Source of the DNA: Chitinivibrio alkaliphilus ACht1
GTDB lineage: Bacteria; Fibrobacterota; Chitinivibrionia; Chitinivibrionales; Chitinivibrionaceae
Direction of reading: 5' to 3'
DNA: 64,000 nt
Assembly: GCF_000474745.1 (NCBI RefSeq)
Contig: NZ_ASJR01000001.1
Coordinates: forward strand, 124,001-188,000
Program-made: the position numbers and the translations under genes
Shown here: positions 1-64,000 of the stretch, one piece after another
How positions within the stretch are numbered: the stretch's first letter is position 1
Layout of the letters: the number at the start of each line of letters is the position of its first letter
Notes under the pieces: generated by a model
What the model was told of the DNA's origin: nothing
The model's database searches: none
The model's input: only the letters and a program-made list of their open reading frames with translations

Positions 1-314
1 TACGATCCCTATCAGAAGACACCACCATCGCAGTAGTAAAGCAGGGAAGCCGAGGGAGTCTCATTTTCACTCAGGAAACCCTCTACGATATTCCTCCTGT
101 TACGATGTCACACGCTCCGGTTGATACCACCGGTGCAGGAGATCTCTGGGCTGCCGGTTTTCTCTATGCGTATTTGCATGGGGCATCAATTGATACAGCG
201 GGAAGGCTTGGTTCTCTCTGTGGATATGAAGTATGTCAAGTACAAGGGGCGCAAATTCCTGAAGAGAAATGGGAGTACATTCGTCGAGAGTGGCGCGCTC
301 TTCAAGGCGCTTAA
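1..314 (+). CDS. PfkB-family sugar/nucleoside kinase, C-terminal part (cut by window edge)
   Basis: Only the last ~103 codons lie in the window; the reading frame is open from base 3. It holds the PfkB signature DTTGAGD, where the Asp is the catalytic base and the following Gly-rich loop forms the anion hole for the transferred phosphate. The ending resembles bacterial adenosine-kinase-like proteins of this family, but substrate cannot be read from the C-terminus alone. An internal ATG at 105 opens a shorter frame, but the signature and good codon flow upstream show it is not the start. The TAA stop overlaps the stop of the convergent STAS gene inside one TTAA. Confidence 0.85.
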   Translation, partial: RSLSEDTTIAVVKQGSRGSLIFTQETLYDIPPVTMSHAPVDTTGAGDLWAAGFLYAYLHGASIDTAGRLGSLCGYEVCQVQGAQIPEEKWEYIRREWRALQGA

Positions 315-838
315 GTATCTCCGTTCTCTTCAAGCATGGTAAGGTTCTCCTTCATGAGACGGATCACCGTACTAAACTTCTTCTCGTTCTCTGGGTCAAT
401 TTCTAAGAGCTTCTCATGAGAGTCTATCATAAGCTTTGCCATGTTAAGCTCGTTTTGCACCCCCGTATTTTCAACAGTGGTGAAATTCTCCGTAGAAACT
501 TCAAGAGTATTTACCATTTTGAATACACGAGAAAACCCAATATCCTCAAGTATCTTTTGTATATCGCTTCCTTGTTTATACACAATAACCGGCTGGGGAG
601 AGTCTTTTTTATTAATCTGATACAGAGCAATTCGTGCAAGCAAGCCGAGATCAGTGCTGTCAATGTAGGTACAATCACGCATATCAATCACGATATTATT
701 AACTTCAGTTTTCGTTGAAAGTTCATCAATAAACTGTTCAAAGCTTGGTGCAACCGTGGCATACTTAATTGCACCGGAAAGCTTTATGACACATCCGGTT
801 TTATCAAGAAAGGCATAGGAGATATTGGCTTCACTCAT
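311..838 (-). CDS. STAS-domain protein (anti-sigma-factor-antagonist-like)
   Basis: 175 aa. Residues ~10-110 have the SpoIIAA-like STAS pattern, with DCTYIDSTDLGLLARI around Ser61, the position that is phosphorylated in anti-sigma-factor antagonists. The last ~60 residues are a charged helical tail outside the usual ~110-aa domain. Its ATG overlaps the hslO stop as ATGA, so it is probably translationally coupled as the third gene of ilvD-hslO-STAS. Partner kinase and regulated process are unknown; no anti-sigma factor is adjacent. STAS assignment is firm; a role in sigma-factor or envelope-stress signalling is inference. Confidence 0.85.
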   Translation of the reverse strand: MSEANISYAFLDKTGCVIKLSGAIKYATVAPSFEQFIDELSTKTEVNNIVIDMRDCTYIDSTDLGLLARIALYQINKKDSPQPVIVYKQGSDIQKILEDIGFSRVFKMVNTLEVSTENFTTVENTGVQNELNMAKLMIDSHEKLLEIDPENEKKFSTVIRLMKENLTMLEENGDT

Positions 839-1719
839 GGTGAGTACCCTTTCACTTCATCTTCTGTAATAGTATACGTTTTTTTGCAATATTCGCATTG
901 AATTTCTACACAAGTATCACGATCAAAGATATCCGCAATTTCTGAAGATGGGAGTTGAGCAATTCGTTTAATCGATTTCTTTCTGTTACAAAGACATGAG
1001 TAGGTAACAGGTCTGGCTCCAAGTATGGTATACGGAACGGTTCCAAATATTTGACTGGTAAGCTCTTCCACTCCTGCACCTTGTCGTAACAGCTCTGTTA
1101 CAGGAGGAAGTTTTTCTATAAACTCACTGATACTTTCTATTTCATCAGGGGCAACACGTCCTCCCTCGTTGGGAAGTGCTTGTACAAGGAACCCACCTGC
1201 TGCCTCCAAAGAAACTCCATCCACATCGGGTATTACCCCAACGGATACTGCCGATGGAATCTGTTCCGACTCTGTTAGATAGTGCGCAAGATCATCCCCA
1301 ATCTCACCGGACTGAAGGGCTACACTACCCCGGTATGGTGTTTTAAGTCCCATGTCTTTTACCACAGAGAGTATTCCAGGAACGCCCAAGGAGGTACGAA
1401 TCTGTTCATCCACGGCCGTCATGGAATTAAAGTCAAGGGAGTCGTTGTGAACAACCCCTCTGATATGCCCCTGTGCATCACCCTCTGTAACTATTTTACC
1501 GAGTGGCCCAGCACCTTCAAAAACCAGCCCCACTCGCTGTCCCGTTTTCATGGTACTTCCCATAAGGGCTGCAGCTGTGAGGGCCCTTCCCAGCATTATT
1601 CCTGAGAGAGTCGCAGGTTTTTGTTCCGCAAAGAGAGTGGTAATAGGGTCTGTTGTGTTTGCCACAATACAACGAACACCCCCCGATTGAGAGATGCTCG
1701 TAAGAAGTGTTCCTGCCAT
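835..1719 (-). CDS. hslO: Hsp33 redox-regulated molecular chaperone
   Basis: 294 aa, normal length for Hsp33. This cytosolic holdase binds unfolding proteins when oxidative stress forms disulfides in its C-terminal zinc site. The four zinc cysteines are visible as C242-x-C244 and C275-x-x-C278, the CxC...CxxC arrangement of the family. The start ATG lies one base after the ilvD stop and its own stop overlaps the STAS start (ATGA), so the three genes look like one transcript. Pairing with ilvD makes some sense, because the 4Fe-4S dehydratase is oxidant-sensitive, but this functional link is inference. Confidence 0.95.
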   Translation of the reverse strand: MAGTLLTSISQSGGVRCIVANTTDPITTLFAEQKPATLSGIMLGRALTAAALMGSTMKTGQRVGLVFEGAGPLGKIVTEGDAQGHIRGVVHNDSLDFNSMTAVDEQIRTSLGVPGILSVVKDMGLKTPYRGSVALQSGEIGDDLAHYLTESEQIPSAVSVGVIPDVDGVSLEAAGGFLVQALPNEGGRVAPDEIESISEFIEKLPPVTELLRQGAGVEELTSQIFGTVPYTILGARPVTYSCLCNRKKSIKRIAQLPSSEIADIFDRDTCVEIQCEYCKKTYTITEDEVKGYSP

Positions 1720-1720
1720 T

Positions 1721-3562
1721 TTAGAGATAATCCTGAGGAAGTTTTCTTACTGCTCCCATATCGGCAGATTGCGCGAAATATCCGTAGAGTTTTAAGGAGT
1801 CAGAGATCTTCCGTTCGCGCACCGGACGAAACGCTTCATCTCCCTTGGCGTCCTCTTCAGTACGGCGTTTTTGAAGCTCCTCCGCTGAAACATCAAGGGA
1901 GATGCGTCTCTCTTCAATGGATATTGAAATAGTATCTCCATCACGAATAAGAGCAATCGCACCACCTGAAACCGCTTCGGGAGAAATATGGCCAATAGAA
2001 AGTCCAGATGTACCGCCGGAAAAGCGTCCATCAGTTATGAGTGCACATTTCGACCCAAGCTGTTTTCCCTTTAAAAAAGAAGTGGGATAGAGCATCTCCT
2101 GCATACCGGGCCCCCCAGCAGGTCCTTCATACCGAATAACAACCACATCTCCTGCAGACACCTTGTCATCAAGAATAGCCTCACAAGCAAGATCTTGGGA
2201 GTCAAAGACACGAGCTGTCCCAGAAAAGGTATAGATGGATTCATCCACACCGGCAGTTTTAACAACACATCCCTTTTCTGCAATATTGCCGAAAAGAACC
2301 GCTAAGCCACCTTCTTTTGTATACGCATGCTCTACACTCCGAATACATCCATTTTCGCGGTCTTTATCAAGGCTTTCATAATAGGAATCTTGTGATGCCA
2401 TGGTCCGGGAAACGGCTCCAGCAGGAGCTGCACTATATATTGCAAGGGCCTCATCAGAAACGGTATCACGCATAATATCGTAGGCATCTAAGGCTTCTGA
2501 CAAGCTCATGCGATCTACTCGGGATGTGGTTCCATCTATAAGGCCGGCACGATCCAGCTCACCTAAAATACCCATGATACCTCCGGCTCGATTCACATCT
2601 TCCATATGATATATGGGAGAATTGGGAGCTACTTTACTCAGACATGGCACCTTTCGTGAAAGACGATCCATATCTTTCATGGTATAATCAACCCCAGCAC
2701 TTTGGGCCATGGCAAGAAGATGTAGAACCGTATTTGTCGATCCTCCCATGGCAATATCGAGGGCCATGGCATTTTCAAAAGAAGTACGTGTCGCAATATT
2801 TCGTGGTAATACACTGGTATCACCTTCAAAATAGTATGCCTTGGCATTTTCAACAATTTGCCGAGCGCCCTTGTCGAGATACTCTCTTCTTTTTTTATGA
2901 GTTGCCACTACCGTTGCCTGTCCAGGCAGGGCAAGTCCGATAGCTTCTGTAAGGGAATTCATTGAATTCGCTGTAAACATACCAGAGCAGGACCCGCACG
3001 TAGGGCAGGCATTGGCTTCAATCTCTTTGAGCTCTTCTTCAGATACTGAAGCATCAGCACCACTGACAATTGCATCCACGAGATCAAGCTTTCGTTCTCC
3101 TGAACGCCCCGCCTCCATGGGACCACCGGATACAAAGATGGTAGGAATATTTAATCGCATGGCTGCCATCAGCATTCCCGGCACGATCTTGTCACAATTG
3201 GGAATACAGATAAGAGCATCTGCGCAATGAGCATTTGCCATGTACTCAACGGAGTCGGCGATAAGCTCTCGAGAAGGCAGGGAGTACAGCATTCCGCCAT
3301 GCCCCATGGAAATGCCATCATCCACAGCAATGGTGTTAAATTCTGCGGCAAAACAACCAAGTTTTTCAATCTCTTTTTTTACATATTGCCCAACCTCATG
3401 CAAGTGAACATGGCCAGGCACAAATTGTGTAAAGGAGTTTGCTATGGCAATAACCGGTTTCCCCATTTGAGAATCTTTCATCCCGTTTGCACGCATAAGA
3501 CTACGCGCCCCGGCCATTTTTCGTCCTTTCAAAATGGTATCGCTTCGTAATGTAAAGCCCAT
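1721..3562 (-). CDS. ilvD: Dihydroxy-acid dehydratase
   Basis: 613 aa, full length. It dehydrates 2,3-dihydroxy-3-methylbutanoate and its methylpentanoate analogue to 2-oxo acids in valine, isoleucine and leucine (and pantothenate) synthesis. Very close to the E. coli-type enzyme: N-terminal [13 protein letters not shown], then [29 protein letters not shown] and [16 protein letters not shown], which carry the cluster cysteines. First gene of the ilvD-hslO-STAS operon. The ketol-acid reductoisomerase that makes its substrate is encoded 50 kb away (ilvC), so the pathway is scattered. The 68 bases upstream include an AT-rich stretch (TAATATAATTATT, 3597-3609) that may be part of its promoter. 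Confidence 0.97.
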
Positions 3563-3630
3563 AAAAGCTCCTTGTTTTCGTAGATATTCGTTGTAGAGTA
3601 ATATAATTATTTATTCAGTAAACCTGTTTA

Positions 3631-4782
3631 TTAGCCAAGAAAAAGATAGATTGCCAAGATAAGCATAACTGCTGCAATAAGAAACTTTAAGAGCACCATA
3701 TTTCCCTGGGTTCGTTGTGCAAGACTGCTCCAGGTCATTCCTTTGTATGTGGCGATCATAACCAGCTGTAAGGGGACAATAAACAGGAAGTTGTAGTAGG
3801 CGAGATACGCATACCCCTGTACACGATATTCCTCATGCGTCGGTAGGGCGCGCAGTATGGGAAGATAGGTTTGCGCTGTACACATGGTTTCGAAAAGGGT
3901 TACAAAGAAACCTGTTAAGGCAGCACCGATAAACAAATTGCGTCCTTGCAGATGCTTTTTGATAGCTCGGTGAATTTTCTGTTTGAGTGAGTTTGAAAGT
4001 TGTAATTTTATCTGGCCAATATCCCTCGTTCGGTGAAATACCATCCCATCCCGAATAGAAAGAGCAGCAATTGTGAGGCATAACACGATGGCTGTCCAAC
4101 GAATCATCTCTGATATGAGATGAAATTGGTCAAAAAAACGAAGTGCATGAAATGCTCCTAAGCCTATAAAAAAGTATGTAATATAGACAGCCAGTACATA
4201 GGTTTGTCCCACAAGGAACATCTGTTTGAAAGAAAGCTTTTGCGTTGCAAGAAATGAAATAAGAAAGATCATTGTGGCAATAGCACAGGGGTTTACACCG
4301 TCAGCAAGCCCGGCAAGGGTTACAAGCCAAAAGGAGAGCCCCCGATACGCATCACCAAGTACATCATCCCTGGAGGAGAAAGATATGCCCTGGTGATTTG
4401 TAAGGAAGTGGTGAGTTTCAGGCTGTTCTATTTTTTCGGAAATAAGCTGAGCTGCTTTTATTTCAACATCCTGAAAACCGAGGAGAAAGGTATCTGCCAC
4501 AAAAAGCGCAATGGGATGTCCCTCGTCAATAGCATGAATCCTTTCAAATCGCAGAAGTGTCTGTAGGGCGGTGTCCCTCTGGAGATCATGGTCTATAAAA
4601 TGAATATCTTCATCATGTTTTTTCACAAGGGGGAGAAGTACGGTTTGTTTAATGCGATGACAATCCCTACAAGTGGCATCTCCAAAGAAGTGAACCGGCA
4701 TTTTATCCTGCGGTACCTCTTCACCTATCAAGGAAGGAGAAAAAAACATGAAAAGGAAGAGTAGTAAGACGGAGATTTTCAT
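3631..4782 (-). CDS. DsbD/CcdA-like membrane thiol-disulfide protein with N-terminal thioredoxin-like domain
   Basis: 383 aa. A signal peptide (hydrophobic residues 4-20) leads into a periplasmic thioredoxin-like domain with C38-R-D-C41. A CcdA/DsbD-beta type membrane domain follows from ~150 to the C-terminus, with several hydrophobic segments. The membrane domain has the family's two cysteines: C166 in DGVNPCAIATM and a second in FETMCTAQTYLPI. Such proteins pass electrons from cytosolic thioredoxin across the inner membrane to periplasmic thiols. The CRDCH string also fits a heme-c site, but the thioredoxin reading is better. Exact client (cytochrome maturation or general reduction) is unknown. 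It stands alone, divergent from the next gene. Confidence 0.8.
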   Translation of the reverse strand: MKISVLLLFLFMFFSPSLIGEEVPQDKMPVHFFGDATCRDCHRIKQTVLLPLVKKHDEDIHFIDHDLQRDTALQTLLRFERIHAIDEGHPIALFVADTFLLGFQDVEIKAAQLISEKIEQPETHHFLTNHQGISFSSRDDVLGDAYRGLSFWLVTLAGLADGVNPCAIATMIFLISFLATQKLSFKQMFLVGQTYVLAVYITYFFIGLGAFHALRFFDQFHLISEMIRWTAIVLCLTIAALSIRDGMVFHRTRDIGQIKLQLSNSLKQKIHRAIKKHLQGRNLFIGAALTGFFVTLFETMCTAQTYLPILRALPTHEEYRVQGYAYLAYYNFLFIVPLQLVMIATYKGMTWSSLAQRTQGNMVLLKFLIAAVMLILAIYLFLG

Positions 4783-4937
4783 GGGAGACCTCGTATTTCT
4801 TTCATAGAAACAGCATTGGTAATATATATTGTGCAGGCATGCTATTTCTCTCGATCATGCAGGGAATTTGCATTTTGCTTAAAACGGGTACTATTTTTGT
4901 CATAGAAAAGTAAGTTTCATAACAGTCGGAGGAAAAA

Positions 4938-5633
4938 ATGTTGAAAGCCTGTATACTTCTATTGCTTTGTTCCACCCTTGCCTTTGCAAGTCGTCGTCAG
5001 CAGATCCGAACCTTGCAAACACGAGTGAGTGAACAAGAAGATACGATCTCAAAATTGCGACGGGAGAATGCCGATCTTACAGCTGATCTTGAGGAATACA
5101 AGCAATCTGCCGAAGAAGCCCGACGGTTACGTGAAGCAAAATTGACTCTTGAAAGCGAACTTGAAATACTGCAAGATGATAAGGAAGACAGCATACGCTA
5201 TTACAGCCGTCTTACAGATAGCCTTCAGCAGATGCTGATGCGTTCATCGGGGGAAACCTCGCGTCCTCGAGAGTCTACGGAGACCCCACGGGAGACCTTT
5301 CCCATCACGGCAAATCTTCTGAGCAAACGTCACCACGATGATCAAAATATTGCTGCCAATATTGTATTTACCAATAACTCAGCAACTCATTTAGAACGTT
5401 TTACAGCGAATGTTGTTTTTTATGATAATTCACGACGACTTCACGAAGTTGTGATTGACGTGAACCAGTCAGTTCGTGCCGGTGAAAACGTGTCGTGGTT
5501 TGGTGCAATACCCTATGACCGAAATGATTCTGACCAAGCTCGTTTCTACAATGCAGACCATCGTGATATTGACGTAAAAGTTGAGGTCCGTGAAACCGTT
5601 GATAGCCAAGGTCGTGAGCGAAGTTACCGATAA
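4938..5633 (+). CDS. Secreted or periplasmic coiled-coil protein of unknown function
   Basis: 231 aa, not recognised. Residues 1-17 form a signal peptide ending near LAFAS. Residues ~20-105 are a long charged heptad-like coiled coil rich in E, R, L and Q. A linker rich in S, T, R and E follows (~107-125), then a C-terminal ~105-aa domain with alternating hydrophobic strands that looks like a small beta-sandwich (FxxNVVFYDNS...). The SD sequence GGAGG lies 5 nt before the ATG. It sits 13 nt before the purH-like gene on the same strand but has no obvious functional tie. A trimming, scaffold or cell-envelope tether role is possible; no family is claimed. Confidence 0.7.
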   Translation: MLKACILLLLCSTLAFASRRQQIRTLQTRVSEQEDTISKLRRENADLTADLEEYKQSAEEARRLREAKLTLESELEILQDDKEDSIRYYSRLTDSLQQMLMRSSGETSRPRESTETPRETFPITANLLSKRHHDDQNIAANIVFTNNSATHLERFTANVVFYDNSRRLHEVVIDVNQSVRAGENVSWFGAIPYDRNDSDQARFYNADHRDIDVKVEVRETVDSQGRERSYR

Positions 5634-5646
5634 GGAATAAAAAAAC

Positions 5647-6252
5647 ATGAGTAATATACGTACAATAACAAGAGCTCTAATTAGTGTTTCAGATAAACGC
5701 GATGTGCACACCCTTGCCGCCTTTTTACAGAGCAACGGTGTGGAAATCCTTTCTACCGGGGGCACTTCGCGTGTCTTAGGCGAAGAAGGTATCCCAGTAC
5801 GTTCTGTAGACTCTTATACAGGACATCCTGAAATCATGGATGGGCGTGTGAAAACATTACATCCTAAAATTCATGGGGGCATCTTGGCAAACCGTGATAT
5901 TCCCGCTCACCAGGAAGATATGCGCGCGAATTGCATAGAACCTATTGATTTAGTAGTGGTGAATCTCTACCCCTTTGAAAAAACCGTAGCACAAAGAGAC
6001 GTTTCTTTCGTTGATGCAATTGAAAATATTGATATTGGTGGACCGACAATGGTCCGCAGTTCAGCAAAAAACCATGCCTTTGTGACCATTGTTGTCGATC
6101 CTGATGATTACTCCCTCGTGATGGACGAGCTCTCGAAGCATGGAGGCATTACCGAAAAGACCCGACAATACCTTGCTGTAAAAGCCTTTGCCCATACGGC
6201 CGCATATGATCGGGCTATTACAGACTATCTTCAGACAGTTATTGAAAAATAA
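5647..6252 (+). CDS. purH: Stand-alone IMP cyclohydrolase (N-terminal domain of PurH only)
   Basis: 201 aa. It matches the first ~200 residues of bifunctional Pur[49 protein letters not shown], and the terminal [11 protein letters not shown]. This domain closes FAICAR to IMP, the last step of purine synthesis. The AICAR transformylase half (~300 aa) is absent: a TAA follows the domain cleanly and topA begins 11 nt later, so there is no sign of a decayed remainder. The organism must form FAICAR with a separate enzyme (a free AICAR transformylase domain, or a formate-using PurP-type ligase). First gene of a tight purH-topA-trmFO run. Confidence 0.93.
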
Positions 6253-6263
6253 AGGATTACCCT

Positions 6264-8492
6264 ATGGCGTCAAATCTGGTTATTGTGGAGTCCCCAACAA
6301 AATGTAAAACCATAGGCCGATACTTGGGAAAAGAGTTTACGGTTATGGCAACCATGGGGCATATCGCCGACTTACCTGTAAAAAAGCTCGGTGTTGATAT
6401 TGAGAATGATTTTACTCCTGAGTATGTTGTATCCCGAGACAAGAAAAAGGTCGTAAAAGAACTTAAGGAAGAAGTTGCCCATGCTGATACGGTGTTTCTT
6501 GCACCGGACCCCGACCGTGAGGGGGAAGCAATTGCTTGGCATGTAGCTCGTGTGTTAAAGTGTGATCCTGAAAAAATAAAACGGATTCAATTTAACGAAA
6601 TAACGAAAAATGCCATTACCGATGCCATCTCTAATCCACGAACCATCGATATAAACCGGGTAAATGCGCAACAGGCACGGCGCATCTTAGATCGAGTTGT
6701 GGGGTATAAAATATCTCCGCTGCTGTGGAAGGTGCTTTATCGGGGGCTTAGTGCTGGACGGGTTCAGTCTGTTGCCTTACGAATTATTTGTGAACGAGAA
6801 GATGAGATTCGAGCCTTTGTCCCAGAAGAATATTGGACAATCACCGCACACTGCAGTTTCGATTCAAAAGACTTTCAAGCCCAGCTTCATTCAATAGATG
6901 GAAAAAAAGCGTCTTTAAAGAATGAGGAGGAAGCCAAGGCAGTTCTCTCAAGCATAGAGGGCAAATCTCTCTTTGTTGACAAAATTACCAAAAAGGAAAA
7001 GCGAAGAAATCCTTATCCTCCATTTATAACAAGTACCTTACAACAAGATGCTGCACGTAAGTATCGCTTTTCTGCATCAAAAACAATGATGGTAGCACAA
7101 CAACTGTACGAAGGTCTTAGTTTAGGGAAAAAGGGGACCATTGGTCTGATTACGTATATGAGAACTGACTCTGTGCGTATCTCAAACGAAGCTTTGCAAC
7201 GGGCCAAAGAATTTGTTGATGAGAAATATCCCACGGCGTATCACCTTAAAAAACCACGGCAATTTGGCACCTCAAAAAAGGCACAGGATGCACACGAGGC
7301 AATTCGTCCAGCACATATCGCCGGGGACTATTCACCTGAAGCTCTTGAGAAATACCTCAATGCTGACCAGTTAAAACTCTATACGTTGATATGGAACCGT
7401 TTTATTGCCTCACAGATGGCTCCTGCGCGAATTAATTCCACCAAAATAGATCTGACAGTTGATAACAAACTCTTTCGTGCCACTGGATCTGTCATCGCCT
7501 TTGATGGCTTTCTGCGCATCTATGAGGAGAGCAAAGACTCTGATGGAGATAGTGGGCAGGGTGGTCTTTTACCCGACCTTGTGGAGAAAACGTCCTTACC
7601 CCCTAAATCGATAGAGAGTAACCAACATTTTACCAAACCTCCGGCACGATATTCTGAGGCGCTGTTAGTCAATCAGCTTGAAAAATTAGGTATTGGCCGT
7701 CCTTCGACATATGCCCAAATTATTAAAACATTGAGTGATAGAAAATATGTTGAGCTTGACAAGCGACGCTTTTTTCCCACAGAGTTGGGGTATAAAGTAA
7801 AAGAAATTCTTACAGGAGAGTTTGAGAATATTTTTAATGTTTCTTTCACGGCAGAGATGGAAGAGCGGTTGGATACCGTTGAAACGGGTGAAGTTGACTG
7901 GGTCGAGTTGCTGAAATCCTTTTATTCAACCTTTTCAAAGCAGTTGGACAGCGTTCAGGAACATCTCACAGAATTGAAGAAAATGAATCAGGAAGAGACA
8001 GACCGCCTTTGTCCACAATGCAAAGAGCATAATTTAATCATTCGCTGGAGCAGAAATGGAAAATTTCTGGCTTGTCCGGGATTTCCTTCTTGTAAATATG
8101 CAGAATCCCTTGAACAGGACTATGAGGAAAGTGATGAAATATGTGACAAGTGTGGGTCTCCCATGCGAATTATTAAGCGTGGAGCCGGCCGTTTCCTTGG
8201 ATGCAGTAACTATCCAACGTGTAAAAATATAAAATCATTCTCCACGGGTGTTCCCTGTCCGGAAGAAGGATGTGATGGTGATGTTGTCGAACGATCTTCC
8301 CGTCGGGGGAAAATATTCTACGGGTGTAGCAAATATCCAGACTGCAAATATGTCTTATGGGATAAACCAGTTGCAAAACCTTGTGAGACCTGTGGATTTG
8401 AGCATCTTGTAGAAAAAAACTCGAAGAAAAAAGGAACCTTTTGGCAATGCCCAAAGTGTAAAGCGGAGTATGCAACACATGACGGCGAGTGA
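6264..8492 (+). CDS. topA: DNA topoisomerase I (type IA)
   Basis: 742 aa. It relaxes negative supercoils by transient cleavage of one strand. N-terminal TOPRIM domain with VESPTK (glutamate near residue 8) and the acidic triad in APDPDREGEAIAWH. The catalytic tyrosine is Tyr298 in GLITYMRTDS. The C-terminus has four cysteine-rich zinc motifs between about residues 585 and 735 (CPQC...CPGFPSC, CDKC...CSNYPTC, CPEEGC...CSKYPDC, CETC...CPKC). This matches full-length bacterial TopA. The 3' end overlaps trmFO. Confidence 0.97.
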   Translation: MASNLVIVESPTKCKTIGRYLGKEFTVMATMGHIADLPVKKLGVDIENDFTPEYVVSRDKKKVVKELKEEVAHADTVFLAPDPDREGEAIAWHVARVLKCDPEKIKRIQFNEITKNAITDAISNPRTIDINRVNAQQARRILDRVVGYKISPLLWKVLYRGLSAGRVQSVALRIICEREDEIRAFVPEEYWTITAHCSFDSKDFQAQLHSIDGKKASLKNEEEAKAVLSSIEGKSLFVDKITKKEKRRNPYPPFITSTLQQDAARKYRFSASKTMMVAQQLYEGLSLGKKGTIGLITYMRTDSVRISNEALQRAKEFVDEKYPTAYHLKKPRQFGTSKKAQDAHEAIRPAHIAGDYSPEALEKYLNADQLKLYTLIWNRFIASQMAPARINSTKIDLTVDNKLFRATGSVIAFDGFLRIYEESKDSDGDSGQGGLLPDLVEKTSLPPKSIESNQHFTKPPARYSEALLVNQLEKLGIGRPSTYAQIIKTLSDRKYVELDKRRFFPTELGYKVKEILTGEFENIFNVSFTAEMEERLDTVETGEVDWVELLKSFYSTFSKQLDSVQEHLTELKKMNQEETDRLCPQCKEHNLIIRWSRNGKFLACPGFPSCKYAESLEQDYEESDEICDKCGSPMRIIKRGAGRFLGCSNYPTCKNIKSFSTGVPCPEEGCDGDVVERSSRRGKIFYGCSKYPDCKYVLWDKPVAKPCETCGFEHLVEKNSKKKGTFWQCPKCKAEYATHDGE

Positions 8493-9828
8493 TGCAAGGG
8501 TTGCAATTATAGGGGCGGGGCTTGCAGGAAGTGAAGCCGCCCTTGTTTTAGCCGAGTATGGAATCTCTGTAGATCTTTTTGAAATGCGCCCTCATACCAT
8601 GACAGAGGCTCATACCAGTAGTAAGCCGGCTGAGTTGGTTTGCTCTAACTCTCTCAAGTCAATGGAGCTTCCTTCGGCCCACGCCTTGTTAAAGGAGGAG
8701 CTATCTCTTCTGGAAAGTCCTCTCTTAGAGATAGCGAAGATGTCTGCTGTTCCTGCGGGATCGGCCCTCGCAGTTGATCGGTCTCTCTTTAGCGCTCGTG
8801 TGGAAGAGCGAATTCGAGCATCCTCAAAAATTACTCTTCATAGGAAAGAAATACAACGGCTTCCGAAGGGGTATGACTATACACTGATCGCAACGGGCCC
8901 CCTTACATCGTCTTCATTCTCAGACTATTTACAAGAGCTCTTTGCCAGAGATAACTTTAATTTTTATGATGCCATCGCTCCCATAATAGATGCTGAATCA
9001 ATCGACATGTCGAAAGCCTTTTCGGCTTCGCGCTGGAGTGATGGACCGGGTGATTATATAAATTGTCCCTTTACAAAAAAAGAGTATGACCAATTTTATT
9101 CAGCACTCTTAGAGGCTGACGAGGTAAAACGCCATAGCTTTGAAGATGCGGCCTTCTTTGAAGCCTGTCTCCCCATAGAGGTGGTTGCACGACGTGGCTA
9201 TGATACGCTTCGTTTTGGAATGATGAAACCTGTTGGTCTTGATCACCCCAAAACCGGAGAAAAGTTTTTTGCCGTGTGTCAACTGCGACAAGAAAATGTG
9301 CATGGAACAGCCTATAATATGGTGGGGTTTCAGACGCGCATGACCTTTGGCGAACAGGACCGTGTTCTTCGGATGATACCTGGATTAGAAGAAGCTGAAT
9401 TTCTTCGGCATGGAACGATTCATCGTAACAGCTACCTCAATTCCCCAGATTTGCTTCAAAGAGATCTCTCATTCTTGGAATATCCGAATCTCTTCTTGGC
9501 TGGCCAATTAACGGGGAATGAGGGCTATACAGAAAGTATTTGCACGGGGCACTGCGCGGCGCAATCCATTGCAGGACGTATACATAACTATTCCCTTGAT
9601 TTTCCTGGTAATGTAACTGCCATAGGAGGGGTGCTGGATCATATCACAACACCACCCTTGAAAGGTCGATACACTCCAACAAATATCAATTTTTCTCTCT
9701 TGGCTCCTCCAGGAAAAAAAATGAGAAAAGCGCAACGAAAAGCCTTTTATTGTGACCGTTCTCTCAAAGAGATGACTGTATGGAAACATGAACATGGATC
9801 TTTTTTCAAATTACGAAACCACCGATGA
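8479..9828 (+). CDS. trmFO: Methylenetetrahydrofolate-tRNA (uracil-54-C5) methyltransferase
   Basis: 449 aa. This flavoprotein makes m5U54 in the T-loop of tRNA with methylene-THF as carbon donor and FADH2 as reductant. Visible marks are the FAD-binding VAIIGAGLAGSEAA at the N-terminus, EMRP, ELVCSNSLKS, and the late GQLTGNEGYTES motif. Two in-frame ATGs exist, at 8470 and 8479. GGAG at 8465-8468 is only 1 nt from the first but 10 nt from the second, so 8479 is chosen. Either way the gene begins inside the 3' end of topA, indicating coupled expression. The topA-trmFO order is common in Gram-positive and several other phyla. Confidence 0.95.
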   Translation: MTASDARVAIIGAGLAGSEAALVLAEYGISVDLFEMRPHTMTEAHTSSKPAELVCSNSLKSMELPSAHALLKEELSLLESPLLEIAKMSAVPAGSALAVDRSLFSARVEERIRASSKITLHRKEIQRLPKGYDYTLIATGPLTSSSFSDYLQELFARDNFNFYDAIAPIIDAESIDMSKAFSASRWSDGPGDYINCPFTKKEYDQFYSALLEADEVKRHSFEDAAFFEACLPIEVVARRGYDTLRFGMMKPVGLDHPKTGEKFFAVCQLRQENVHGTAYNMVGFQTRMTFGEQDRVLRMIPGLEEAEFLRHGTIHRNSYLNSPDLLQRDLSFLEYPNLFLAGQLTGNEGYTESICTGHCAAQSIAGRIHNYSLDFPGNVTAIGGVLDHITTPPLKGRYTPTNINFSLLAPPGKKMRKAQRKAFYCDRSLKEMTVWKHEHGSFFKLRNHR

Positions 9829-9834
9829 ACTTAC

Positions 9835-9863
9835 TTGTTACAGCATATACGGTATGATATAAT
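9835..9863 (+). promoter_or_regulatory. Sigma-70-type promoter for the fliO operon
   Basis: TTGTTA (9835-9840), a 17-nt spacer, and a perfect TATAAT (9858-9863), ending 37 nt before the fliO ATG. It sits in the only real gap between trmFO and the flagellar export genes. This suggests housekeeping rather than flagellar-specific control of the export gate genes. Confidence 0.7.
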
Positions 9864-9900
9864 AGTACTAACCGTAGAGATTACTAAATGAGGCAATGAT

Positions 9901-10434
9901 ATGAAACGACTTCTTCCTCTTGCGCTGCTCTGTATGTTTTCTGGTTCCTTGTTAGCATCCTTTGACATGGATAAATTACAGCAGCCACCACGTAGTGTTT
10001 CTCAAGATTCTGCCCCTGTAGATGCCACTTCTACTGTATCAGATACCCCGGAAGAGATCCCCATGCCAATTCTTATGGGCCGGATACTCTTTTCCCTGTC
10101 CCTTATCACGATTCTTATTGTTCTCCTTGTGTGGGGCCTTAAAAAAAGTCAACTATTTCAAAAAAGGGGTAATGAACAAACACCCAGTTTTGAAATTCTT
10201 GAGCAGATAAAAACAGGATCACAGGGACAGTCGGTGCTTCTTCTTCGATTCGAGCAGGAGGTGTTTCTTTTAGGGCAAACAGAGGGAAGTATGCATGTTT
10301 TACAGCATAAAAGCGGGGATACAGCCAAAGAAATTATTGCAGATAAGCGGGGAAGTGATACGGTTGGTCAATTTCAAACAAGCCTGAATCGTTTTGTAGA
10401 TTCTCTGAGGAGCAATACACCCAATGAAGGCTAA
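9901..10434 (+). CDS. fliO: Flagellar biosynthesis protein FliO
   Basis: 177 aa. FliO helps assemble the FliP ring of the flagellar type III export gate in the inner membrane. The protein has a cleavable-looking signal sequence (1-19), a polar spacer, one strong membrane helix (~residues 57-80), and a short cytoplasmic domain (SFEILEQIKTGSQGQSVLLL...VFLLGQ) typical of the family. Sequence conservation is low in FliO, so the call also rests on its place directly before fliP, whose ATG overlaps its end by 11 nt. Confidence 0.88.
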   Translation: MKRLLPLALLCMFSGSLLASFDMDKLQQPPRSVSQDSAPVDATSTVSDTPEEIPMPILMGRILFSLSLITILIVLLVWGLKKSQLFQKRGNEQTPSFEILEQIKTGSQGQSVLLLRFEQEVFLLGQTEGSMHVLQHKSGDTAKEIIADKRGSDTVGQFQTSLNRFVDSLRSNTPNEG

Positions 10435-11170
10435 AACCCTATTCCTATTCACTCTTATCATAAGTATCCCCCTTGGTGTGGTATGTGCTAATCCGACGCT
10501 ACCATCACTCTCACTTTCCATGGGTACAACAGAGAATCCTCAAGATGTGGCTGATGTTTTACAGGTTGTCTTTCTCATCACAATACTTTCTATTGCCCCC
10601 TCTATTCTTATCATGACTACCTCCTTTGTACGAATTATTATCGTCTTCTCTTTTATTCGGCGAGCCCTTGGGCTTAATACCATGCCTCCCGATCAAATCC
10701 TCGTTGGACTTGCGCTTTTCCTCACTTTTTTTATTATGGCTCCGGTTTTCACCGAAATGAACGACTCTGCTTTGCAACCATATCTTGCAGAGGAAATATC
10801 GTGGGAAGACGGCCTTGATCGCGCCGCAGAACCTCTGAAAGCCTTTATGCTCCGACAAGTAAACGAACAGGATGTTGCTCTTCTTTTACATATTTCTGAA
10901 ACTGAGATACCTGAACAGGCCGAAGATCTCAGTCTCACTATTCTAATTCCAGCTTTTATGATAAGTGAGCTAAAAACAGCATTTATTATTGGATTTATTA
11001 TCTTTATACCCTTTCTTGTTATTGACATGATTGTTGCTTCGGTACTCATGTCCATGGGTATGATGATGCTTCCGCCGGTTATGATATCTCTTCCATTTAA
11101 GGTGATTCTATTTGTGTTAATTGATGGCTGGAATCTCATTGTACGAGAGTTGGTAATTTCATTTTTCTGA
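10424..11170 (+). CDS. fliP: Flagellar export gate protein FliP
   Basis: 248 aa. FliP forms, with FliQ and FliR, the helical pore of the flagellar secretion system. It has a signal peptide (1-22) and the hallmark strings TSFVRIIIVFSFIRRALGLNTMP, PDQILVGLALFLTFF and IIFIPFLVIDMIVASVLMSMGMMMLPPVMISLPFKVILFVLIDGW (key residues only: FIPF, D-M, SMGMMMLPP, LPFK). Full family length. Second gene in fliO-P-Q-R-flhB. Confidence 0.97.
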   Translation: MKAKTLFLFTLIISIPLGVVCANPTLPSLSLSMGTTENPQDVADVLQVVFLITILSIAPSILIMTTSFVRIIIVFSFIRRALGLNTMPPDQILVGLALFLTFFIMAPVFTEMNDSALQPYLAEEISWEDGLDRAAEPLKAFMLRQVNEQDVALLLHISETEIPEQAEDLSLTILIPAFMISELKTAFIIGFIIFIPFLVIDMIVASVLMSMGMMMLPPVMISLPFKVILFVLIDGWNLIVRELVISFF

Positions 11171-11183
11171 AAAGGTGTAAACA

Positions 11184-11453
11184 ATGACTGTTACACAGGT
11201 AATACAAGTTGGTGTGGAAGCCGTTATCCTCGTGCTCCTCGTTACAGGTCCTCTTCTTATGGCTGCCTTAGTAGTTGGTATTATGGTTGGGGTTTTCCAG
11301 GCTGTTACTCAAATTAATGAAATGACCCTCACCTTTGTACCTAAAATTGTGGCAGTTTTCGGTATACTTATTCTTTTATTACCTTGGATGATTACCAAAA
11401 TTGTTGAATTTGTCTATCAGCTTTTTAGTCGTATTCCAGAGTTTATCGCGTAG
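11184..11453 (+). CDS. fliQ: Flagellar export gate protein FliQ
   Basis: 89 aa, the usual FliQ length, with two membrane helices. Recognised by GIMVGVFQAVTQINEMTLTF and the following FVPKIVAV, the most conserved part of the family. It packs around the FliP/FliR ring in the export gate. Lies between fliP (13-nt gap) and fliR (9-nt gap). Confidence 0.97.
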   Translation: MTVTQVIQVGVEAVILVLLVTGPLLMAALVVGIMVGVFQAVTQINEMTLTFVPKIVAVFGILILLLPWMITKIVEFVYQLFSRIPEFIA

Positions 11454-11462
11454 GTACATGGT

Positions 11463-12251
11463 ATGCCCGAACTCACCATTATGGAGATTCAGGTATTTCT
11501 CTTAGCCTTTATTCGCATCACCATTTTTTTACACTTTATGCCCCTCTTTGACCAAAGCTTTATTCCCGTACAAGTTCGAGCTGGTCTCGCCTTTTTTCTC
11601 GTTGTTATTCTTTTTAACTCAATATACACCGTTGCTGATCTCCCCCTTGTGTCTTCCCTGTGGGAATTTGCCGGTATTGTTATTCGAGAAATGATTCTCG
11701 GTATGTTGGTGGGCTACCTGTTCCGTTCTCTCTTTGCAGCGGTAAGTTTTGCCGGTAGAGTCGTTGATATGCAGCTCGGTTTTGCCATGCTGCAAATTCC
11801 CGATCCTATTTTAGAAGGAGAGCAGACCTCCGCTACGGGAATGCTCCAGCTACTGGTTTTTGCCCTCGTTTTTCTGATTTCTCAAGGGCACTACTACCTT
11901 TTTCTTGCCATAGAACACTCCTTTCATATTATTCCTCCAGGGGAGATTGTCATGGCTGGAGACACCCTGTTTCAAATAGCTCTATTTACCATTGTTGCCC
12001 TTACCGAAATGGCGTTACGCTTAGCGCTTCCCCTTATGGCTATTCTCATGATCACCTCTATGACCCTTGGGGTTGTTGCCAAAACAATGCCTCAAATGAA
12101 TGTATTTTTCGTGGGAATGCCCTTAAAAATTCTCATAGGCTTTTCAGTTCTTGTGGTATTACTTCCCATATTGACACAAATATTTCAACAGCTGTATATG
12201 CAGTTGTATCGTGATATTTGGGGGCTATTAAATCAACTGGGAGGGAGGTAA
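11463..12251 (+). CDS. fliR: Flagellar export gate protein FliR
   Basis: 262 aa with about six hydrophobic segments. FliR completes the FliP5FliQ4FliR1 export pore. Recognisable features are the N-terminal AFIRITIFLHFMPLF, REMILGMLVGYLFRSLFAAVSFAGRVVDMQLGF (key residues GxxxG and AG..D.Q.GF) and the C-terminal MPQMNVFFVGMPLKILIG. Its TAA stop is immediately followed by the flhB GTG start, with the flhB SD inside the last fliR codons. Confidence 0.96.
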   Translation: MPELTIMEIQVFLLAFIRITIFLHFMPLFDQSFIPVQVRAGLAFFLVVILFNSIYTVADLPLVSSLWEFAGIVIREMILGMLVGYLFRSLFAAVSFAGRVVDMQLGFAMLQIPDPILEGEQTSATGMLQLLVFALVFLISQGHYYLFLAIEHSFHIIPPGEIVMAGDTLFQIALFTIVALTEMALRLALPLMAILMITSMTLGVVAKTMPQMNVFFVGMPLKILIGFSVLVVLLPILTQIFQQLYMQLYRDIWGLLNQLGGR

Positions 12252-12254
12252 GCT

Positions 12255-13331
12255 GTGCCAAAAGAAGGTGAAGGCGGCGAAAAGACGGAAACCCCGAGTG
12301 CAAAGAAACGTCGAGAAACCCGAGAAGAAGGCAATGTTGCAAAAAGTCAAGAGATAGGCCACGTATTTGTCTTACTTGCCGGGACCGTTTTTCTCCGGCT
12401 GTATCTGCCAGAGGTATACACGCTGATCACAAACTTTATGCACCATACCTTTTCACAGGTACATGCGTATACGATCTCTTCGGTATTACGCGAAGCAAAT
12501 TATATTCCTCTCTTTATTGAATCACTCTATGTATTTTTTCGAGCAGCCCTTCCTATTGCACTCATCATACTCGTAAGCGGTGTTATTTCAAATCTCATAC
12601 AAGTGGGATTTCTCTTTACACTAAAACCACTTCAACCAAAGCTTTCGAAGATCAACCCTCTTAAGGGGCTTGCAAAGTTTTTCTCTCCTCGATCTCTCGT
12701 GGATACGGCAAAGAATATTTTAAAATTAATAATTATTACCAGCGTTGCCGTTAGTACCATTCGTGGAGTTTTTGATACCTTTTATTCACTCTCGTATGCA
12801 TCTTTTGGCGATGCTTTAACTGAAATTCTTCTTATAGCATATACTGTAACGATCCGCATTGTCATTACCTTAATTATTATTGCACTCATTGACTATGCCT
12901 ATCAGCGATATGAGCACGAACAAAACATAAAAATGACAAAACAGGAGGTGAAAGAAGAGAATAAGCAACAGGAGGGTGATCCCGAAGTAAAAAAACGAAT
13001 CCGCCGACTACAACAAGAAGCTGCCAGCCGCCGTATGATGGATGCTGTACCTGAGGCTACAGTGGTCGTTACCAACCCCACCCATATCTCTGTAGCATTG
13101 AAATATAACGATCAAATGGAAATACCAATTGTCGTAGCCTCTGGAGCAGATCATATGGCACTTAAGATTAGAGAAATTGCGCGTGAGCATTCCATCCCTC
13201 TTGTGGAAGATGTTCCCCTTGCGCGGGGGCTCTATGGAACAACTGAGCCGGGGCAGGAAATCCCCGTTGAGTTTTTTGATGCCGTGGCAGAAACCTTGGC
13301 CTATGTATATAAACTACAAGGAACGATATAG
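12255..13331 (+). CDS. flhB: Flagellar export switch protein FlhB
   Basis: 358 aa. FlhB has four membrane helices and a cytosolic domain that cleaves itself and switches substrate export from rod/hook to filament proteins. The autocleavage motif N274-P-T-H277 is intact (TNPTHISVALKY), followed by ARGLYG. The N-terminus has the typical EKTETPSAKKRRETREEGNVAKS. Start is GTG at 12255, supported by GGGAGGT at 12243-12249. The last gene of the export operon proper; a HAD gene abuts its stop with no gap. Confidence 0.97.
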   Translation: MPKEGEGGEKTETPSAKKRRETREEGNVAKSQEIGHVFVLLAGTVFLRLYLPEVYTLITNFMHHTFSQVHAYTISSVLREANYIPLFIESLYVFFRAALPIALIILVSGVISNLIQVGFLFTLKPLQPKLSKINPLKGLAKFFSPRSLVDTAKNILKLIIITSVAVSTIRGVFDTFYSLSYASFGDALTEILLIAYTVTIRIVITLIIIALIDYAYQRYEHEQNIKMTKQEVKEENKQQEGDPEVKKRIRRLQQEAASRRMMDAVPEATVVVTNPTHISVALKYNDQMEIPIVVASGADHMALKIREIAREHSIPLVEDVPLARGLYGTTEPGQEIPVEFFDAVAETLAYVYKLQGTI

Positions 13332-13973
13332 ATGATTATTGATACGTATGAAACCTTTCTATGGGATTTCAACGGAACGATTATTGATGACGTATGGCTC
13401 TGTTATGAAATTTACCAGGTCCAGCAAAGAAAATATAACCTCCGTCTGCTTTCACTTGAGGAATACCGATTTTATTTTACTTTTCCGGTGCAAGATTTTT
13501 ATACATTCGCCGGCTTTACAGGTACAAAGAAAACCTTTACTCGCTTAGCAGGGGAGTTCATTGCGCTCTACAGAGAAAAACGCACAGAGTGTCAGCTTCA
13601 TGAAGGTGTTCAATCTGTATTGCAGGAAATTCAAAACCAGCAGAAAACATCACGTATTATTTCAGCATACAACAGGAAAGAGCTAGAGGCTACCTTAGAA
13701 GAGTTTGGTATTCGGCAATACTTTTCCACCGTTCATGGGCTTGAATCTCAGACATCAGGATCTAAAATTGAAATGGCACGCGAGCTTTGTGACGTACACA
13801 ATTGTGCACCAGAGAAAACCGTATTACTGGGAGATACGGTGCACGACTATGAAGTTGCTTGTGACTTAGGTATCTCTGCGGTATTAACGACAAAGGGGCA
13901 TAATAGTCGTGAACGACTTATCCGCGATTGTCCAAAAGCCCGTATTGTGGAAAGTATATGTCACATGGATTAA
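13332..13973 (+). CDS. HAD-superfamily hydrolase, phosphoglycolate-phosphatase-like
   Basis: 213 aa. The nucleophile motif reads WDFNGTIIDD, with Asp12 but Asn at the position that is usually the second Asp; this WD-x-NGT variant occurs in a known HAD subgroup. Motif III/IV is LLGDTVHDYEVA. An alpha-helical cap lies between (~residues 20-90). Substrate unknown; a small phosphate ester is likely. The ATG follows the flhB stop directly, so it is cotranscribed with the flagellar export genes, though a flagellar role is not implied. Its TAA stop shares TTAA with the convergent gene. Confidence 0.85.
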   Translation: MIIDTYETFLWDFNGTIIDDVWLCYEIYQVQQRKYNLRLLSLEEYRFYFTFPVQDFYTFAGFTGTKKTFTRLAGEFIALYREKRTECQLHEGVQSVLQEIQNQQKTSRIISAYNRKELEATLEEFGIRQYFSTVHGLESQTSGSKIEMARELCDVHNCAPEKTVLLGDTVHDYEVACDLGISAVLTTKGHNSRERLIRDCPKARIVESICHMD

Positions 13974-14212
13974 AGGACCATTTTTACGGAGGGATGCTCC
14001 TTGAGGAGGTCGAAGTAGGCATACCGCTCTTTTTCACTGGCTACAATGAGCGTAATCTTAAGAGCTGCATATTTTGAAGTTGTGTTAGTCTCTTCAAGGG
14101 TGTAATTTGTATTGCCCAGTAATTGTTCTATCTCAGTTGCAAGAGATGCGCCTTTTTTTCCAATAATTCTATATTGCCATGATGTGGGATAGTGTATATC
14201 CGGTTTTTCCAT
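13970..14212 (-). CDS. YbeD-like DUF493 family protein
   Basis: 80 aa. Matches the small ACT-like fold family represented by E. coli YbeD: hydrophobic start YPTSWQYRIIGKKG, then a beta-alpha-beta arrangement ending in LLKEHPSVKMVL. Family members have no settled biochemical role. Its start is 64 nt downstream of the rpsU stop, after the rpsU terminator. The stop overlaps that of the convergent HAD gene. Confidence 0.8.
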   Translation of the reverse strand: MEKPDIHYPTSWQYRIIGKKGASLATEIEQLLGNTNYTLEETNTTSKYAALKITLIVASEKERYAYFDLLKEHPSVKMVL

Positions 14213-14223
14213 TACTCCTCCAT

Positions 14224-14253
14224 AAAAAAAGGAGAGAGTAGTGTACTCTCTCC
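14224..14253 (-). terminator. Rho-independent terminator after rpsU
   Basis: A perfect 10-bp stem (14231-14240 with 14244-14253) and 3-nt loop. On the minus strand it is followed by seven T residues (A7 at 14224-14230 on the plus strand). It lies 23 nt beyond the rpsU stop and only 11 nt before the DUF493 ATG, so that gene may depend on read-through. Confidence 0.9.
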
Positions 14254-14276
14254 ACGGTGTTCATAGTGAGAACGTT

Positions 14277-14483
14277 TTAGCGATACGATCTAAGCTTACG
14301 ACGCTCTTCACGTAGTCTTTTTCGCTCACGGGCATTCTTTTTTCTCTTAAGTTCCGCGCTTGGTTTTTCGTAGCGACGGTGACGCTTTACGTCGGAGAGT
14401 ACACCGGCACGTTCACAAATTTTAGTGAATCGCTTTACTGCCTTTTCAAACTTTTCGTTATCCCGTACAACAATTCCGTTCAT
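14277..14483 (-). CDS. rpsU: 30S ribosomal protein S21
   Basis: 68 aa, strongly basic. S21 sits near the anti-Shine-Dalgarno end of 16S rRNA and aids initiation. Family marks are the start with IVVRDNEKFEKAVKRFTK and RRYEKPSAELKRKK, and an Arg/Lys-rich tail. It has its own promoter inside the end of rsmE and a strong terminator, so it is probably a monocistronic, highly expressed unit. Confidence 0.97.
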   Translation of the reverse strand: MNGIVVRDNEKFEKAVKRFTKICERAGVLSDVKRHRRYEKPSAELKRKKNARERKRLREERRKLRSYR

Positions 14484-14531
14484 TATCTTTTACACCCACT
14501 TTCTCATGCTTTAAATTCTCAGTGGCTGTAA

Positions 14532-14559
14532 AATATATTGAGATCGGTTTCTTATGCAA
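14532..14559 (-). promoter_or_regulatory. Predicted rpsU promoter
   Basis: On the minus strand TTGCAT (14554-14559), a 16-nt spacer and TATATT (14532-14537), about 50 nt before the rpsU ATG. The -35 hexamer lies within the last codons of rsmE. Confidence 0.5.
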
Positions 14560-15280
14560 ACTTTATTAGAGAATACCCAAGGATCGTAGCGACTGCTTGC
14601 TCAACCCGTAAAATCCGTTCCCCTAATGAAACTCCTAAGAGATCGGCGTTTCCCAACAGCTCATACTCAAAATCAGTAAAACCACCCTCAGGGCCAACCA
14701 TATATAAAACGGGTATTTGAGAGGGGGAGAGGGTATGGACAGTGTCGCGTGGATGAAAGAGGAACCCCTCTTTTCCTTTTAAGAGCCGAGGCAGCACATC
14801 CTCAGCAAAGGGGCGAAAACGGGGATAAGTGGAAATACGGGGAGGTACGGTATCTCCTGCTTGCGATAACGCATCACGGAGCAATTTTCCTGTTTTTTCT
14901 TCACCCAAAACAGGGCTGTGCCAGTAACTTTTTTCAACCTTCCGTGAGTGAAAAAAAACAAGCTCAGATACACCGAGAACAGTTGCATCATAGACAACTT
15001 TCTTATATGTTTGTGGGCGTGGCAAAGCAACGCAGAGAGTAATTGGCAATTTACGTGGTAAGGGCTTTTCTTGTTCCATCACTGTTAAAATAATTTCCTG
15101 ATCGGAACAGACTGCTACCACTCCTGTATGACGCTTTCCATGGAGTACGCCTACGCGTAAGGTGTCTCCTACTGAAACACGCAATACATGACGCATGTGC
15201 TTGTACCGGTAATCTCCGCGAGGAATAGAAACAGTATTACGTGAGCAATAGTCTTGATTTGTCAGTAGAATAATATTCAT
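14552..15280 (-). CDS. rsmE: 16S rRNA (uracil-1498-N3) methyltransferase
   Basis: 242 aa. RsmE methylates U1498 of 16S rRNA using SAM. N-terminal PUA-like domain (to ~residue 70), then a SPOUT domain with the trefoil knot. The SAM-binding strings are VGPEGGFTDFEYELL and the terminal LGERILRVEQAVATILGY. Full length. It starts 12 nt after the encoded CCA end of tRNA-Ser, so the two are probably transcribed together. Confidence 0.95.
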   Translation of the reverse strand: MNIILLTNQDYCSRNTVSIPRGDYRYKHMRHVLRVSVGDTLRVGVLHGKRHTGVVAVCSDQEIILTVMEQEKPLPRKLPITLCVALPRPQTYKKVVYDATVLGVSELVFFHSRKVEKSYWHSPVLGEEKTGKLLRDALSQAGDTVPPRISTYPRFRPFAEDVLPRLLKGKEGFLFHPRDTVHTLSPSQIPVLYMVGPEGGFTDFEYELLGNADLLGVSLGERILRVEQAVATILGYSLIKFA

Positions 15281-15291
15281 GGATATAAAAG

Positions 15292-15383
15292 TGGCGGAGA
15301 GGAAAGGATTCGAACCTTCGGTAGGGAAAGAACCCTACAATGGTTTAGCAAACCACCGCCTTCAGCCACTCGGCCACCTCTCC
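15292..15383 (-). tRNA. tRNA-Ser (anticodon GCU)
   Basis: 92 nt including an encoded 3' CCA (15292-15294). The acceptor stem pairs GGAGAGG (15377-15383) with CCTCTCC (15296-15302), discriminator G. Anticodon GCT at 15347-15349 sits in a loop flanked by GGTTT and AAACC. The long variable arm typical of class II tRNAs is present (GTAGGG...CCCTAC pair), followed by the T-arm with GGTTCGAATCC. It decodes AGC/AGU. Confidence 0.97.
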
Positions 15384-15403
15384 GCAGTATCAAAGTCGTC
15401 ACA

Positions 15404-15432
15404 AATATATATAAGGAGCGATAAAAGAGCAA
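15404..15432 (-). promoter_or_regulatory. Predicted tRNA-Ser (and rsmE) promoter
   Basis: Minus-strand TTGCTC (15427-15432), a 17-nt spacer and TATATT (15404-15409), about 20 nt before the mature tRNA 5' end. Spacing suits a stable-RNA promoter. Part of the -35 region lies close to the stop of the Trm112-like gene. Confidence 0.6.
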
Positions 15433-15439
15433 GGGTAAT

Positions 15440-15682
15440 TTATAACTTAATACTTTCGTCGATAAGAAGAATCGGTATATCTTTACGTATCGGGTAGAGT
15501 ACGGTTCCGTCTTTGCGAATAAGCCCGCCATCAATTCGCTCTTTCACCGTCTCACCTCCACGGTTTTTTATTGCACCGTCACGGATAGAGCGGTTAATTT
15601 TACGAACCACATCTCGCTCTGCCAGGAGAAGCTCCTGCTTTGTCTCCGGGCAACAGATAATTTCCAAGAGCTCACTATTCAT
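15440..15682 (-). CDS. Trm112/YcaR-like small protein
   Basis: 80 aa from ATG 15682. The frame is open further upstream, but the family begins with the equivalent of MNSELLEIICCPETKQEL, and GAAAGGA lies 8 nt before this ATG, so the shorter form is chosen. The family's C-terminal block GLIRKDGTVLYPIRKDIPILLIDE is present. Bacterial Trm112-like proteins are small folds related to the methyltransferase partner Trm112; in bacteria the job is uncertain. A single CC pair replaces the fuller zinc-binding set. Starts 22 nt after the nitrilase gene stop. Confidence 0.88.
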   Translation of the reverse strand: MNSELLEIICCPETKQELLLAERDVVRKINRSIRDGAIKNRGGETVKERIDGGLIRKDGTVLYPIRKDIPILLIDESIKL

Positions 15683-15704
15683 TTTCGTAATCCTTTCAAA
15701 AAAG

Positions 15705-16469
15705 TCATAGGAAAGATATATCATTGCACCGCGAAGAGCGGAGGGGAAATTCTCTTCGGTATTCTCTAAGCAGAGAAAGAGAAAGGCACGCGCGGACACA
15801 CTCTGTATTTTCGGAACTTTCTTGTAAAATTTCTCCGCGAGGAGAGAGTATCATGCTCTGCCCTCCAAAATGATAGTTTTGCAAAACTCCGTTCTGATTA
15901 GCAGCCACAACATATACTTGATTTTCTATTGCTCGTGCAACGAGAAGACTCCTCCAATGATCAATGCGTTTTGCGGGCCACGCAGCAGATACAAAGAGAA
16001 TATCACCACTGTAAGAAAAGAGGGTTCGTGTAAGCTCGGGGTACCGAATGTCGTAACAGAGGTGATACCCATATACCGCAGAAGCAGAGGAGTAAAGAGA
16101 GATGAAATCTCCCTGTCGGAAAAGGCGTTCTTCACCGGGAAATAGATGAGTTTTACGGTATCGAGGAACAATAGACGTCGCTGAAATCTCGAAAATGGTA
16201 TTATAAATACCACCGTTTAGGTGCTCAGCTAATCCAAGAGAAACTACAGTGTTGCTACCGCTCAAAATATCCTGAAGGGGAGCAAAAACAGTTTGGCGAC
16301 AATACGGTTTAACCTGGTCTGCCTGTAGGGTATACCCCGTGTCACTCAATTCAGGGAAAAGTATGAAATCATGGGCTCGTTCTTGTGTAACAATTTCAAC
16401 GATACGAGAAATATTTTCCTCTATTCGCCCAGGGATAGGGGAAAAGGATACCGCACAAACACGCATCAT
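15705..16469 (-). CDS. Carbon-nitrogen hydrolase (nitrilase superfamily)
   Basis: 254 aa. The catalytic triad is visible: Glu40 in ILFPELSDTGY, Lys106 in YRKTHLFPGE and Cys138 in YHLCYDIRYPEL. The length and the KTHLF / CYDIRYPE pattern fit omega-amidase or Nit2/YafV-like members, which hydrolyse alpha-ketoglutaramate or related amides as metabolite repair; substrate is not certain. The first ATG overlaps the stop of the HDOD gene (TAATG), indicating coupling. Confidence 0.88.
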   Translation of the reverse strand: MMRVCAVSFSPIPGRIEENISRIVEIVTQERAHDFILFPELSDTGYTLQADQVKPYCRQTVFAPLQDILSGSNTVVSLGLAEHLNGGIYNTIFEISATSIVPRYRKTHLFPGEERLFRQGDFISLYSSASAVYGYHLCYDIRYPELTRTLFSYSGDILFVSAAWPAKRIDHWRSLLVARAIENQVYVVAANQNGVLQNYHFGGQSMILSPRGEILQESSENTECVRACLSLSLLREYRREFPLRSSRCNDISFL

Positions 16470-18211
16470 TAGCTCTCCTGATTACTCAAAATTTCTTCAA
16501 AAACTGGATCTACTAATCGGATATCACAGGATACATCGAAGTAATACAAAAGTGAATCCGGCTCTTGTTCTTTGGGAGGTGATTTGCAGAAAACAAAGAC
16601 TGGTAACTCTGTGGAATACCTATCCTGAAATCGTTTACGGCGTTTCTCAATAGAGGCATGATCTGAAGACTGATACTCACCAGTAGTACAGTAGATACAG
16701 AGATGTTCTATACACTCAGCATCCTCAAGGTCATCGGTCGAGTGTAAGATATTCAGCAGTATCCCACGGGAGTGCAGATACGGAAAAATAGGGAAGTATG
16801 CCTCCGTTGTCGCAGAACAAACAGAAACCGTTATATCTGATTGTACTGCGGGTGATTTGGTAATCTTTGTATTAAAAAATGAACTATAGAGGGATATTTT
16901 ACGTTGCACCTCATCAAAAAACTCTTTCCCCAATGCCTGAGGAGAAAACCGAATATACGATAAAAGATCGTGAGGGAGGGGAGTAGTGAAGTGGTCACAC
17001 TCACTTCCAAACCCACACGCCTTTGCAAGTTTTTCTGCCACAAAGAGAAGTACAGCAAAGGCTTGCTCTTCTGTAAGTTCCCCAGGTTTTGCCTCCCAAA
17101 GCGATGCATTATCCGCAAATTCTTTGTTCACCGTCACAGAGAGAGGGATTCCTTCAGTAATATCTGAGGGGAACTTCCACTGTTCAAAGAGTTTTTTGGT
17201 AATATCTAAATGGGTTATTAAGGTAAGGCGTCGTTCACTGTCCCAAAAAAGCCCCATCTTTTTTGAGGTCTCTTTTAGGTAGGTAATAAAGAGATCTGGA
17301 AAGCATTCATCAAGAAGTATAATACCAAAGCTGTGGAGCAAGCCAGCAAGAAATGCTTCTGACTTGTCAAGATGAGCCATTTTTTTTGCAAGCATGCTGG
17401 TTAATATTCCCATGCTAATACAATAGATCCAATATTTCTTACGATCAAACCCAAGGGAATTGGCATCACTTGATAAGGATTTCATAACTTGGATAGACAT
17501 GGCGATGTTCTTGGTTTCGGAAAAACCGATTCGTACAATCGCATCTTTAATACTATTAATCCGCTGATTATTTCGATTTGCAAAAAAAACCGTATTAGCC
17601 ATTTTAAGAATATTACTGGCAATTACAGGATCTGCCTCAATCACTTTTGAAAGATCTGCCGCACCACTTTGGGGGTCATTCGATATTTTTAACACGCGCA
17701 TCACCGTGAAGGGGAATGCCATGATAGTATTAATTTCTTCTAGCATACGGCTAATCTTTTTTGTTGGCAATACTTTTTTATCCAAGAGCATGTCAAGATA
17801 GGATGATTCTTCCTTTCCTTCTTTTTTCCACACCAGTTTTTCTGAATTATTCTGTTGGAAAAAATTTTCTATGTACTTCATGGCAAGGGAAAATCGTATG
17901 GGGGTTAACAAATATTGCTGTACACCATTTTGGTGTAATGCGCCTACTTCAGGATCAGACAACTTTTTTCCATAGCCAATAATTAAAGTTTTTAGATTTT
18001 TAATATTACTGATATTTTTACAAAAATTGATGTGATCGTGGTAGTATCGGGGAAAACGAATCAGAACAATATCAGGTTTAAATTGAACCGCATTGATGTA
18101 GGAGCTTCGGTCCGGCTCTGCGTCAACGGTATCAAAACCGAGTTGCTCAAAGGCCATTAGAAGAATCCGTTTTTCGCGCTCATTATCAGATATTATAAGA
18201 ATGGATGGCAT
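16469..18211 (-). CDS. HDOD-domain signalling protein with degenerate receiver domain
   Basis: 580 aa. Residues ~1-120 fold like a response-regulator receiver, but the phosphoacceptor Asp is replaced (VLIRFP, Arg52) and the conserved Lys appears to be Thr in LLTPI, so it cannot be phosphorylated normally. Residues ~165-370 form an HDOD domain (INTIMAFPFTVMRVLKI..., IEADPVIASNILKMAN, NSIKDAIVRIGF), an HD-GYP-related, usually non-catalytic, signalling module. The ~200-aa C-terminus is not recognised. HDOD proteins often act in motility and c-di-GMP-linked control; the actual role here is unknown. First gene of a run with the nitrilase. Confidence 0.85.
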   Translation of the reverse strand: MPSILIISDNEREKRILLMAFEQLGFDTVDAEPDRSSYINAVQFKPDIVLIRFPRYYHDHINFCKNISNIKNLKTLIIGYGKKLSDPEVGALHQNGVQQYLLTPIRFSLAMKYIENFFQQNNSEKLVWKKEGKEESSYLDMLLDKKVLPTKKISRMLEEINTIMAFPFTVMRVLKISNDPQSGAADLSKVIEADPVIASNILKMANTVFFANRNNQRINSIKDAIVRIGFSETKNIAMSIQVMKSLSSDANSLGFDRKKYWIYCISMGILTSMLAKKMAHLDKSEAFLAGLLHSFGIILLDECFPDLFITYLKETSKKMGLFWDSERRLTLITHLDITKKLFEQWKFPSDITEGIPLSVTVNKEFADNASLWEAKPGELTEEQAFAVLLFVAEKLAKACGFGSECDHFTTPLPHDLLSYIRFSPQALGKEFFDEVQRKISLYSSFFNTKITKSPAVQSDITVSVCSATTEAYFPIFPYLHSRGILLNILHSTDDLEDAECIEHLCIYCTTGEYQSSDHASIEKRRKRFQDRYSTELPVFVFCKSPPKEQEPDSLLYYFDVSCDIRLVDPVFEEILSNQES

Positions 18212-18229
18212 GGCACACCTTTAAGTTTA

Positions 18230-18245
18230 CATAATATATATTATG
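18230..18245. repeat. 16-bp perfect palindrome upstream of the HDOD gene
   Basis: Both halves of this AT-rich 16-mer are exact reverse complements (CATAATAT / ATATTATG). It lies between the predicted -10 element and the HDOD start codon, 19 nt before the ATG. It could be an operator; chance is possible given the AT-rich context. Confidence 0.5.
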
Positions 18246-18272
18246 CGACATTCTATGTTGTATTCTATCTTC

Positions 18273-18281
18273 ATTATACCA
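18273..18281 (-). promoter_or_regulatory. Extended -10 promoter for the HDOD-nitrilase operon
   Basis: On the minus strand TGGTATAAT: a perfect TATAAT at 18273-18278 preceded by TG one base away. No good -35 hexamer is seen at normal spacing, which is usual for extended -10 promoters. About 62 nt before the HDOD ATG. Confidence 0.55.
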
Positions 18282-18304
18282 TAGATGTATCATGAATACC
18301 ACAC

Positions 18305-18700
18305 TTACAGTAATAACAAGGAACTTCGCACAATATCAGCACCAAGGAGCAGTTCAAAGATTGATTCAATTGTAATGAGTGCGGGATTATTCAGCACATT
18401 TTTTTTAAAGCGCATGGAGATAATATAAATTCCAAGAAATATGTAACCATAGATGTTGAATCGTTCGACCGGAGAAAAAATTAAAAGCGGAAGAAGGGCC
18501 AACTGCGAAGAAGAAAAAAGAAGATATCTTTTCTCAAGAGGCGTCAAGGTCTGGACAATTTTTTCTTTCTCCGCATCTTCTTCCTGCTCTTCCATACGGC
18601 TCATTTTATTTGCAAAGGCGGATATTTTGGCAGGAAAAGTAATTACAATAGCTGAGGAGATCATTGAAAAAATACTAAAAAGTATCAGTAGATATAACAT
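18305..18700 (-). CDS. Small integral membrane protein of unknown function
   Basis: 131 aa from ATG 18700, chosen because GGGGGAG lies directly upstream; the frame remains open further back into purD but without an RBS. Hydrophobic segments at ~1-24, ~63-80 and ~84-98 and a hydrophobic C-terminus flank a charged stretch rich in Glu (EEQEEDAEKEK). No family recognised. It starts 16 nt after the purD stop, as the last gene of the kinase/degenerate-GGDEF/purD operon. Confidence 0.7.
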   Translation of the reverse strand: MLYLLILFSIFSMISSAIVITFPAKISAFANKMSRMEEQEEDAEKEKIVQTLTPLEKRYLLFSSSQLALLPLLIFSPVERFNIYGYIFLGIYIISMRFKKNVLNNPALITIESIFELLLGADIVRSSLLLL

Positions 18701-18716
18701 AATCTCCCCCTTTATC

Positions 18717-19997
18717 CTACAATGCTCGATGTCCAATGTCTGTACGATACTGCATGCCAGAAAACTTAATTTCAGAAACCCCTGCATAGGCACGATCTAC
18801 TGCTTCTTGAAGCGTTTTGCCCGTGCCTGTGACGGTTAATACGCGCCCTCCGTTTGTGATAAATCGTCCTTCCGCATCGGTGGTTATTCCTGCAAAATAG
18901 ACCTGGACATTATCCTGTGCATTCGCTCTTTCAATTCCATCGATAACCTGCCCTGGATCAGAGCTTTCCGGGTACCCCTTGGAAGCAACTACAACGGTAG
19001 CACAATACTCTGCACGTATGGAAAAAGAGACCTCTTCTACCCCACCAGTGGCGGCGGTATGAAAAAGGGTATACCAGTCGCAGTCTACAAGAGGAAGTAC
19101 CGCTTCTGTTTCGGGATCTCCAAAGCGACAGTTATACTCAACCACCTGTGGACCATCTTCTGTAAGCATCAGACCAACATATAGTAACCCAGTGTAGGGA
19201 CAACCTTCTGCAGTCATAGCTGAAAGTGTTGGTGCAATGATCTTTTTTTCTATATCAGCAAGCATATCCGAAGAGATTAGCTCTGCCGGGGCATAGGCCC
19301 CCATCCCTCCAGTGTTCGGCCCTGTATCGCCATCAAATATGCGCTTATGATCTTGCGACACAGGAAGGATCTTATAAGAATCACCATCTGTTATCACAAA
19401 TACTGATGCTTCTTCACCATACATCATATCTTCTATAACCACTGTTTCACCGGCAGAACCAAAGGCGTTTGTATCAAAAACCACCGTGAGGGCCTGCTCA
19501 ATCTCTTCCATGGTATCACAAACCATGGCCCCCTTTCCCGCTGCAAGGCCACTTACTTTTACTACGAGAGGAGCCCCTTTTTTTTGTACATACGAAAGAG
19601 CGCTTTGTTTATCGGAAAAAGCCTTCCAGGGTGCGGTGGGGATATGGTATTTTTCCATGAGCTCCTTGGAGAACAACTTGCTCCCCTCAAGACGTGCAGC
19701 TGCTTTAGAAGGACCAAATACAGGGATATTTTTACCGACAAAAAGATCTTTGATCCCCTCAACCAAGGGTTGTTCTGGGCCGATTATTGCGAGACCTATT
19801 CCTTTTTTTTGCGACCACTCTGCAAGTTCCTCCCAGTTTCGAACCTCCTTTGGTACGGCCAAAGCTCCTTCACGCACCGCCCCTTCATTACGAGGATAAA
19901 TATAGACATCAGGTGCTGTATCTGATTTAAGAAGTGCTGTGCAGAGCGCATGCTCCCTGCCACCATTGCCAACAACAAGAACAGAGGCTGTATTCAT
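18717..19997 (-). CDS. purD: Phosphoribosylamine-glycine ligase (GAR synthetase)
   Basis: 426 aa. ATP-grasp enzyme that joins glycine to phosphoribosylamine, the second step of purine synthesis. Marks: N-terminal VLVVGNGGREHAL, IGPEQPLV, KVSGLAAGKGAMV, VIEDMMYGEEASVF, DGDTGPNTGGMGAYAP and VVEYNCRFGDPETE. Its ATG overlaps the stop of the upstream regulatory gene (TAATG), so its translation is probably coupled to that gene, which is unusual for purD. Confidence 0.97.
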   Translation of the reverse strand: MNTASVLVVGNGGREHALCTALLKSDTAPDVYIYPRNEGAVREGALAVPKEVRNWEELAEWSQKKGIGLAIIGPEQPLVEGIKDLFVGKNIPVFGPSKAAARLEGSKLFSKELMEKYHIPTAPWKAFSDKQSALSYVQKKGAPLVVKVSGLAAGKGAMVCDTMEEIEQALTVVFDTNAFGSAGETVVIEDMMYGEEASVFVITDGDSYKILPVSQDHKRIFDGDTGPNTGGMGAYAPAELISSDMLADIEKKIIAPTLSAMTAEGCPYTGLLYVGLMLTEDGPQVVEYNCRFGDPETEAVLPLVDCDWYTLFHTAATGGVEEVSFSIRAEYCATVVVASKGYPESSDPGQVIDGIERANAQDNVQVYFAGITTDAEGRFITNGGRVLTVTGTGKTLQEAVDRAYAGVSEIKFSGMQYRTDIGHRAL

Positions 19998-21895
19998 TAT
20001 GTCTCCTTACTACTCAAATGATCTCGAAGCAATTGTTTCATAAGCATTTCATACTCAATATTTTGTTCTACCTGTTCGGCATCACACGAAATACTTGATA
20101 CAATATATGTTTTTCCACGTAAGGCCTCCGACTTGATTCGTTCGTACACAGTATAAAGACTGCGTGAATCAGTCATGGGGAGTATAAACAGGGTAATCTC
20201 CTTATTTCGTACCATTATCCGTCCAAGAATATCTAAGGTACGGAGACGGTCGCGTAGTTCCTCCACCAGCTGTTGTGCAGAAACAACTTCCGCATGATCG
20301 GAAACCGCAATAATTGAAAAAGGATGAGCATATCGTTGATACTCATCGATGTAACGCTTAATAAAAAAAATGGTGAGCCGGGGAGAAAGAAGATCGGGCT
20401 GTTGTGACATGGCGGAAGGCTTGCTTTGTGCCCCAACCTTTTGGAGAGCTTTCTCTACTTCTTCAACACTCATATTCCACTTCTGAGCATAGGTGGCTAT
20501 TCCTTTTTTATACCGCTCTACATCTTGGGTTTTATCAAGGACCATGAGAAGTTTCTCAGAAAGATCTTCAACGCTCATGGAATCGGTTTGTGAAATGGTT
20601 GAAACAAGCCACTCCTCACGCATTTTTCTCAGAGTTTCAGGATATCGCTTTTTCATTTTTTCAGCCACACTCGAATAGAGCTTTGTGTCGTGTATATCAT
20701 TCTTCAACTGACCCAGAAGACGATTTTCTATAGTAGATACAACCGTATCAAGAGAGCCGGGGCCATCTTTTGGGGATACCTCTTGCGCAACCATTTTCTC
20801 ACCAGCTGCTTCAATGATATTTGCAATATATTCCGAAAGATGTTCTGAGTTGGTCATTGAGTCAAGCTCTGCTGATTGCACAAGAAGCTTCAGAGATTCC
20901 TCAGGATTTTGCGCAATTGCTTGTGCTAACTCATCTCGGTCAACACCAAATTCTTCAGCCGTTTTAAACAACTCCTCAGCCCCCTGTTCACCACGGGTAT
21001 GACTCTCAATGTGTTCAAGCACAGAGGCATAAAAGGTTGGTGAAATATCATCCTGAGAAAGTTCGTTTTTTAAGAACGGAACCAATCGCTTAACCTCTGT
21101 TGCCGATGATGTCAAACGCTTTAGAAGAAAGGCCACCTGTTGTGGTGTATTGCTACCACTGCGATATTCATCACGCAGTAATTGAGCCATGGTTTGTAGG
21201 GTCTGCTTTTCTTGTGGAGTTAGGGGCTCATCTTTAAGCGTGTTTATTCCGGAAATCGCCTGCTCTTCCTGCTGCTTTCGTGCCGACATCTCCACAATAT
21301 GGCTGAAGGCAGAATCTTCTTCTTGAGATGAAAGAGGGGGCTCCGACGCAGAATTAGGTACGGTATTCACTTGGGTAAAAAGAGAGTTTGCACCGAGGAT
21401 AAACTGTTTTTCGAGTTCCGCATCATCAATGCCCTGAGAAGCCCCCTCCTCTACCACTGCTTGGTCTGCCCGTACTTCTTGTAGTGTCACATAATTAATA
21501 AGCATTGAAGAAATGTGTGCTTGTTCTAAAAGCGTAATCAAGTGGTTTGCCTCTTGGCCTTCCAAAACGGCAGTTTGATATAGTTTACCAAAATAGGCAA
21601 CCTGCTTTGCCGTAACTCCCCTGCAGAATGAAAGCGACTCAATATGACATTTCGTAAACTGCTGTATTGTCCGTTTAGTATTTAAGTGTGAATCAACACA
21701 GACGCGATTAATATAAAAGGACTCCCCATTCTTAAGCAGGGTCACGGTTTCAGACACGTCACTACTGTTTATTAATTCAGCAACTTCAGTAGCGGCTTTC
21801 ATTAAAGACGGATGTTCCGCACCAAAAAGGACGAGATTATTAAAGAGCAGATTGATTTTTACTGCCACCTGTATTGAAAACTGCTCCATCTCCAT
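19997..21895 (-). CDS. Signalling-type protein with degenerate GGDEF-like C-terminal domain
   Basis: 632 aa, not clearly named. The N-terminal ~150 residues (FNNLVLFGAEHPSLMKAA..., SFCRGVTAKQVAYFGKL) look like the helical start seen in some HEAT-repeat and HD-GYP signalling proteins. The middle (~180-480) is helical, acidic and repetitive in character. The last ~130 residues resemble a diguanylate cyclase fold (FFIKRYIDEYQRYAHPFSIIA, RTLDILGRIMVRNKEITLFILPMTD), but the GGDEF active-site loop is replaced by RNKEI, so cyclase activity is not expected. Overlaps the kinase stop and the purD start by one base each. A sensor, scaffold or kinase-substrate role is inference. Confidence 0.7.
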   Translation of the reverse strand: MEMEQFSIQVAVKINLLFNNLVLFGAEHPSLMKAATEVAELINSSDVSETVTLLKNGESFYINRVCVDSHLNTKRTIQQFTKCHIESLSFCRGVTAKQVAYFGKLYQTAVLEGQEANHLITLLEQAHISSMLINYVTLQEVRADQAVVEEGASQGIDDAELEKQFILGANSLFTQVNTVPNSASEPPLSSQEEDSAFSHIVEMSARKQQEEQAISGINTLKDEPLTPQEKQTLQTMAQLLRDEYRSGSNTPQQVAFLLKRLTSSATEVKRLVPFLKNELSQDDISPTFYASVLEHIESHTRGEQGAEELFKTAEEFGVDRDELAQAIAQNPEESLKLLVQSAELDSMTNSEHLSEYIANIIEAAGEKMVAQEVSPKDGPGSLDTVVSTIENRLLGQLKNDIHDTKLYSSVAEKMKKRYPETLRKMREEWLVSTISQTDSMSVEDLSEKLLMVLDKTQDVERYKKGIATYAQKWNMSVEEVEKALQKVGAQSKPSAMSQQPDLLSPRLTIFFIKRYIDEYQRYAHPFSIIAVSDHAEVVSAQQLVEELRDRLRTLDILGRIMVRNKEITLFILPMTDSRSLYTVYERIKSEALRGKTYIVSSISCDAEQVEQNIEYEMLMKQLLRDHLSSKET

Positions 21896-22791
21896 TAGGC
21901 GTGCTCAGAAAAAGGCGTTAAAAGTTGACAGAACTGATCAGAAGATTCAATTCTCTGGTCAGGGTCAGCGGCAATCGCTTTCAAGAGAACACCTTCGAGT
22001 TCTTTGGGTATATCAGTTCGTAACCGAGACAAATGGGGATAAATAAAACTGTCTGGTGACGCTATTTTGCATCGAACCACCTCTTCCGGAGATTTGAGTT
22101 GCGTTGGTATCAGCCCAAGAAGTAAGTAGACAAGAGTCATGGCAGTACTGTAAATATCACTTCGATGATCAACATCACCACCCCGCGCCTGTTCCGGAGA
22201 AAGATAGAGTGGGCTTCCCACAATAATTGATTCGTGCATACTGTCAACAAGCCCCGGTGCTTTGGCGATACCGAAATCAACAACAAAAAGACGATCGTGC
22301 TTTTTCTCAATAATAATATTTGCCGGTTTTATATCTCGATGAACCACGAACTCTTCGTGGGCATAGGAGAGAGCTTTCAGAACGTCACAGATGAGGGCTA
22401 CAGCTCTTGAAACGGGAATAAAGCGCTTTTGTTTTATAGGATGACGCTTTCTTTTCTGCACCATGGAAACCAGATTGTCCCCTTCAACTAAGTGCATGAC
22501 TTGGTAATAAAACTCATCTTCCTCCCCCATTTTATATATGGGAATGATATTGGGATGAGTAAGCCCCGCAACAATTTGTGCTTCCATGGAGAAACTATCA
22601 ATTTCAGATTGCCGTGTCTTAATTTTTGGGAGTATTTTGACAGCCACCCGGCGTTTCAAATCTTCCTGAAAGCCACTAAACACCACCCCTTTTCCACCAG
22701 AACCAATAACATCTAAGAGGGTTATCGTGTCAAGTTTTCTGCCGATAAAATCGGTGTAATCAATACTGATATAATCAAATATAGACTTCAT
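21895..22791 (-). CDS. Hanks-type Ser/Thr protein kinase, soluble
   Basis: 298 aa, a kinase domain with nothing else: no membrane helix and no PASTA repeats. All main motifs are intact: glycine loop GSGGKGVV (30-37), Lys52 in VAVKIL, HRDIKPANI with Asp153 and Lys155, DFG at Asp172, and SPEQARG before HRSDIYS. It should be active. Substrates are unknown; the coupled downstream gene product is an obvious candidate. First gene of the operon ending in purD and a small membrane protein. Confidence 0.93.
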   Translation of the reverse strand: MKSIFDYISIDYTDFIGRKLDTITLLDVIGSGGKGVVFSGFQEDLKRRVAVKILPKIKTRQSEIDSFSMEAQIVAGLTHPNIIPIYKMGEEDEFYYQVMHLVEGDNLVSMVQKRKRHPIKQKRFIPVSRAVALICDVLKALSYAHEEFVVHRDIKPANIIIEKKHDRLFVVDFGIAKAPGLVDSMHESIIVGSPLYLSPEQARGGDVDHRSDIYSTAMTLVYLLLGLIPTQLKSPEEVVRCKIASPDSFIYPHLSRLRTDIPKELEGVLLKAIAADPDQRIESSDQFCQLLTPFSEHA

Positions 22792-22824
22792 ACGTTGTAC
22801 TACCCTTTTGTTGCGTGTATAAAA

Positions 22825-22853
22825 TATATATCACGTCATCGCGCCGAGGACAA
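22825..22853 (-). promoter_or_regulatory. Predicted promoter of the kinase-purD operon
   Basis: Minus-strand TTGTCC (22848-22853), a 17-nt spacer and TATATA (22825-22830), 34 nt before the kinase ATG. Confidence 0.45.
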
Positions 22854-22906
22854 CGACAGAAAGAAAAAAAACATTCTCACAACGAATGGAGTATCACCCT
22901 CTCAAC

Positions 22907-23977
22907 TTAAAAGAGACGACGTGCAATCCACTGCCATATTTCACAACTTTTAGACATAATGGGGGCACCCGTAAAGGGTGACTGAAGTGCACCAATCTCT
23001 TGGTAAAACAGTTCTGGATTGATACTATCTTCGTGCAATCTGATACCCTGTCCATACTGAAAGAGGTCTTTTTCAAGAGCGTCCTGTTCTACAAAATGGG
23101 TCCGCGGAAAGTAAAGTAAGGGTTTTTGTGCCGATAACGCTTCACAGACAAGGGAGTATCCCAATTTTGAGATAATGTAATCACATGAATATGAGTAATC
23201 TTGCAAAGAGTACGCGCCCTTTTGAATGGGGATAAAGTTTGGGGGAACGTCACTACTTGGTGGGTAATACCCCAAAAACGTACAATTTTTAAATGAGGAA
23301 AGAAGCTGATACGAAAGAGTGGAAATTCCATATTTTCCGGTGTATATGAGTATGAGTTTGTGAGAGAATGGGATAGAATATTTCTGCATGAGATGAGTTC
23401 GGATATTTTTTCCAGGACGAAACAAAGAGCATCCTTGTAATGACTCTTCCCCGGAAAAAGTGGAAACTGTCCCCGGCCACAGTTGCACCCAATAGGTGAT
23501 TTGTGAGTAGTCTTCATACAAGAGGTTTAAAAGCCAGCTATATTGTTTATATACAGATACATAAGGAAGAAATATGTCATACCACGTAAAGTTTCCTATG
23601 CAGAAAGAAGGAAGACCGAGACGAAGAGCAATACGGCCGGGAAAAGAAGCTGAATCCGTAATAATTGCTACCGGCGAGAGTTTTTCAATACGACGACACT
23701 CTTGATGAAAGAGTTTTCTGTTTTTTCCTCTTGGCGGGCAGATTTTTCAAGAGTTGCCGTACGATCTATTTTTAGTGCATCAATCTGATGACAACCATAG
23801 TCAAAACTTCTTTGGTAATAGGTAAAGGGACGCTGTATTTCTTCTAAAAAAACGTTTTTCCACCAAAGAAGTTATGTGGACAGGGATGTGCGCAGGTATT
23901 TCATTAATTAAGATACTCTGACGCACCGCATGGCCGTGACCATGACCGGAAATATAAAATACAATGGTGCCCTTCAT
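22907..23977 (-). pseudogene. Glycosyltransferase-like gene broken by two compensating frameshifts
   Basis: A ~356-aa protein can be rebuilt only with two single-base corrections. Segment 1 starts at ATG 23977, overlapping the previous stop (TGATG), and encodes MKGTIVFYISGHGHGHAVRQ, a GT-B type N-terminus, but stops at 23801. Segment 2, in another frame, carries RPFTYYQRSFDYGCHQIDA. Segment 3, back in the first frame and open from within 23721 down to 22907, encodes TDSASFPGRIALRLGLPSF and the C-terminal SCDYIISKLGYSLVCEA typical of MurG-like or arabinokinase-N-terminal-like transferases. Likely sites are A7/T5 at 23846-23859 (one base extra) and T6 at 23721-23726 (one base short). Donor and acceptor sugars unknown. 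Either a real inactive gene or sequencing error. Confidence 0.75.
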
Positions 23978-24909
23978 CAAATACTTTCAATAGATATACG
24001 ATCAAGAAATGTTTCTAAATGATCATGACTCACTTCCCCAGGACCTCGATGAAGCGCATTAGAGACGCCGCAGGCAACAGATTTACGACACACTGTCTCA
24101 AAGTCATCGTGTCGTAACACAGATACTACGGCACCAGCAAGAAAGGCATCACCAGAGCCAACCGAATCGAAGGATTCAACCACGGGAGGAGTACAGAGAT
24201 AGCATCGATCATCATGCAGAGCAATCACCCCATCTTTTCCTAAGGTGATAAACACATACTCCATGCCTTCATCAATCAGACGTTTTCCCCGGAGGGCGAT
24301 ATGACGAATTCCTTCAATTTTTTCGGCAAGGGTTTTTTCAAGTTCTGCAATATTTGGACTAATAATACAGGGTTTATACTGCATCGCATATTTAAGAGGA
24401 GTTCCCGTAGCATCAACAGCGCAGCTGCTGCCGTGAGAAGAACAAAGCTCCATGAGTTCTCCATAAGTACTATCAGCATACCCCGGTGCTAAACTGCCTG
24501 TAAAAACCCAGAAATTTCCGGCATATTTCAGTTTATTACGCACCATTGAAAGGACCTCTTCACATGCTTCGCGACTCACCACTCCCCCGGTACTACTAAT
24601 ATGGGTAACCATTTTCTTTTCCCGTTCAAGGAGGGTTGTATTAATGCGGGTTTCTCCGGATATGGGGATGAGGGTTGCCGTAATGCCACGACGTTTACAA
24701 TATTCCTCAAATAAGGGAATATTGTTGCGTGCCACTCCGCCAACAAGCTCTACATCTTCTCCAAGAACACGGGCAACCTTCGCAAAATTCATCCCCTTTC
24801 CAGCAGGATAGGTGCGAGCGGAAACAGAGGTATACGTCTCTCCAAGAAGCAGCTCATCTAGCTCATAGAGTACATCAATGGAAGGGTTAAAAAGAGTCAC
24901 GTAAATCAT
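23977..24909 (-). CDS. 1-phosphofructokinase-type hexose(phosphate) kinase, PfkB family
   Basis: 310 aa from ATG 24909. The open frame extends 71 codons upstream, but only the shorter form begins like the family (MIYVTLFNPSIDVLYELDE), and AAGGCAGG precedes it. Marks: TYPAGKGMNFAKVARVLG, FTGSLAPG and the catalytic DSVGSGDAFLAG. FruK/LacC-like enzymes phosphorylate fructose-1-phosphate or tagatose-6-phosphate; no PTS gene is nearby, so substrate is uncertain. The stop overlaps the start of the glycosyltransferase gene, suggesting both act on the same sugar pathway (inference). Confidence 0.87.
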   Translation of the reverse strand: MIYVTLFNPSIDVLYELDELLLGETYTSVSARTYPAGKGMNFAKVARVLGEDVELVGGVARNNIPLFEEYCKRRGITATLIPISGETRINTTLLEREKKMVTHISSTGGVVSREACEEVLSMVRNKLKYAGNFWVFTGSLAPGYADSTYGELMELCSSHGSSCAVDATGTPLKYAMQYKPCIISPNIAELEKTLAEKIEGIRHIALRGKRLIDEGMEYVFITLGKDGVIALHDDRCYLCTPPVVESFDSVGSGDAFLAGAVVSVLRHDDFETVCRKSVACGVSNALHRGPGEVSHDHLETFLDRISIESI

Positions 24910-24967
24910 ATTGCCTGCCTTGTAAGAATACGTAATATAGTATTTCCTCGATGACAAAGACAGATAT

Positions 24968-27900
24968 TTACCGAAAAATTTCACGGAAAGAAGCCCCAAT
25001 ATTTCGAAACTCTGAGCGAATGACTCGACCATATATACCGCGTTCAGGGACCAGCTCCTGGTGAAGCGGAGTACCAAAGAGCTTTGCACGGAAATGACCG
25101 TAAGTATCTGCACTTTCTGCATTCAAGGCCATTCGGGTTAGGCGTGGAAGTTGGTCTGCAACATCATGGACAACTTCACCCTCCATTTCAAAATAAAATC
25201 TTCCGTAACGATTCAAATTGCCCCACCCTGTAAATTCAAGCAGAGGACCGTGAGCCGCTACGGAGCGCATGTGTAAACGTCCTCCGTCATGCAAGTCAAG
25301 AGGATTCAAGACAATGCGATCAAAATACACCTGTGAAAAAGACGGAGCAAAACGCTGAATCGTTTCCCCTTTTTGGATAGGAAGATTCTCGACACGTACA
25401 TTATGCAATTGCAACGAGAGGCGTTCTCCTTGGAAGGTTGTAAAATCGGCCATATCACCTTTCAGACGTCCCCGAAAATAGCCGCCCCCGCGAAGACGAA
25501 CATCACTCTCAGGAAAATAGAGCCGTTCTATTTGCGAAAGTTTGAAATTTTGTACTTCCAGAAATAGTTTTGCAGAAAAGGGCGGTGAAAGAGCAATTTC
25601 TCCTTCATACAGAAAGAGACGGGTGTTTTCATCTGTTACAGCCCGCAGGTCTGTTACGATAATATGGGAATCACTCCACCGCAATTGGCCCGATATCTCT
25701 GCAAGATCGTAGGTGAATTCTACCCCTATATCACGGGCTGAAAACGAGTAATCACGATCTTCCCTTTGTACGGAAAGGTGGCGCAGTATGGGCTGTTCAG
25801 GAGCACGCAAGAGGGTTGCAATCTCGACTAAGGCAGTATTGGCAGTATAGGCATCTGCGTTCTTGACATACTGATCTATTTCATGATTGAGGAACGGCAT
25901 AATATCTTCAACCGAAGGAGAGGGTAATTGTGCAAAACGTGTGCTGTCCAAAACAAGACGTGCAACACGAGCTGAATGAATCTGATGAGATGTATCTATG
26001 CGTAGATATGCCTCTTCAATAACTGCATGATTTTTCCATTCTAAGAAATCCAAGGTTATCTCCGGCAGGGCAGTGGCACGGTTTAGTTCCACACCTGCAC
26101 CACGCAGATTCTCCCCCTCTGAAAAACTGATATCCACATCCTCCAAAAAGAGAGATTTTGCCGGAAAAGACTGGGCACGAGTAGCGGCGGATGAGCTCAT
26201 AGCGAAGGGAAGCATTGCCGAAAACGAACCGAGATGCAAATCTCTAAATACGTACTCCTCTTCAGCATCGAGAGTGCCCATACCATGGTACAGAGAAATG
26301 CTGTCTCCATAGGAAAAGTGATGAAAGGATACGGTTGATCCGGAAGAATTCTTTTCATGAAGGTCGAGAGAATCTACCGCCCATGCCCGATCTGTTCCTT
26401 CATTAACACGTATACGGCCTATTGAAACGGCAGCGGGCAAAGAGATTGTCTGTAACACCCCCGTATCCGTTGTATCCGTGAAAAAAGAATATGGAGAAAG
26501 CGTTTCCATTTCATAGGGAAGGGAAGCGAGCACCATATTCTCACCATGTACTTTCGAAATATGCCACAGTGAGTCTGCGTCTCCACGCAGGGATACCTGC
26601 ATACCGATCAGTGTATCTCCACCCGTTGTATTCAGAGTATCAAGGGTGCAAAAAAGAGTGTTCTCATCTTTTTCATAATACACATTCTTTACTTGCACAA
26701 GAGGCTTTCCTTCTCTATCGTGTAATTGAGCATGGGTAATTTTTAACTCACGCCTTGGAAGGATGGGTCGTATACGTTTAAGGGTAAGAGAATCTCTATA
26801 TACGTCAGCAGGAGCAGTAGTATGTGCAATAAGCGTGTCAGCAACAAAATGAGATAGAACCGTGGTTGAGCACTCTTTTTCTGATGTCTTGTTTTTTGGG
26901 GAGGATGCATCTTTTCCCAGAGAGTCTTTTTCGATCCAACTTTTCATACGCATAAAGAGGTTTCTCCCCGTAAGCATCCATGGTGAATCGCCATGGGTGA
27001 AGGAGAGGTTCTCAATACGACCCAGATGCAGTTCTTTTTCAGGAAAAGAGATGCGGATATCATCCACGGGAATATCAGGGCGAAGTGGGGGTATGACAGA
27101 TGTGTCAAGCACAGAGTTCTCCAGGGAGAATGAAAGAACAGAATCTCTATACACCACAGAATCCATCCGAAGAGAATCTATGGATATAACATCGGGAAAC
27201 AACGCGGTATAGGAGCCGAATATGTTTTCAGAAGGAAGCCCTGCAATAACATTTCCCCCTCCACTGCACCGGAAAAGAACCCCTCGAGCGGACGATTCCA
27301 ATACCCCGCAAACCGCCCTATTATTCCATACTCTCCTTGCACTGAAAAACCAGATGTCGGAAGTAGTTGCGGCACCAGTTCTTTCACAGTGGTAGGGCAG
27401 ACATTTGAAACAACAAGGGAACAGCGGGATGGATATGTATTAAAGAGGGAGACATCGCCGTCAACCCGGAGAGTTCCCTTGGTCGGCACGGTTGCCTGAA
27501 GCACTTGCAGAGAAATGTCGGAAGCGTCCTTTTTCTGCAAGGCAATTTCCCCATCTTCCAGAGTATGTTCATGCCAAGAAAAACGGGAGACCGTTCCCTG
27601 AAACGAGAATGGTTCAGTGTACTCAAGTGTGGCAGCAGAGTTTTTTACCTCAATGTCTGCAGTTTTCAAATAACCAATTTTGATAGAAGCATGCTCAAAC
27701 AGGGATAGTTTTTGTAATTTCTCAAAAAGTGCTTTTCTATCCCCCCCATACTCTTTCGAAAATAACGGAGCAATAAATGATGATGTTGCAGAAAGAATAT
27801 CTTCTCTGTATTCGTGTATTTCCGCAACAAAATAGGTACACCGTCCCCGCCCTGCAAACTCCCCGTGGTAAAAACTAAGACGAAGGTGTTCGTAGCCGTC

Positions 27901-28422
27901 TCGCTTCACAGAAAGAGGTGAAAAAGTATATGCTTCAGAATTTTTATCACGGATAACCAGGTGTGAGAAAGAAAGGCGTAACTGCTCTGTAAAGAGCATT
28001 CTTGTTGCAGCTGTCTGCATGATGTGTTCTGCAATCTTGGCTATATCCCCTTCCCACATAGACGCACGAGTGAGAGGAAGATCCAAAATCACGGTGTCTA
28101 CGTGAAGAGATGTTATGTGTAACTCCCCCGTAAAAATAAAGTTGAGAAGATCGAGGGATGCATCAAGGCCTACCGCTTCAACATGAGCAGTCTGCTCCGC
28201 TATACTTTCTGTAAGAAGGGTCACCTTTCCAATTTCGATACCATTCAAGTAGGAAAATCCCACATGTCTCACCTCACTTTCCAAAGAAATATCAGGGAAG
28301 AGCCTTCGCACTTCCCGCTCTATTCTCCGACGCAGAATGGATCCGGAAAAAAGCACCGCCCCACAGACAGACAAGATGAGAACAAGAAAGAAACAGAGAG
28401 AAATAGTTCGTTTTTTCATCAA
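24968..28422 (-). CDS. Very large AsmA-like envelope protein, apparent frameshift at a G5 tract
   Basis: Two overlapping frames together make one ~1,151-aa protein. The first (27178-28422) has an uncleaved N-terminal anchor (ISLCFFLVLILSVCGAVLF) and then long beta-rich sequence. The second (24968-27301, with only a TTG as possible start and no SD) continues it to a C-terminus typical of AsmA/TamB-type inner-membrane-anchored periplasmic proteins (LHDGGRLHMRSVAAHGPLLEF, GRFYFEMEG). Adding one G to the five at 27255-27259 joins the frames smoothly across GAVEG-GNVIAGLPSENIF. These proteins bridge the periplasm and help move lipids to or organise the outer membrane. Whether the product is made full-length here is uncertain. 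Confidence 0.75.
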
Positions 28423-28462
28423 TACGCCACATATGTCGCTACTGAAGGCGACCCTATTTTAT

Positions 28463-28492
28463 TTTACTTCATAGTATATGCATAAATATAAC
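28463..28492 (+). promoter_or_regulatory. Predicted promoter for the M16 protease operon
   Basis: TTTACT (28463-28468), an 18-nt spacer and TATAAC (28487-28492), 23 nt before the TTG start of the first M16 gene. Confidence 0.5.
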
Positions 28493-28515
28493 TGATATGT
28501 GAAAGGAGTTATAAT

Positions 28516-29985
28516 TTGCAAAAAAAACGTGTAATTATAACAATTCTGGTATTGGTATTTTCTCTGAGCGCAGTAAGCCTTGACATCATTGAACATCGTT
28601 TGGACAATGGACTTAAGATCCTTCTCGTTCCGGACACGACTGTTTCTGTGGCGTCATGTCGTCTATACTACTTTAGCGGCTCCTACTATGAAACGAGCGG
28701 TACCACGGGGCTTTCTCATATGTATGAGCATATGATGTTTAAAGGAACCACCCGTCTTGGCACACGTAATTTCGAAGCTGAAATTCCAATTATGGAAGAA
28801 AAAGATCGCTATATTGATTCTATTATCTCTTTAAAGAACCGGGGCTATACCCCTGATGATTCAATCATTATAGCATATGACAGGAAGATCAGAACACTTC
28901 TTGACCAACAACGAGAGTATATCATTAAAGATGAGATTTGGGAACTCTATAACAATGCCGGTGCAACGGGATTGAATGCATGGACCAGCAGCGATATCAC
29001 AGCGTATATTGTCACCTTGCCGGCCCATAAAACGGAACTCTTTTTTAATATCGAAGCTGATCGTATGGAGAATCTTGTCCTGCGTGAGTTTTACAGCGAA
29101 CGAGATGTTGTTACAGAAGAACGACGACAAGTGTACGAAAACAATGGAAAAAACCACTATCTTCTTAAGCTCAATGCTCTTTTTTATACCGCCTCACCAT
29201 ACCGCTACCCTACGATCGGTTGGTACAGCGATATCCGCAGCTATACCCGTGAAAAACTACGGAAACATATTGGGCGATTCTACCGCCCGGATAATGCAAT
29301 GATCGTTATTGCGGGAAATATTGATCCAGAACAAACCTATGATACAATAAAAAGATATTTTGGAGATATTAAAACTCCCGACACCCCTCTCCCAATGGTC
29401 GTAACTCGTGAACCAGCCCCCCTTGGAGTCCGTCGTTTTGAAGTTCTTGATGATTCTGAAACACCCCGAGTAGACATACTTTTTCATACCCCGGGCCATG
29501 GTGATTCCTCTCGCTATGCCCTTGATCTTCTTCAGAACATGCTCTCCGGTACGAGTGGGCGACTGCACCGTCGTCTGATTACAGAAGAGAACCTGGCTGT
29601 CTCTGTAGGAGCCTCAAATCGTTGGGCCATTGCCGATGGACGATTTCATATTTGGGCGGAGCTGCTCCCCGATGCGTGTCATAGAAGTGTTGAAGAAATT
29701 ATTCTTGAGGAAATAGACGCTCTTGCTCAGCATGAACCCTCATCCTTTGAATTAGAGAAAACCCAGAATCAACTGGAGTTCTTTTTTATCAAGGAACTTC
29801 GTAATTTAGAGCGACTCTCTGATAACCTTGCCTATTTTCAAAAGTTTGGAGACTGGCGGGAACTTCTCAACTATACGGAAAATATTTCCGCCGTAACATC
29901 TACAAAATCAGCAGCACAAAAACACTTAAATAAAGACTTTAGAACTGTTGGGTATTTAATTAATAAGAAAGGAGATACCGAATGA
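28516..29985 (+). CDS. M16-family zinc metallopeptidase (catalytic subunit)
   Basis: 489 aa. Start codon is TTG at 28516, supported by AAAGGAG 7 nt upstream. A signal peptide (residues ~1-21) points to the periplasm. The inverted zinc motif HxxEH is intact as H68-M-Y-E71-H72 in GLSHMYEHMMFKGT, with the downstream glutamate in VVTEERRQ as third ligand. The second half is the inactive partner fold of the M16 clamp. It overlaps the next gene (ATGA), which encodes a non-catalytic M16 protein, so the two probably form a heterodimer that degrades peptides held between them. Confidence 0.93.
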   Translation: MQKKRVIITILVLVFSLSAVSLDIIEHRLDNGLKILLVPDTTVSVASCRLYYFSGSYYETSGTTGLSHMYEHMMFKGTTRLGTRNFEAEIPIMEEKDRYIDSIISLKNRGYTPDDSIIIAYDRKIRTLLDQQREYIIKDEIWELYNNAGATGLNAWTSSDITAYIVTLPAHKTELFFNIEADRMENLVLREFYSERDVVTEERRQVYENNGKNHYLLKLNALFYTASPYRYPTIGWYSDIRSYTREKLRKHIGRFYRPDNAMIVIAGNIDPEQTYDTIKRYFGDIKTPDTPLPMVVTREPAPLGVRRFEVLDDSETPRVDILFHTPGHGDSSRYALDLLQNMLSGTSGRLHRRLITEENLAVSVGASNRWAIADGRFHIWAELLPDACHRSVEEIILEEIDALAQHEPSSFELEKTQNQLEFFFIKELRNLERLSDNLAYFQKFGDWRELLNYTENISAVTSTKSAAQKHLNKDFRTVGYLINKKGDTE

Positions 29986-31421
29986 AAATATCATTACCAA
30001 CTCTGATGGGAGCTCTCCTGTTGTGCTTACAAATCACAGCCTATGCACATGTCACACCCCACCCAACAGAAATCTCATTTCCCGACATTACCTGGGATAT
30101 ACCTGAGGGAGACTCTTATTTTCACCGGTTTTCTCCCGAGGTTGTGTTGTTTTTAAAAGAAGACTCAACACTTCCCATATTCTCACTACAACTGACCTTT
30201 CAAGGCGGATCTTCGTCGGCAGCTGCTGGGTGGGAACCATATTTTTATGATGCGCTCTTATTTCGCGGGGGGGCGCACGACCACTCCCCGGAACAGGTTG
30301 ATTCCCTTTTGGAACTCTATGCGCTTGATGTTTCTGTACGCTCAAGCACTGTGGCAACACGGATAACCATACGTGGGCTTTCACGATATTGGGATGAATC
30401 CTTGCATCTACTTGAGTCGGTATTACAAAAACCCCTCTTTGATTCTACCGAAATAGAACGGACACGGCGTCAAATACACCAGAAGATTTCCACACAGTTT
30501 TCCACACCGCACGCACTCTTGCAAGCAGCATGGAAGCATCGCATGTATCCCGATTCTCCCCTCTCGCTTCTGTTTACTCCTGATGAAATCGCGGAACCCA
30601 GTACGGAGGTTATTCGAGAAAAACTCGCGTATCATCATACGTTTTTACGAGATTCCACTGCCCTTATCTTTGCCCTTGCCGGAGATATGTCGAAAGAGGC
30701 GATCTCTCCTCTTGCTGTATCTATGGCAGAAAAGGGGGAACGAAGAAGAGCCACTAATCTCTCGATAGACACACCATCACCGACAATATCCGTGGTGCAT
30801 CGGCCAGGAGCAAATCAAGCCTTTGTCCGGTTAGGTCATCAAACATTTCCCCGACCTCATAAAGACTTTTATCCTCTCACGATTTATAACGACCTCCTTG
30901 GTGGCGGTGGGTTTCACTCACGACTTGTACAGGAAATTCGTTCAAACAGAGGGCTCACCTATTCCATCCGGTCTGGATTATCAAGCAGTTATTTTTATCC
31001 AGGAACTTTTCATGTGACCTTCTCTACCCAAAATAGCCGTGTCAATGAAGCCCTTTTTGTTACAAAACAGATGATTACTGAATCATTGCAAAAGAAAGAA
31101 GATACGCAGGCAGTCGAGCAGGCAAAATCACGATTTATCTCCTCTCTCCCTTCACATTTTCGTACAAGCGAAGACCTCGTTTTTACCTACGCAGAAAACT
31201 ACCTCAATACTCGTCCCTTTGATCATTTTACACGGTATGGAGAAATCCTCTCGCATATCACCCTTGAGGATATTCAGGAATCAAAAACACGAAATATTCA
31301 TCCTGAAGAGTTTTCCATCGTAATTGTTGGAGATACAACGGCTCTGTTTTCCGCGCCGTCCTACGATGAGCAGCATATCAGAGATTTGCCCTACCAAACT
31401 CTTTCTCCGGAGGAGTTATAA
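29982..31421 (+). CDS. M16-family non-catalytic partner subunit
   Basis: 479 aa with a signal peptide (residues 1-22). The fold-defining strings are present (LGGGGFHSRLVQEIRSNRGLTYS), but at the place of the zinc motif it reads FYDALLFRGGAHDHS, lacking HxxEH, so it cannot bind zinc normally. This matches the alpha-type partner of two-gene M16 proteases. Its ATG overlaps the stop of the catalytic gene, as expected for equimolar subunits. The SD for this gene (AAGGAG) lies in the last codons of the catalytic gene. Confidence 0.92.
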   Translation: MKISLPTLMGALLLCLQITAYAHVTPHPTEISFPDITWDIPEGDSYFHRFSPEVVLFLKEDSTLPIFSLQLTFQGGSSSAAAGWEPYFYDALLFRGGAHDHSPEQVDSLLELYALDVSVRSSTVATRITIRGLSRYWDESLHLLESVLQKPLFDSTEIERTRRQIHQKISTQFSTPHALLQAAWKHRMYPDSPLSLLFTPDEIAEPSTEVIREKLAYHHTFLRDSTALIFALAGDMSKEAISPLAVSMAEKGERRRATNLSIDTPSPTISVVHRPGANQAFVRLGHQTFPRPHKDFYPLTIYNDLLGGGGFHSRLVQEIRSNRGLTYSIRSGLSSSYFYPGTFHVTFSTQNSRVNEALFVTKQMITESLQKKEDTQAVEQAKSRFISSLPSHFRTSEDLVFTYAENYLNTRPFDHFTRYGEILSHITLEDIQESKTRNIHPEEFSIVIVGDTTALFSAPSYDEQHIRDLPYQTLSPEEL

Positions 31422-31453
31422 AATGGACAGTGCGTGCACGGTGAGGAAATCGT

Positions 31454-32485
31454 ATGGATAAAAATTTACGAAATGTACTTCTCTTTTTCTTCGTATGCAT
31501 CACAATAATTCTTTCAGGCGTGGTGGGATACATCTCCCTTGAAGGCTATTCCTTTCTTGATGCCTTGTACATGACAATCATTACAATTTCCACAGTGGGA
31601 TATCAAGAGGTGTACCCCCTCTCTCAGACCGGAAAAATATTCACCATTATTCTTATTATTTTTGGGATCACCTTGGCACTGTATGGACTGAGTGCTATTA
31701 CGGTTTTCTTTGTCGAGGGAGAACTGAAGAAGTATCTGAAAGGAGTAAAAATGAAAAAAGAAATTAAAAACATAGCAAACCACTACATAATTTGCGGGGC
31801 AGGGAAAACAGGGCAAAAAATCATGGCAGAATTCCTGCATTTGGGAGAACCCTTTATTGTTGTTGAGGAGTCTGATGGAGTTGCCGATGCCTTGGAAGCA
31901 AAATTTCCGGAAACATCTCTACTCTTACTTCGGGGAGATGCAACCCGTGATGAAATTCTTATCTCAGCAGGTATCTCACGTGCAAAAGCCCTCATTGGAG
32001 TACTGGCAAATGATGCAGAAAATGTCTTTTTAACCCTCACCGCCAAATCCTTAAACCAAGATATTCGTGTTATTACCAGAGCCATAGAAACAAGCAGTGA
32101 GAAGAAATTAAAAAAAGCGGGCGCGGATACGGTTGTTTCTCAAATTGATATTGCTGCGCAGCGAATCTCAACAACCGCTCTTAATCCCAATATTGAGAGT
32201 TTCCTGGATATTATAACCCGTGTGGGGGATGAAAATTTCCGGATTGATTTTGTAAAGGTTTCTAAGAAAAGTGATTTTTCCGGAATACTTCTTCGAGATG
32301 CACAAATACCGCAAAAAACAAATTTAATAGTGATCGGCATAAAAAAGGGAGAAAACATTATGATTAATCCCATGTCAATGACCTCCATTGAGCAGAGTGA
32401 TGAGTTAATTATCCTTGGTAAGGAAGAACAGATAAAGACAATTCGAAAAATTGCACGGGGCCTTATCAGCCTCACTGATATATAG
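31454..32485 (+). CDS. Potassium channel protein with RCK (TrkA-N/TrkA-C) domains
   Basis: 343 aa. Two membrane helices flank a pore loop with the potassium selectivity filter T47-V-G-Y50 (TISTVGYQE). A cytoplasmic RCK-N domain follows (YIICGAGKTGQKIMAEF, a Rossmann nucleotide-binding loop), then an RCK-C domain from ~255. The architecture equals MthK/Kch-type ligand-gated K+ channels; the ligand (NAD(H), ATP or Ca2+) is unknown. SD is GAGGA about 9 nt upstream of ATG. Confidence 0.93.
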   Translation: MDKNLRNVLLFFFVCITIILSGVVGYISLEGYSFLDALYMTIITISTVGYQEVYPLSQTGKIFTIILIIFGITLALYGLSAITVFFVEGELKKYLKGVKMKKEIKNIANHYIICGAGKTGQKIMAEFLHLGEPFIVVEESDGVADALEAKFPETSLLLLRGDATRDEILISAGISRAKALIGVLANDAENVFLTLTAKSLNQDIRVITRAIETSSEKKLKKAGADTVVSQIDIAAQRISTTALNPNIESFLDIITRVGDENFRIDFVKVSKKSDFSGILLRDAQIPQKTNLIVIGIKKGENIMINPMSMTSIEQSDELIILGKEEQIKTIRKIARGLISLTDI

Positions 32486-32492
32486 GAGAATC

Positions 32493-33398
32493 ATGTCTCA
32501 ATTTTCAATAAAACCAGAAATACATACCGCAGTAAAGAGCAGGGAAGAACATCTACTCAAGGCCGGCATAGAAATACGTACAGAAAAAGAAATACCCTAC
32601 GGTACAATTTATACTGTTGAAGGCCCACGAGAAACCGGAAAAATAACCCTCTACTACTCCCGAAAAAAAGGTCTTTCCCTTGTACGAAACACCAAAAATG
32701 AAGTAGCACAAAAGGCTGAGGATATTATCTTTGATCGACAGCCGGTACAATTTCATCCGAGAATTGGCACAGATGAAGCCGGAAAGGGTGATCTCTTCGG
32801 CCCCTTAGTATGTTGTGCTTTCTATATTGAAACAGCGCAGATGGAGCAAGAACTTCGTCAAATTGGTATTCGTGATAGTAAACGACTCAAAGATTCGGCA
32901 ATCCATGCCATGGCACATACTATTATGACCCGATGGCCTGATCATTACGTCCTTGTCGCACCTCGAATGAAAACTTACAACAACCTCTATGACAGTATCG
33001 GAAATCTGAATAAGCTCTTGGGATGGATGCATGGCCGAGCCATGGCAGACCTTGCAGCACGATGGAACGAACGAGGTGCTCCGGTTACTCATGCCGTGGC
33101 AGACAAATTTGGGCCATCACAACATATTACAAACTCCGTAGGCGGTCTTGAAGAACTTACGATAGAAGCTGTAACAAAGGGAGAAGAGAAAGAACTGGCC
33201 ATTGCAGCTGCCTCAATTATCGCCCGGAGCAGTTTTGTGCAAGCGCTTTCAAAACTGCAGAAAACCTATGATATTGACTTTCCTCTGGGGTGTGCAAATC
33301 GCGTCATCCCCGTGGCAAAAAAATTTTTCCATATCCATGGAAAAGAGCGTGGCGCAGAAGTTATGAAAATGCATTTCAAGACAGTAAAAAACATGTAA
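32493..33398 (+). CDS. rnhC: Ribonuclease HIII
   Basis: 301 aa from ATG 32493, preceded by AGGAGA; the frame is open upstream but would overlap the channel gene by 35 nt without an RBS. It cleaves RNA in RNA-DNA hybrids. The catalytic DEAGKGD (Asp94, Glu95) and IRDSKRL are intact. An ~85-residue N-terminal extension, as in the HIII type, is the substrate-binding TBP-like domain. RNase HII proteins lack it. The C-terminal FHIHGKERGAEVMKMHFKT is typical of HIII. Confidence 0.95.
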   Translation: MSQFSIKPEIHTAVKSREEHLLKAGIEIRTEKEIPYGTIYTVEGPRETGKITLYYSRKKGLSLVRNTKNEVAQKAEDIIFDRQPVQFHPRIGTDEAGKGDLFGPLVCCAFYIETAQMEQELRQIGIRDSKRLKDSAIHAMAHTIMTRWPDHYVLVAPRMKTYNNLYDSIGNLNKLLGWMHGRAMADLAARWNERGAPVTHAVADKFGPSQHITNSVGGLEELTIEAVTKGEEKELAIAAASIIARSSFVQALSKLQKTYDIDFPLGCANRVIPVAKKFFHIHGKERGAEVMKMHFKTVKNM

Positions 33399-33408
33399 AG
33401 GAGTCATC

Positions 33409-33891
33409 ATGATTAAAGTATCCATTGGTCAAGATTCACACCGTTTTTGCCAAGATCCCAACAGCAGTCGCCCCCTTATTCTTGGTGGCGTACCCCTCCC
33501 CGGAGAACGTGGGCTTGCTGGCAATAGTGATGCAGATGTGGTGTTACACGCTCTCACTAACGCAATATCAGGTATCACCGGAACCCCTGTGTTGGGAAAA
33601 CAAGCGGACATTCTCTGTTTAGAACAAAATATCACCGATAGCGCGGTCTATCTTGAATATGCCCTGAAACAAATGAGCTCATATGAAATATCACATCTCT
33701 CATTCTCCATTGAAGCGAAGACACCCAAACTCCTGCCCCATTTTCCTGCGATGAAAGAAAATATCGCCCGGCTTTGTGGCATGTCTCCTTCTGATATCGG
33801 AATCACGGCTACTACCGGGGAAGGCTTAAGCGGATGCGGTAAAGGACGGGGTATTCAGGTATTTGTTGTCCTCACGGCAGTACAAAAATGA
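33409..33891 (+). CDS. ispF: 2-C-methyl-D-erythritol 2,4-cyclodiphosphate synthase
   Basis: 160 aa, normal length. It forms the cyclodiphosphate in the MEP isoprenoid pathway. The metal ligands are Asp9 and His11 (GQDSHRF) and His47 (SDADVVLHALTNA); the conserved ATTGEGL lies near the end. The usual IspD partner is not in the window. SD AAGGAG is 6 nt before the ATG, in an apparent rnhC-ispF pair. Confidence 0.96.
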   Translation: MIKVSIGQDSHRFCQDPNSSRPLILGGVPLPGERGLAGNSDADVVLHALTNAISGITGTPVLGKQADILCLEQNITDSAVYLEYALKQMSSYEISHLSFSIEAKTPKLLPHFPAMKENIARLCGMSPSDIGITATTGEGLSGCGKGRGIQVFVVLTAVQK

Positions 33892-33906
33892 CAGTGGAAT
33901 AGTTTC

Positions 33907-36903
33907 TTAGATGGAGATGCCGCGTAGAGAGCTTTTTAAGGTTATCCAGTAATCAAGAACCTCTTGAAGCACCACCGGCTTTACCGGCTTAGAGATATAA
34001 TCATCCATACCGGACTCCATACAGATTTGTTTATCTTCCACCATGGCGTTGGCTGTCATGGCGATAATCGGTGTAGCTATTCCATTTTCTCGCATCATTT
34101 TTGTGGCTGTTAATCCATCAAGACGAGGCATTTGTATATCCATAAGAATAGCATCGTAGGTGGTTTCAAGAGCCATTCGTATAGCACTGTTTCCGTTGTT
34201 TGTAACAACTGCGCGATACCCCAATTTTTCCAGCTGTTTCATGGCTACTTTTTGATTTACCGGATTATCCTCTACCAAGAGTATTAAAGGAGCTGATGAC
34301 GGTACTTCTTTCACAGAAGGAGATCCTTGCTGTTTTGCAACAAAGGAATCCGTAGGTGGTTGAAATAGCTGCAACATAAGGCGCCGCACCTTAGATGGAC
34401 GTAAGGGGAGAGACAGAAACTGTTCTTCCTGTATGTCTTTTGATACAATACCATAGCGTTGCAAAACAACCCGTGGAATAGGGGGCATATTAGATAGGTT
34501 ATGAAGATGTGTATACTCTTTTTCTCCAAGAATAATAAGATCTACCTGTTTTTCTTCCGTAGCTTTTGAAATATGAGATATGTCGGAACATTCTTCTACA
34601 TTTTCTACAAAGGAAGAGAAGAATCTCTCTAATACAGCTTTTTCACTTGCAACCAAGTCCTGTGCTGCATATAACACCCTTTTATGGGGAGACACGGTAA
34701 TATTCTTTTCTGTATTCTCATGCTGTTCAATTCGTACCCGCACGGAGAACGAGAATGTTGCTCCCTTTCCGGGAGTACTTTCAACGCTGATATCTCCCCC
34801 AAGAAGCTCACATATTCGTTTTGATATGGCCAAACCAAGTCCTGTTCCCCCATATTTTCGAGAGACAGAACTGTCTACCTGGGTAAACTGATCAAAGAGA
34901 TGTGCCTGCTTTTCAGGAGCAATACCGATACCCGTATCGGATATGGAAAATTGCAAGGACACGTCCTTATCAGAAGAAACATCAGCCATACCGACGTGTA
35001 CACGAATGTGTCCCTCATCGGTGAATTTAATCGCATTTCCCACAAGATTCGTTAAAATCTGCTTAATCTTATGTGGATCCCCTCGATAATACTGCGGCAT
35101 CTGCGGATCTTCATCGCAGATAAAACGAATACCTTTTTGATGTATTTTTACGGATGTCATATGAGAGAAATCATCCAAAAGCGCTGCAAGGCTAAAACTA
35201 ATATCTTCAACACCCATTTGTCCTGCTTCTATTTTTGAAAAATCAAGGATATCATTTACAATCTGCAAGAGGGAGTTACTACTCCGATGCACTGTTTCTG
35301 CATAATCTCTTTGTTCTTCATTGAGAGGGGTATGTAACATGAGGTCTGTCATACCAATAATACCATTTATGGGAGTGCGTATTTCATGAGACATGTTTGC
35401 AAGAAACATTGATTTTGCATTATTCGCGAGCTGTTCTTCCTCCTTTGCCTTTTTTAGATTATTCTCTACTTTTTTTCGCTCAGTAATATCAACAATGAGT
35501 GAAGAAAGGCCACATATTTTTTTATTCTTTAAAAGCGGAGTACTGTACACAAGGGCAGGAAAGGTCGTTCCATTTTTACGAATAAAGCGATATTCATCTA
35601 CATTACTTTTTTCCATAGTTGAAGTTTTACGTTTAATATTTTGGGAAAGTTTGTGCCAATCATCACGATGGATAAAATGACGCACCTCCATACCAAGGGT
35701 TTCCTCAGCTGTATAGCCCAGATCTGTCAGCATTCTTTTATTGGCAAAAGTAAGCACTCCCTGTGTATCAACTTCGCTGTAAAATTGGGGCAGCAAATCG
35801 GTCATTCGTTTAAAATTATTGCGATTATCTTCTAAGCTCCGCTGTGCCTCTTCATGCTTTTCCTGAGCAAGAGTAAGATCGGTGATATCCCGAAGAATAA
35901 TCAATATTTTCTGCTGTCGTTCATTCTCCACGGGGATGTAAAGGTTACTATAATAGTTATCCCCAATGGAAAGGGTATCTTCTTCCACAATTCGTTTTTC
36001 TTTCAAACAGCTGCATATCATGTCTTTGTGGTTGTGAAAAAAAGGCTCTTCAAAGAGATTCCGTTTTTTTGAAGTAGGATAAAAGGAGAGTCCGAGAGCT
36101 TCTTGGGCAGACTGATTAATCTCCAAGACCTGCCCGCTACTGTTGATGTAGATAATTGGATCAGTAATGGTATTAAATAGGTTTTTATATTTATCTTCCA
36201 CATATTTAAGCTGGTATTTTACACTGGGGAGAATTTTATGTCGGCGTATTGCCACGGCAATAATAAGCGCCATAAATGCTGTGGAAAAGGTCGTTAAGGG
36301 CACCCTTGGCATATGTGAAACCACAGGAATAACCTCGCTGATTATCCCTGCAAACAGAGGTATTGCAATAGCGATAAGAAGGTAGAATGCCTGCATTCGC
36401 TCGGCCCTATTCCGCGCACGTAAGAGATATTCAAACACCGAGATCAAAGAGAGGCCTACAAGGGATATGACAAGAACAATATAATGCAGAAAGTACGGCC
36501 CCAAAGTTGGATAGAAGCCCCATGATGAATGAATCGGCATACCAAGGAAAGCATCTGTAAAGAGATTAATTAATCCCAATACCCCAGCAAAAATATACAA
36601 AAAGACCACAAGCATACGAGTGTGTTCTGAATAGGTACGCCGAGTAAACACGATATAGCTTTCAAATATTGCTACTGAAGAAAGGGCGGCAAAGAGCACA
36701 ACAAAGCGAAACCAAAACCACGCGGCATCAACGCTATGAGCAGAAAATATGAGAAATTCTGTTAATCCCCACAAGGCGAGAAACAGAGCCATTTTAAAGA
36801 AACATCGATTTGAAACTTTATTGGGAGCACTGTTGAAAATATTAAAACTGAGAAATAAATTAACTATAAACCCGGAAAACGGAAGCAGTGCGTACCAATT
36901 CAT
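33907..36903 (-). CDS. Membrane hybrid histidine kinase with two PAS domains and receiver
   Basis: 998 aa from ATG 36903; GGGAGG lies 6 nt upstream, while a TTG at 36924 gives an unlikely 7-residue extension. Residues ~1-225 form about seven membrane helices (7TM sensor type). Two PAS domains follow (~240-350 and ~365-485), then HisKA with His506 in ANMSHEIRTPING. Next comes a HATPase domain (NLVGNAIKF, DTGIGI, GGTGLGLAISKRI), a degenerate second receiver-like stretch, and a C-terminal receiver with Asp922 in LMDIQMPRLDG. Signal and output partner are unknown; no response regulator gene adjoins it, so a separate phosphotransfer protein is likely. It stands alone between ispF and copA. Confidence 0.93.
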   Translation of the reverse strand: MNWYALLPFSGFIVNLFLSFNIFNSAPNKVSNRCFFKMALFLALWGLTEFLIFSAHSVDAAWFWFRFVVLFAALSSVAIFESYIVFTRRTYSEHTRMLVVFLYIFAGVLGLINLFTDAFLGMPIHSSWGFYPTLGPYFLHYIVLVISLVGLSLISVFEYLLRARNRAERMQAFYLLIAIAIPLFAGIISEVIPVVSHMPRVPLTTFSTAFMALIIAVAIRRHKILPSVKYQLKYVEDKYKNLFNTITDPIIYINSSGQVLEINQSAQEALGLSFYPTSKKRNLFEEPFFHNHKDMICSCLKEKRIVEEDTLSIGDNYYSNLYIPVENERQQKILIILRDITDLTLAQEKHEEAQRSLEDNRNNFKRMTDLLPQFYSEVDTQGVLTFANKRMLTDLGYTAEETLGMEVRHFIHRDDWHKLSQNIKRKTSTMEKSNVDEYRFIRKNGTTFPALVYSTPLLKNKKICGLSSLIVDITERKKVENNLKKAKEEEQLANNAKSMFLANMSHEIRTPINGIIGMTDLMLHTPLNEEQRDYAETVHRSSNSLLQIVNDILDFSKIEAGQMGVEDISFSLAALLDDFSHMTSVKIHQKGIRFICDEDPQMPQYYRGDPHKIKQILTNLVGNAIKFTDEGHIRVHVGMADVSSDKDVSLQFSISDTGIGIAPEKQAHLFDQFTQVDSSVSRKYGGTGLGLAISKRICELLGGDISVESTPGKGATFSFSVRVRIEQHENTEKNITVSPHKRVLYAAQDLVASEKAVLERFFSSFVENVEECSDISHISKATEEKQVDLIILGEKEYTHLHNLSNMPPIPRVVLQRYGIVSKDIQEEQFLSLPLRPSKVRRLMLQLFQPPTDSFVAKQQGSPSVKEVPSSAPLILLVEDNPVNQKVAMKQLEKLGYRAVVTNNGNSAIRMALETTYDAILMDIQMPRLDGLTATKMMRENGIATPIIAMTANAMVEDKQICMESGMDDYISKPVKPVVLQEVLDYWITLKSSLRGISI

Positions 36904-36959
36904 GGAGGACCTCCCACGCAGCAAGACATAGTCTAATATACATTATCCGAAGCCGCCAT

Positions 36960-36996
36960 GGGAGGCAGAGGGAAAGAAACCCCTTCCCGTCCTCCC
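36960..36996 (-). terminator. Possible terminator hairpin after copA
   Basis: An interrupted stem just beyond the copA stop: GGGAGG (36960-36965) pairs with CCTCCC (36991-36996), and GGGAA (36970-36974) with TTCCC (36984-36988). There is no T-run after it on the minus strand, so intrinsic termination is doubtful; it may act as an mRNA end-stabilising stem. Confidence 0.4.
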
Positions 36997-36998
36997 TG

Positions 36999-39419
36999 TT
37001 ACGTATGTTTTAAAGAAATTCGTCGTAACCCCAAGGAGTTAAGTACAACCGTAAGAGAACTCATGGCCATGGCGGCAGCACCGATCATTGGATGGAGCAA
37101 ACCAAGAAAAGCAGCAGGTATGGCGACACCATTGTACACCCATGCCCAAAAATAATTTTGCCGAATTTTACGAAAAGTGGCACGGGAAAGAATAACAGCT
37201 GATACAACTGCCGTGACATCCCCCCGAACCAAGGTAATATCCCCCGCTTCAATGGCAATATCTGTGCCCGTTCCCAAGGCAATACCCACATTTGCCTGCT
37301 TGAGGGCTGGCGCATCGTTAATGCCGTCACCCACCATGGCAACTGTTTTATGTACTTCTTGTAATCGCTCTATCTCTGAGACTTTTCCTCCGGGAAGCAC
37401 TTCCGCTATGACATGAGAAATTCCAAGCTGGTCGGCAACTGCTCGGGCTGTTTTCTCATTATCTCCTGTTATCATCGCTGTAGATATACCATGACGTGCA
37501 AGTGCTTCAACCGCATCTTTCGCATCATCTTTTATGGCATCTGATATGGCAAGAATCCCTATAACACGGGAATCACGTGAAACAAATACAACAGTCTTTG
37601 CTTCGTCTTCAAGAGAGGCCGCCCGTATACGAAGATTTTCAGGGAGATTCTCAAAATTAATGATCTTTCGATTTCCCACACTAATTTGATGCCCCGCAAC
37701 TTCTCCTGTTACCCCTTTGCCCACCTGTGCAGAGAACGATGTAGGCGCTACCAGCTCAATTTCATGCTCCTTTGCTGCTGCCAGAATTGCACCTGCCAAG
37801 GGGTGTTCTGAAGAGCGTTCAACACTTGCCGCAGCAAAGAGTATTTCCTGAGAAGTTACTTCATCAGTGGAGATTACCTCTGTTACTTCTGGGGTGCCAC
37901 GTGTAAGGGTTCCTGTTTTATCAAAGGCAATGAGATTGACATCTTTCATGGTTTGAATCGCCTCTCCATTTCGTATTAAAATACCGCGTTGGGCTCCCAT
38001 ACCGCTTCCCACCATAAGAGAGGTAGGAGTGGCAAGACCCAAGGCGCAGGGGCAGGAAATTACCAATACAGCTGTCATGGCAAGAATTGCTAAGGTAAGC
38101 GGAGCTACCTCAGTGGTACTCCAGGGAAAATCAAAAAAACGAACAATGGAAAGATGAAACTCTGGAAATAGAAGCCATGAGAAAAACGCTGTTACAGCAA
38201 TGATCATAACCGCAGGCACAAAATAGCCCGTAATGCGATCGGCAAATTCTTGAATGGGAACCTTTGATCCCTGCGCCTCTTCTACCATGCGAATTACCCG
38301 TGAGAGAAATGTTTCACTGCGCTCATGGGTTACGCGGATATCTAAAGCCCCTGTTTGATTTATGGTAGAGCCAATTACGGTATCGCCGGTAATACGATGA
38401 ACAGGAAGAGATTCGCCTGTCGCCATGGACTCATCAATTCGTGTCTCACCAGAAATAATTTCTCCATCTGTGGGAATTTTTTCTCCCGGCTTAATGCGTA
38501 CAATGTCACCCAGACGTACCTCTTCAACAGGAATTTCCTGTTCGACGTCTTCTCGTACAACACGAGCAGTTTTGGCTTCCATGGCAAGCAGCTTTTCAAT
38601 AGCCTGTGAAGCCCGTCCCTTTGCCTTTGCTTCGAGATACCGTCCAACAAGATGCAAGGCCATTATTGAAGCAGCCATTTCGACAAAGGTAGTTATATCA
38701 AACCAAAACCCAATCATACTGAGCAGGTAAGGAATAAGCGATCCCATGGTAATTAAGGTATCCATATTAACCGATTTTCTGGTAAGTCCATTCCACGTTG
38801 CTCGATGCGTTTCTGCCCCCGCAATGAAGACTGCGGGAATAGCAAGTACAGCTGTAATAAGAAAATATCCCGGTATGGAAATAAACATGTGCACCACCAT
38901 GAGAGCCATAATGATCCCCGCAGAAACAGAGGCCAGGAGCATTCGCTGAAAAATAGCTTGAGTGTGATCATGCTGCTCTTCATCTGTATCTGCAAGGACC
39001 AAGGTGTACCCCTGTCCAGCAAGGTGATCCGCAATTTCCCGCTGAGACACAGAGACAGGGTCATACGTAAGGGTAATCTTTTCTGCAGCAAAATTCACAC
39101 GGACTTCTTCAACCCCTGAAAGAGCCGTAAGACTTTTTTCTATGGTGTTAGCACAACTTGCACAACTCATTCCGGATATTTTTCCAGAAATTTGTCGATA
39201 CTTGCTCTGTATCTGTTCTGCTCTATATCCCAAGGTTGTGATCAGAGTACGAAGCTGATCGGGGCTTGTCTGTTGCGGATCATATTCAACGACAACTCTT
39301 TCAGCGGGAAAATTAACCCCCGCCGACATAACTCCAGGAGCATTCTCTAACTCTTTTTCTATTGTTCGTGCGCATCCCGCACAACTCATTCCTGTTATAG
39401 AAAACAGTGTTTTTTTCAT
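36999..39419 (-). CDS. copA: Copper-exporting P-type ATPase
   Basis: 806 aa. P1B-type ATPase that pumps Cu(I) out of the cytoplasm. Two N-terminal heavy-metal domains carry C13-AG-C16 and C86-AS-C89 (GMSCAGC, GMSCASC). The membrane ion site is C456-P-C458 in SCPCALGLATP. The phosphorylated Asp is D500 in DKTGTLT, with HP (SSEHPLAGA) and GDGINDAPAL in the ATP-binding part. All critical residues are present. It is transcribed alone, divergent from the iron transporter operon. Confidence 0.97.
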   Translation of the reverse strand: MKKTLFSITGMSCAGCARTIEKELENAPGVMSAGVNFPAERVVVEYDPQQTSPDQLRTLITTLGYRAEQIQSKYRQISGKISGMSCASCANTIEKSLTALSGVEEVRVNFAAEKITLTYDPVSVSQREIADHLAGQGYTLVLADTDEEQHDHTQAIFQRMLLASVSAGIIMALMVVHMFISIPGYFLITAVLAIPAVFIAGAETHRATWNGLTRKSVNMDTLITMGSLIPYLLSMIGFWFDITTFVEMAASIMALHLVGRYLEAKAKGRASQAIEKLLAMEAKTARVVREDVEQEIPVEEVRLGDIVRIKPGEKIPTDGEIISGETRIDESMATGESLPVHRITGDTVIGSTINQTGALDIRVTHERSETFLSRVIRMVEEAQGSKVPIQEFADRITGYFVPAVMIIAVTAFFSWLLFPEFHLSIVRFFDFPWSTTEVAPLTLAILAMTAVLVISCPCALGLATPTSLMVGSGMGAQRGILIRNGEAIQTMKDVNLIAFDKTGTLTRGTPEVTEVISTDEVTSQEILFAAASVERSSEHPLAGAILAAAKEHEIELVAPTSFSAQVGKGVTGEVAGHQISVGNRKIINFENLPENLRIRAASLEDEAKTVVFVSRDSRVIGILAISDAIKDDAKDAVEALARHGISTAMITGDNEKTARAVADQLGISHVIAEVLPGGKVSEIERLQEVHKTVAMVGDGINDAPALKQANVGIALGTGTDIAIEAGDITLVRGDVTAVVSAVILSRATFRKIRQNYFWAWVYNGVAIPAAFLGLLHPMIGAAAMAMSSLTVVLNSLGLRRISLKHT

Positions 39420-39442
39420 ACAACCTCCAACGTGTTCAAGCC

Positions 39443-39471
39443 ATAGTATTAATGTATATCATTTTTGTAAA
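39443..39471 (-). promoter_or_regulatory. Predicted copA promoter
   Basis: Minus-strand TTTACA (39466-39471), a 17-nt spacer and TACTAT (39443-39448), 24 nt before the copA ATG. The spacer is normal and no CueR-type long-spacer operator is evident. Confidence 0.45.
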
Positions 39472-39500
39472 CTTTTCAACTCTTATTTTTTAATACCTTG

Positions 39501-39529
39501 TTGACACAGAATGTAAACATAATTATATT
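39501..39529 (+). promoter_or_regulatory. Sigma-70 promoter of the iron ABC transporter operon
   Basis: Perfect TTGACA (39501-39506), a 17-nt spacer and TATATT (39524-39529), 33 nt before the ATG. The best-matching promoter in the window. The spacer is AT-rich, but I could not identify a convincing Fur box. Confidence 0.75.
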
Positions 39530-39561
39530 AGTCGTCTAAAACTTTATTTGAGATATGTTTT

Positions 39562-40599
39562 ATGAAGCCATCCACCCTAAGTATTTTCTTATTAGTTCTT
39601 CTTGCAGGTATTCTACTATTACAGCGAGTTTCTTCTGATGCAGACTCTCCCCATGTTGTGGTATACACAACGCGACACTACGATGTGGACGATGAGCTCT
39701 TTGCACAATTTGAGGAACAAACAGGTATCCGTGTAAAAACACTCAAGGGAGGAGCCGACGAACTAACTGAGCGCATTGTTCGCGAGGGTGAAAACACCCC
39801 TGCAGATATGCTTATTACGGTTGATGCAGGAAGACTTCACCGTGCACAGGAACGGGGAATCTTTACTCCCGTACACTCCCAGGTACTCAGCGAAAACATC
39901 CCTTCGCGGTATCGAGAAAGTGGAAATCACTGGTTTGGCTTAACCAAACGAGCGCGGGTAATTGTCTACGATACAAAACGAACATCCCCGGAAGAATTCT
40001 CTACATATGAAGCTTTGGCTGAAGATTCTTGGAAAGGACGAGTGGTCGTTCGCAGCTCAGAAAACATCTACAATCTATCCCTTTTAGCCTCTTTTATAGA
40101 AACCCTGGGCGAAGAAGACGCCTATAGATGGGCCAAGGGTATGGTACGTAATATGGCGCGATCTCCCCGGGGTAATGATCGTGACCAAGCAAAGGCGGTC
40201 ATTGCCGGTGAAGCAGACGCAGCTATTTTAAATACTTACTACATTGGACGTATGCACTATTCTGCAGATCCTGAAGAGGTTACTGTGGCTAAACGAGCCG
40301 GGATCTTTTTTCCGAATCAGGAATCAACGGGTACCCATATTAACATAAGTGGTGCAGGTATTGTGCGTCATGGAAAAAACCAGGACGAGGCAATACAACT
40401 TCTTGAGTATCTCTCCAAAAAAAAAGCTCAGCAATTTTTTGCCAGTGCAAACTTTGAATACCCGGTTCACCCTGAAGCGACCCCCTCAGAACTTGTGCAG
40501 AGTTGGGGTGATTTTGTTGCCCAGGATATCCCCCTTGAAAAGCTGGGCAAGTACAATAATCGTGCGGCACGAATTTTTGACAAAGTGACGTGGAGATAG
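39562..40599 (+). CDS. Ferric-iron ABC transporter, periplasmic binding protein
   Basis: 345 aa, FbpA/FutA type. It has an N-terminal hydrophobic export signal (residues ~5-22, no lipobox cysteine) followed by VVVYTTRHYDVDDELFAQFEEQTGI, the typical start. The NTYYIGRMHYS string holds the tandem tyrosines that ligate Fe(III) in this family. The SD before its ATG is poor, despite a strong promoter. First gene of a binding protein, permease, ATPase operon; iron as substrate rests on family resemblance and these tyrosines. Confidence 0.9.
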   Translation: MKPSTLSIFLLVLLAGILLLQRVSSDADSPHVVVYTTRHYDVDDELFAQFEEQTGIRVKTLKGGADELTERIVREGENTPADMLITVDAGRLHRAQERGIFTPVHSQVLSENIPSRYRESGNHWFGLTKRARVIVYDTKRTSPEEFSTYEALAEDSWKGRVVVRSSENIYNLSLLASFIETLGEEDAYRWAKGMVRNMARSPRGNDRDQAKAVIAGEADAAILNTYYIGRMHYSADPEEVTVAKRAGIFFPNQESTGTHINISGAGIVRHGKNQDEAIQLLEYLSKKKAQQFFASANFEYPVHPEATPSELVQSWGDFVAQDIPLEKLGKYNNRAARIFDKVTWR

Positions 40600-40600
40600 C

Positions 40601-42238
40601 ATGATGAACCGAGTGCTTCGAGAAATACGTAAGCGAAAACTCACAGGGTGGGTCTGGTGCAGTCTCGCCTTGACCTCCCTAATACTCCTGCCCAATTTGA
40701 GCATCCTCTCTCCTCTTTTTACTCCTGCAACAGAAAACTGGTTTCATATACAGGAATATCTTTTAGCTGACTATTTGAAAAACACCTTCGCAATTGTAGG
40801 AGGAACTGCCATATTTTCAGCCCTTCTTGGAACACTCCTCGCATACATCATTACCTTTTATGAAATTCGTGGATCGAAGCTCCTTCATCTACTCTTAATA
40901 CTCCCCCTTGCCATTCCTCCCTACATTGGTGCCTATGTCTATGCCGAAATGCTGAGTTATACCGGTACAGTACAACGCTTTGTTCGGTACGGCTTGGGTA
41001 TTTCAGCTCCGCAATCCATGTATAATATCATGCACATTCCCGGTGCAGTAGCTATGTACACCCTCTTTCTGTATCCCTATGTATACCTTTTGGTAAAATC
41101 TTTTTTCTCAAAACAGTCTGCTGCAGTTGTAGAAACTGCTCAGAGTTTAGGTAAATCGCAAAAAGAGATATTCCTCTTCTTACTCATCCCCCTTGCTCGG
41201 GGAGCAATTGTGGGCGGTACAACCTTGGTCATCCTTGAAGTACTGAATGACTACGGTGTGGTACGATATTTTGGTATTCCCACATTTACCACCGCCATAT
41301 TTCGCGTTTGGTTTTCCCTGGGGGATATTGATACAGCGATTCGTCTTTCCGGGGTTCTCATGCTCACTGTGCTTGTCTTTGTGGCAGCGGAAAAACTCCT
41401 TCGAGGGCGACGAAAATATCAGTATGCAACAGCACAAATTCGGCCCATACGAAAACGCCCCTTAACTGGTTTCTACCGGCTCTTTGCGTGGGGAACCATC
41501 GGAACTTGTCTTGCCCTTGCCTTGGGTATTCCCGTGCTACAACTGGTGTATTGGGCCATCCTCAGTTTTGATAGAATTGCCTCCATGGATCTCTTTTCTA
41601 TCACCCTAAACACCCTTGAAATTAGTACCGTTGCATCGATTTTTATAATCGTTTCGGCCGTAATTCTTGCCAATACAGCACGTCTGCAATCCTCATGGAT
41701 TTCCACCTTTCTGTCCAAAATATCAACCATTGGCTATGCCATACCGGGAGCAGTTATTGCCATGGGGGTTCTTCTTTTTATTCTATCATTGGAAAACGAG
41801 TTGACTTCCCGCCTTCCCATCAAAAACACCGCCTTTTTATCAAGTTCCATGGCCATGCTTATTTTTGCGTATTTTGTTCGATTTCTTACAATAGCCTATA
41901 ATTCAGTAGAAACAGGGTTTGATAAAATCGGTCTTCGATTTTATGAGGCATCTATCTCCTTGGGAAAGGGTAATCTACGCACTCTCTTTACGGTTGATCT
42001 ACCCATGATTACCCCAGCCCTTGTCAGCGGGTTTATTCTTGTTTTTGTAGATATCCTCAAAGAGCTTCCTCTCACAATGATACTACGCCCCTTTAACTAT
42101 GATACCTTAGCAGCAAAATCTTTTGAGTATGCCAATGATGAAATGATACATGAGACTGCCATGACGTCCCTTGTAATCATTGCTCTTGCCGCCGGCTCCA
42201 TCATTCTACTCTATGTTCTAAATCGACGGAATACCTAA
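40601..42238 (+). CDS. Ferric-iron ABC transporter, fused permease
   Basis: 545 aa, FbpB type, with about twelve membrane helices arranged as two permease domains in one chain. EAA-loop motifs occur twice (ETAQSLGKSQKEIFLFLLIPLA and EASISLGKGNLRTLFTVDLPM, each contacting the ATPase). Two ATGs stand in tandem at 40601 and 40604; either is possible. It starts one base after the stop of the binding protein gene. Confidence 0.92.
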   Translation: MMNRVLREIRKRKLTGWVWCSLALTSLILLPNLSILSPLFTPATENWFHIQEYLLADYLKNTFAIVGGTAIFSALLGTLLAYIITFYEIRGSKLLHLLLILPLAIPPYIGAYVYAEMLSYTGTVQRFVRYGLGISAPQSMYNIMHIPGAVAMYTLFLYPYVYLLVKSFFSKQSAAVVETAQSLGKSQKEIFLFLLIPLARGAIVGGTTLVILEVLNDYGVVRYFGIPTFTTAIFRVWFSLGDIDTAIRLSGVLMLTVLVFVAAEKLLRGRRKYQYATAQIRPIRKRPLTGFYRLFAWGTIGTCLALALGIPVLQLVYWAILSFDRIASMDLFSITLNTLEISTVASIFIIVSAVILANTARLQSSWISTFLSKISTIGYAIPGAVIAMGVLLFILSLENELTSRLPIKNTAFLSSSMAMLIFAYFVRFLTIAYNSVETGFDKIGLRFYEASISLGKGNLRTLFTVDLPMITPALVSGFILVFVDILKELPLTMILRPFNYDTLAAKSFEYANDEMIHETAMTSLVIIALAAGSIILLYVLNRRNT

Positions 42239-42250
42239 AAGGAGCCCCCC

Positions 42251-42919
42251 ATGTATCTTACCTTTGATCATGTTAACTTTGCCTATGCGACAAATGAGCT
42301 TTTGATTCTTCGTGATATTTCATTTTCCGTTGAACGTGACGAAATTATGGCGATCCTCGGAGAATCTGGATGTGGTAAAAGCACTCTTCTGCGTCTAATT
42401 AGCGGTTTTGAAATGCCTCTTGCGGGCTCTATCTATTTAAATGGACGCTGCCTTGCCCATGGAAGTAAACATTTTGTTCCTGCTGAACACCGCGGTATTG
42501 GGATGGTGTTTCAAGATTACGCACTTTTTCCCCATATGACGGTATTTGAGAATATCCGTTTTGGCTTAAAAGGAATCCGAAAAGAGCAGGATCTCCGTGT
42601 TACCCATGTGCTTTCCTTGGTTCGTATGGAGGAGTACGGAGCACGATTTCCTCATGAGCTTTCGGGAGGACAACAGCAGCGTGTGGCCTTGGCCCGTTCG
42701 ATCGCTCCGAATCCTTCTCTTATTTTACTTGATGAACCATTCAGTAATCTTGATGCTCACTTACAAGAAGAGATTCGCCGGGAAATTCGATATATTGTTG
42801 CCGCTGCAGATATGACAACCCTGTTTGTCACTCACGATAAGGCTGATGTACACGCCATTGCAGACACGGTAATTCACTTGGAAGGTGGAACTATTGATAC
42901 GTGGGAGAGAGTCTCTTAG
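42251..42919 (+). CDS. Ferric-iron ABC transporter, ATP-binding protein
   Basis: 222 aa, FbpC type but without the ~120-residue C-terminal regulatory domain found in many FbpC proteins (usual length near 350). Walker [10 protein letters not shown] (37-45), Q-loop in [15 protein letters not shown], signature [14 protein letters not shown], Walker [16 protein letters not shown] and the switch His in FVTHDK. The ending [15 protein letters not shown] is the normal end of the ATPase core. SD AAGGAG precedes the ATG. Confidence 0.93.
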
Positions 42920-42954
42920 AAACTCTTCCCCCTGTATCTCTCTGCAGTACAGAG

Positions 42955-44082
42955 TTACATCACCACAAGATCGCCATGAAGAGCCCCTGCTTCACGTATA
43001 GCCTGAAAGATGGATATAACATCCCGTGGTGATACCCCCATAGAGTTGAGAGCCTGTGAGAGCTCTGTTACGGAAGTATTTTGATCAAGTACCACCATGT
43101 CCATATCACGCTCTTCCACCACCTGTTCTGGATTGGGTACAGTCACGGCTTGACCGAAGGTAAAGGGTTGGGGCATGACCGCCTCGGGACGATTTGTTAT
43201 CTCTACTTTTATACCTCCATGAGTAACAGCAACTTCAGAGATACGAACATCACTTCCTGCCACAACTGTGCCTGTGCGTTCATTCATAACAACCCGCGCT
43301 GGCATGGAAATTGTAAAGGTTAGATTTTCTACCAAAGAAATAAATTCGGCAAACTCCATGGACTCATCTGCCAAGAGCTCCTGCACTCGAGGATAATCAA
43401 GAGTAACCGTTGCAGCATCACGTGTACGTGCAATAGGTTCGTCAATGCCTAAGTCTGCGAGGGCAAAAGCATTGATTGAGGTTGTCATGGCAACAGCAGA
43501 AGAAAAGTCTGGCTTACTTAAGGAGATTGATAAATTGGTTTCACTGAAGGTATGCAGGTCATATTCATTTTGTACTATTGCCCCGTGAGGAATTCGCCCC
43601 ACCACAACATGATTTTGACGTGAGCGGTTAAACCGTTCATTTTCTACTTGATATCCCCCCGTGGAAAGAGGCCCCTGGGCAGATGCATACACTTCTCCAT
43701 CACTCCCTTGAAGAGCTGTAATTAAAAGAGTACCCCCTTCTATACTCCGAGCATCACCAATTGAAGCAACATTTACATCAATACGGGTTCCACGCTTGGT
43801 AAAGGGAGAAACCGTGCCGGTAACCATTACGGCAGCAACATTTCGAAGATTAATCTCACGCTCCGGCAACTCAATGCCCATATTCGTAAGCATATTTTTC
43901 ATTGTTTGGTTCGTAAATACTGTGCTGCTTCTATCTCCTGTTCCAGCAAGCCCCACAACTAAACCATACCCGTATACCTGCATTTCTTGGAGTCCATCAA
44001 TGTTTGAGACGTCACGGATACGTACTTCCTGCGTAAACACACTAGTAGTTAGGAGAACGACTATTACTATCCCTATTTTCAT
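42955..44082 (-). CDS. flgI: Flagellar P-ring protein FlgI
   Basis: 375 aa from ATG 44082. A longer open frame exists, but AAGGGGG lies 7 nt before this ATG and it begins with a signal peptide (KIGIVIVVLLTTSVFTQ). FlgI forms the ring around the rod in the periplasm. Marks: VRIRDVSNIDG, GYGLVVGLAGTGDRS, NLRNVAAVMVTG and the C-terminal VTELSQALNSMGVSPRDVIS. Last gene of flgF-G-A-H-I; no flgJ follows, as the iron transporter operon converges on it. Confidence 0.96.
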   Translation of the reverse strand: MKIGIVIVVLLTTSVFTQEVRIRDVSNIDGLQEMQVYGYGLVVGLAGTGDRSSTVFTNQTMKNMLTNMGIELPEREINLRNVAAVMVTGTVSPFTKRGTRIDVNVASIGDARSIEGGTLLITALQGSDGEVYASAQGPLSTGGYQVENERFNRSRQNHVVVGRIPHGAIVQNEYDLHTFSETNLSISLSKPDFSSAVAMTTSINAFALADLGIDEPIARTRDAATVTLDYPRVQELLADESMEFAEFISLVENLTFTISMPARVVMNERTGTVVAGSDVRISEVAVTHGGIKVEITNRPEAVMPQPFTFGQAVTVPNPEQVVEERDMDMVVLDQNTSVTELSQALNSMGVSPRDVISIFQAIREAGALHGDLVVM

Positions 44083-44095
44083 CACGTGCCCCCTT

Positions 44096-44659
44096 CTAAA
44101 ATAACCAGTTAAAAAAACGGGTGATAAATCCGGGACGCTGTGCATCGGCATTTGAGCCCTGTCCGGAGTAGGTAATTTTTGCATCAGCGATATTTGAGGA
44201 GTATACGGTATTCTTAGGTGAAATAGTACTCGGATGAATCACACCGCTTAAATCGATGAGTTGCTCCTCCTCATTTATCTTTACCCGTTTACTTCCCTGT
44301 ATCATAAGGTTTCCATTCTGGAGGACCTCCTCCACGCGCACAGAGATAGTAGTTCTAAAATCTCCTCTGCGTTTTGTGTCACCGCTGCCATCATACTCAG
44401 CGCCAAATTCACCACTTGTGCCAAATCGTGGAATAAACCCCAATAGCCCAGAGCCTCCCCCACCATTCACATTTACTCCGCCTTGATTACGAGTCTTGGT
44501 GTTGGCACTGGTACCTGCTTCAGCATTCTCCTGAACTAAGACTGTAAGGATATCACCTTCACGCAGGGCACGATGGTTGGTATACATGCTTTGGACTCGC
44601 ATTGCCGTAAGAGGAAATACGGTACAAAACAGCATGAGAAGAGATATAACATGTTTCAT
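44096..44659 (-). CDS. flgH: Flagellar L-ring protein FlgH
   Basis: 187 aa. FlgH forms the outer-membrane ring of the basal body. Recognised by HRALREGDILTVLVQE, KTTISVRVEEVLQNGNLMIQGSK-like sequence (here FRTTISVRVEEVLQNGNLMI) and VIHPSTISPKNTVYSS. The N-terminus is a signal peptide, but the only cysteine (C12 in LLMLFC) has Phe at -1 and is not a normal lipobox, so lipidation is doubtful, unlike enterobacterial FlgH. Overlaps flgA by 4 nt. Confidence 0.95.
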   Translation of the reverse strand: MKHVISLLMLFCTVFPLTAMRVQSMYTNHRALREGDILTVLVQENAEAGTSANTKTRNQGGVNVNGGGGSGLLGFIPRFGTSGEFGAEYDGSGDTKRRGDFRTTISVRVEEVLQNGNLMIQGSKRVKINEEEQLIDLSGVIHPSTISPKNTVYSSNIADAKITYSGQGSNADAQRPGFITRFFNWLF

Positions 44660-45621
44660 GAGCGGCCTCCTTGGGTAAGCTCTACCCGCCCGGTATCAGT
44701 AATCCGAGCAGAGATGATTTTTTGACTTTGCATATTTTCTACCTGAATAATATCCCCCACATACCCGTTTTGGCGGGCTCGTGCGCGCATGGTAAGTTGT
44801 AACGCTTGCCCACCATAAACCAGCTCAACAACATCGCCACGTCGAACGTGCGGAGCTGCACGAACCCGTCCCTCCGTGAGAACGCTTCCCGAAGATATAC
44901 GACTACGACTTTCCAGTCCGCGAGAGAAATCGCTCTGCAATACCGGAGACGATGAAAGGGAAGACACCTTCTTTCGTTGCCATGTCACAGCATCAGGGGT
45001 AATTGTCTCTCCTGGTGAAAAATCTCGATCAGCCACAGCCACCGTATCCCATCTCACGATTCCAAACTGAACAGAAAAATCTTCTGTATACTCCCCCGAG
45101 ACGCTGGTAAAAGTGACACGACGACGTTCTCCCTGCCCAGTCGAAGGTATCTGGCGTATAGATAGGGAGTATTCAGACCCTTTACTTATTAAAAAATATG
45201 ACCTTACATGATTTTCCTCAACAACTACTTCATACTCTCCTGAGCCACTTCTTGTAAGAGAATCTTGCAGTATTTCCGTAAGAACCGGGAGTATCTCCTG
45301 CGCATAAATCGTATCGGCTCTATGGGAAAGGCGAACCCGTGATGATCCGGAGAAAATGATCGAATCATGAAGATCCTTCGGCAGAAACAGATCTGCAATG
45401 ATGGAAGAGGTATCGCGGTAATGGGACCGCCCGGGCAAGGGGGCTGCTCCCAAGGGGAGTTTCATAAGCGTATCACCCTGGGGACCCGTGATACGAGCAA
45501 TATCTCCTAAATACACAGTCTCATGCGTCACCGAAGCATGCTCAAGAAACTGTACGCGTGACATGGCCTCAAGAGTACTGCTCAAAGAAATACAAAACAG
45601 AACAAATGCAACAGCACTCAT
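44656..45621 (-). CDS. flgA: P-ring assembly protein FlgA
   Basis: 321 aa, longer than the ~220 aa of E. coli FlgA. The protein has a signal peptide (1-19) and a C-terminal SAF domain (~185-321: RDFSPGETITPDAVTWQRK, SGSVLTEGRVRAAPHVRRGD, MRARARQNGYVGDIIQVENMQSQKI). This periplasmic chaperone helps FlgI form the P-ring. The extra N-terminal part (ASVTHETVYLGDIARITG) is as in long FlgA forms of other phyla. GGAGAG precedes the ATG. Confidence 0.92.
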   Translation of the reverse strand: MSAVAFVLFCISLSSTLEAMSRVQFLEHASVTHETVYLGDIARITGPQGDTLMKLPLGAAPLPGRSHYRDTSSIIADLFLPKDLHDSIIFSGSSRVRLSHRADTIYAQEILPVLTEILQDSLTRSGSGEYEVVVEENHVRSYFLISKGSEYSLSIRQIPSTGQGERRRVTFTSVSGEYTEDFSVQFGIVRWDTVAVADRDFSPGETITPDAVTWQRKKVSSLSSSPVLQSDFSRGLESRSRISSGSVLTEGRVRAAPHVRRGDVVELVYGGQALQLTMRARARQNGYVGDIIQVENMQSQKIISARITDTGRVELTQGGRS

Positions 45622-45630
45622 ATTTCTCTC

Positions 45631-46425
45631 CTACCGTTTCAACCCTGTGGCAGTCTGAAGCATATCCTCAGAGGTGGTTATGGCCTTTGAAACAATTTCA
45701 TAGGCTCTTTGTGCAGATATCATACCCACCATCTCATCAACCATATCAACATTTGACCCTTCCACATGTTGATGCGCAAGTTCTCCCATGCCATCTCTTC
45801 CAGGAGTAGATAAGAGGGGCATCCCCGATCCCTCTGTTTCAAGATACAGATTATTTCCAATACTGTTTAATCCTGATGGATTAATAAACTGAGCAAGTTC
45901 AAACTGTCCAAGTTCAATATTTCGTGAATCATCTGCATCATCACTAACAGCAATGACATGTCCTTCAGCGGATATTTCGATGCTGCTGTATCCCTCAGGA
46001 ATAATAATTTCCGGATAGACCGGGTGTCCCTCACTGGTTCTGAGAACTCCGTCGCTGGAACGGTGAAACTGCCCATCCCGAGTATACGCAACGCCCCCTC
46101 CGGGAAGAGCTACCTGAAAAAATCCTTCACCCTTTATGGCAACATCTGTATCGTTACCGGTGTTTTTTAAAGACCCCTGCTCAAAATTGCGCGTGATTGC
46201 ACCAGTACGTACCCCAAGCCCTACTTGAATCCCTGCCGGAGCAACACTTCCTTCTGGGTTTCGTGTTCCAGGCTCTTTTATGGTTTGATACATTAAATCC
46301 TTAAATTGAATATTCTGCCGTTTATACGTATTGGTATTCACATTTGAAAGATTATTGGAGATTGTATCCATATAGAGCTGCTGCCCTTTCATCCCCGTTG
46401 CTGCTGTATACATAGATCGCATCAT
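45631..46425 (-). CDS. flgG: Flagellar distal rod protein FlgG
   Basis: 264 aa, normal for FlgG. Marks: MMRSMYTAATGMKGQQLYMDTISNNLSNVNT-type start (key: TAATGM, SNNLSNVNT), GEGFFQV, YTRDGQFHRS, and the C-terminal EGSNVDMVDEMVGMISAQRAYE. It builds the distal rod that passes through the P and L rings. Confidence 0.96.
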   Translation of the reverse strand: MMRSMYTAATGMKGQQLYMDTISNNLSNVNTNTYKRQNIQFKDLMYQTIKEPGTRNPEGSVAPAGIQVGLGVRTGAITRNFEQGSLKNTGNDTDVAIKGEGFFQVALPGGGVAYTRDGQFHRSSDGVLRTSEGHPVYPEIIIPEGYSSIEISAEGHVIAVSDDADDSRNIELGQFELAQFINPSGLNSIGNNLYLETEGSGMPLLSTPGRDGMGELAHQHVEGSNVDMVDEMVGMISAQRAYEIVSKAITTSEDMLQTATGLKR

Positions 46426-46440
46426 ATCTCTACTCCTTTT

Positions 46441-47190
46441 CTATTGTACCCTGCCAACAGTATTAACTGCCTTATCAAGGGTTTCATCCTGTGACTGCAT
46501 AGCCTTTGCCGTAGCCTCATAGACTCTATGGGAAGAGATCATTCCGGTCATTTCATGCACAGGATTCACATTGGATCGTTCTAAATATCCTTGCTGAATC
46601 TCAAAGCCACTCCGAAGAGGACTAGACACATTTTTTCCTGTTCCATCAGCCTCAGGGCGATAGTAGTTGTCACCCACCCCCAGCATTTTGTAGGGACGGG
46701 GAAAGTCGGAAATACGAAGACGATCTATTTCAACATTATCCTGAAGCACCGTACCGTCTTGTAAGACGTTAAGCTCGCCCCCTTCGGGATCTACTTTAAT
46801 AAATCCGCTATCTCCAAATACCCGATCTCCCGATCCCGTAATAAGAAACCCTTCCTGATCCAGTGAAAAAGAACCATCCCGTGTATATGCCACCCCACTT
46901 GGACGCATCACAGAAAAGAACCCCTCCCCCTGTATGGCAAAGTCGAGGGGGTTCCCAGTCTGCTCTACAACACCATCTGAAAAATCAGTATAGGTTTCAT
47001 CGGCTCGAAGTACCCGCTGGCCTGAAACTCTTCCGCGGTCATCTTGAAGATGCTTTTCGATAGAACTGGCAAAAAGATCGCGTCGTTTGTAGCCGGTCGT
47101 GTTCACATTGGCTAAATTATTTGCAATTTGATCCTGCCGTTGTGTCTGCAAGGTCATCCCCTGCACCGCATGCTGTATTCCTGATACCAT
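46441..47190 (-). CDS. flgF: Flagellar proximal rod protein FlgF-type
   Basis: 249 aa. Same rod/hook family as FlgG: start with VSGIQHAVQGMTLQTQRQD, IANNLANVNTTGYKR, GEGFFSVM, YTRDGSFSL and the ending GYLERSNVNPVHEMTGMISS. Assigned as FlgF because it lies directly before flgG and is shorter. First gene of flgF-G-A-H-I; SD GGAGG is 7 nt from the ATG. Confidence 0.9.
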   Translation of the reverse strand: MVSGIQHAVQGMTLQTQRQDQIANNLANVNTTGYKRRDLFASSIEKHLQDDRGRVSGQRVLRADETYTDFSDGVVEQTGNPLDFAIQGEGFFSVMRPSGVAYTRDGSFSLDQEGFLITGSGDRVFGDSGFIKVDPEGGELNVLQDGTVLQDNVEIDRLRISDFPRPYKMLGVGDNYYRPEADGTGKNVSSPLRSGFEIQQGYLERSNVNPVHEMTGMISSHRVYEATAKAMQSQDETLDKAVNTVGRVQ

Positions 47191-47217
47191 AGCTTTTCCT
47201 CCGTTTCATTGGTATAA

Positions 47218-47234
47218 AGCACAAACTATGCCAA
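47218..47234 (-). promoter_or_regulatory. Candidate sigma-54 (-24/-12) promoter for flgF-G-A-H-I
   Basis: On the minus strand TTGGCATAGTTTGTGCT: GG and GC separated by exactly 10 nt, as in the RpoN consensus. Transcription would begin near 47207, 17 nt before the flgF ATG, leaving room for its SD. The GG/GC spacing is exact, but the inner bases fit only in part. The rest of the 119-nt gap after znuB shows nothing else. Confidence 0.45.
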
Positions 47235-47309
47235 CAACAGATAAAAGCATTCATACGATCTCACTTAAACAGGAGAGGAAATAAATGAAAGGAAGAAGGA
47301 AAAAATTGC

Positions 47310-48125
47310 CTATCGCTGCCATTGCGAGTAAATAAAGGAAAGAAGAAAAAGAAATAGATTTACCATAACTATGGTTGCGCCCGTGGGAAGACTTCTACCA
47401 TCATGCAGTACATAGTAATAGGAAATACAGATTCCTGAAATTACAGAGATAAGTGCGGCCGTAACGGAAAGCAAAAGTGTGGCCGTAAAACTTCGTTTTA
47501 CCTGTATCGCCGTCAGAGCAGGGATGATTATAAGACTTGATACTAACATTGTTCCCACAACCCTAATACTAAGGACAACATTTATGGATGTGAGAAGCAC
47601 CAAGAGTTTATTATACCACTCTGCACGGATGCCCAAAGCACGGGCGAATTCCTCATCATAGGTTATAAGAAACAGTTTTCTATACACAAGGATAACCGTA
47701 AGAATTACAGCCAGGGAGAGTATTAGAGAAAGGATCATCTCTGACTGGCGTACCGTAAGAATCGAACCAAAGAGATAGCTGAGAATATCGACATTGAAAC
47801 CATCTGAAATTGAGGCGATAATAACGCCGGCAGCAATGGCGGCCGAAGATAATAACCCAATGGAAGAATCGTTGTCAAAGCCCCTGTTTTGAGCCAAATA
47901 AAGAATAAAAAGGGACATGATCATTACAATTGGTATAGAGATATAGAGCGGGGACACCCCCACCAACATGGCCACGGCAACACTGGTAAAACTAATATGT
48001 CCCAAGCCGTGCCCAATGAGTGAAAGGCGTTTCAATACGAGAAAGACACCAAGAAGAGAACAACTAATACCGATAAAAATACCCGAAAGAAGCGCTCTCT
48101 GCATAAAGTCATACTGAAAAATCAC
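47310..48125 (-). CDS. znuB: Zinc ABC transporter permease
   Basis: 271 aa, ABC-3 family membrane permease with about eight helices. Start chosen is GTG 48125: it overlaps the znuC stop as GTGA and has GGAGG 6 nt upstream. A TTG at 48146 would extend it by 7 residues without reason. Family strings: LKRLSLIGHGLGHISFTSVA, YDEEFARALGI, VVGTMLVSSLIIIPALTA. Function as zinc (or Mn) uptake follows from the His-rich binding protein in the operon. Confidence 0.93.
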   Translation of the reverse strand: MIFQYDFMQRALLSGIFIGISCSLLGVFLVLKRLSLIGHGLGHISFTSVAVAMLVGVSPLYISIPIVMIMSLFILYLAQNRGFDNDSSIGLLSSAAIAAGVIIASISDGFNVDILSYLFGSILTVRQSEMILSLILSLAVILTVILVYRKLFLITYDEEFARALGIRAEWYNKLLVLLTSINVVLSIRVVGTMLVSSLIIIPALTAIQVKRSFTATLLLSVTAALISVISGICISYYYVLHDGRSLPTGATIVMVNLFLFLLSFIYSQWQR

Positions 48126-48856
48126 TCCAAACCTCCATGGGTGCAAGGTGTTGTCTGTGCATGATTAAAATAGTGATTTTTCTCTTGGGCAGAGTAGTCA
48201 GCTGCAGGGCCGATAAAAAGAGGTCGTCGATCAAGCGCAAGGACCCGGGTTACATACGACTCAATATGAATTGCATCATGAGTCACCATAATAATTGTTT
48301 TTCTCTCTTTTTTATTCAGACTTTGCAAGGTTTCGTAAAAACAGTTCCGTGTCCGTTGATCAAGCGCTCCCGTAGGCTCATCAAGAATAAGTACCGAGGG
48401 ATTTAAGGAGAAGGCACGGGCAAGAAAGACACGCTGACGTTGTCCCCCTGAAAGCTCATCAATACGTCGATTTCGCAAAGATTCTATAGAAAGCAACCCT
48501 AAGGCAGACTCAATCTGATCTTTTTCTCTGTGAGACAGCTTTTTAAACACCTTTGTTTGTGCACGGATAGCAGAGGCGACAACCTCATACACAGTAGCAG
48601 GAAACCCTCCAAGACTTCCCGTGCGACTTTGCGGCATATACCCGATTTTTCCACGCAATGATGCATGTCGTTCTAAGGTTCCTGACACTGGTGTAATAAT
48701 TCCCATGAGTGCTTTAATCAGAGTTGACTTTCCTCCTCCATTGGGCCCAACAATGGCAAAGAAATCACCTTCGGAAACGGAAAAAGAGAGATCTTCAACA
48801 ACCTTCTCTGCGCCATAGGAAAGAGATAGGTTCTTTGCCCGAATATACCACGTCAT
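48122..48856 (-). CDS. znuC: Zinc ABC transporter ATP-binding protein
   Basis: 244 aa. Walker A GPNGGGKST, signature ELSGGQRQRVFLARA, Walker B LILDEPTGALD, switch VTHDAIHI. The tail is rich in His and Cys (NHYFNHAQTTPCTHGG), which might sense or bind metal; this is inference. Overlaps both neighbours by 4 nt. Confidence 0.94.
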   Translation of the reverse strand: MTWYIRAKNLSLSYGAEKVVEDLSFSVSEGDFFAIVGPNGGGKSTLIKALMGIITPVSGTLERHASLRGKIGYMPQSRTGSLGGFPATVYEVVASAIRAQTKVFKKLSHREKDQIESALGLLSIESLRNRRIDELSGGQRQRVFLARAFSLNPSVLILDEPTGALDQRTRNCFYETLQSLNKKERKTIIMVTHDAIHIESYVTRVLALDRRPLFIGPAADYSAQEKNHYFNHAQTTPCTHGGLE

Positions 48857-49917
48857 AAACCATCTGCCAATTTTTGTATATTGTTTTTCATAATAGAGAG
48901 ATAGGTGGCTCTCTCTCCCACTTCATCACGACGAATATTATGTAACCCATGTAGTAAGGCGATCTCGGTGCCAGTCTCTTCACTGATCATTTCTGCCAGA
49001 GCAGGGTTCAGCATCTCTTCAAAAAAAATTGTTCGTGCCTCTTCTTCCTCCACACGCTGTATAATCCTCTCTACAGCCCGTGGTGATGGCTCTGCATTTG
49101 GCGAAAACCCTCGAAAGGGAGAAGTATGCGCAAGATTATACCGACGAGAAAAATAGCCAAAGGCAAAATGCCCCGCATAGAGAATAGTCTTTCCCTCATG
49201 AGACGCAAGTTTCTCTTGAGCCATACGATGAAGCTCTTCCAGCTCTGAAATATAATTTTTCGAGCGATTTTCATAGTATTCTCTCCCCGCAGGGTCCTTT
49301 TGTATAAAGGCTTCCGTAATGGTTTCTACCATGGTGATTGCATGAATTGGGTCAAGCCAGACATGGGGATCATACTTGCCATGGGAATGGTCGTGATCTC
49401 CATGGGAATGGTCGTGATCTCCATGGGAATGGTCGTGATCTCCATGAGAATGGTCGTGATCTCCATGAGAATGGTCGTGATCTCCATGAGAATGGTCGTG
49501 ATCTCCATGAGAATGGTCGTGATCCCCATGGGAATGGTCGTGATCCCCATGGGAATGGTCTGAACGTGTATCGAGAAGAGAGAGGTTTGTGCTGACAGCA
49601 AGGGCTTTCTCCTGTCTTTGCTCGGAGAGCAGTCGTTCAACCCATGGATCAAGGGAGCGCCCCAGATAGAGTAAAAGATCTGCCTGATCTATGGCAACCA
49701 TATCCCGGGGAGATGGTTCATAGGAGTGTGGAGATACTCCCGGAGGGAGAAGTAGGTTTACCTGTACCCGCTCTCCTCCTATGTTTCGTGCAAAATCGTA
49801 CAGTGGGAACAGCGTTGTCTGTACGGTCAATCCAGCCTCATTTGATTGATCTCCAGAAGGAGAACACCCCCACAACAGTATGGCTACGAAGATACCGAAA
49901 AAAAGAAGTTTTTTCAT
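48853..49917 (-). CDS. znuA: Zinc-binding lipoprotein of ABC transporter with histidine repeat array
   Basis: 354 aa. A lipoprotein signal (ILLWGCSPSG, Cys near residue 18) anchors it in the membrane. Cluster A-I family marks: TTLFPLYDFARNIGG, PPGVSPHSYEPSPRD, YDPHVWLDPIHA, TILYAGHFAFGYFSRRY and the final FFEEMLNPALAEMISEETG. Between them, residues ~120-180 are nine near-identical copies of HSHGDHD, the histidine-rich loop seen in ZnuA but unusually long and regular. It probably captures Zn(II) in the periplasm and hands it to the fixed site. First gene of znuA-C-B. Confidence 0.95.
   Translation of the reverse strand: MKKLLFFGIFVAILLWGCSPSGDQSNEAGLTVQTTLFPLYDFARNIGGERVQVNLLLPPGVSPHSYEPSPRDMVAIDQADLLLYLGRSLDPWVERLLSEQRQEKALAVSTNLSLLDTRSDHSHGDHDHSHGDHDHSHGDHDHSHGDHDHSHGDHDHSHGDHDHSHGDHDHSHGDHDHSHGKYDPHVWLDPIHAITMVETITEAFIQKDPAGREYYENRSKNYISELEELHRMAQEKLASHEGKTILYAGHFAFGYFSRRYNLAHTSPFRGFSPNAEPSPRAVERIIQRVEEEEARTIFFEEMLNPALAEMISEETGTEIALLHGLHNIRRDEVGERATYLSIMKNNIQKLADGL
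49379..49560 (-). repeat. 21-nt tandem repeat, about nine copies, inside znuA
   Basis: Units vary at two positions only and fall in three blocks along the plus strand: three copies with CTCCATGGG, four with CTCCATGAG, then two with CCCCATGGG. The unit encodes HSHGDHD and keeps the reading frame, so copy number can change without frameshift. The block pattern suggests stepwise local duplication. Confidence 0.95.
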
Positions 49918-49987
49918 ATGGTCATGTTCCTGTAAAAGTTATACCAATCTAAATATATATTACCCTTACGAGTGAAATGAGGTGTCT

Positions 49988-51985
49988 ATGAAATTTACGT
50001 TAAAAGCTCCGTACACACCACGGGGGGATCAACCCACTGCCATAGAATCATTGCGTGCAGGTATTGAAGCCGGTGAAAAAGAGCAAACTCTTTTAGGAGT
50101 AACCGGTTCTGGAAAAACCTTTACCATGGCAAATGTCATTGCCCAAACCAACCTTCCAACCTTAATAATCTCCCACAACAAGACCCTTGCTGCACAGCTT
50201 TACGAGGAATTTAAAGAATTTTTTCCGTACAATGCCGTAGAATATTTTGTGAGTTTCTATGATTACTATCAACCCGAGGCCTATCTTCCATCTACGGATA
50301 CCTACATAGAAAAAACAGCAGACATAAATGATGAAATAGACCGATTACGCTTAAAAGCAACGGCTTCGGTGCTTTCACGCAAGGATGTCATTATTGTTGC
50401 CTCCGTTTCCAGTATCTACAATATCGGTTCTCCCGATATCTATCGTGAATCAACCTTTCCCATCTCCCGAGGAATGAGTATTGATCAAGCAGACCTGTTT
50501 CAACGCTTGGTTTCCATGCAATATATACGAAACGACATAGCCTTTGAACGAGGGACTTTCCGTGTCCGCGGAGATGTTGTTGATATATTTCCTGCCTATG
50601 AAGAAGATGCCGTACGAATCTCTTTTTTTGGCGATGAGGTCGACTCCATTTCTGTCATATCTCCCCTTACAGGAAAAATGCAGTATGAACTTGAAGAATT
50701 CCTTCTCTTTCCGGCAAAACACTACGTATCATCCAGGGTTCCACTTCCTACGGCCATCAAAGAAATTGAGCAGGAGATGGAAGAACAGATGCTTCGATTT
50801 GAGCATCAGGGAAAATTAATTGAGGCTCAACGGCTACGTGAGCGAACACGATATGATATGGAGATGCTTGAACAGGTTGGCTATATTAACGGTATTGAAA
50901 ACTATTCCCGTATTCTTGACGGCCGAGCTCCGGGAAGCCGCCCCTCATCACTTCTTGATTTTTTTGAGGCACCCTTTCTTACGATTATTGATGAATCCCA
51001 TATCACGATTCCCCAGATTGGCGGGATGTATAATGGAGACCGTGCACGAAAACAGACCTTGGTTGACCATGGGTTCCGCATCCCCTCAGCCTTAGACAAC
51101 CGTCCTCTCCGTTTTGAGGAATTTGAGGGACTAACAGACTATGTACTATACTCATCGGCAACCCCAGCTGACTACGAACTTGAAAAGTGTCAAGGGGTGG
51201 TAGTAGAACAAATTATTCGTCCCACAGGGCTGGTAGACCCACCTATTGAAATACGCCCTGCCCAAACCCAGGTTGATGATCTAATCCATCAACTACGAGA
51301 AGTGGTACGCCATAAACAGCGCGCTCTTGTAACAACCCTTACTAAACAGATGTCTGAGGATTTAACCGAGTATCTCGATGAACTCGGATTTTCTGTACGA
51401 TATCTTCATTCTGAAATTGATACCTTGGAACGCCCCCGTATTCTTTCCGCCCTGCGAAAAGGGGAGTTTGATATACTTGTGGGTATAAACCTACTTCGGG
51501 AAGGCCTTGACTTACCTGAAGTAGCCTTGGTTGCAATTCTTGATGCCGACCGTGAGGGTTTTTTGCGCTCCAGCAGATCCCTCATACAAATTGCCGGTCG
51601 AGCAGCTCGCAACCGAGATGGACGCATTATCTTTTACGCAGATAGGGAAACAAAATCTATTACGACCACCGTAGAAGAGTGTAATCGACGGCGAACTATC
51701 CAATTAGAGTATAATACACAACACGGTATAACCCCGGAAAGTACGGTGCGCCGTATAGACGACACCTTTGATAAATATGAGGATGTCCCCGCCTACCCTG
51801 CCGCTGCTGAAACAGGGAATAACTATGCCGTAGAAGAGTCGATAGACAGTGGTGCGATCTCCACAGATGAGTATATTGCAGCACTGACAAGTGAAATGGA
51901 AGCAGCAGCTGCAAAGCTTGAGTTTGAACGTGCTGCCCGACTACGCGATATGATCGCTGATATAGAAAAAAAGCAGAGTGATTAG
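49988..51985 (+). CDS. uvrB: Excinuclease ABC subunit B
   Basis: 665 aa. The DNA-damage verification helicase of nucleotide excision repair. Start ATG 49988 is favoured by GAGG at 49979-49982; a GTG two codons earlier overlaps this SD. Walker A GVTGSGKT (37-44), beta-hairpin region [31 protein letters not shown], helicase motif VI-like QIAGRAARN, and the C-terminal UVR coiled coil ([16 protein letters not shown]) that meets UvrC. Its TAG overlaps the stop of the convergent chemoreceptor gene. Confidence 0.97.
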
Positions 51986-53640
51986 GACTGACTCCATGAT
52001 TTTGTAAAAAACGTTGTAAGCTCTGTAAGGGTGTCAATTCTCTTCGTAATGGATGTCACCATATGATCTATCTCGCCGAATCTGTCTTCTCCCGTTCTCT
52101 CTGCAACTCCATGAAGATGATCTGCGAGGGTTGTCAGAGACGTTATTTGTTCTGACACAACCGATTCGGTACTCTCCACCTGTTCAGCAAGCTCTTCCAA
52201 GTTAAAATTTATCTCCTCAAAACTGCTTTCAATATCCCCCACAATCTTTCCGCCCAAGGTGATATTATGCAACGCCTCTTCCACCATGTGAGCTGTATTT
52301 TCAACGGACTCAGAACTGCGTGTTGCTAAGGCCCGAACTTCATTTGCCACAACGGCAAACCCCTTTCCATGAGTTCCGGCACGGGCTGCTTCCACAGCAG
52401 CATTAAGTGCAAGAAGGCTTGTTTGAAAAGAGATATCCTCAATCGTTTTTAAGACACGACTGATATCTTTACTTGAATTACTAATACTGTGCATGGCATC
52501 AGTCATTTTTACCATACAACCAGAACCCTCTTCTGCAGCGTTAACCATATCGCCAACCTGTTCATTTGACTCCTGTATTACAGATTTACTTTTCGTAAAT
52601 GACTCTTGCATCGTCTGTACCATATCATGAAAACGAACCAAATCTTTCTCGTACGACCCATAGTAGGAGATACACTCCTTCTCTCTTTCAGAAAGCTCCA
52701 CAACCATCTCTTGTACTTCCTTGGTTGCTGTTGCAGCTTTGGAAAACTGGTCTTGTAAATGTTGTGTACATTCACTCAATCTTCGAGTAAGAATATTAGA
52801 TGAATCGCCTGCAGGAGGAGCAGCCTTTCCAAAACAGACATCTGTAAGCATATCAGCATGTTCTATATAAGAAATTCGCACAGTAACAAGATGATGCATC
52901 AAAAGATCAAAATCATGAAAAAAGAGAGACTCCGTTTCAGAAGATGTATCCCCGTGGGAAATCAACTCCGCTTCTTCACAAAGTCGTTTCCATAGAAAAG
53001 AGACCATTTGGAAATGGGCAACCCCTGTCCAAAGACACACTATAACGTACAGTCCCCACACCATCCATGAAGCGGACAAAAAGAGAGGAGATGCGACAAA
53101 AAGTGGAGCTGCAAGCAATGCAATATGCACCATTGCCCAGAGACGATAAGTTCCTCCTATACCCTGAAGGGGAAGCTGACTCTGTGCAATCCTCTTACGC
53201 GAATATACTACAACATATATCTCCATAAGAGCGGATATACAAAAGAGCTGACCAGCAAAAAGAAATGCCGTTATACTAAGCCTGAACAAAAGACCAATAT
53301 GTGCAATAGGAGAAAGATACGCAAGTATACTGAGGGCAACAAGACTGCCCACCCCCCATGATAAAAAAAGACATACCGCTATATGAACAAGTATGCTATG
53401 AATCGTATTTTCCCGCTGCGAGGCAAAAAGAGGACTCTTTTTCTTGTATGCCCACCGAAACGCAATAAGCAGACACAATACTGGACAGAGAAAGATCAAG
53501 GACCCAGTAAGAAGGGGGGGCGTGGCAAACGCTGAGGCTGTTATCACCGAAAAGAGTGAGGTAAAAATCCCCCAAAATAGAATAAGGATTCCTGCTCGTC
53601 TTTTCCATGATAGGGGATATACGTTGATTCTCTGTTGCAT
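51982..53640 (-). CDS. Methyl-accepting chemotaxis protein with multi-helix membrane domain
   Basis: 552 aa. The first ~220 residues contain about six membrane helices with only short loops and no periplasmic ligand domain. A signalling domain follows (~250-552), with the tip [21 protein letters not shown] and [16 protein letters not shown]. There is no HAMP domain evident and no C-terminal CheR-docking pentapeptide. Such receptors usually sense membrane or intracellular conditions; the stimulus is unknown. It lies downstream of a 49-aa gene. Confidence 0.93.
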
Positions 53641-53710
53641 AGCTCTCTCTTTCTCAAAACATCATAAGAGAAATTGTACGGTGATTGTACTGTTCTGTCA
53701 ACAGAAAATA

Positions 53711-53860
53711 CTACGAGGTACCTTCTCTATACATCTCTTTTATCTGTCTCTGTTGAGAGAATGACCGGAAAAGGCGTTCAATCCGTTTTTCCCGCTGCAC
53801 CTTCTTTCGGTGGGTTACTGCTGAAAGGAGAAGTTCTTCATACGTTATTTTACCATGCAT
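53711..53860 (-). CDS. Small basic protein of unknown function upstream of chemoreceptor
   Basis: 49 aa (MHGKITYEELLLSAVTHRKK then a tail rich in R, K, E and Q). A perfect AGGAGG (53867-53872) lies 6 nt before the ATG. The frame extends further upstream, but that part lacks an RBS and enters the promoter region. Highly charged and probably helical. It sits 70 nt before the chemoreceptor gene on the same strand and diverges from a CoA-binding gene. No family recognised. Confidence 0.6.
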   Translation of the reverse strand: MHGKITYEELLLSAVTHRKKVQREKRIERLFRSFSQQRQIKEMYREGTS

Positions 53861-53943
53861 ATCATACCTCCTGTTACATATATTTCTAATATAGAGTAAT
53901 GATGTGTCATCTAATGACAAGGACATCTGTTCAAAGGAGAAAT

Positions 53944-54306
53944 ATGGAAACAGTAGCAGTACTTGGGGCAAGTGCCAAGACAGATAGGTATTCATATAAA
54001 GCATTTCACGCCTTACGAGAGAAAGGGCACACCGTCCATGCAGTTCACCCCGGACGCATATCTCTGGGAGATATCGTTGCGTGGGGCTCGCTGAAAGAAA
54101 TTCCCGATTCTCTTGACACCGTGACCATATATGTAAATCCGCAACGTCTTGAGCGTGTGCTGGATGAGATTATCGCAGTACAACCACGGCGGGTCATACT
54201 CAACCCGGGGACAGAATCTTCTGAAGCTGAGCGTGTACTCACAGAAGCAGGTATTACCGTGCAAAAGGCATGTACCCTTGTTCTTTTACGAACAAATCAA
54301 TATTAA
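53944..54306 (+). CDS. CoA-binding-domain protein (YccU-like)
   Basis: 120 aa from ATG 53944 with AAAGGAG upstream; a longer frame from 53899 is rejected. A single Rossmann CoA-binding domain: VAVLGASAKTDRYSYKA at the N-terminus, VHPGR, IYVNPQRLERVLDEI, and RRVILNPGTES. The family is common, with no settled role beyond binding CoA or derivatives. Confidence 0.88.
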   Translation: METVAVLGASAKTDRYSYKAFHALREKGHTVHAVHPGRISLGDIVAWGSLKEIPDSLDTVTIYVNPQRLERVLDEIIAVQPRRVILNPGTESSEAERVLTEAGITVQKACTLVLLRTNQY

Positions 54307-54333
54307 AAACGGCTGGCTCATATTGAGCCAGCC
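54305..54333 (-). terminator. Terminator of ilvC, probably bidirectional
   Basis: A perfect 10-bp stem (54311-54320 with 54324-54333) with a 3-nt loop. On the minus strand it is followed after one G by T5 (A5 at 54305-54309), giving a normal terminator for ilvC. On the plus strand T5 comes 12 nt later, so it may also end the CoA-binding gene. Confidence 0.85.
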
Positions 54334-54361
54334 TCGTGTATTATCTTTTTAAAACACTATT

Positions 54362-55840
54362 TTATTTCGTAATGGCCTTCATATCTTCCATATATGTACG
54401 CAGGGTTCGGCCAATTTTCTCTACGGGATGCGTACGAATACGTCCGTTTACCTCAATTAAGGTTTTATTATCAACATCCGTGGTGTCAAAATCAAAGCCT
54501 TCACCAACGAGTTTTGAATCAACTTTCTCCATAAACCGATCTTGCAAAAGAGGTACACAGGCATTAGCAAAAAGGTAGTTTCCATATTCAGCCGTATCAG
54601 AAATAACCACATTCATTTCATGCAACTTTTTCCGTGCAATGGTATTTGCAATCAAAGGTACCTCATGGAGAGATTCATAATATGCTGATTCAGGATAGAT
54701 TCCCGCATCGGTCATGGCTTCAAAGGCAAGTTCCACCCCAGCCTTTACCATGGCAACCATGAGAGGCGCTCTTTCAAAGAACTCTTGCTCACTCATTTCA
54801 ACCCCTTCAGAAGAAGACTTCTCAAAGGCAGTTTCTCCAGTTTCTGCACGCCATCTCAGCAAATTTGCGTCATCCTGTGCCCAGTCTTCCATCATGGTTT
54901 TTGAAAATTCACCAGAGAGAATATCGTCCATATGTTTTTCGAAGAGAGGACGCATAAGACTCTTCAGCTCTTCAGCCACTTCAAACACCTGTATTTTTGC
55001 AGGATTTGAAAGGCGGTCCATCATATTGGTAATACCACCGTGTTTTAAGGCTTCCGTAATGGTTTCCCATCCATACTGTACAAGATATGAGGCTTCATCA
55101 GAAGAAATACCCTCGGCGATCATTTTATCATAGCAGAGAATCGAACCAGTTTGCAACATTCCGCACAGTATGGTTTGCTCTCCCATGAGATCAGACTTCA
55201 CTTCAGCCACAAAGGATGACTGTAATACTCCTGCACGATCGCCCCCGGTACCACAACAGTACGCTTTTGCAATCTCAAGTCCTTCACCGGATGGGTCGTT
55301 ATCTTTATGATCGGCGATAAGAGTGGGAACACCAAAGCCACGCTTATACTCTTCACGTACTTCTGAACCAGGAGATTTTGGCGCAACCATAACAACAGTG
55401 ATATCATCACGAACCTTCATTCCCTCTTCTACAATATTAAAGCCGTGAGAATAAAGCAGGGTTGCCCCTTTCTTCATAAGAGGCATTAAGCCCTCAACCA
55501 CGGGAGTATGAAACTTATCAGGAGTGAGGTTTGCCACAAGATCGGCCTGAGGGATGAGTTCTTCCATGGTTCCAACGGGGAAGTTGTTCTCCGTTGCATT
55601 TTTCCATGACTGCCGTTGAGAATCAATGGCAGACTGCCGCAGCGCGTAGGAAACATCCAAGCCGGAATCACGAAGATTTAACCCTTGATTTAACCCTTGG
55701 GCACCACAACCGACAATGACAATTTTCTTTCCCCGAAGTTTTTCCACACCAGAAAATTCACTTCTGTCCATAAACCGGCACTGTCCCAACTCTTGTACCT
55801 TACGGGCAAAGGGAAGGGCATTAAAATAGTTTTTACTCAT
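54362..55840 (-). CDS. ilvC: Ketol-acid reductoisomerase, class II
   Basis: 492 aa, the long class II form as in E. coli (class I is ~330). It isomerises and reduces acetolactate and acetohydroxybutyrate with NADPH. N-terminal Rossmann part has [21 protein letters not shown] with basic residues [13 protein letters not shown] for NADPH; two C-terminal knotted domains follow ([36 protein letters not shown]). Full length and intact. Single gene with its own terminator. Confidence 0.97.
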
Positions 55841-55916
55841 ACCTACGATTCCTTATGTTAAAACAATCTGTTCAAAAATATACTATGTCTATTTCAAGAG
55901 CAACGGTACACCGACC

Positions 55917-56780
55917 TTAGGAAAACACAACCGTGCGATTATTGTGAGAAATCACTTTCTTGTCAATATGATTTTGGACCGCTCGTGATAACACCTTTCG
56001 CTCTACATCCTGGCCGATACGGACAAAATCAGCAACGCAAAATTTATGATCCACCCGTTCCACGTCTTGATCGATAATGGGCCCGGCATCTAATTCTTCT
56101 GTCACATAATGCGCTGTTGCTCCAATAATTTTCACCCCCCGCTCATAGGCTTGATGATACGGCTTTGCTCCAGGAAAGGAGGGTAAAAAAGAGTGATGAA
56201 TATTAATAATGGCATCGGTATAGTTATCAATAACTCGAGGATGTACAATTTGCATGTAGCGAGCAAGAACAACAAAGTCTATCTCATGCTCAGAAAGGAG
56301 ACGAAGATGCTCCTCTGCAGCTTCAATCCGGGATTTCTTTGAAACAGGAACATGCATAAATGTAATACCAAACCCTTCCGTTTCTTCCCTAAGATCCTCA
56401 TGATTGCTTATCACTAAGGGAATATCCACAGGGAGCTCTCCTGCTTTCCAGCGACTGAGTAAATCAAAGTAACAGTGGGTATATCTTGATACAAAAATCG
56501 CCATGCGTTCACGTTTTGCCCGTTCATGTATTTCCCAAGAGAGGTTATATTTATTTGCAACTTCATGAAGGAATATCACACGAAAATCATCGAGGGATAT
56601 GCTAAAGTCATTCAAAGACCACTCTACGCGCATATAAAAGTGAGCATGCTCACGATCAACATGCTGATCAAGATAGAGGATATTTGCTCCAAGACGTGAT
56701 AGTTGTGCCGTAATAGCCGAGATCAACCCTTCACGATCGGCACAGCGAATAAGCAGAATTGCGGTATTATCTGTCTGCAT
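55917..56780 (-). CDS. purU: Formyltetrahydrofolate deformylase
   Basis: 287 aa. It hydrolyses 10-formyl-THF to formate and THF. N-terminal ACT domain (~1-85: IRCADREGLISAITAQLSRLGANI) and a formyltransferase-like catalytic domain with INIHHSFLPSFPGAKPY, ATAHYV and DAGPIIDQD, giving the Asn-His-Asp triad. It could supply formate for formate-dependent purine enzymes, which matters here because PurH lacks its transformylase domain; this link is inference. Monocistronic, divergent from a HAD gene. Confidence 0.95.
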   Translation of the reverse strand: MQTDNTAILLIRCADREGLISAITAQLSRLGANILYLDQHVDREHAHFYMRVEWSLNDFSISLDDFRVIFLHEVANKYNLSWEIHERAKRERMAIFVSRYTHCYFDLLSRWKAGELPVDIPLVISNHEDLREETEGFGITFMHVPVSKKSRIEAAEEHLRLLSEHEIDFVVLARYMQIVHPRVIDNYTDAIINIHHSFLPSFPGAKPYHQAYERGVKIIGATAHYVTEELDAGPIIDQDVERVDHKFCVADFVRIGQDVERKVLSRAVQNHIDKKVISHNNRTVVFS

Positions 56781-56862
56781 ATAGCGGTAAAACCTTTTCT
56801 TTTAAAAAATATAGCCGCTGTAAAATATATTATGATTTGTATAAAATAGGAAAGGAGGAGGA

Positions 56863-57453
56863 ATGTTTCCGATTACCTCTCTTCAATACTGGATTTTTGA
56901 TATGGATGGAACCTTAACGGTCCCTTTGCATAATTTTGAGAAGATTCGTCTTCAGCTTGGTGTTCCCGCAGGCATGGATATTATCTCTTTTATGGAAAAA
57001 CAAACAGAAACAGAAGCCCGGGAAACCAAGAAAAAACTAGAAGATATTGAGCTCTGGTATGCAGAACGTGCTGAAATACAACCAGATCTTATTCCTTTTC
57101 TTGAACAATTACTTACGCGCGGGTGCCGCCTTGGTGTTATTACCCGGAATAATAGAAAGCATACGGATATTACCATGGAGAAGACTGGTCTTATGAGATA
57201 TTTCGATACCATATTGACCAGAGAGTTTGAGCCGGCAAAACCGCATCCGGCTTCGGTTGAATATTTTCTAACAAAGTGGAACGCTCCTCAAGATACCACG
57301 GTAATGATTGGTGATTACGTACACGATATTGAAGCGGGTCGTGCTGCAGGAGTACACACCATTTATTTTGATTCTCGTAAGGATTGTGCATGGAACTCTC
57401 TGGCAGAACGAACAGCACACTCCTGGGGAGAGCTTCTGGAGGAACTACCCTAA
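56863..57453 (+). CDS. HAD-superfamily phosphatase
   Basis: 196 aa. Motif I WIFDMDGTL (Asp13, Asp15), motif II GVITRNN, and motif IV VMIGDYVHDIEAGRAAG, all intact. The small helical cap lies between residues ~20 and 80. Like phosphoglycolate phosphatase in pattern, but substrate is unproven. SD GGAGG lies 4 nt before the ATG. The next gene begins directly at its stop. Confidence 0.9.
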   Translation: MFPITSLQYWIFDMDGTLTVPLHNFEKIRLQLGVPAGMDIISFMEKQTETEARETKKKLEDIELWYAERAEIQPDLIPFLEQLLTRGCRLGVITRNNRKHTDITMEKTGLMRYFDTILTREFEPAKPHPASVEYFLTKWNAPQDTTVMIGDYVHDIEAGRAAGVHTIYFDSRKDCAWNSLAERTAHSWGELLEELP

Positions 57454-59330
57454 GTGAAATACCCGTTCTATTGTATCAGCCTGGGCATATTTTTAAGTTT
57501 TTTCTTGGTTTCTTTTCTCACCGCAGATGAATTACACGAAGATTCCATGCGTCCCATACTTCTTGAACGACTTGCAGAAGAGATGCGCCCCTTCTTTTCC
57601 CCCCCGAAACCATGGATGATCATTTTCCCCGACGAAACATTTCATTCTACCAACAGTTCCGCACAGACCGATATGACGTTACAGAACTCCTGGCTCATTC
57701 TCACCAGTATACACCTGTCTACTACACCCCCCGTTCCCACCTCAATCGCCCCATGTTTCATGGTCGTCCACTCTTTTTTCATCCGCCAGGAGAGCTTCGA
57801 GGGATACAAAACCCAACTCTCCCCCAACCACACACCAATACCCTTGAACCGGGAAAACTCTCTCTTGCTCCATGGAATCAGACTCCTGCGCGAAAAAATG
57901 CCTTTACCACGTCGCCCGTGACAACCCAAGTCTTCTTTCATACCGAAACAGGGCTCTTCTCAGGTAATACCCTTAATGCAACCGTGAGACGCAATATATC
58001 CCCCGATGTGGTATTTTCCGTCTCTACGGCATACTCGTTTTTAGACAGTACTGAATTTGATCATAATAGCGGAAATATGTATCGATTTTACCGTAATCTT
58101 GGCTTTTCTGAAAAACATCTCTCCGATACCGGAACTAACCCATATTCCCAAGCACACCAAACGACTCTCGGGCTTACCAACATACAAGATAATGCACAGC
58201 TTCGTGTGACCTATGGAGATTTTCAGCATGATCTTCGCCCCATGCATCCTGTGGTTGATAACGACACAACGTATTGGGTGCGAAATCGTGATTATTACAC
58301 ATCGATCTCGGCAAAACGTCCGCTCTTCACATCCCATGGCTCCCTAGTAGTTTCAGGACGTGCTGAAATAAATCGAAACAGACAAAATCTTACAACTCCG
58401 GCCATACAGATACGTAATGCCGGTGAAAAGACCTATGTGGGGGGAAAGGCATCATATGAATTCCTTCAAACGGGGGGCCATCATCTTCTGCTTACAGCTA
58501 CGGGAGAATATGAACAAACCGAAGACTATGGAAAGCATACCGACTCACACAAACGTACAGCTCTTATTCTTGGCGATTCCATCTCTACCGAAAATATGAA
58601 ATTGGTCGTGCACGGCGGTCTTGCCTACACCACCAATGATAACAATGACAAAGATTTTTTTCCTCTTGTACGCAGTCACGTATCCCATACAAGAGATCCT
58701 TTGCATCTTTCCGCATGGCTAAGGGCAGACTCCTACCGAGGTATACACCCCTTTGCTACAACCAATCACGAACTACTCCCCGAGAGATCCTCTACCCCAT
58801 ACCCTATCACTTCTGGAGGAATTACAGGAGAACTGCTCTTTGATAATATTCAGCTTCGATCCTCCTATGCTGCAGCACAAGAAATACCGGAAGAGGAAAT
58901 CCCCTATTATTTTCCTGGTAATACAGGACCATCTAAGCTACCTACCCAAAGTATCGGAGTCGGAACAACCCTTCAGCCATCTTCCCAGATTGCCCTTATT
59001 CATGATACACATCTGCGAAATGCTCGCCCCTTTTGGACGAGTAGAAACGCCATGCGTATCCTGATAAGCCCCCAAGAGGCCGAACGCACCGTTTCACTTG
59101 ACCTTCACTCAATTTACTACAGTGCCAGAGGCAAAACGGAGTACATCCTAGACACGCGACAGGTGGATGAGGTGCTTGACATCGGGGCAAAAGTTGCTGC
59201 CGAGATAAAAACCTTTCGATTCTATCTTCGCGCGGACAATCTGCTCAACCGAGCTCATGCATATGCACCGGGCTACACCATGCCGGGGGTTACTTTTCGA
59301 TGGGGGTTTTCGTGGAATATTCGAGGATGA
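57454..59330 (+). CDS. Outer-membrane beta-barrel protein (TonB-receptor/porin-like), frame broken at a C7 tract
   Basis: Start GTG 57454 abuts the HAD stop. The first frame gives a signal peptide (CISLGIFLSFFLVSFLTADE) and ~50 residues to a run of seven C (57599-57605), then reads on out of frame to 57921. The real coding continues in the next frame to 59330 (ATG at 57612 lacks a signal peptide). One more C joins them as FFSPPETMDDHF. The 620-aa product is rich in alternating strands and ends with YLRADNLLNRAHAYAPGYTMPGVTFRWGFSWN, typical of barrel C-termini of TonB-dependent receptors, but no plug domain or TonB box is seen. Cargo unknown. The C-tract near the start resembles phase-variable genes. 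Confidence 0.75.
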
Positions 59331-59332
59331 AA

Positions 59333-59599
59333 TTATTGATCCGAATCTTTTGACGGGCGGTTATTTTTAAGAATATCAGCAAGATTTTTAATTGTTTTTT
59401 CTGCCTTAGAACCAGCCTCATGTAAGGCTTGACGGTTTTCTTCCTGTATGCGTTGATAAACTTCTTCACGATTAATTGAAACTGACCGCGGTGCCTCAAT
59501 ACCTATTTTTACTGAATTATTATTGGCTTGTACTATCTTTATAACAATATCATCGCCAATACGTATTGCTTCATCAATTTTTCGTGTTAATACAAGCAT
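59333..59599 (-). CDS. csrA: Carbon storage/translational regulator CsrA
   Basis: 88 aa. The first 60 residues are the CsrA fold (MLVLTRKIDEAIRIGDDIVI, VKIGIEAPRSVSINREEVY). A ~25-aa charged C-terminal extension goes beyond the 61-aa E. coli protein. CsrA binds GGA motifs in mRNA leaders; FliW antagonises it. It follows fliW by 2 nt, last in the flgK-flgL-flagellin-fliW-csrA run, and its stop is 2 nt from the convergent outer-membrane gene. Confidence 0.96.
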   Translation of the reverse strand: MLVLTRKIDEAIRIGDDIVIKIVQANNNSVKIGIEAPRSVSINREEVYQRIQEENRQALHEAGSKAEKTIKNLADILKNNRPSKDSDQ

Positions 59600-59601
59600 A
59601 A

Positions 59602-60027
59602 TTAATCCCGTACCAAGGGCTCTTTTGTACTATATCTATCAGAATCAAGCACAACCTGCCTTGCCATTCCAGTGTGTTTATTGATAACAACGGGGCCGGA
59701 GAGATTAGCCGTTGTCTTCTTCATATCATCATTAATCGTAACAATCACGTACAATAGAACATCTTCGGGGGAAGTAACGCCAAGATCACGGAGATAGGCG
59801 TCAGAAATCTCCGGTTCGTAATTTGGATACACAAAAACCGGATTGAGTATGGCAAAGCGAAGTTCTAAATTATTTTCACCAACGCTTAACAACCACTCAA
59901 AGGGAGAAATATCCTCTTCCTGCACAATAACAAATTGTGTTCTTTCGGGAAATCCCGGAAGACCCTCTCGAAAGCGAATTATATCACTGGCAAGGTATGT
60001 TTGCTTCTGCACTGGTTGTTTTACCAC
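59602..60027 (-). CDS. fliW: Flagellar assembly factor FliW
   Basis: 141 aa. FliW binds CsrA and, alternatively, flagellin, linking flagellin level to its translation. Marks: IIRFREGLPGFPERTQFVIV, SPFEWLLSV and FAILNPVFVYPNYEPEI. Start is GTG at 60027, since an ATG just upstream is out of frame; an AAGGAT lies about 12 nt before it, so the RBS is not ideal. Its 74-nt upstream gap contains an imperfect hairpin (60062-60088). Confidence 0.93.
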   Translation of the reverse strand: MVKQPVQKQTYLASDIIRFREGLPGFPERTQFVIVQEEDISPFEWLLSVGENNLELRFAILNPVFVYPNYEPEISDAYLRDLGVTSPEDVLLYVIVTINDDMKKTTANLSGPVVINKHTGMARQVVLDSDRYSTKEPLVRD

Positions 60028-60101
60028 AATCGACCCATCCTTCTCTGTACATGTAAGTATATATTATTCACTTCTTCTAAGAAAAGGTGAATTGTATCTT
60101 T

Positions 60102-60950
60102 TTAAAATTGTAACAGTTGCAAAATATCCTGGGGAAATGAATTGGCCTGTGCCAAAACACTTACACCGGCATTGTGAAGCACCGTAAGCTGCGAACGCTT
60201 TGCCGTTTCTTCTGCCATATCCGTATCACGAATAATTGAGTCTGCTGCAATAATATTCTGAGTCATACTAGCCTGATTTCGCGCTGCATGATTAAGACGA
60301 TTTCCAAAGGCTCCCACATTGGCAAGCTCTCCGGTTATGGTGCTTGAAGCTTGGTCAAGTCTTCCAATTGCTTCCTGAGCAGTATCGGGATTTGAAAGAT
60401 CAATATCTGCAATATCAAGTCCATCTTCATGAACTTGCATATCATGCAATCGAATATAAAAGATGTCCGTATTGCTATCGAAGCCGGAACCGATATGCAG
60501 TTTTCCCCCACGTCCTTCCCCCCATGGAGCATCACCGTTGATTAAGGCGTTTCCATTAAACTCCGTACTATTCGATATACGATCTATCTCTTCTAACAGT
60601 TGATCCGTTTCTTTCTGGATATACTCTCTATCATCGGGAGTTAAGGTTCCATTGGCAGAGTTTACGGCGAGCTCCCGCAGGCGATTCACAATATCTTGAA
60701 TCTCTTTTAACCCTCCGTCAACAATATCAAGTAAGGAGCGGCCGTTTTCAATGTTTTGACTCCCCATTTGTAGATTTTTGGTCTCCATACGCATTTGCTC
60801 AGAAACACTGTATCCTGCAGCATCATCGTACGCAAAATTGATTTTCTGCCCTGTGGAAAGACGCTCAATTGATTTTGAAAGTTGTCGCTCTGTCCGCATA
60901 AGCGTATTTGCTGCAACCATGGCGGGAATATTATGATTTATACGTGGCAT
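60102..60950 (-). CDS. fliC: Flagellin
   Basis: 282 aa, short. Only the conserved D0/D1 parts are present: N-terminal INHNIPAMVAANTL, SIERLSTGQKINFAYDDAAG, and C-terminal NRLNHAARNQASMTQNI and the end SFPQDILQLLQF. The middle (~140-190) holds only a small insertion, so the filament surface domains D2/D3 are missing. An AAGGAGG lies 4 nt before the ATG. FliW and CsrA genes follow, indicating post-transcriptional control. Confidence 0.96.
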   Translation of the reverse strand: MPRINHNIPAMVAANTLMRTERQLSKSIERLSTGQKINFAYDDAAGYSVSEQMRMETKNLQMGSQNIENGRSLLDIVDGGLKEIQDIVNRLRELAVNSANGTLTPDDREYIQKETDQLLEEIDRISNSTEFNGNALINGDAPWGEGRGGKLHIGSGFDSNTDIFYIRLHDMQVHEDGLDIADIDLSNPDTAQEAIGRLDQASSTITGELANVGAFGNRLNHAARNQASMTQNIIAADSIIRDTDMAEETAKRSQLTVLHNAGVSVLAQANSFPQDILQLLQF

Positions 60951-60956
60951 ATTTCC

Positions 60957-60974
60957 TCCTTGAAATACATCCTT
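60957..60974 (-). promoter_or_regulatory. Two AAGGA motifs in the flagellin leader (candidate CsrA sites)
   Basis: On the minus strand AAGGA occurs at 60970-60974, overlapping the flgL stop, and at 60957-60961, within the flagellin Shine-Dalgarno. The 13-nt spacing and SD overlap resemble the two CsrA sites in the Bacillus hag leader. Confidence 0.55.
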
Positions 60975-62214
60975 ATATGTAGTTTACAAGAGACTGCTGC
61001 ATAATTTGAGCAGTCGATTGCAATGCCGTATTAAAAACTGTCTGGGCGACAGAAAAATCAGCAACAATCTCAGCATAATCAGCATCTTCCAACTTCGAGA
61101 TCTGATCTATGGTTTCCTCGTGTTGGCGAGTATTACGTTCCATGGTTGTTTCAACAAAATTAATCCGAGCACCATTTCTTGCTTGGGCATTTAAAATACG
61201 ATTTGATGATTGCTGAATTGAATCCATGGATTCCTGTATTGCGTCGGTATCATTGGCTTTGAGGGCAGAGCCAAATTCAATAAGAGATTTAAGAGGGTCT
61301 ACGGAATTGTTTACTTGCAAATCAAAAAAAGTGGTATTTACGGGGACAGAAATACCCGATTCAATCTCCCGTTTCACTCGAGAATTTGTACTAATAGTAG
61401 ACCCATATTTGTCCACGCTCTCTCCCACATATTCAAAGTTCATTTGAATATCACCGGGAGAATAATTCCCCTCCCCCGGGGCAAAATTGCGATCTGCACC
61501 ATGTGTCGCTGCATCGGGAATAAAGGTTATGGTTCCCGCCATATAATCAATGGAGTAGTCTTCTCCCTCACGAAGTTCTTCACCGTCAACAACAAGGGAA
61601 AAAGAGGCCGGTATCACTTGATCAATAGCACGGTGGTTGTTTTCATTTTGAGACCCCTCAGGAGAGATAAACCGAAAGGTATTCGGCTCACCGGGATCAA
61701 CCGGATTTGTACCATCAAAATAGGCCATCTCATTTCGTTCATAATCAACAGAATTAATACCGACAGAACTATTCATAGGGCGCGCTGGCAAATCAGTATG
61801 AGAACCGGAGAACATGTAATTCCCCTTATACCGGGTATTCGTTAGAGAGGCCATGTGGACGGTCAATTGTCCCACCTCTTCCGCAATTTGGTTTCGTTCT
61901 TGATCAGAAAGGGTGTCGTTATCCGCCTGGATAGCAAGCTCATTTGCCCGTTTCATAACATCATGCATACTCGCCATGGCCGTATCGGTTACTTTCATCC
62001 AGCCTTCCGCGTCTTCCATATTTTTTTTATACTGTTCCAGACGATACCGTTGCGAACGAAACCGCAAGGTATTTGTTGTATCAACAGGACTGTCGGAGGG
62101 ACGTTCGAGCTTTTTCCCCGTGGCAAGTTGCCGCTGTAATCGGGCAAGATCTGAATAGCGATCCTGAATTACATATTTTGTATGACGATTCACCGTATTG
62201 AATGTTGTTCTCAT
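60973..62214 (-). CDS. flgL: Flagellar hook-filament junction protein FlgL
   Basis: 413 aa. Flagellin-like ends: N-terminal VIQDRYSDLARLQRQLATGKKLERPSDSP-type pattern (key: LQRQLATGKK, PSDSP) and C-terminal LEDADYAEIVADFSVAQTVFNTALQS. The middle carries an inserted domain (~165-300; FSLVVDGEELREGEDYSIDY) that shares a motif with one in FlgK here. It follows flgK by 13 nt. Confidence 0.94.
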   Translation of the reverse strand: MRTTFNTVNRHTKYVIQDRYSDLARLQRQLATGKKLERPSDSPVDTTNTLRFRSQRYRLEQYKKNMEDAEGWMKVTDTAMASMHDVMKRANELAIQADNDTLSDQERNQIAEEVGQLTVHMASLTNTRYKGNYMFSGSHTDLPARPMNSSVGINSVDYERNEMAYFDGTNPVDPGEPNTFRFISPEGSQNENNHRAIDQVIPASFSLVVDGEELREGEDYSIDYMAGTITFIPDAATHGADRNFAPGEGNYSPGDIQMNFEYVGESVDKYGSTISTNSRVKREIESGISVPVNTTFFDLQVNNSVDPLKSLIEFGSALKANDTDAIQESMDSIQQSSNRILNAQARNGARINFVETTMERNTRQHEETIDQISKLEDADYAEIVADFSVAQTVFNTALQSTAQIMQQSLVNYI

Positions 62215-62227
62215 CCCATCCCCCTGA

Positions 62228-63901
62228 TTAGAGATTTAGAAGAATATCAAGCATGTCTCGAGAGGTAGTTATAATCCTCGCAGCAGCTTGATATGTTCGT
62301 TGATATCGTATAAGATTAGACATCTCTTCATCAAGAGACACCCCGGCGATGGAATCCTGTCGCTCCTCATACTCTTGAATAAGGACAGTACGTGTTTTTA
62401 GATTCGAAGAAGCCTCATCACGGTCAATGCCCAACTCTCCAATAAATGATCCATAATAATCACCAAAGCTCATGCTCTTACGAGAGCCCTCACCCATGGT
62501 AAGAGAGTCTCTAAGCTGCCCGATACGAACAGCATTTTCGTTATTTCCCGGCCCGGGAAAATTACCGGACATATAATCAAAATCAACTGTTTTATCATTC
62601 CCATCATAGCCACTATTTAACATTTGGATACGGCCACTGCGGTAATCCACGGCATAATCAACGCCCTCTTCAAGAACAACCTCATCACCACCGGTGAGGC
62701 TTACCGTAACTGTCACAGAACCATTCACAATATTTGTTGCATCTTGTGTGACGCCATCACGAGTGAGATTTACCCATCCTTCACCAGAGCTCAATTCACC
62801 CACGGAAAACTCATTGGTTCCAGCACGATCGATGGAACCGCCCCGCGCTGCGGCAATATTATCAGTATTTGATTGAATTGTATCTGCAACAGCAAAATCA
62901 GAAGCACCTGTTACTGCCGGGTTGAAAAAATCAAATCCTGTATATCCATTAAGATTATACCCTTGACGATGTTGCTCATTTATTGTTTCAGTCAAGCTAA
63001 TGGCAAGGGTATCAATTTTATCACGATATTCGGGAATATAGGAATCACGGGTATCCATTAAGCCTTTTATGCGTCCCCCCGTAATATTCATTTCACGACG
63101 ACTCGCCTTGACTCGAACCGACAAGGTGGTAGTATCACCCTGTCGAGCTCCGGGTTTTTCGTATACTTCAAGCTCATTTACAGTCGTGGGAGATAGAAGA
63201 ATATTTCCTCCAGAGGTAATGCTAATAGCACCGCTCTCATTTTCACGGACATCATAATCAATACGTTCAGCAAGATCTTTTAACAATTGGTCACGTCTGT
63301 CGCGGCTGTCATTCGCATTTTGTCCAGCCAATTCTACGGAAACAATCTCCTTATTCAAGGTATCAATCTCACGAAGAATCTTATTGGTTTCGTTCACTTC
63401 TGCAGATATTTGAGCATTTTGTCCACTCTGCAACTCTCGTAATTCCTTATCAGCATTTTGAAAAACACTGGTTAAGGTGTCAGCTTGAGTACGAAGCATG
63501 GCACGCGCAGCCTGATCATCAGGATTATTTGCGAGGTTATCCCATGCATCAAAATATTTTTCCATGTAGTGCTGAATACCATAATCACTCGGCTCTTTTA
63601 AAATGCCTTCCACGGTATGAAGTGCACTGTCAACGGCTTCATAATTACCTTTTTCCATTAACTGTCCACGAATCTGCGCATCCAGATGAGTATCACGTAC
63701 ACGCTCAATGGAGATAACATTTACACCGAATCCCATTTGGCCATGGGCAGTATCGCGGCGATAATCTGCTCCGAGAGATAAACGTTTGCGAGAATAGCCC
63801 TGTACATCAGCATTGGCGATATTATGACCGGTAACATTGAGCCCCATCTGCGAAGCATGCAGGGCTCTATTACCGATATTTAATGAAGAAAAACCGCCCA
63901 T
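62228..63901 (-). CDS. flgK: Flagellar hook-associated protein FlgK
   Basis: 557 aa. N-terminal LNIGNRALHASQMGLNVTGHNIANADVQGYSRKR-type pattern (key: ALHASQ, HNIANA, GYSR) and C-terminal SLDEEMSNLIRYQRTYQAAARIITT. Between them lies an inserted segment (~370-450) with VSLTGGDEVVLEEGVDYAVDYRSG. It joins hook and filament. AAGGAGG is 5 nt before the ATG. First complete gene of the filament operon. Confidence 0.96.
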   Translation of the reverse strand: MGGFSSLNIGNRALHASQMGLNVTGHNIANADVQGYSRKRLSLGADYRRDTAHGQMGFGVNVISIERVRDTHLDAQIRGQLMEKGNYEAVDSALHTVEGILKEPSDYGIQHYMEKYFDAWDNLANNPDDQAARAMLRTQADTLTSVFQNADKELRELQSGQNAQISAEVNETNKILREIDTLNKEIVSVELAGQNANDSRDRRDQLLKDLAERIDYDVRENESGAISITSGGNILLSPTTVNELEVYEKPGARQGDTTTLSVRVKASRREMNITGGRIKGLMDTRDSYIPEYRDKIDTLAISLTETINEQHRQGYNLNGYTGFDFFNPAVTGASDFAVADTIQSNTDNIAAARGGSIDRAGTNEFSVGELSSGEGWVNLTRDGVTQDATNIVNGSVTVTVSLTGGDEVVLEEGVDYAVDYRSGRIQMLNSGYDGNDKTVDFDYMSGNFPGPGNNENAVRIGQLRDSLTMGEGSRKSMSFGDYYGSFIGELGIDRDEASSNLKTRTVLIQEYEERQDSIAGVSLDEEMSNLIRYQRTYQAAARIITTSRDMLDILLNL

Positions 63902-63922
63902 GATGTGCCTCCTTAGGCCTTT

Positions 63923-64000
63923 CTATTTATCATATTCTTCGCGCTGATATTTTTTTTCGGCGCTGCGTATAGCCGGAATCACTCTCAGAAAGTCCCGCAA
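63923..64000 (-). CDS. 3' end of an upstream gene, possibly flgN (cut by window edge)
   Basis: Two frames are open to the window edge on the minus strand: one ends LRVIPAIRSAEKKYQREEYDK with TAG at 63923, the other ends SDSGYTQRRKKISARRI with TGA at 63930. Both are too short to identify. A FlgN-type chaperone gene is expected before flgK by gene order only. Confidence 0.3.
   Translation of the reverse strand: MRDFLRVIPAIRSAEKKYQREEYDK

Follow-up and report, generated by a model that had tools for sequence, protein, structure and literature searches.

A Ser/Thr kinase and a degenerate-GGDEF protein form a conserved two-gene unit, possibly linked to c-di-GMP, in Fibrobacterota and Wenzhouxiangella-group Gammaproteobacteria

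Four genes on the minus strand occupy positions 18305 to 22791 of the 64,000-nucleotide stretch of Chitinivibrio alkaliphilus ACht1 DNA that was analyzed (the window). In order of transcription, they encode a Ser/Thr kinase of 298 residues (21895-22791), a 632-residue protein referred to here as the partner (19997-21895), the purine biosynthesis protein PurD (18717-19997), and a small hydrophobic membrane protein of 131 residues (18305-18700). Genes for an HDOD protein (16469-18211) and a nitrilase-family protein (15705-16469) follow on the same strand. The four genes and their coordinates were as described in an earlier note on this DNA, and the kinase/partner and partner/purD junctions both read TAATG. 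The start of the membrane protein was placed at an ATG that has GGGGGAG as its ribosome site, and the GTG of the open reading frame (ORF) list, which would give a longer protein, is an unlikely start. Because overlapping junctions are common in the window, overlap alone says little: with a crude ORF call, an exact 1- or 4-base overlap was possible in 8 of 40 same-strand neighboring pairs, and the HDOD and nitrilase genes just downstream also overlap by 1 base. The overlaps were therefore ruled out as evidence of coupling. A promoter scan gave the same yield as shuffled sequence (19 found versus 19.1 expected), and terminator-like sites (14 versus 8.1 expected) were used for no conclusion. The genome that contains the window comprises 2.59 Mb in 99 contigs and is 96.7% complete.

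The kinase matched PF00069 (E value of 9.7e-43; 146.9 bits versus a cutoff of 31.7), which places it in the Hanks-type Ser/Thr family. All catalytic residues are present (K52, E70, D153 of HRD, N158, and D172 of DFG), in agreement with the earlier note. The protein is soluble and consists of a kinase domain only, with no sensor domain. Its score against NF033483 (216.8 bits versus an equivalog cutoff of 450) places it outside the PknB/PASTA group.

The partner, assigned from structure prediction and profile comparison, gave no confident family match. It consists of an N-terminal domain, a helical middle, and a C-terminal degenerate GGDEF domain. The full-length AlphaFold2 model had a mean pLDDT of 69.8 and a pTM of 0.30, at which single domains are usable and their arrangement is not. 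Modeled alone, the N-terminal domain (residues 1 to 148; 21452-21895, minus strand), which carries a YG..HP-type motif, reached a pLDDT of 92.6 and a pTM of 0.84. Among the matches listed in comparisons of this domain with solved structures, the best Foldseek E value was 0.14; the best VIA match had a Z score of 4.6 (rmsd of 7.5; 96 residues aligned), and profile matches had E values of 0.5 or worse. A solved relative of the domain was rejected on these three scores, which do not in themselves establish a new fold. In 40 genomes of the order Chitinivibrionales, every match to the N-terminal domain fell in a partner-family gene, one of them a contig-end fragment.

Residues 498 to 632 (19997-20404, minus strand) were predicted to adopt a GGDEF fold without the GGDEF motif. 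The model superimposed on PleD with c-di-GMP (2v0n) with a Z score of 15.6 and an rmsd of 2.4 Å over 131 residues at 18% identity. The best PDB match of the family profile was 3ign, a diguanylate cyclase with c-di-GMP (E value of 8e-9); in this alignment, the RdlD of the family faces the RxxD of the cyclase, and other residues stand at the place of GG(D/E)EF. Structure and profile thus bore out the cyclase-like fold without its motif that had been read from the DNA. The GG(D/E)EF motif was lost at the aligned place in the members aligned, so the domain does not classify as an active diguanylate cyclase. A pattern search of the 64 family ORFs found two GGDE strings (L116 and L102), both far before the C-terminal domain. 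NCBIfam models, run on 18 members, gave GGDEF-type matches in a few, along with weak, unrelated matches. The Pfam model PelD_GGDEF weakly matched 10 of the 18 at E values up to 0.1 (best, 7e-4), a limit that the window partner did not reach.

A single-sequence search found the 632-residue protein in 32 of 60 relatives, with 20 of 20 genomes outside the order negative. Of the 167 genomes examined from the phylum, 40 were positive with profile A4, made from the first two parts of the partner; these were 32 of the 40 genomes of Chitinivibrionales and 8 genomes in two other families. A contig scan with the window protein alone as the query was unproductive. A scan of named genomes yielded 17 loci, 7 of them on contigs titled Wenzhouxiangella, Wenzhouxiangellaceae, or Gammaproteobacteria, and the partner was present in 21 of 200 relatives of one such gammaproteobacterial genome. 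Misbinning was rejected as the source of the Wenzhouxiangella matches, two of which come from contigs 3.49 and 3.68 Mb long. Plasmid carriage was also rejected, with no match to homologue L043 in 72,556 plasmid records. Partner loci therefore span Fibrobacterota (Chitinivibrionales and two other families) and Wenzhouxiangella-group Gammaproteobacteria, and identity to the window protein drops to about 20% among members.

The flanks of 64 partner genes were examined (L108, in genome G036, had no partner match and was left out). Three loci (L033, L041, and L055) with a contig end just upstream were excluded from the adjacency count. A kinase was the immediate neighbor of the partner at 46 of the 61 assessable loci. 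It lay directly upstream on the same strand at 39 loci (20 in Fibrobacterota and 19 in the Wenzhouxiangella group), with gaps, measured to the profile start, of −21 to +145 bp and a 4-base overlap as the commonest arrangement. At seven more loci (L101 to L107; families f10 and f13), the kinase was a divergent neighbor, separated by about 50 to 125 bp in the f10 loci with listed ORFs (L101, L103, and L105). The other 15 partners had no adjacent kinase (L034, L035, L042, L051, L053, L054, L056 to L060, L062, L100, L109, and L110) and were counted against a two-gene unit. Some represent the second partner gene of a genome whose other copy is paired (G009 and G014), L060 has a kinase with one gene in between, and in genus g6 most members encode the kinase at a separate locus. 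What is conserved as a unit is the kinase together with the 632-residue protein.

The 45 kinases of this module that were analyzed formed one clade, separate from 28 other kinases of the same genome set (L152 and L153, which are duplicates of module kinases, were excluded from the 28). An HP..KR motif before the catalytic loop was present in 43 of the 45 module kinases and in none of the others, and HQD replaced HRD in 34 of the 45 versus none of the 28; the window kinase retains HRD. Members scored at least 303 bits against the clade profile, and the next best sequence scored 247; this gap was used to call presence of the clade. Among the 40 genomes of the order, the kinase clade was found in 28 of 32 partner-positive genomes and in 0 of 8 partner-negative genomes, including cases in which the two genes are unlinked (Fisher P = 6e-6, uncorrected for kinship). 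In genomes at least 90% complete, the counts were 20 of 21 and 0 of 5. Four partner-positive genomes had no kinase-clade match. Two are only 69% and 68% complete (G003 and G034), and G035 has a kinase fragment at a contig end. G002, with a short partner, had no Pkinase match anywhere at E values up to 1e-10 and was counted against the unit. Since three partner-negative genomes (G024, G030, and G036) have relatives of the same genus that carry the partner, the kinase and partner were probably lost jointly more than once.

Distances in the kinase and partner trees were correlated (r = 0.89 overall, 0.86 for 26 Fibrobacterota loci, and 0.95 for 19 Wenzhouxiangella-group loci), and vertical descent would account for part of this correlation. 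Loci L033, L038, L041, L055, and L060 were excluded from this comparison; L038 and L060 do have the kinase.

Alignment to cyclases placed a predicted c-di-GMP I-site (RxxD) at R552-T-L-D555 of the partner (20231-20242, minus strand). The site was assessed in 63 of the 64 members (L124 is cut before the C-terminal domain) and was retained in 62; in the one exception, L062, Leu replaces the Arg and no kinase is adjacent. A possible third c-di-GMP-binding Arg, R586 (20138-20140, minus strand), lies 31 residues after D555, compared with 32 in the PelD protein of Pseudomonas aeruginosa and 29 in that of Bacillus cereus, a match by spacing only. Among the 63 members, 53 have R and 9 have K at this position (R or K in 62). 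In B. cereus PelD, R363, D366, and R395 are reported as required for c-di-GMP binding and as the counterparts of R367, D370, and R402 of P. aeruginosa (PMC7112168). The C-terminal domain is most likely a dead diguanylate cyclase whose I-site would bind c-di-GMP as PelD does, and, judged from sequence and from this analogy, c-di-GMP binding by the partner is probable. The sequence evidence on the partner points to c-di-GMP rather than purines.

GGDEF proteins number between 6 and 47 in the eight genomes tested (E values up to 1e-15). The window genome encodes 11, and no EAL protein was found in it at E values up to 1e-10. Some partner loci have neighbors of a related kind. The gene run that holds the partner also includes, in G001 and G003, a gene for a GGDEF protein with RDTDIPIRYGGDEF, and in G019, a response-regulator GGDEF gene overlaps the partner gene by 4 bases. 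At L055, L061, and L063, the partner is directly followed by an ATPase with an MshEN domain, described as a c-di-GMP receptor domain (PMC5013675). These loci are few; as support for c-di-GMP they carry little weight and could reflect chance.

We lean toward the reading that the kinase and the 632-residue protein are a two-protein signaling unit whose PelD-like c-di-GMP receptor controls the kinase or is phosphorylated by it. The pair resembles the two halves of one sensor kinase, because the kinase lacks a sensor and the partner lacks a recognizable output. c-di-GMP would be sensed by the partner at the I-site, binding would shift the oligomeric state of the partner or its contact with the kinase, and the shifted partner would switch phosphorylation of itself, of other targets, or of both. 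The partner could signal to the kinase by direct contact or serve as its substrate. There is good reason to expect a physical interaction between the two proteins, and chances appear even that the kinase is controlled by c-di-GMP. The broader proposal, put forward tentatively and with slightly less than even confidence, is that a soluble, eukaryote-like Ser/Thr kinase is controlled in trans by c-di-GMP through a dedicated receptor whose N-terminal domain is previously undescribed, with the two genes kept as a unit in Fibrobacterota and the Wenzhouxiangella group.

Alternatively, the kinase might use the partner as a scaffold or substrate, in which case the GGDEF domain would serve only as a protein-protein interaction module that binds no nucleotide. 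Loss of the active-site motif in the aligned members fits this explanation, and the long helical middle and well-conserved N-terminal domain would suit a scaffold. However, a pure scaffold would have no need of the RxxD motif, which 62 of 63 members, from two phyla, retain at the low identities given above, and we consider the explanation unlikely. Still less likely is that the degenerate domain controls the kinase by binding a different ligand, such as GTP, ppGpp, or another cyclic dinucleotide. Two PleD entries with ppGpp/pppGpp were among the PDB structural matches; nevertheless, the residues that are conserved are those of the c-di-GMP I-site, and every one of the eight genomes tested has its own set of GGDEF proteins.

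The earlier note had raised a link between protein phosphorylation and purine synthesis, under which the pair would regulate purine synthesis through PurD. The purD product scored 503 bits against TIGR00877 (cutoff of 288), which identifies it as phosphoribosylamine-glycine ligase, and its gene and the partner gene share 1 base in the window and 4 bases in G001 and G003. However, purD, matched in 38 of 41 genomes (as a single copy in nearly all, and split over contigs in two), lies beside the partner in only 3 of the 38 (G000, G001, and G003), and all other partner loci examined lack purD beside the pair. Purine regulation by this route is accordingly very improbable. Only genera g1 and g2 of the family have purD attached to the pair; the sister genus g3 has it next to sua5, away from the pair (L155 and L156). 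Among the loci read, purD adjoins purE and/or sua5 in some relatives (e.g., L163, L165, and L167) and has different neighbors in still others. The membrane protein, which gave no confident family match, occurred among the partner loci examined only at the three with purD. With purD located elsewhere in relatives, its membership in the conserved unit was rejected. purD and the membrane gene are most likely passengers that joined the pair once, within one family, which suits the option of simple operon capture in the earlier note. Of the signaling pair tied to purD that it proposed, the kinase/partner half stands, by adjacency in two phyla and by co-occurrence when unlinked, and the purD half does not; the phosphorylation-purine link is unsupported beyond one family. 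PurD is an unsupported, though possible, target of the kinase. Finally, that the genes are functionally unrelated neighbors in a long operon fits the tight packing frequent in the window, but the same pair recurs in two phyla with the kinase upstream or divergent, and because kinase and partner co-occur even when unlinked, this reading is the least credible of all.

To our knowledge, most bacterial Hanks-type kinases have no known input. If the two-protein signaling reading is correct, the pair would connect the c-di-GMP network directly to Ser/Thr phosphorylation, and both could be one pathway. Both proteins could then be purified, and a single ligand, one kinase, and two point mutants would suffice for a test. 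The partner also represents a protein family that no curated model matched with confidence, and its N-terminal domain gave no match among solved structures. The open-access literature searched contained no description of a Ser/Thr kinase with a degenerate-GGDEF partner and nothing on a protein kinase in Chitinivibrionales.

Among known systems, the PelD proteins of P. aeruginosa and B. cereus are like the partner in having a GGDEF fold, no catalytic motif, an RxxD motif, and a further, possibly equivalent Arg about 30 residues downstream; unlike PelD, the partner has a kinase companion and a helical middle, and its N-terminal domain is different. The c-di-GMP-linked kinases encountered were histidine kinases, such as SgmT, or the PilZ fusion Pkn1. 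SgmT of Myxococcus xanthus is described as a histidine kinase with a C-terminal degenerate GGDEF domain that is a c-di-GMP receptor (PMC4877007). As in the pair, a kinase output is joined to a degenerate GGDEF input at a C terminus; SgmT, however, is one polypeptide with a histidine kinase, whereas the pair is encoded by two genes and its kinase is of the Ser/Thr type. Pkn1 of M. xanthus, according to PMC8316039, is a Ser/Thr kinase fused to a PilZ domain that is predicted not to bind c-di-GMP, its binding being unstudied. Like the pair, it joins a Ser/Thr kinase to a c-di-GMP-type receptor domain, as a fusion with PilZ rather than as separate genes with GGDEF. A c-di-GMP-binding adaptor that interacts with a histidine kinase (Xu et al. 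2016, cited in PMC10519070) resembles the proposed partner as a receptor working in trans on a kinase; its target is a histidine kinase, in contrast to the Ser/Thr kinase of the pair. The principle of a kinase with a c-di-GMP-type receptor is thus already known, and the pair would be a version of it that is of the Ser/Thr type and is split over two genes.

Downstream of the genes for the kinase and its degenerate-GGDEF partner, the window encodes an HDOD protein (16469-18211). Over its N-terminal ∼120 residues, this protein looks like a receiver domain, with weak NCBIfam response-regulator matches and no Pfam match. By eye, the residue that follows the third strand, normally the phospho-acceptor Asp, appears to be Arg, so this part is probably a pseudo-receiver. 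In two loci of the sister genus g2, an intact GGDEF gene lies between the HDOD gene and the gene for the small membrane protein, and its product carries a weak CheX match in front (L031, 5501-6514; L041, 2390-3415, coordinates within each locus); unlike these loci, the window has no GGDEF gene in that interval. An ORF that precedes the kinase gene in the same orientation (22907-23521, start approximate) was judged by eye to resemble the C-terminal half of a MurG-type glycosyltransferase.

The partner itself varies in length among relatives. Short forms (L051, 7441-8418; L064, 5707-6603; L080; and L081) retain the N-terminal and degenerate GGDEF domains, with the helical middle mostly or wholly gone. 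Loci L055, L061, and L063 carry long forms of 929 to 1117 amino acids, and the gene after the partner there encodes a T2SSE ATPase that contains an MshEN domain.

Neighboring genes were also noted at other partner loci. In the kinase-less loci of family f6 (L034 and L035), a conserved ∼245-residue protein, the L035 copy of which had no Pfam match, is encoded immediately upstream of the partner, and a convergent gene lies downstream; in L035, the latter encodes an FHA-domain protein. In family f10 (L101, L103, L105, and L106), where a divergent kinase lies alongside, a response regulator of ∼480 residues is encoded downstream of the partner; those of L103, L105, and L106 were assigned solely because their starts resemble that of the L101 protein, which Pfam identified as an NtrC-type sigma-54 activator.
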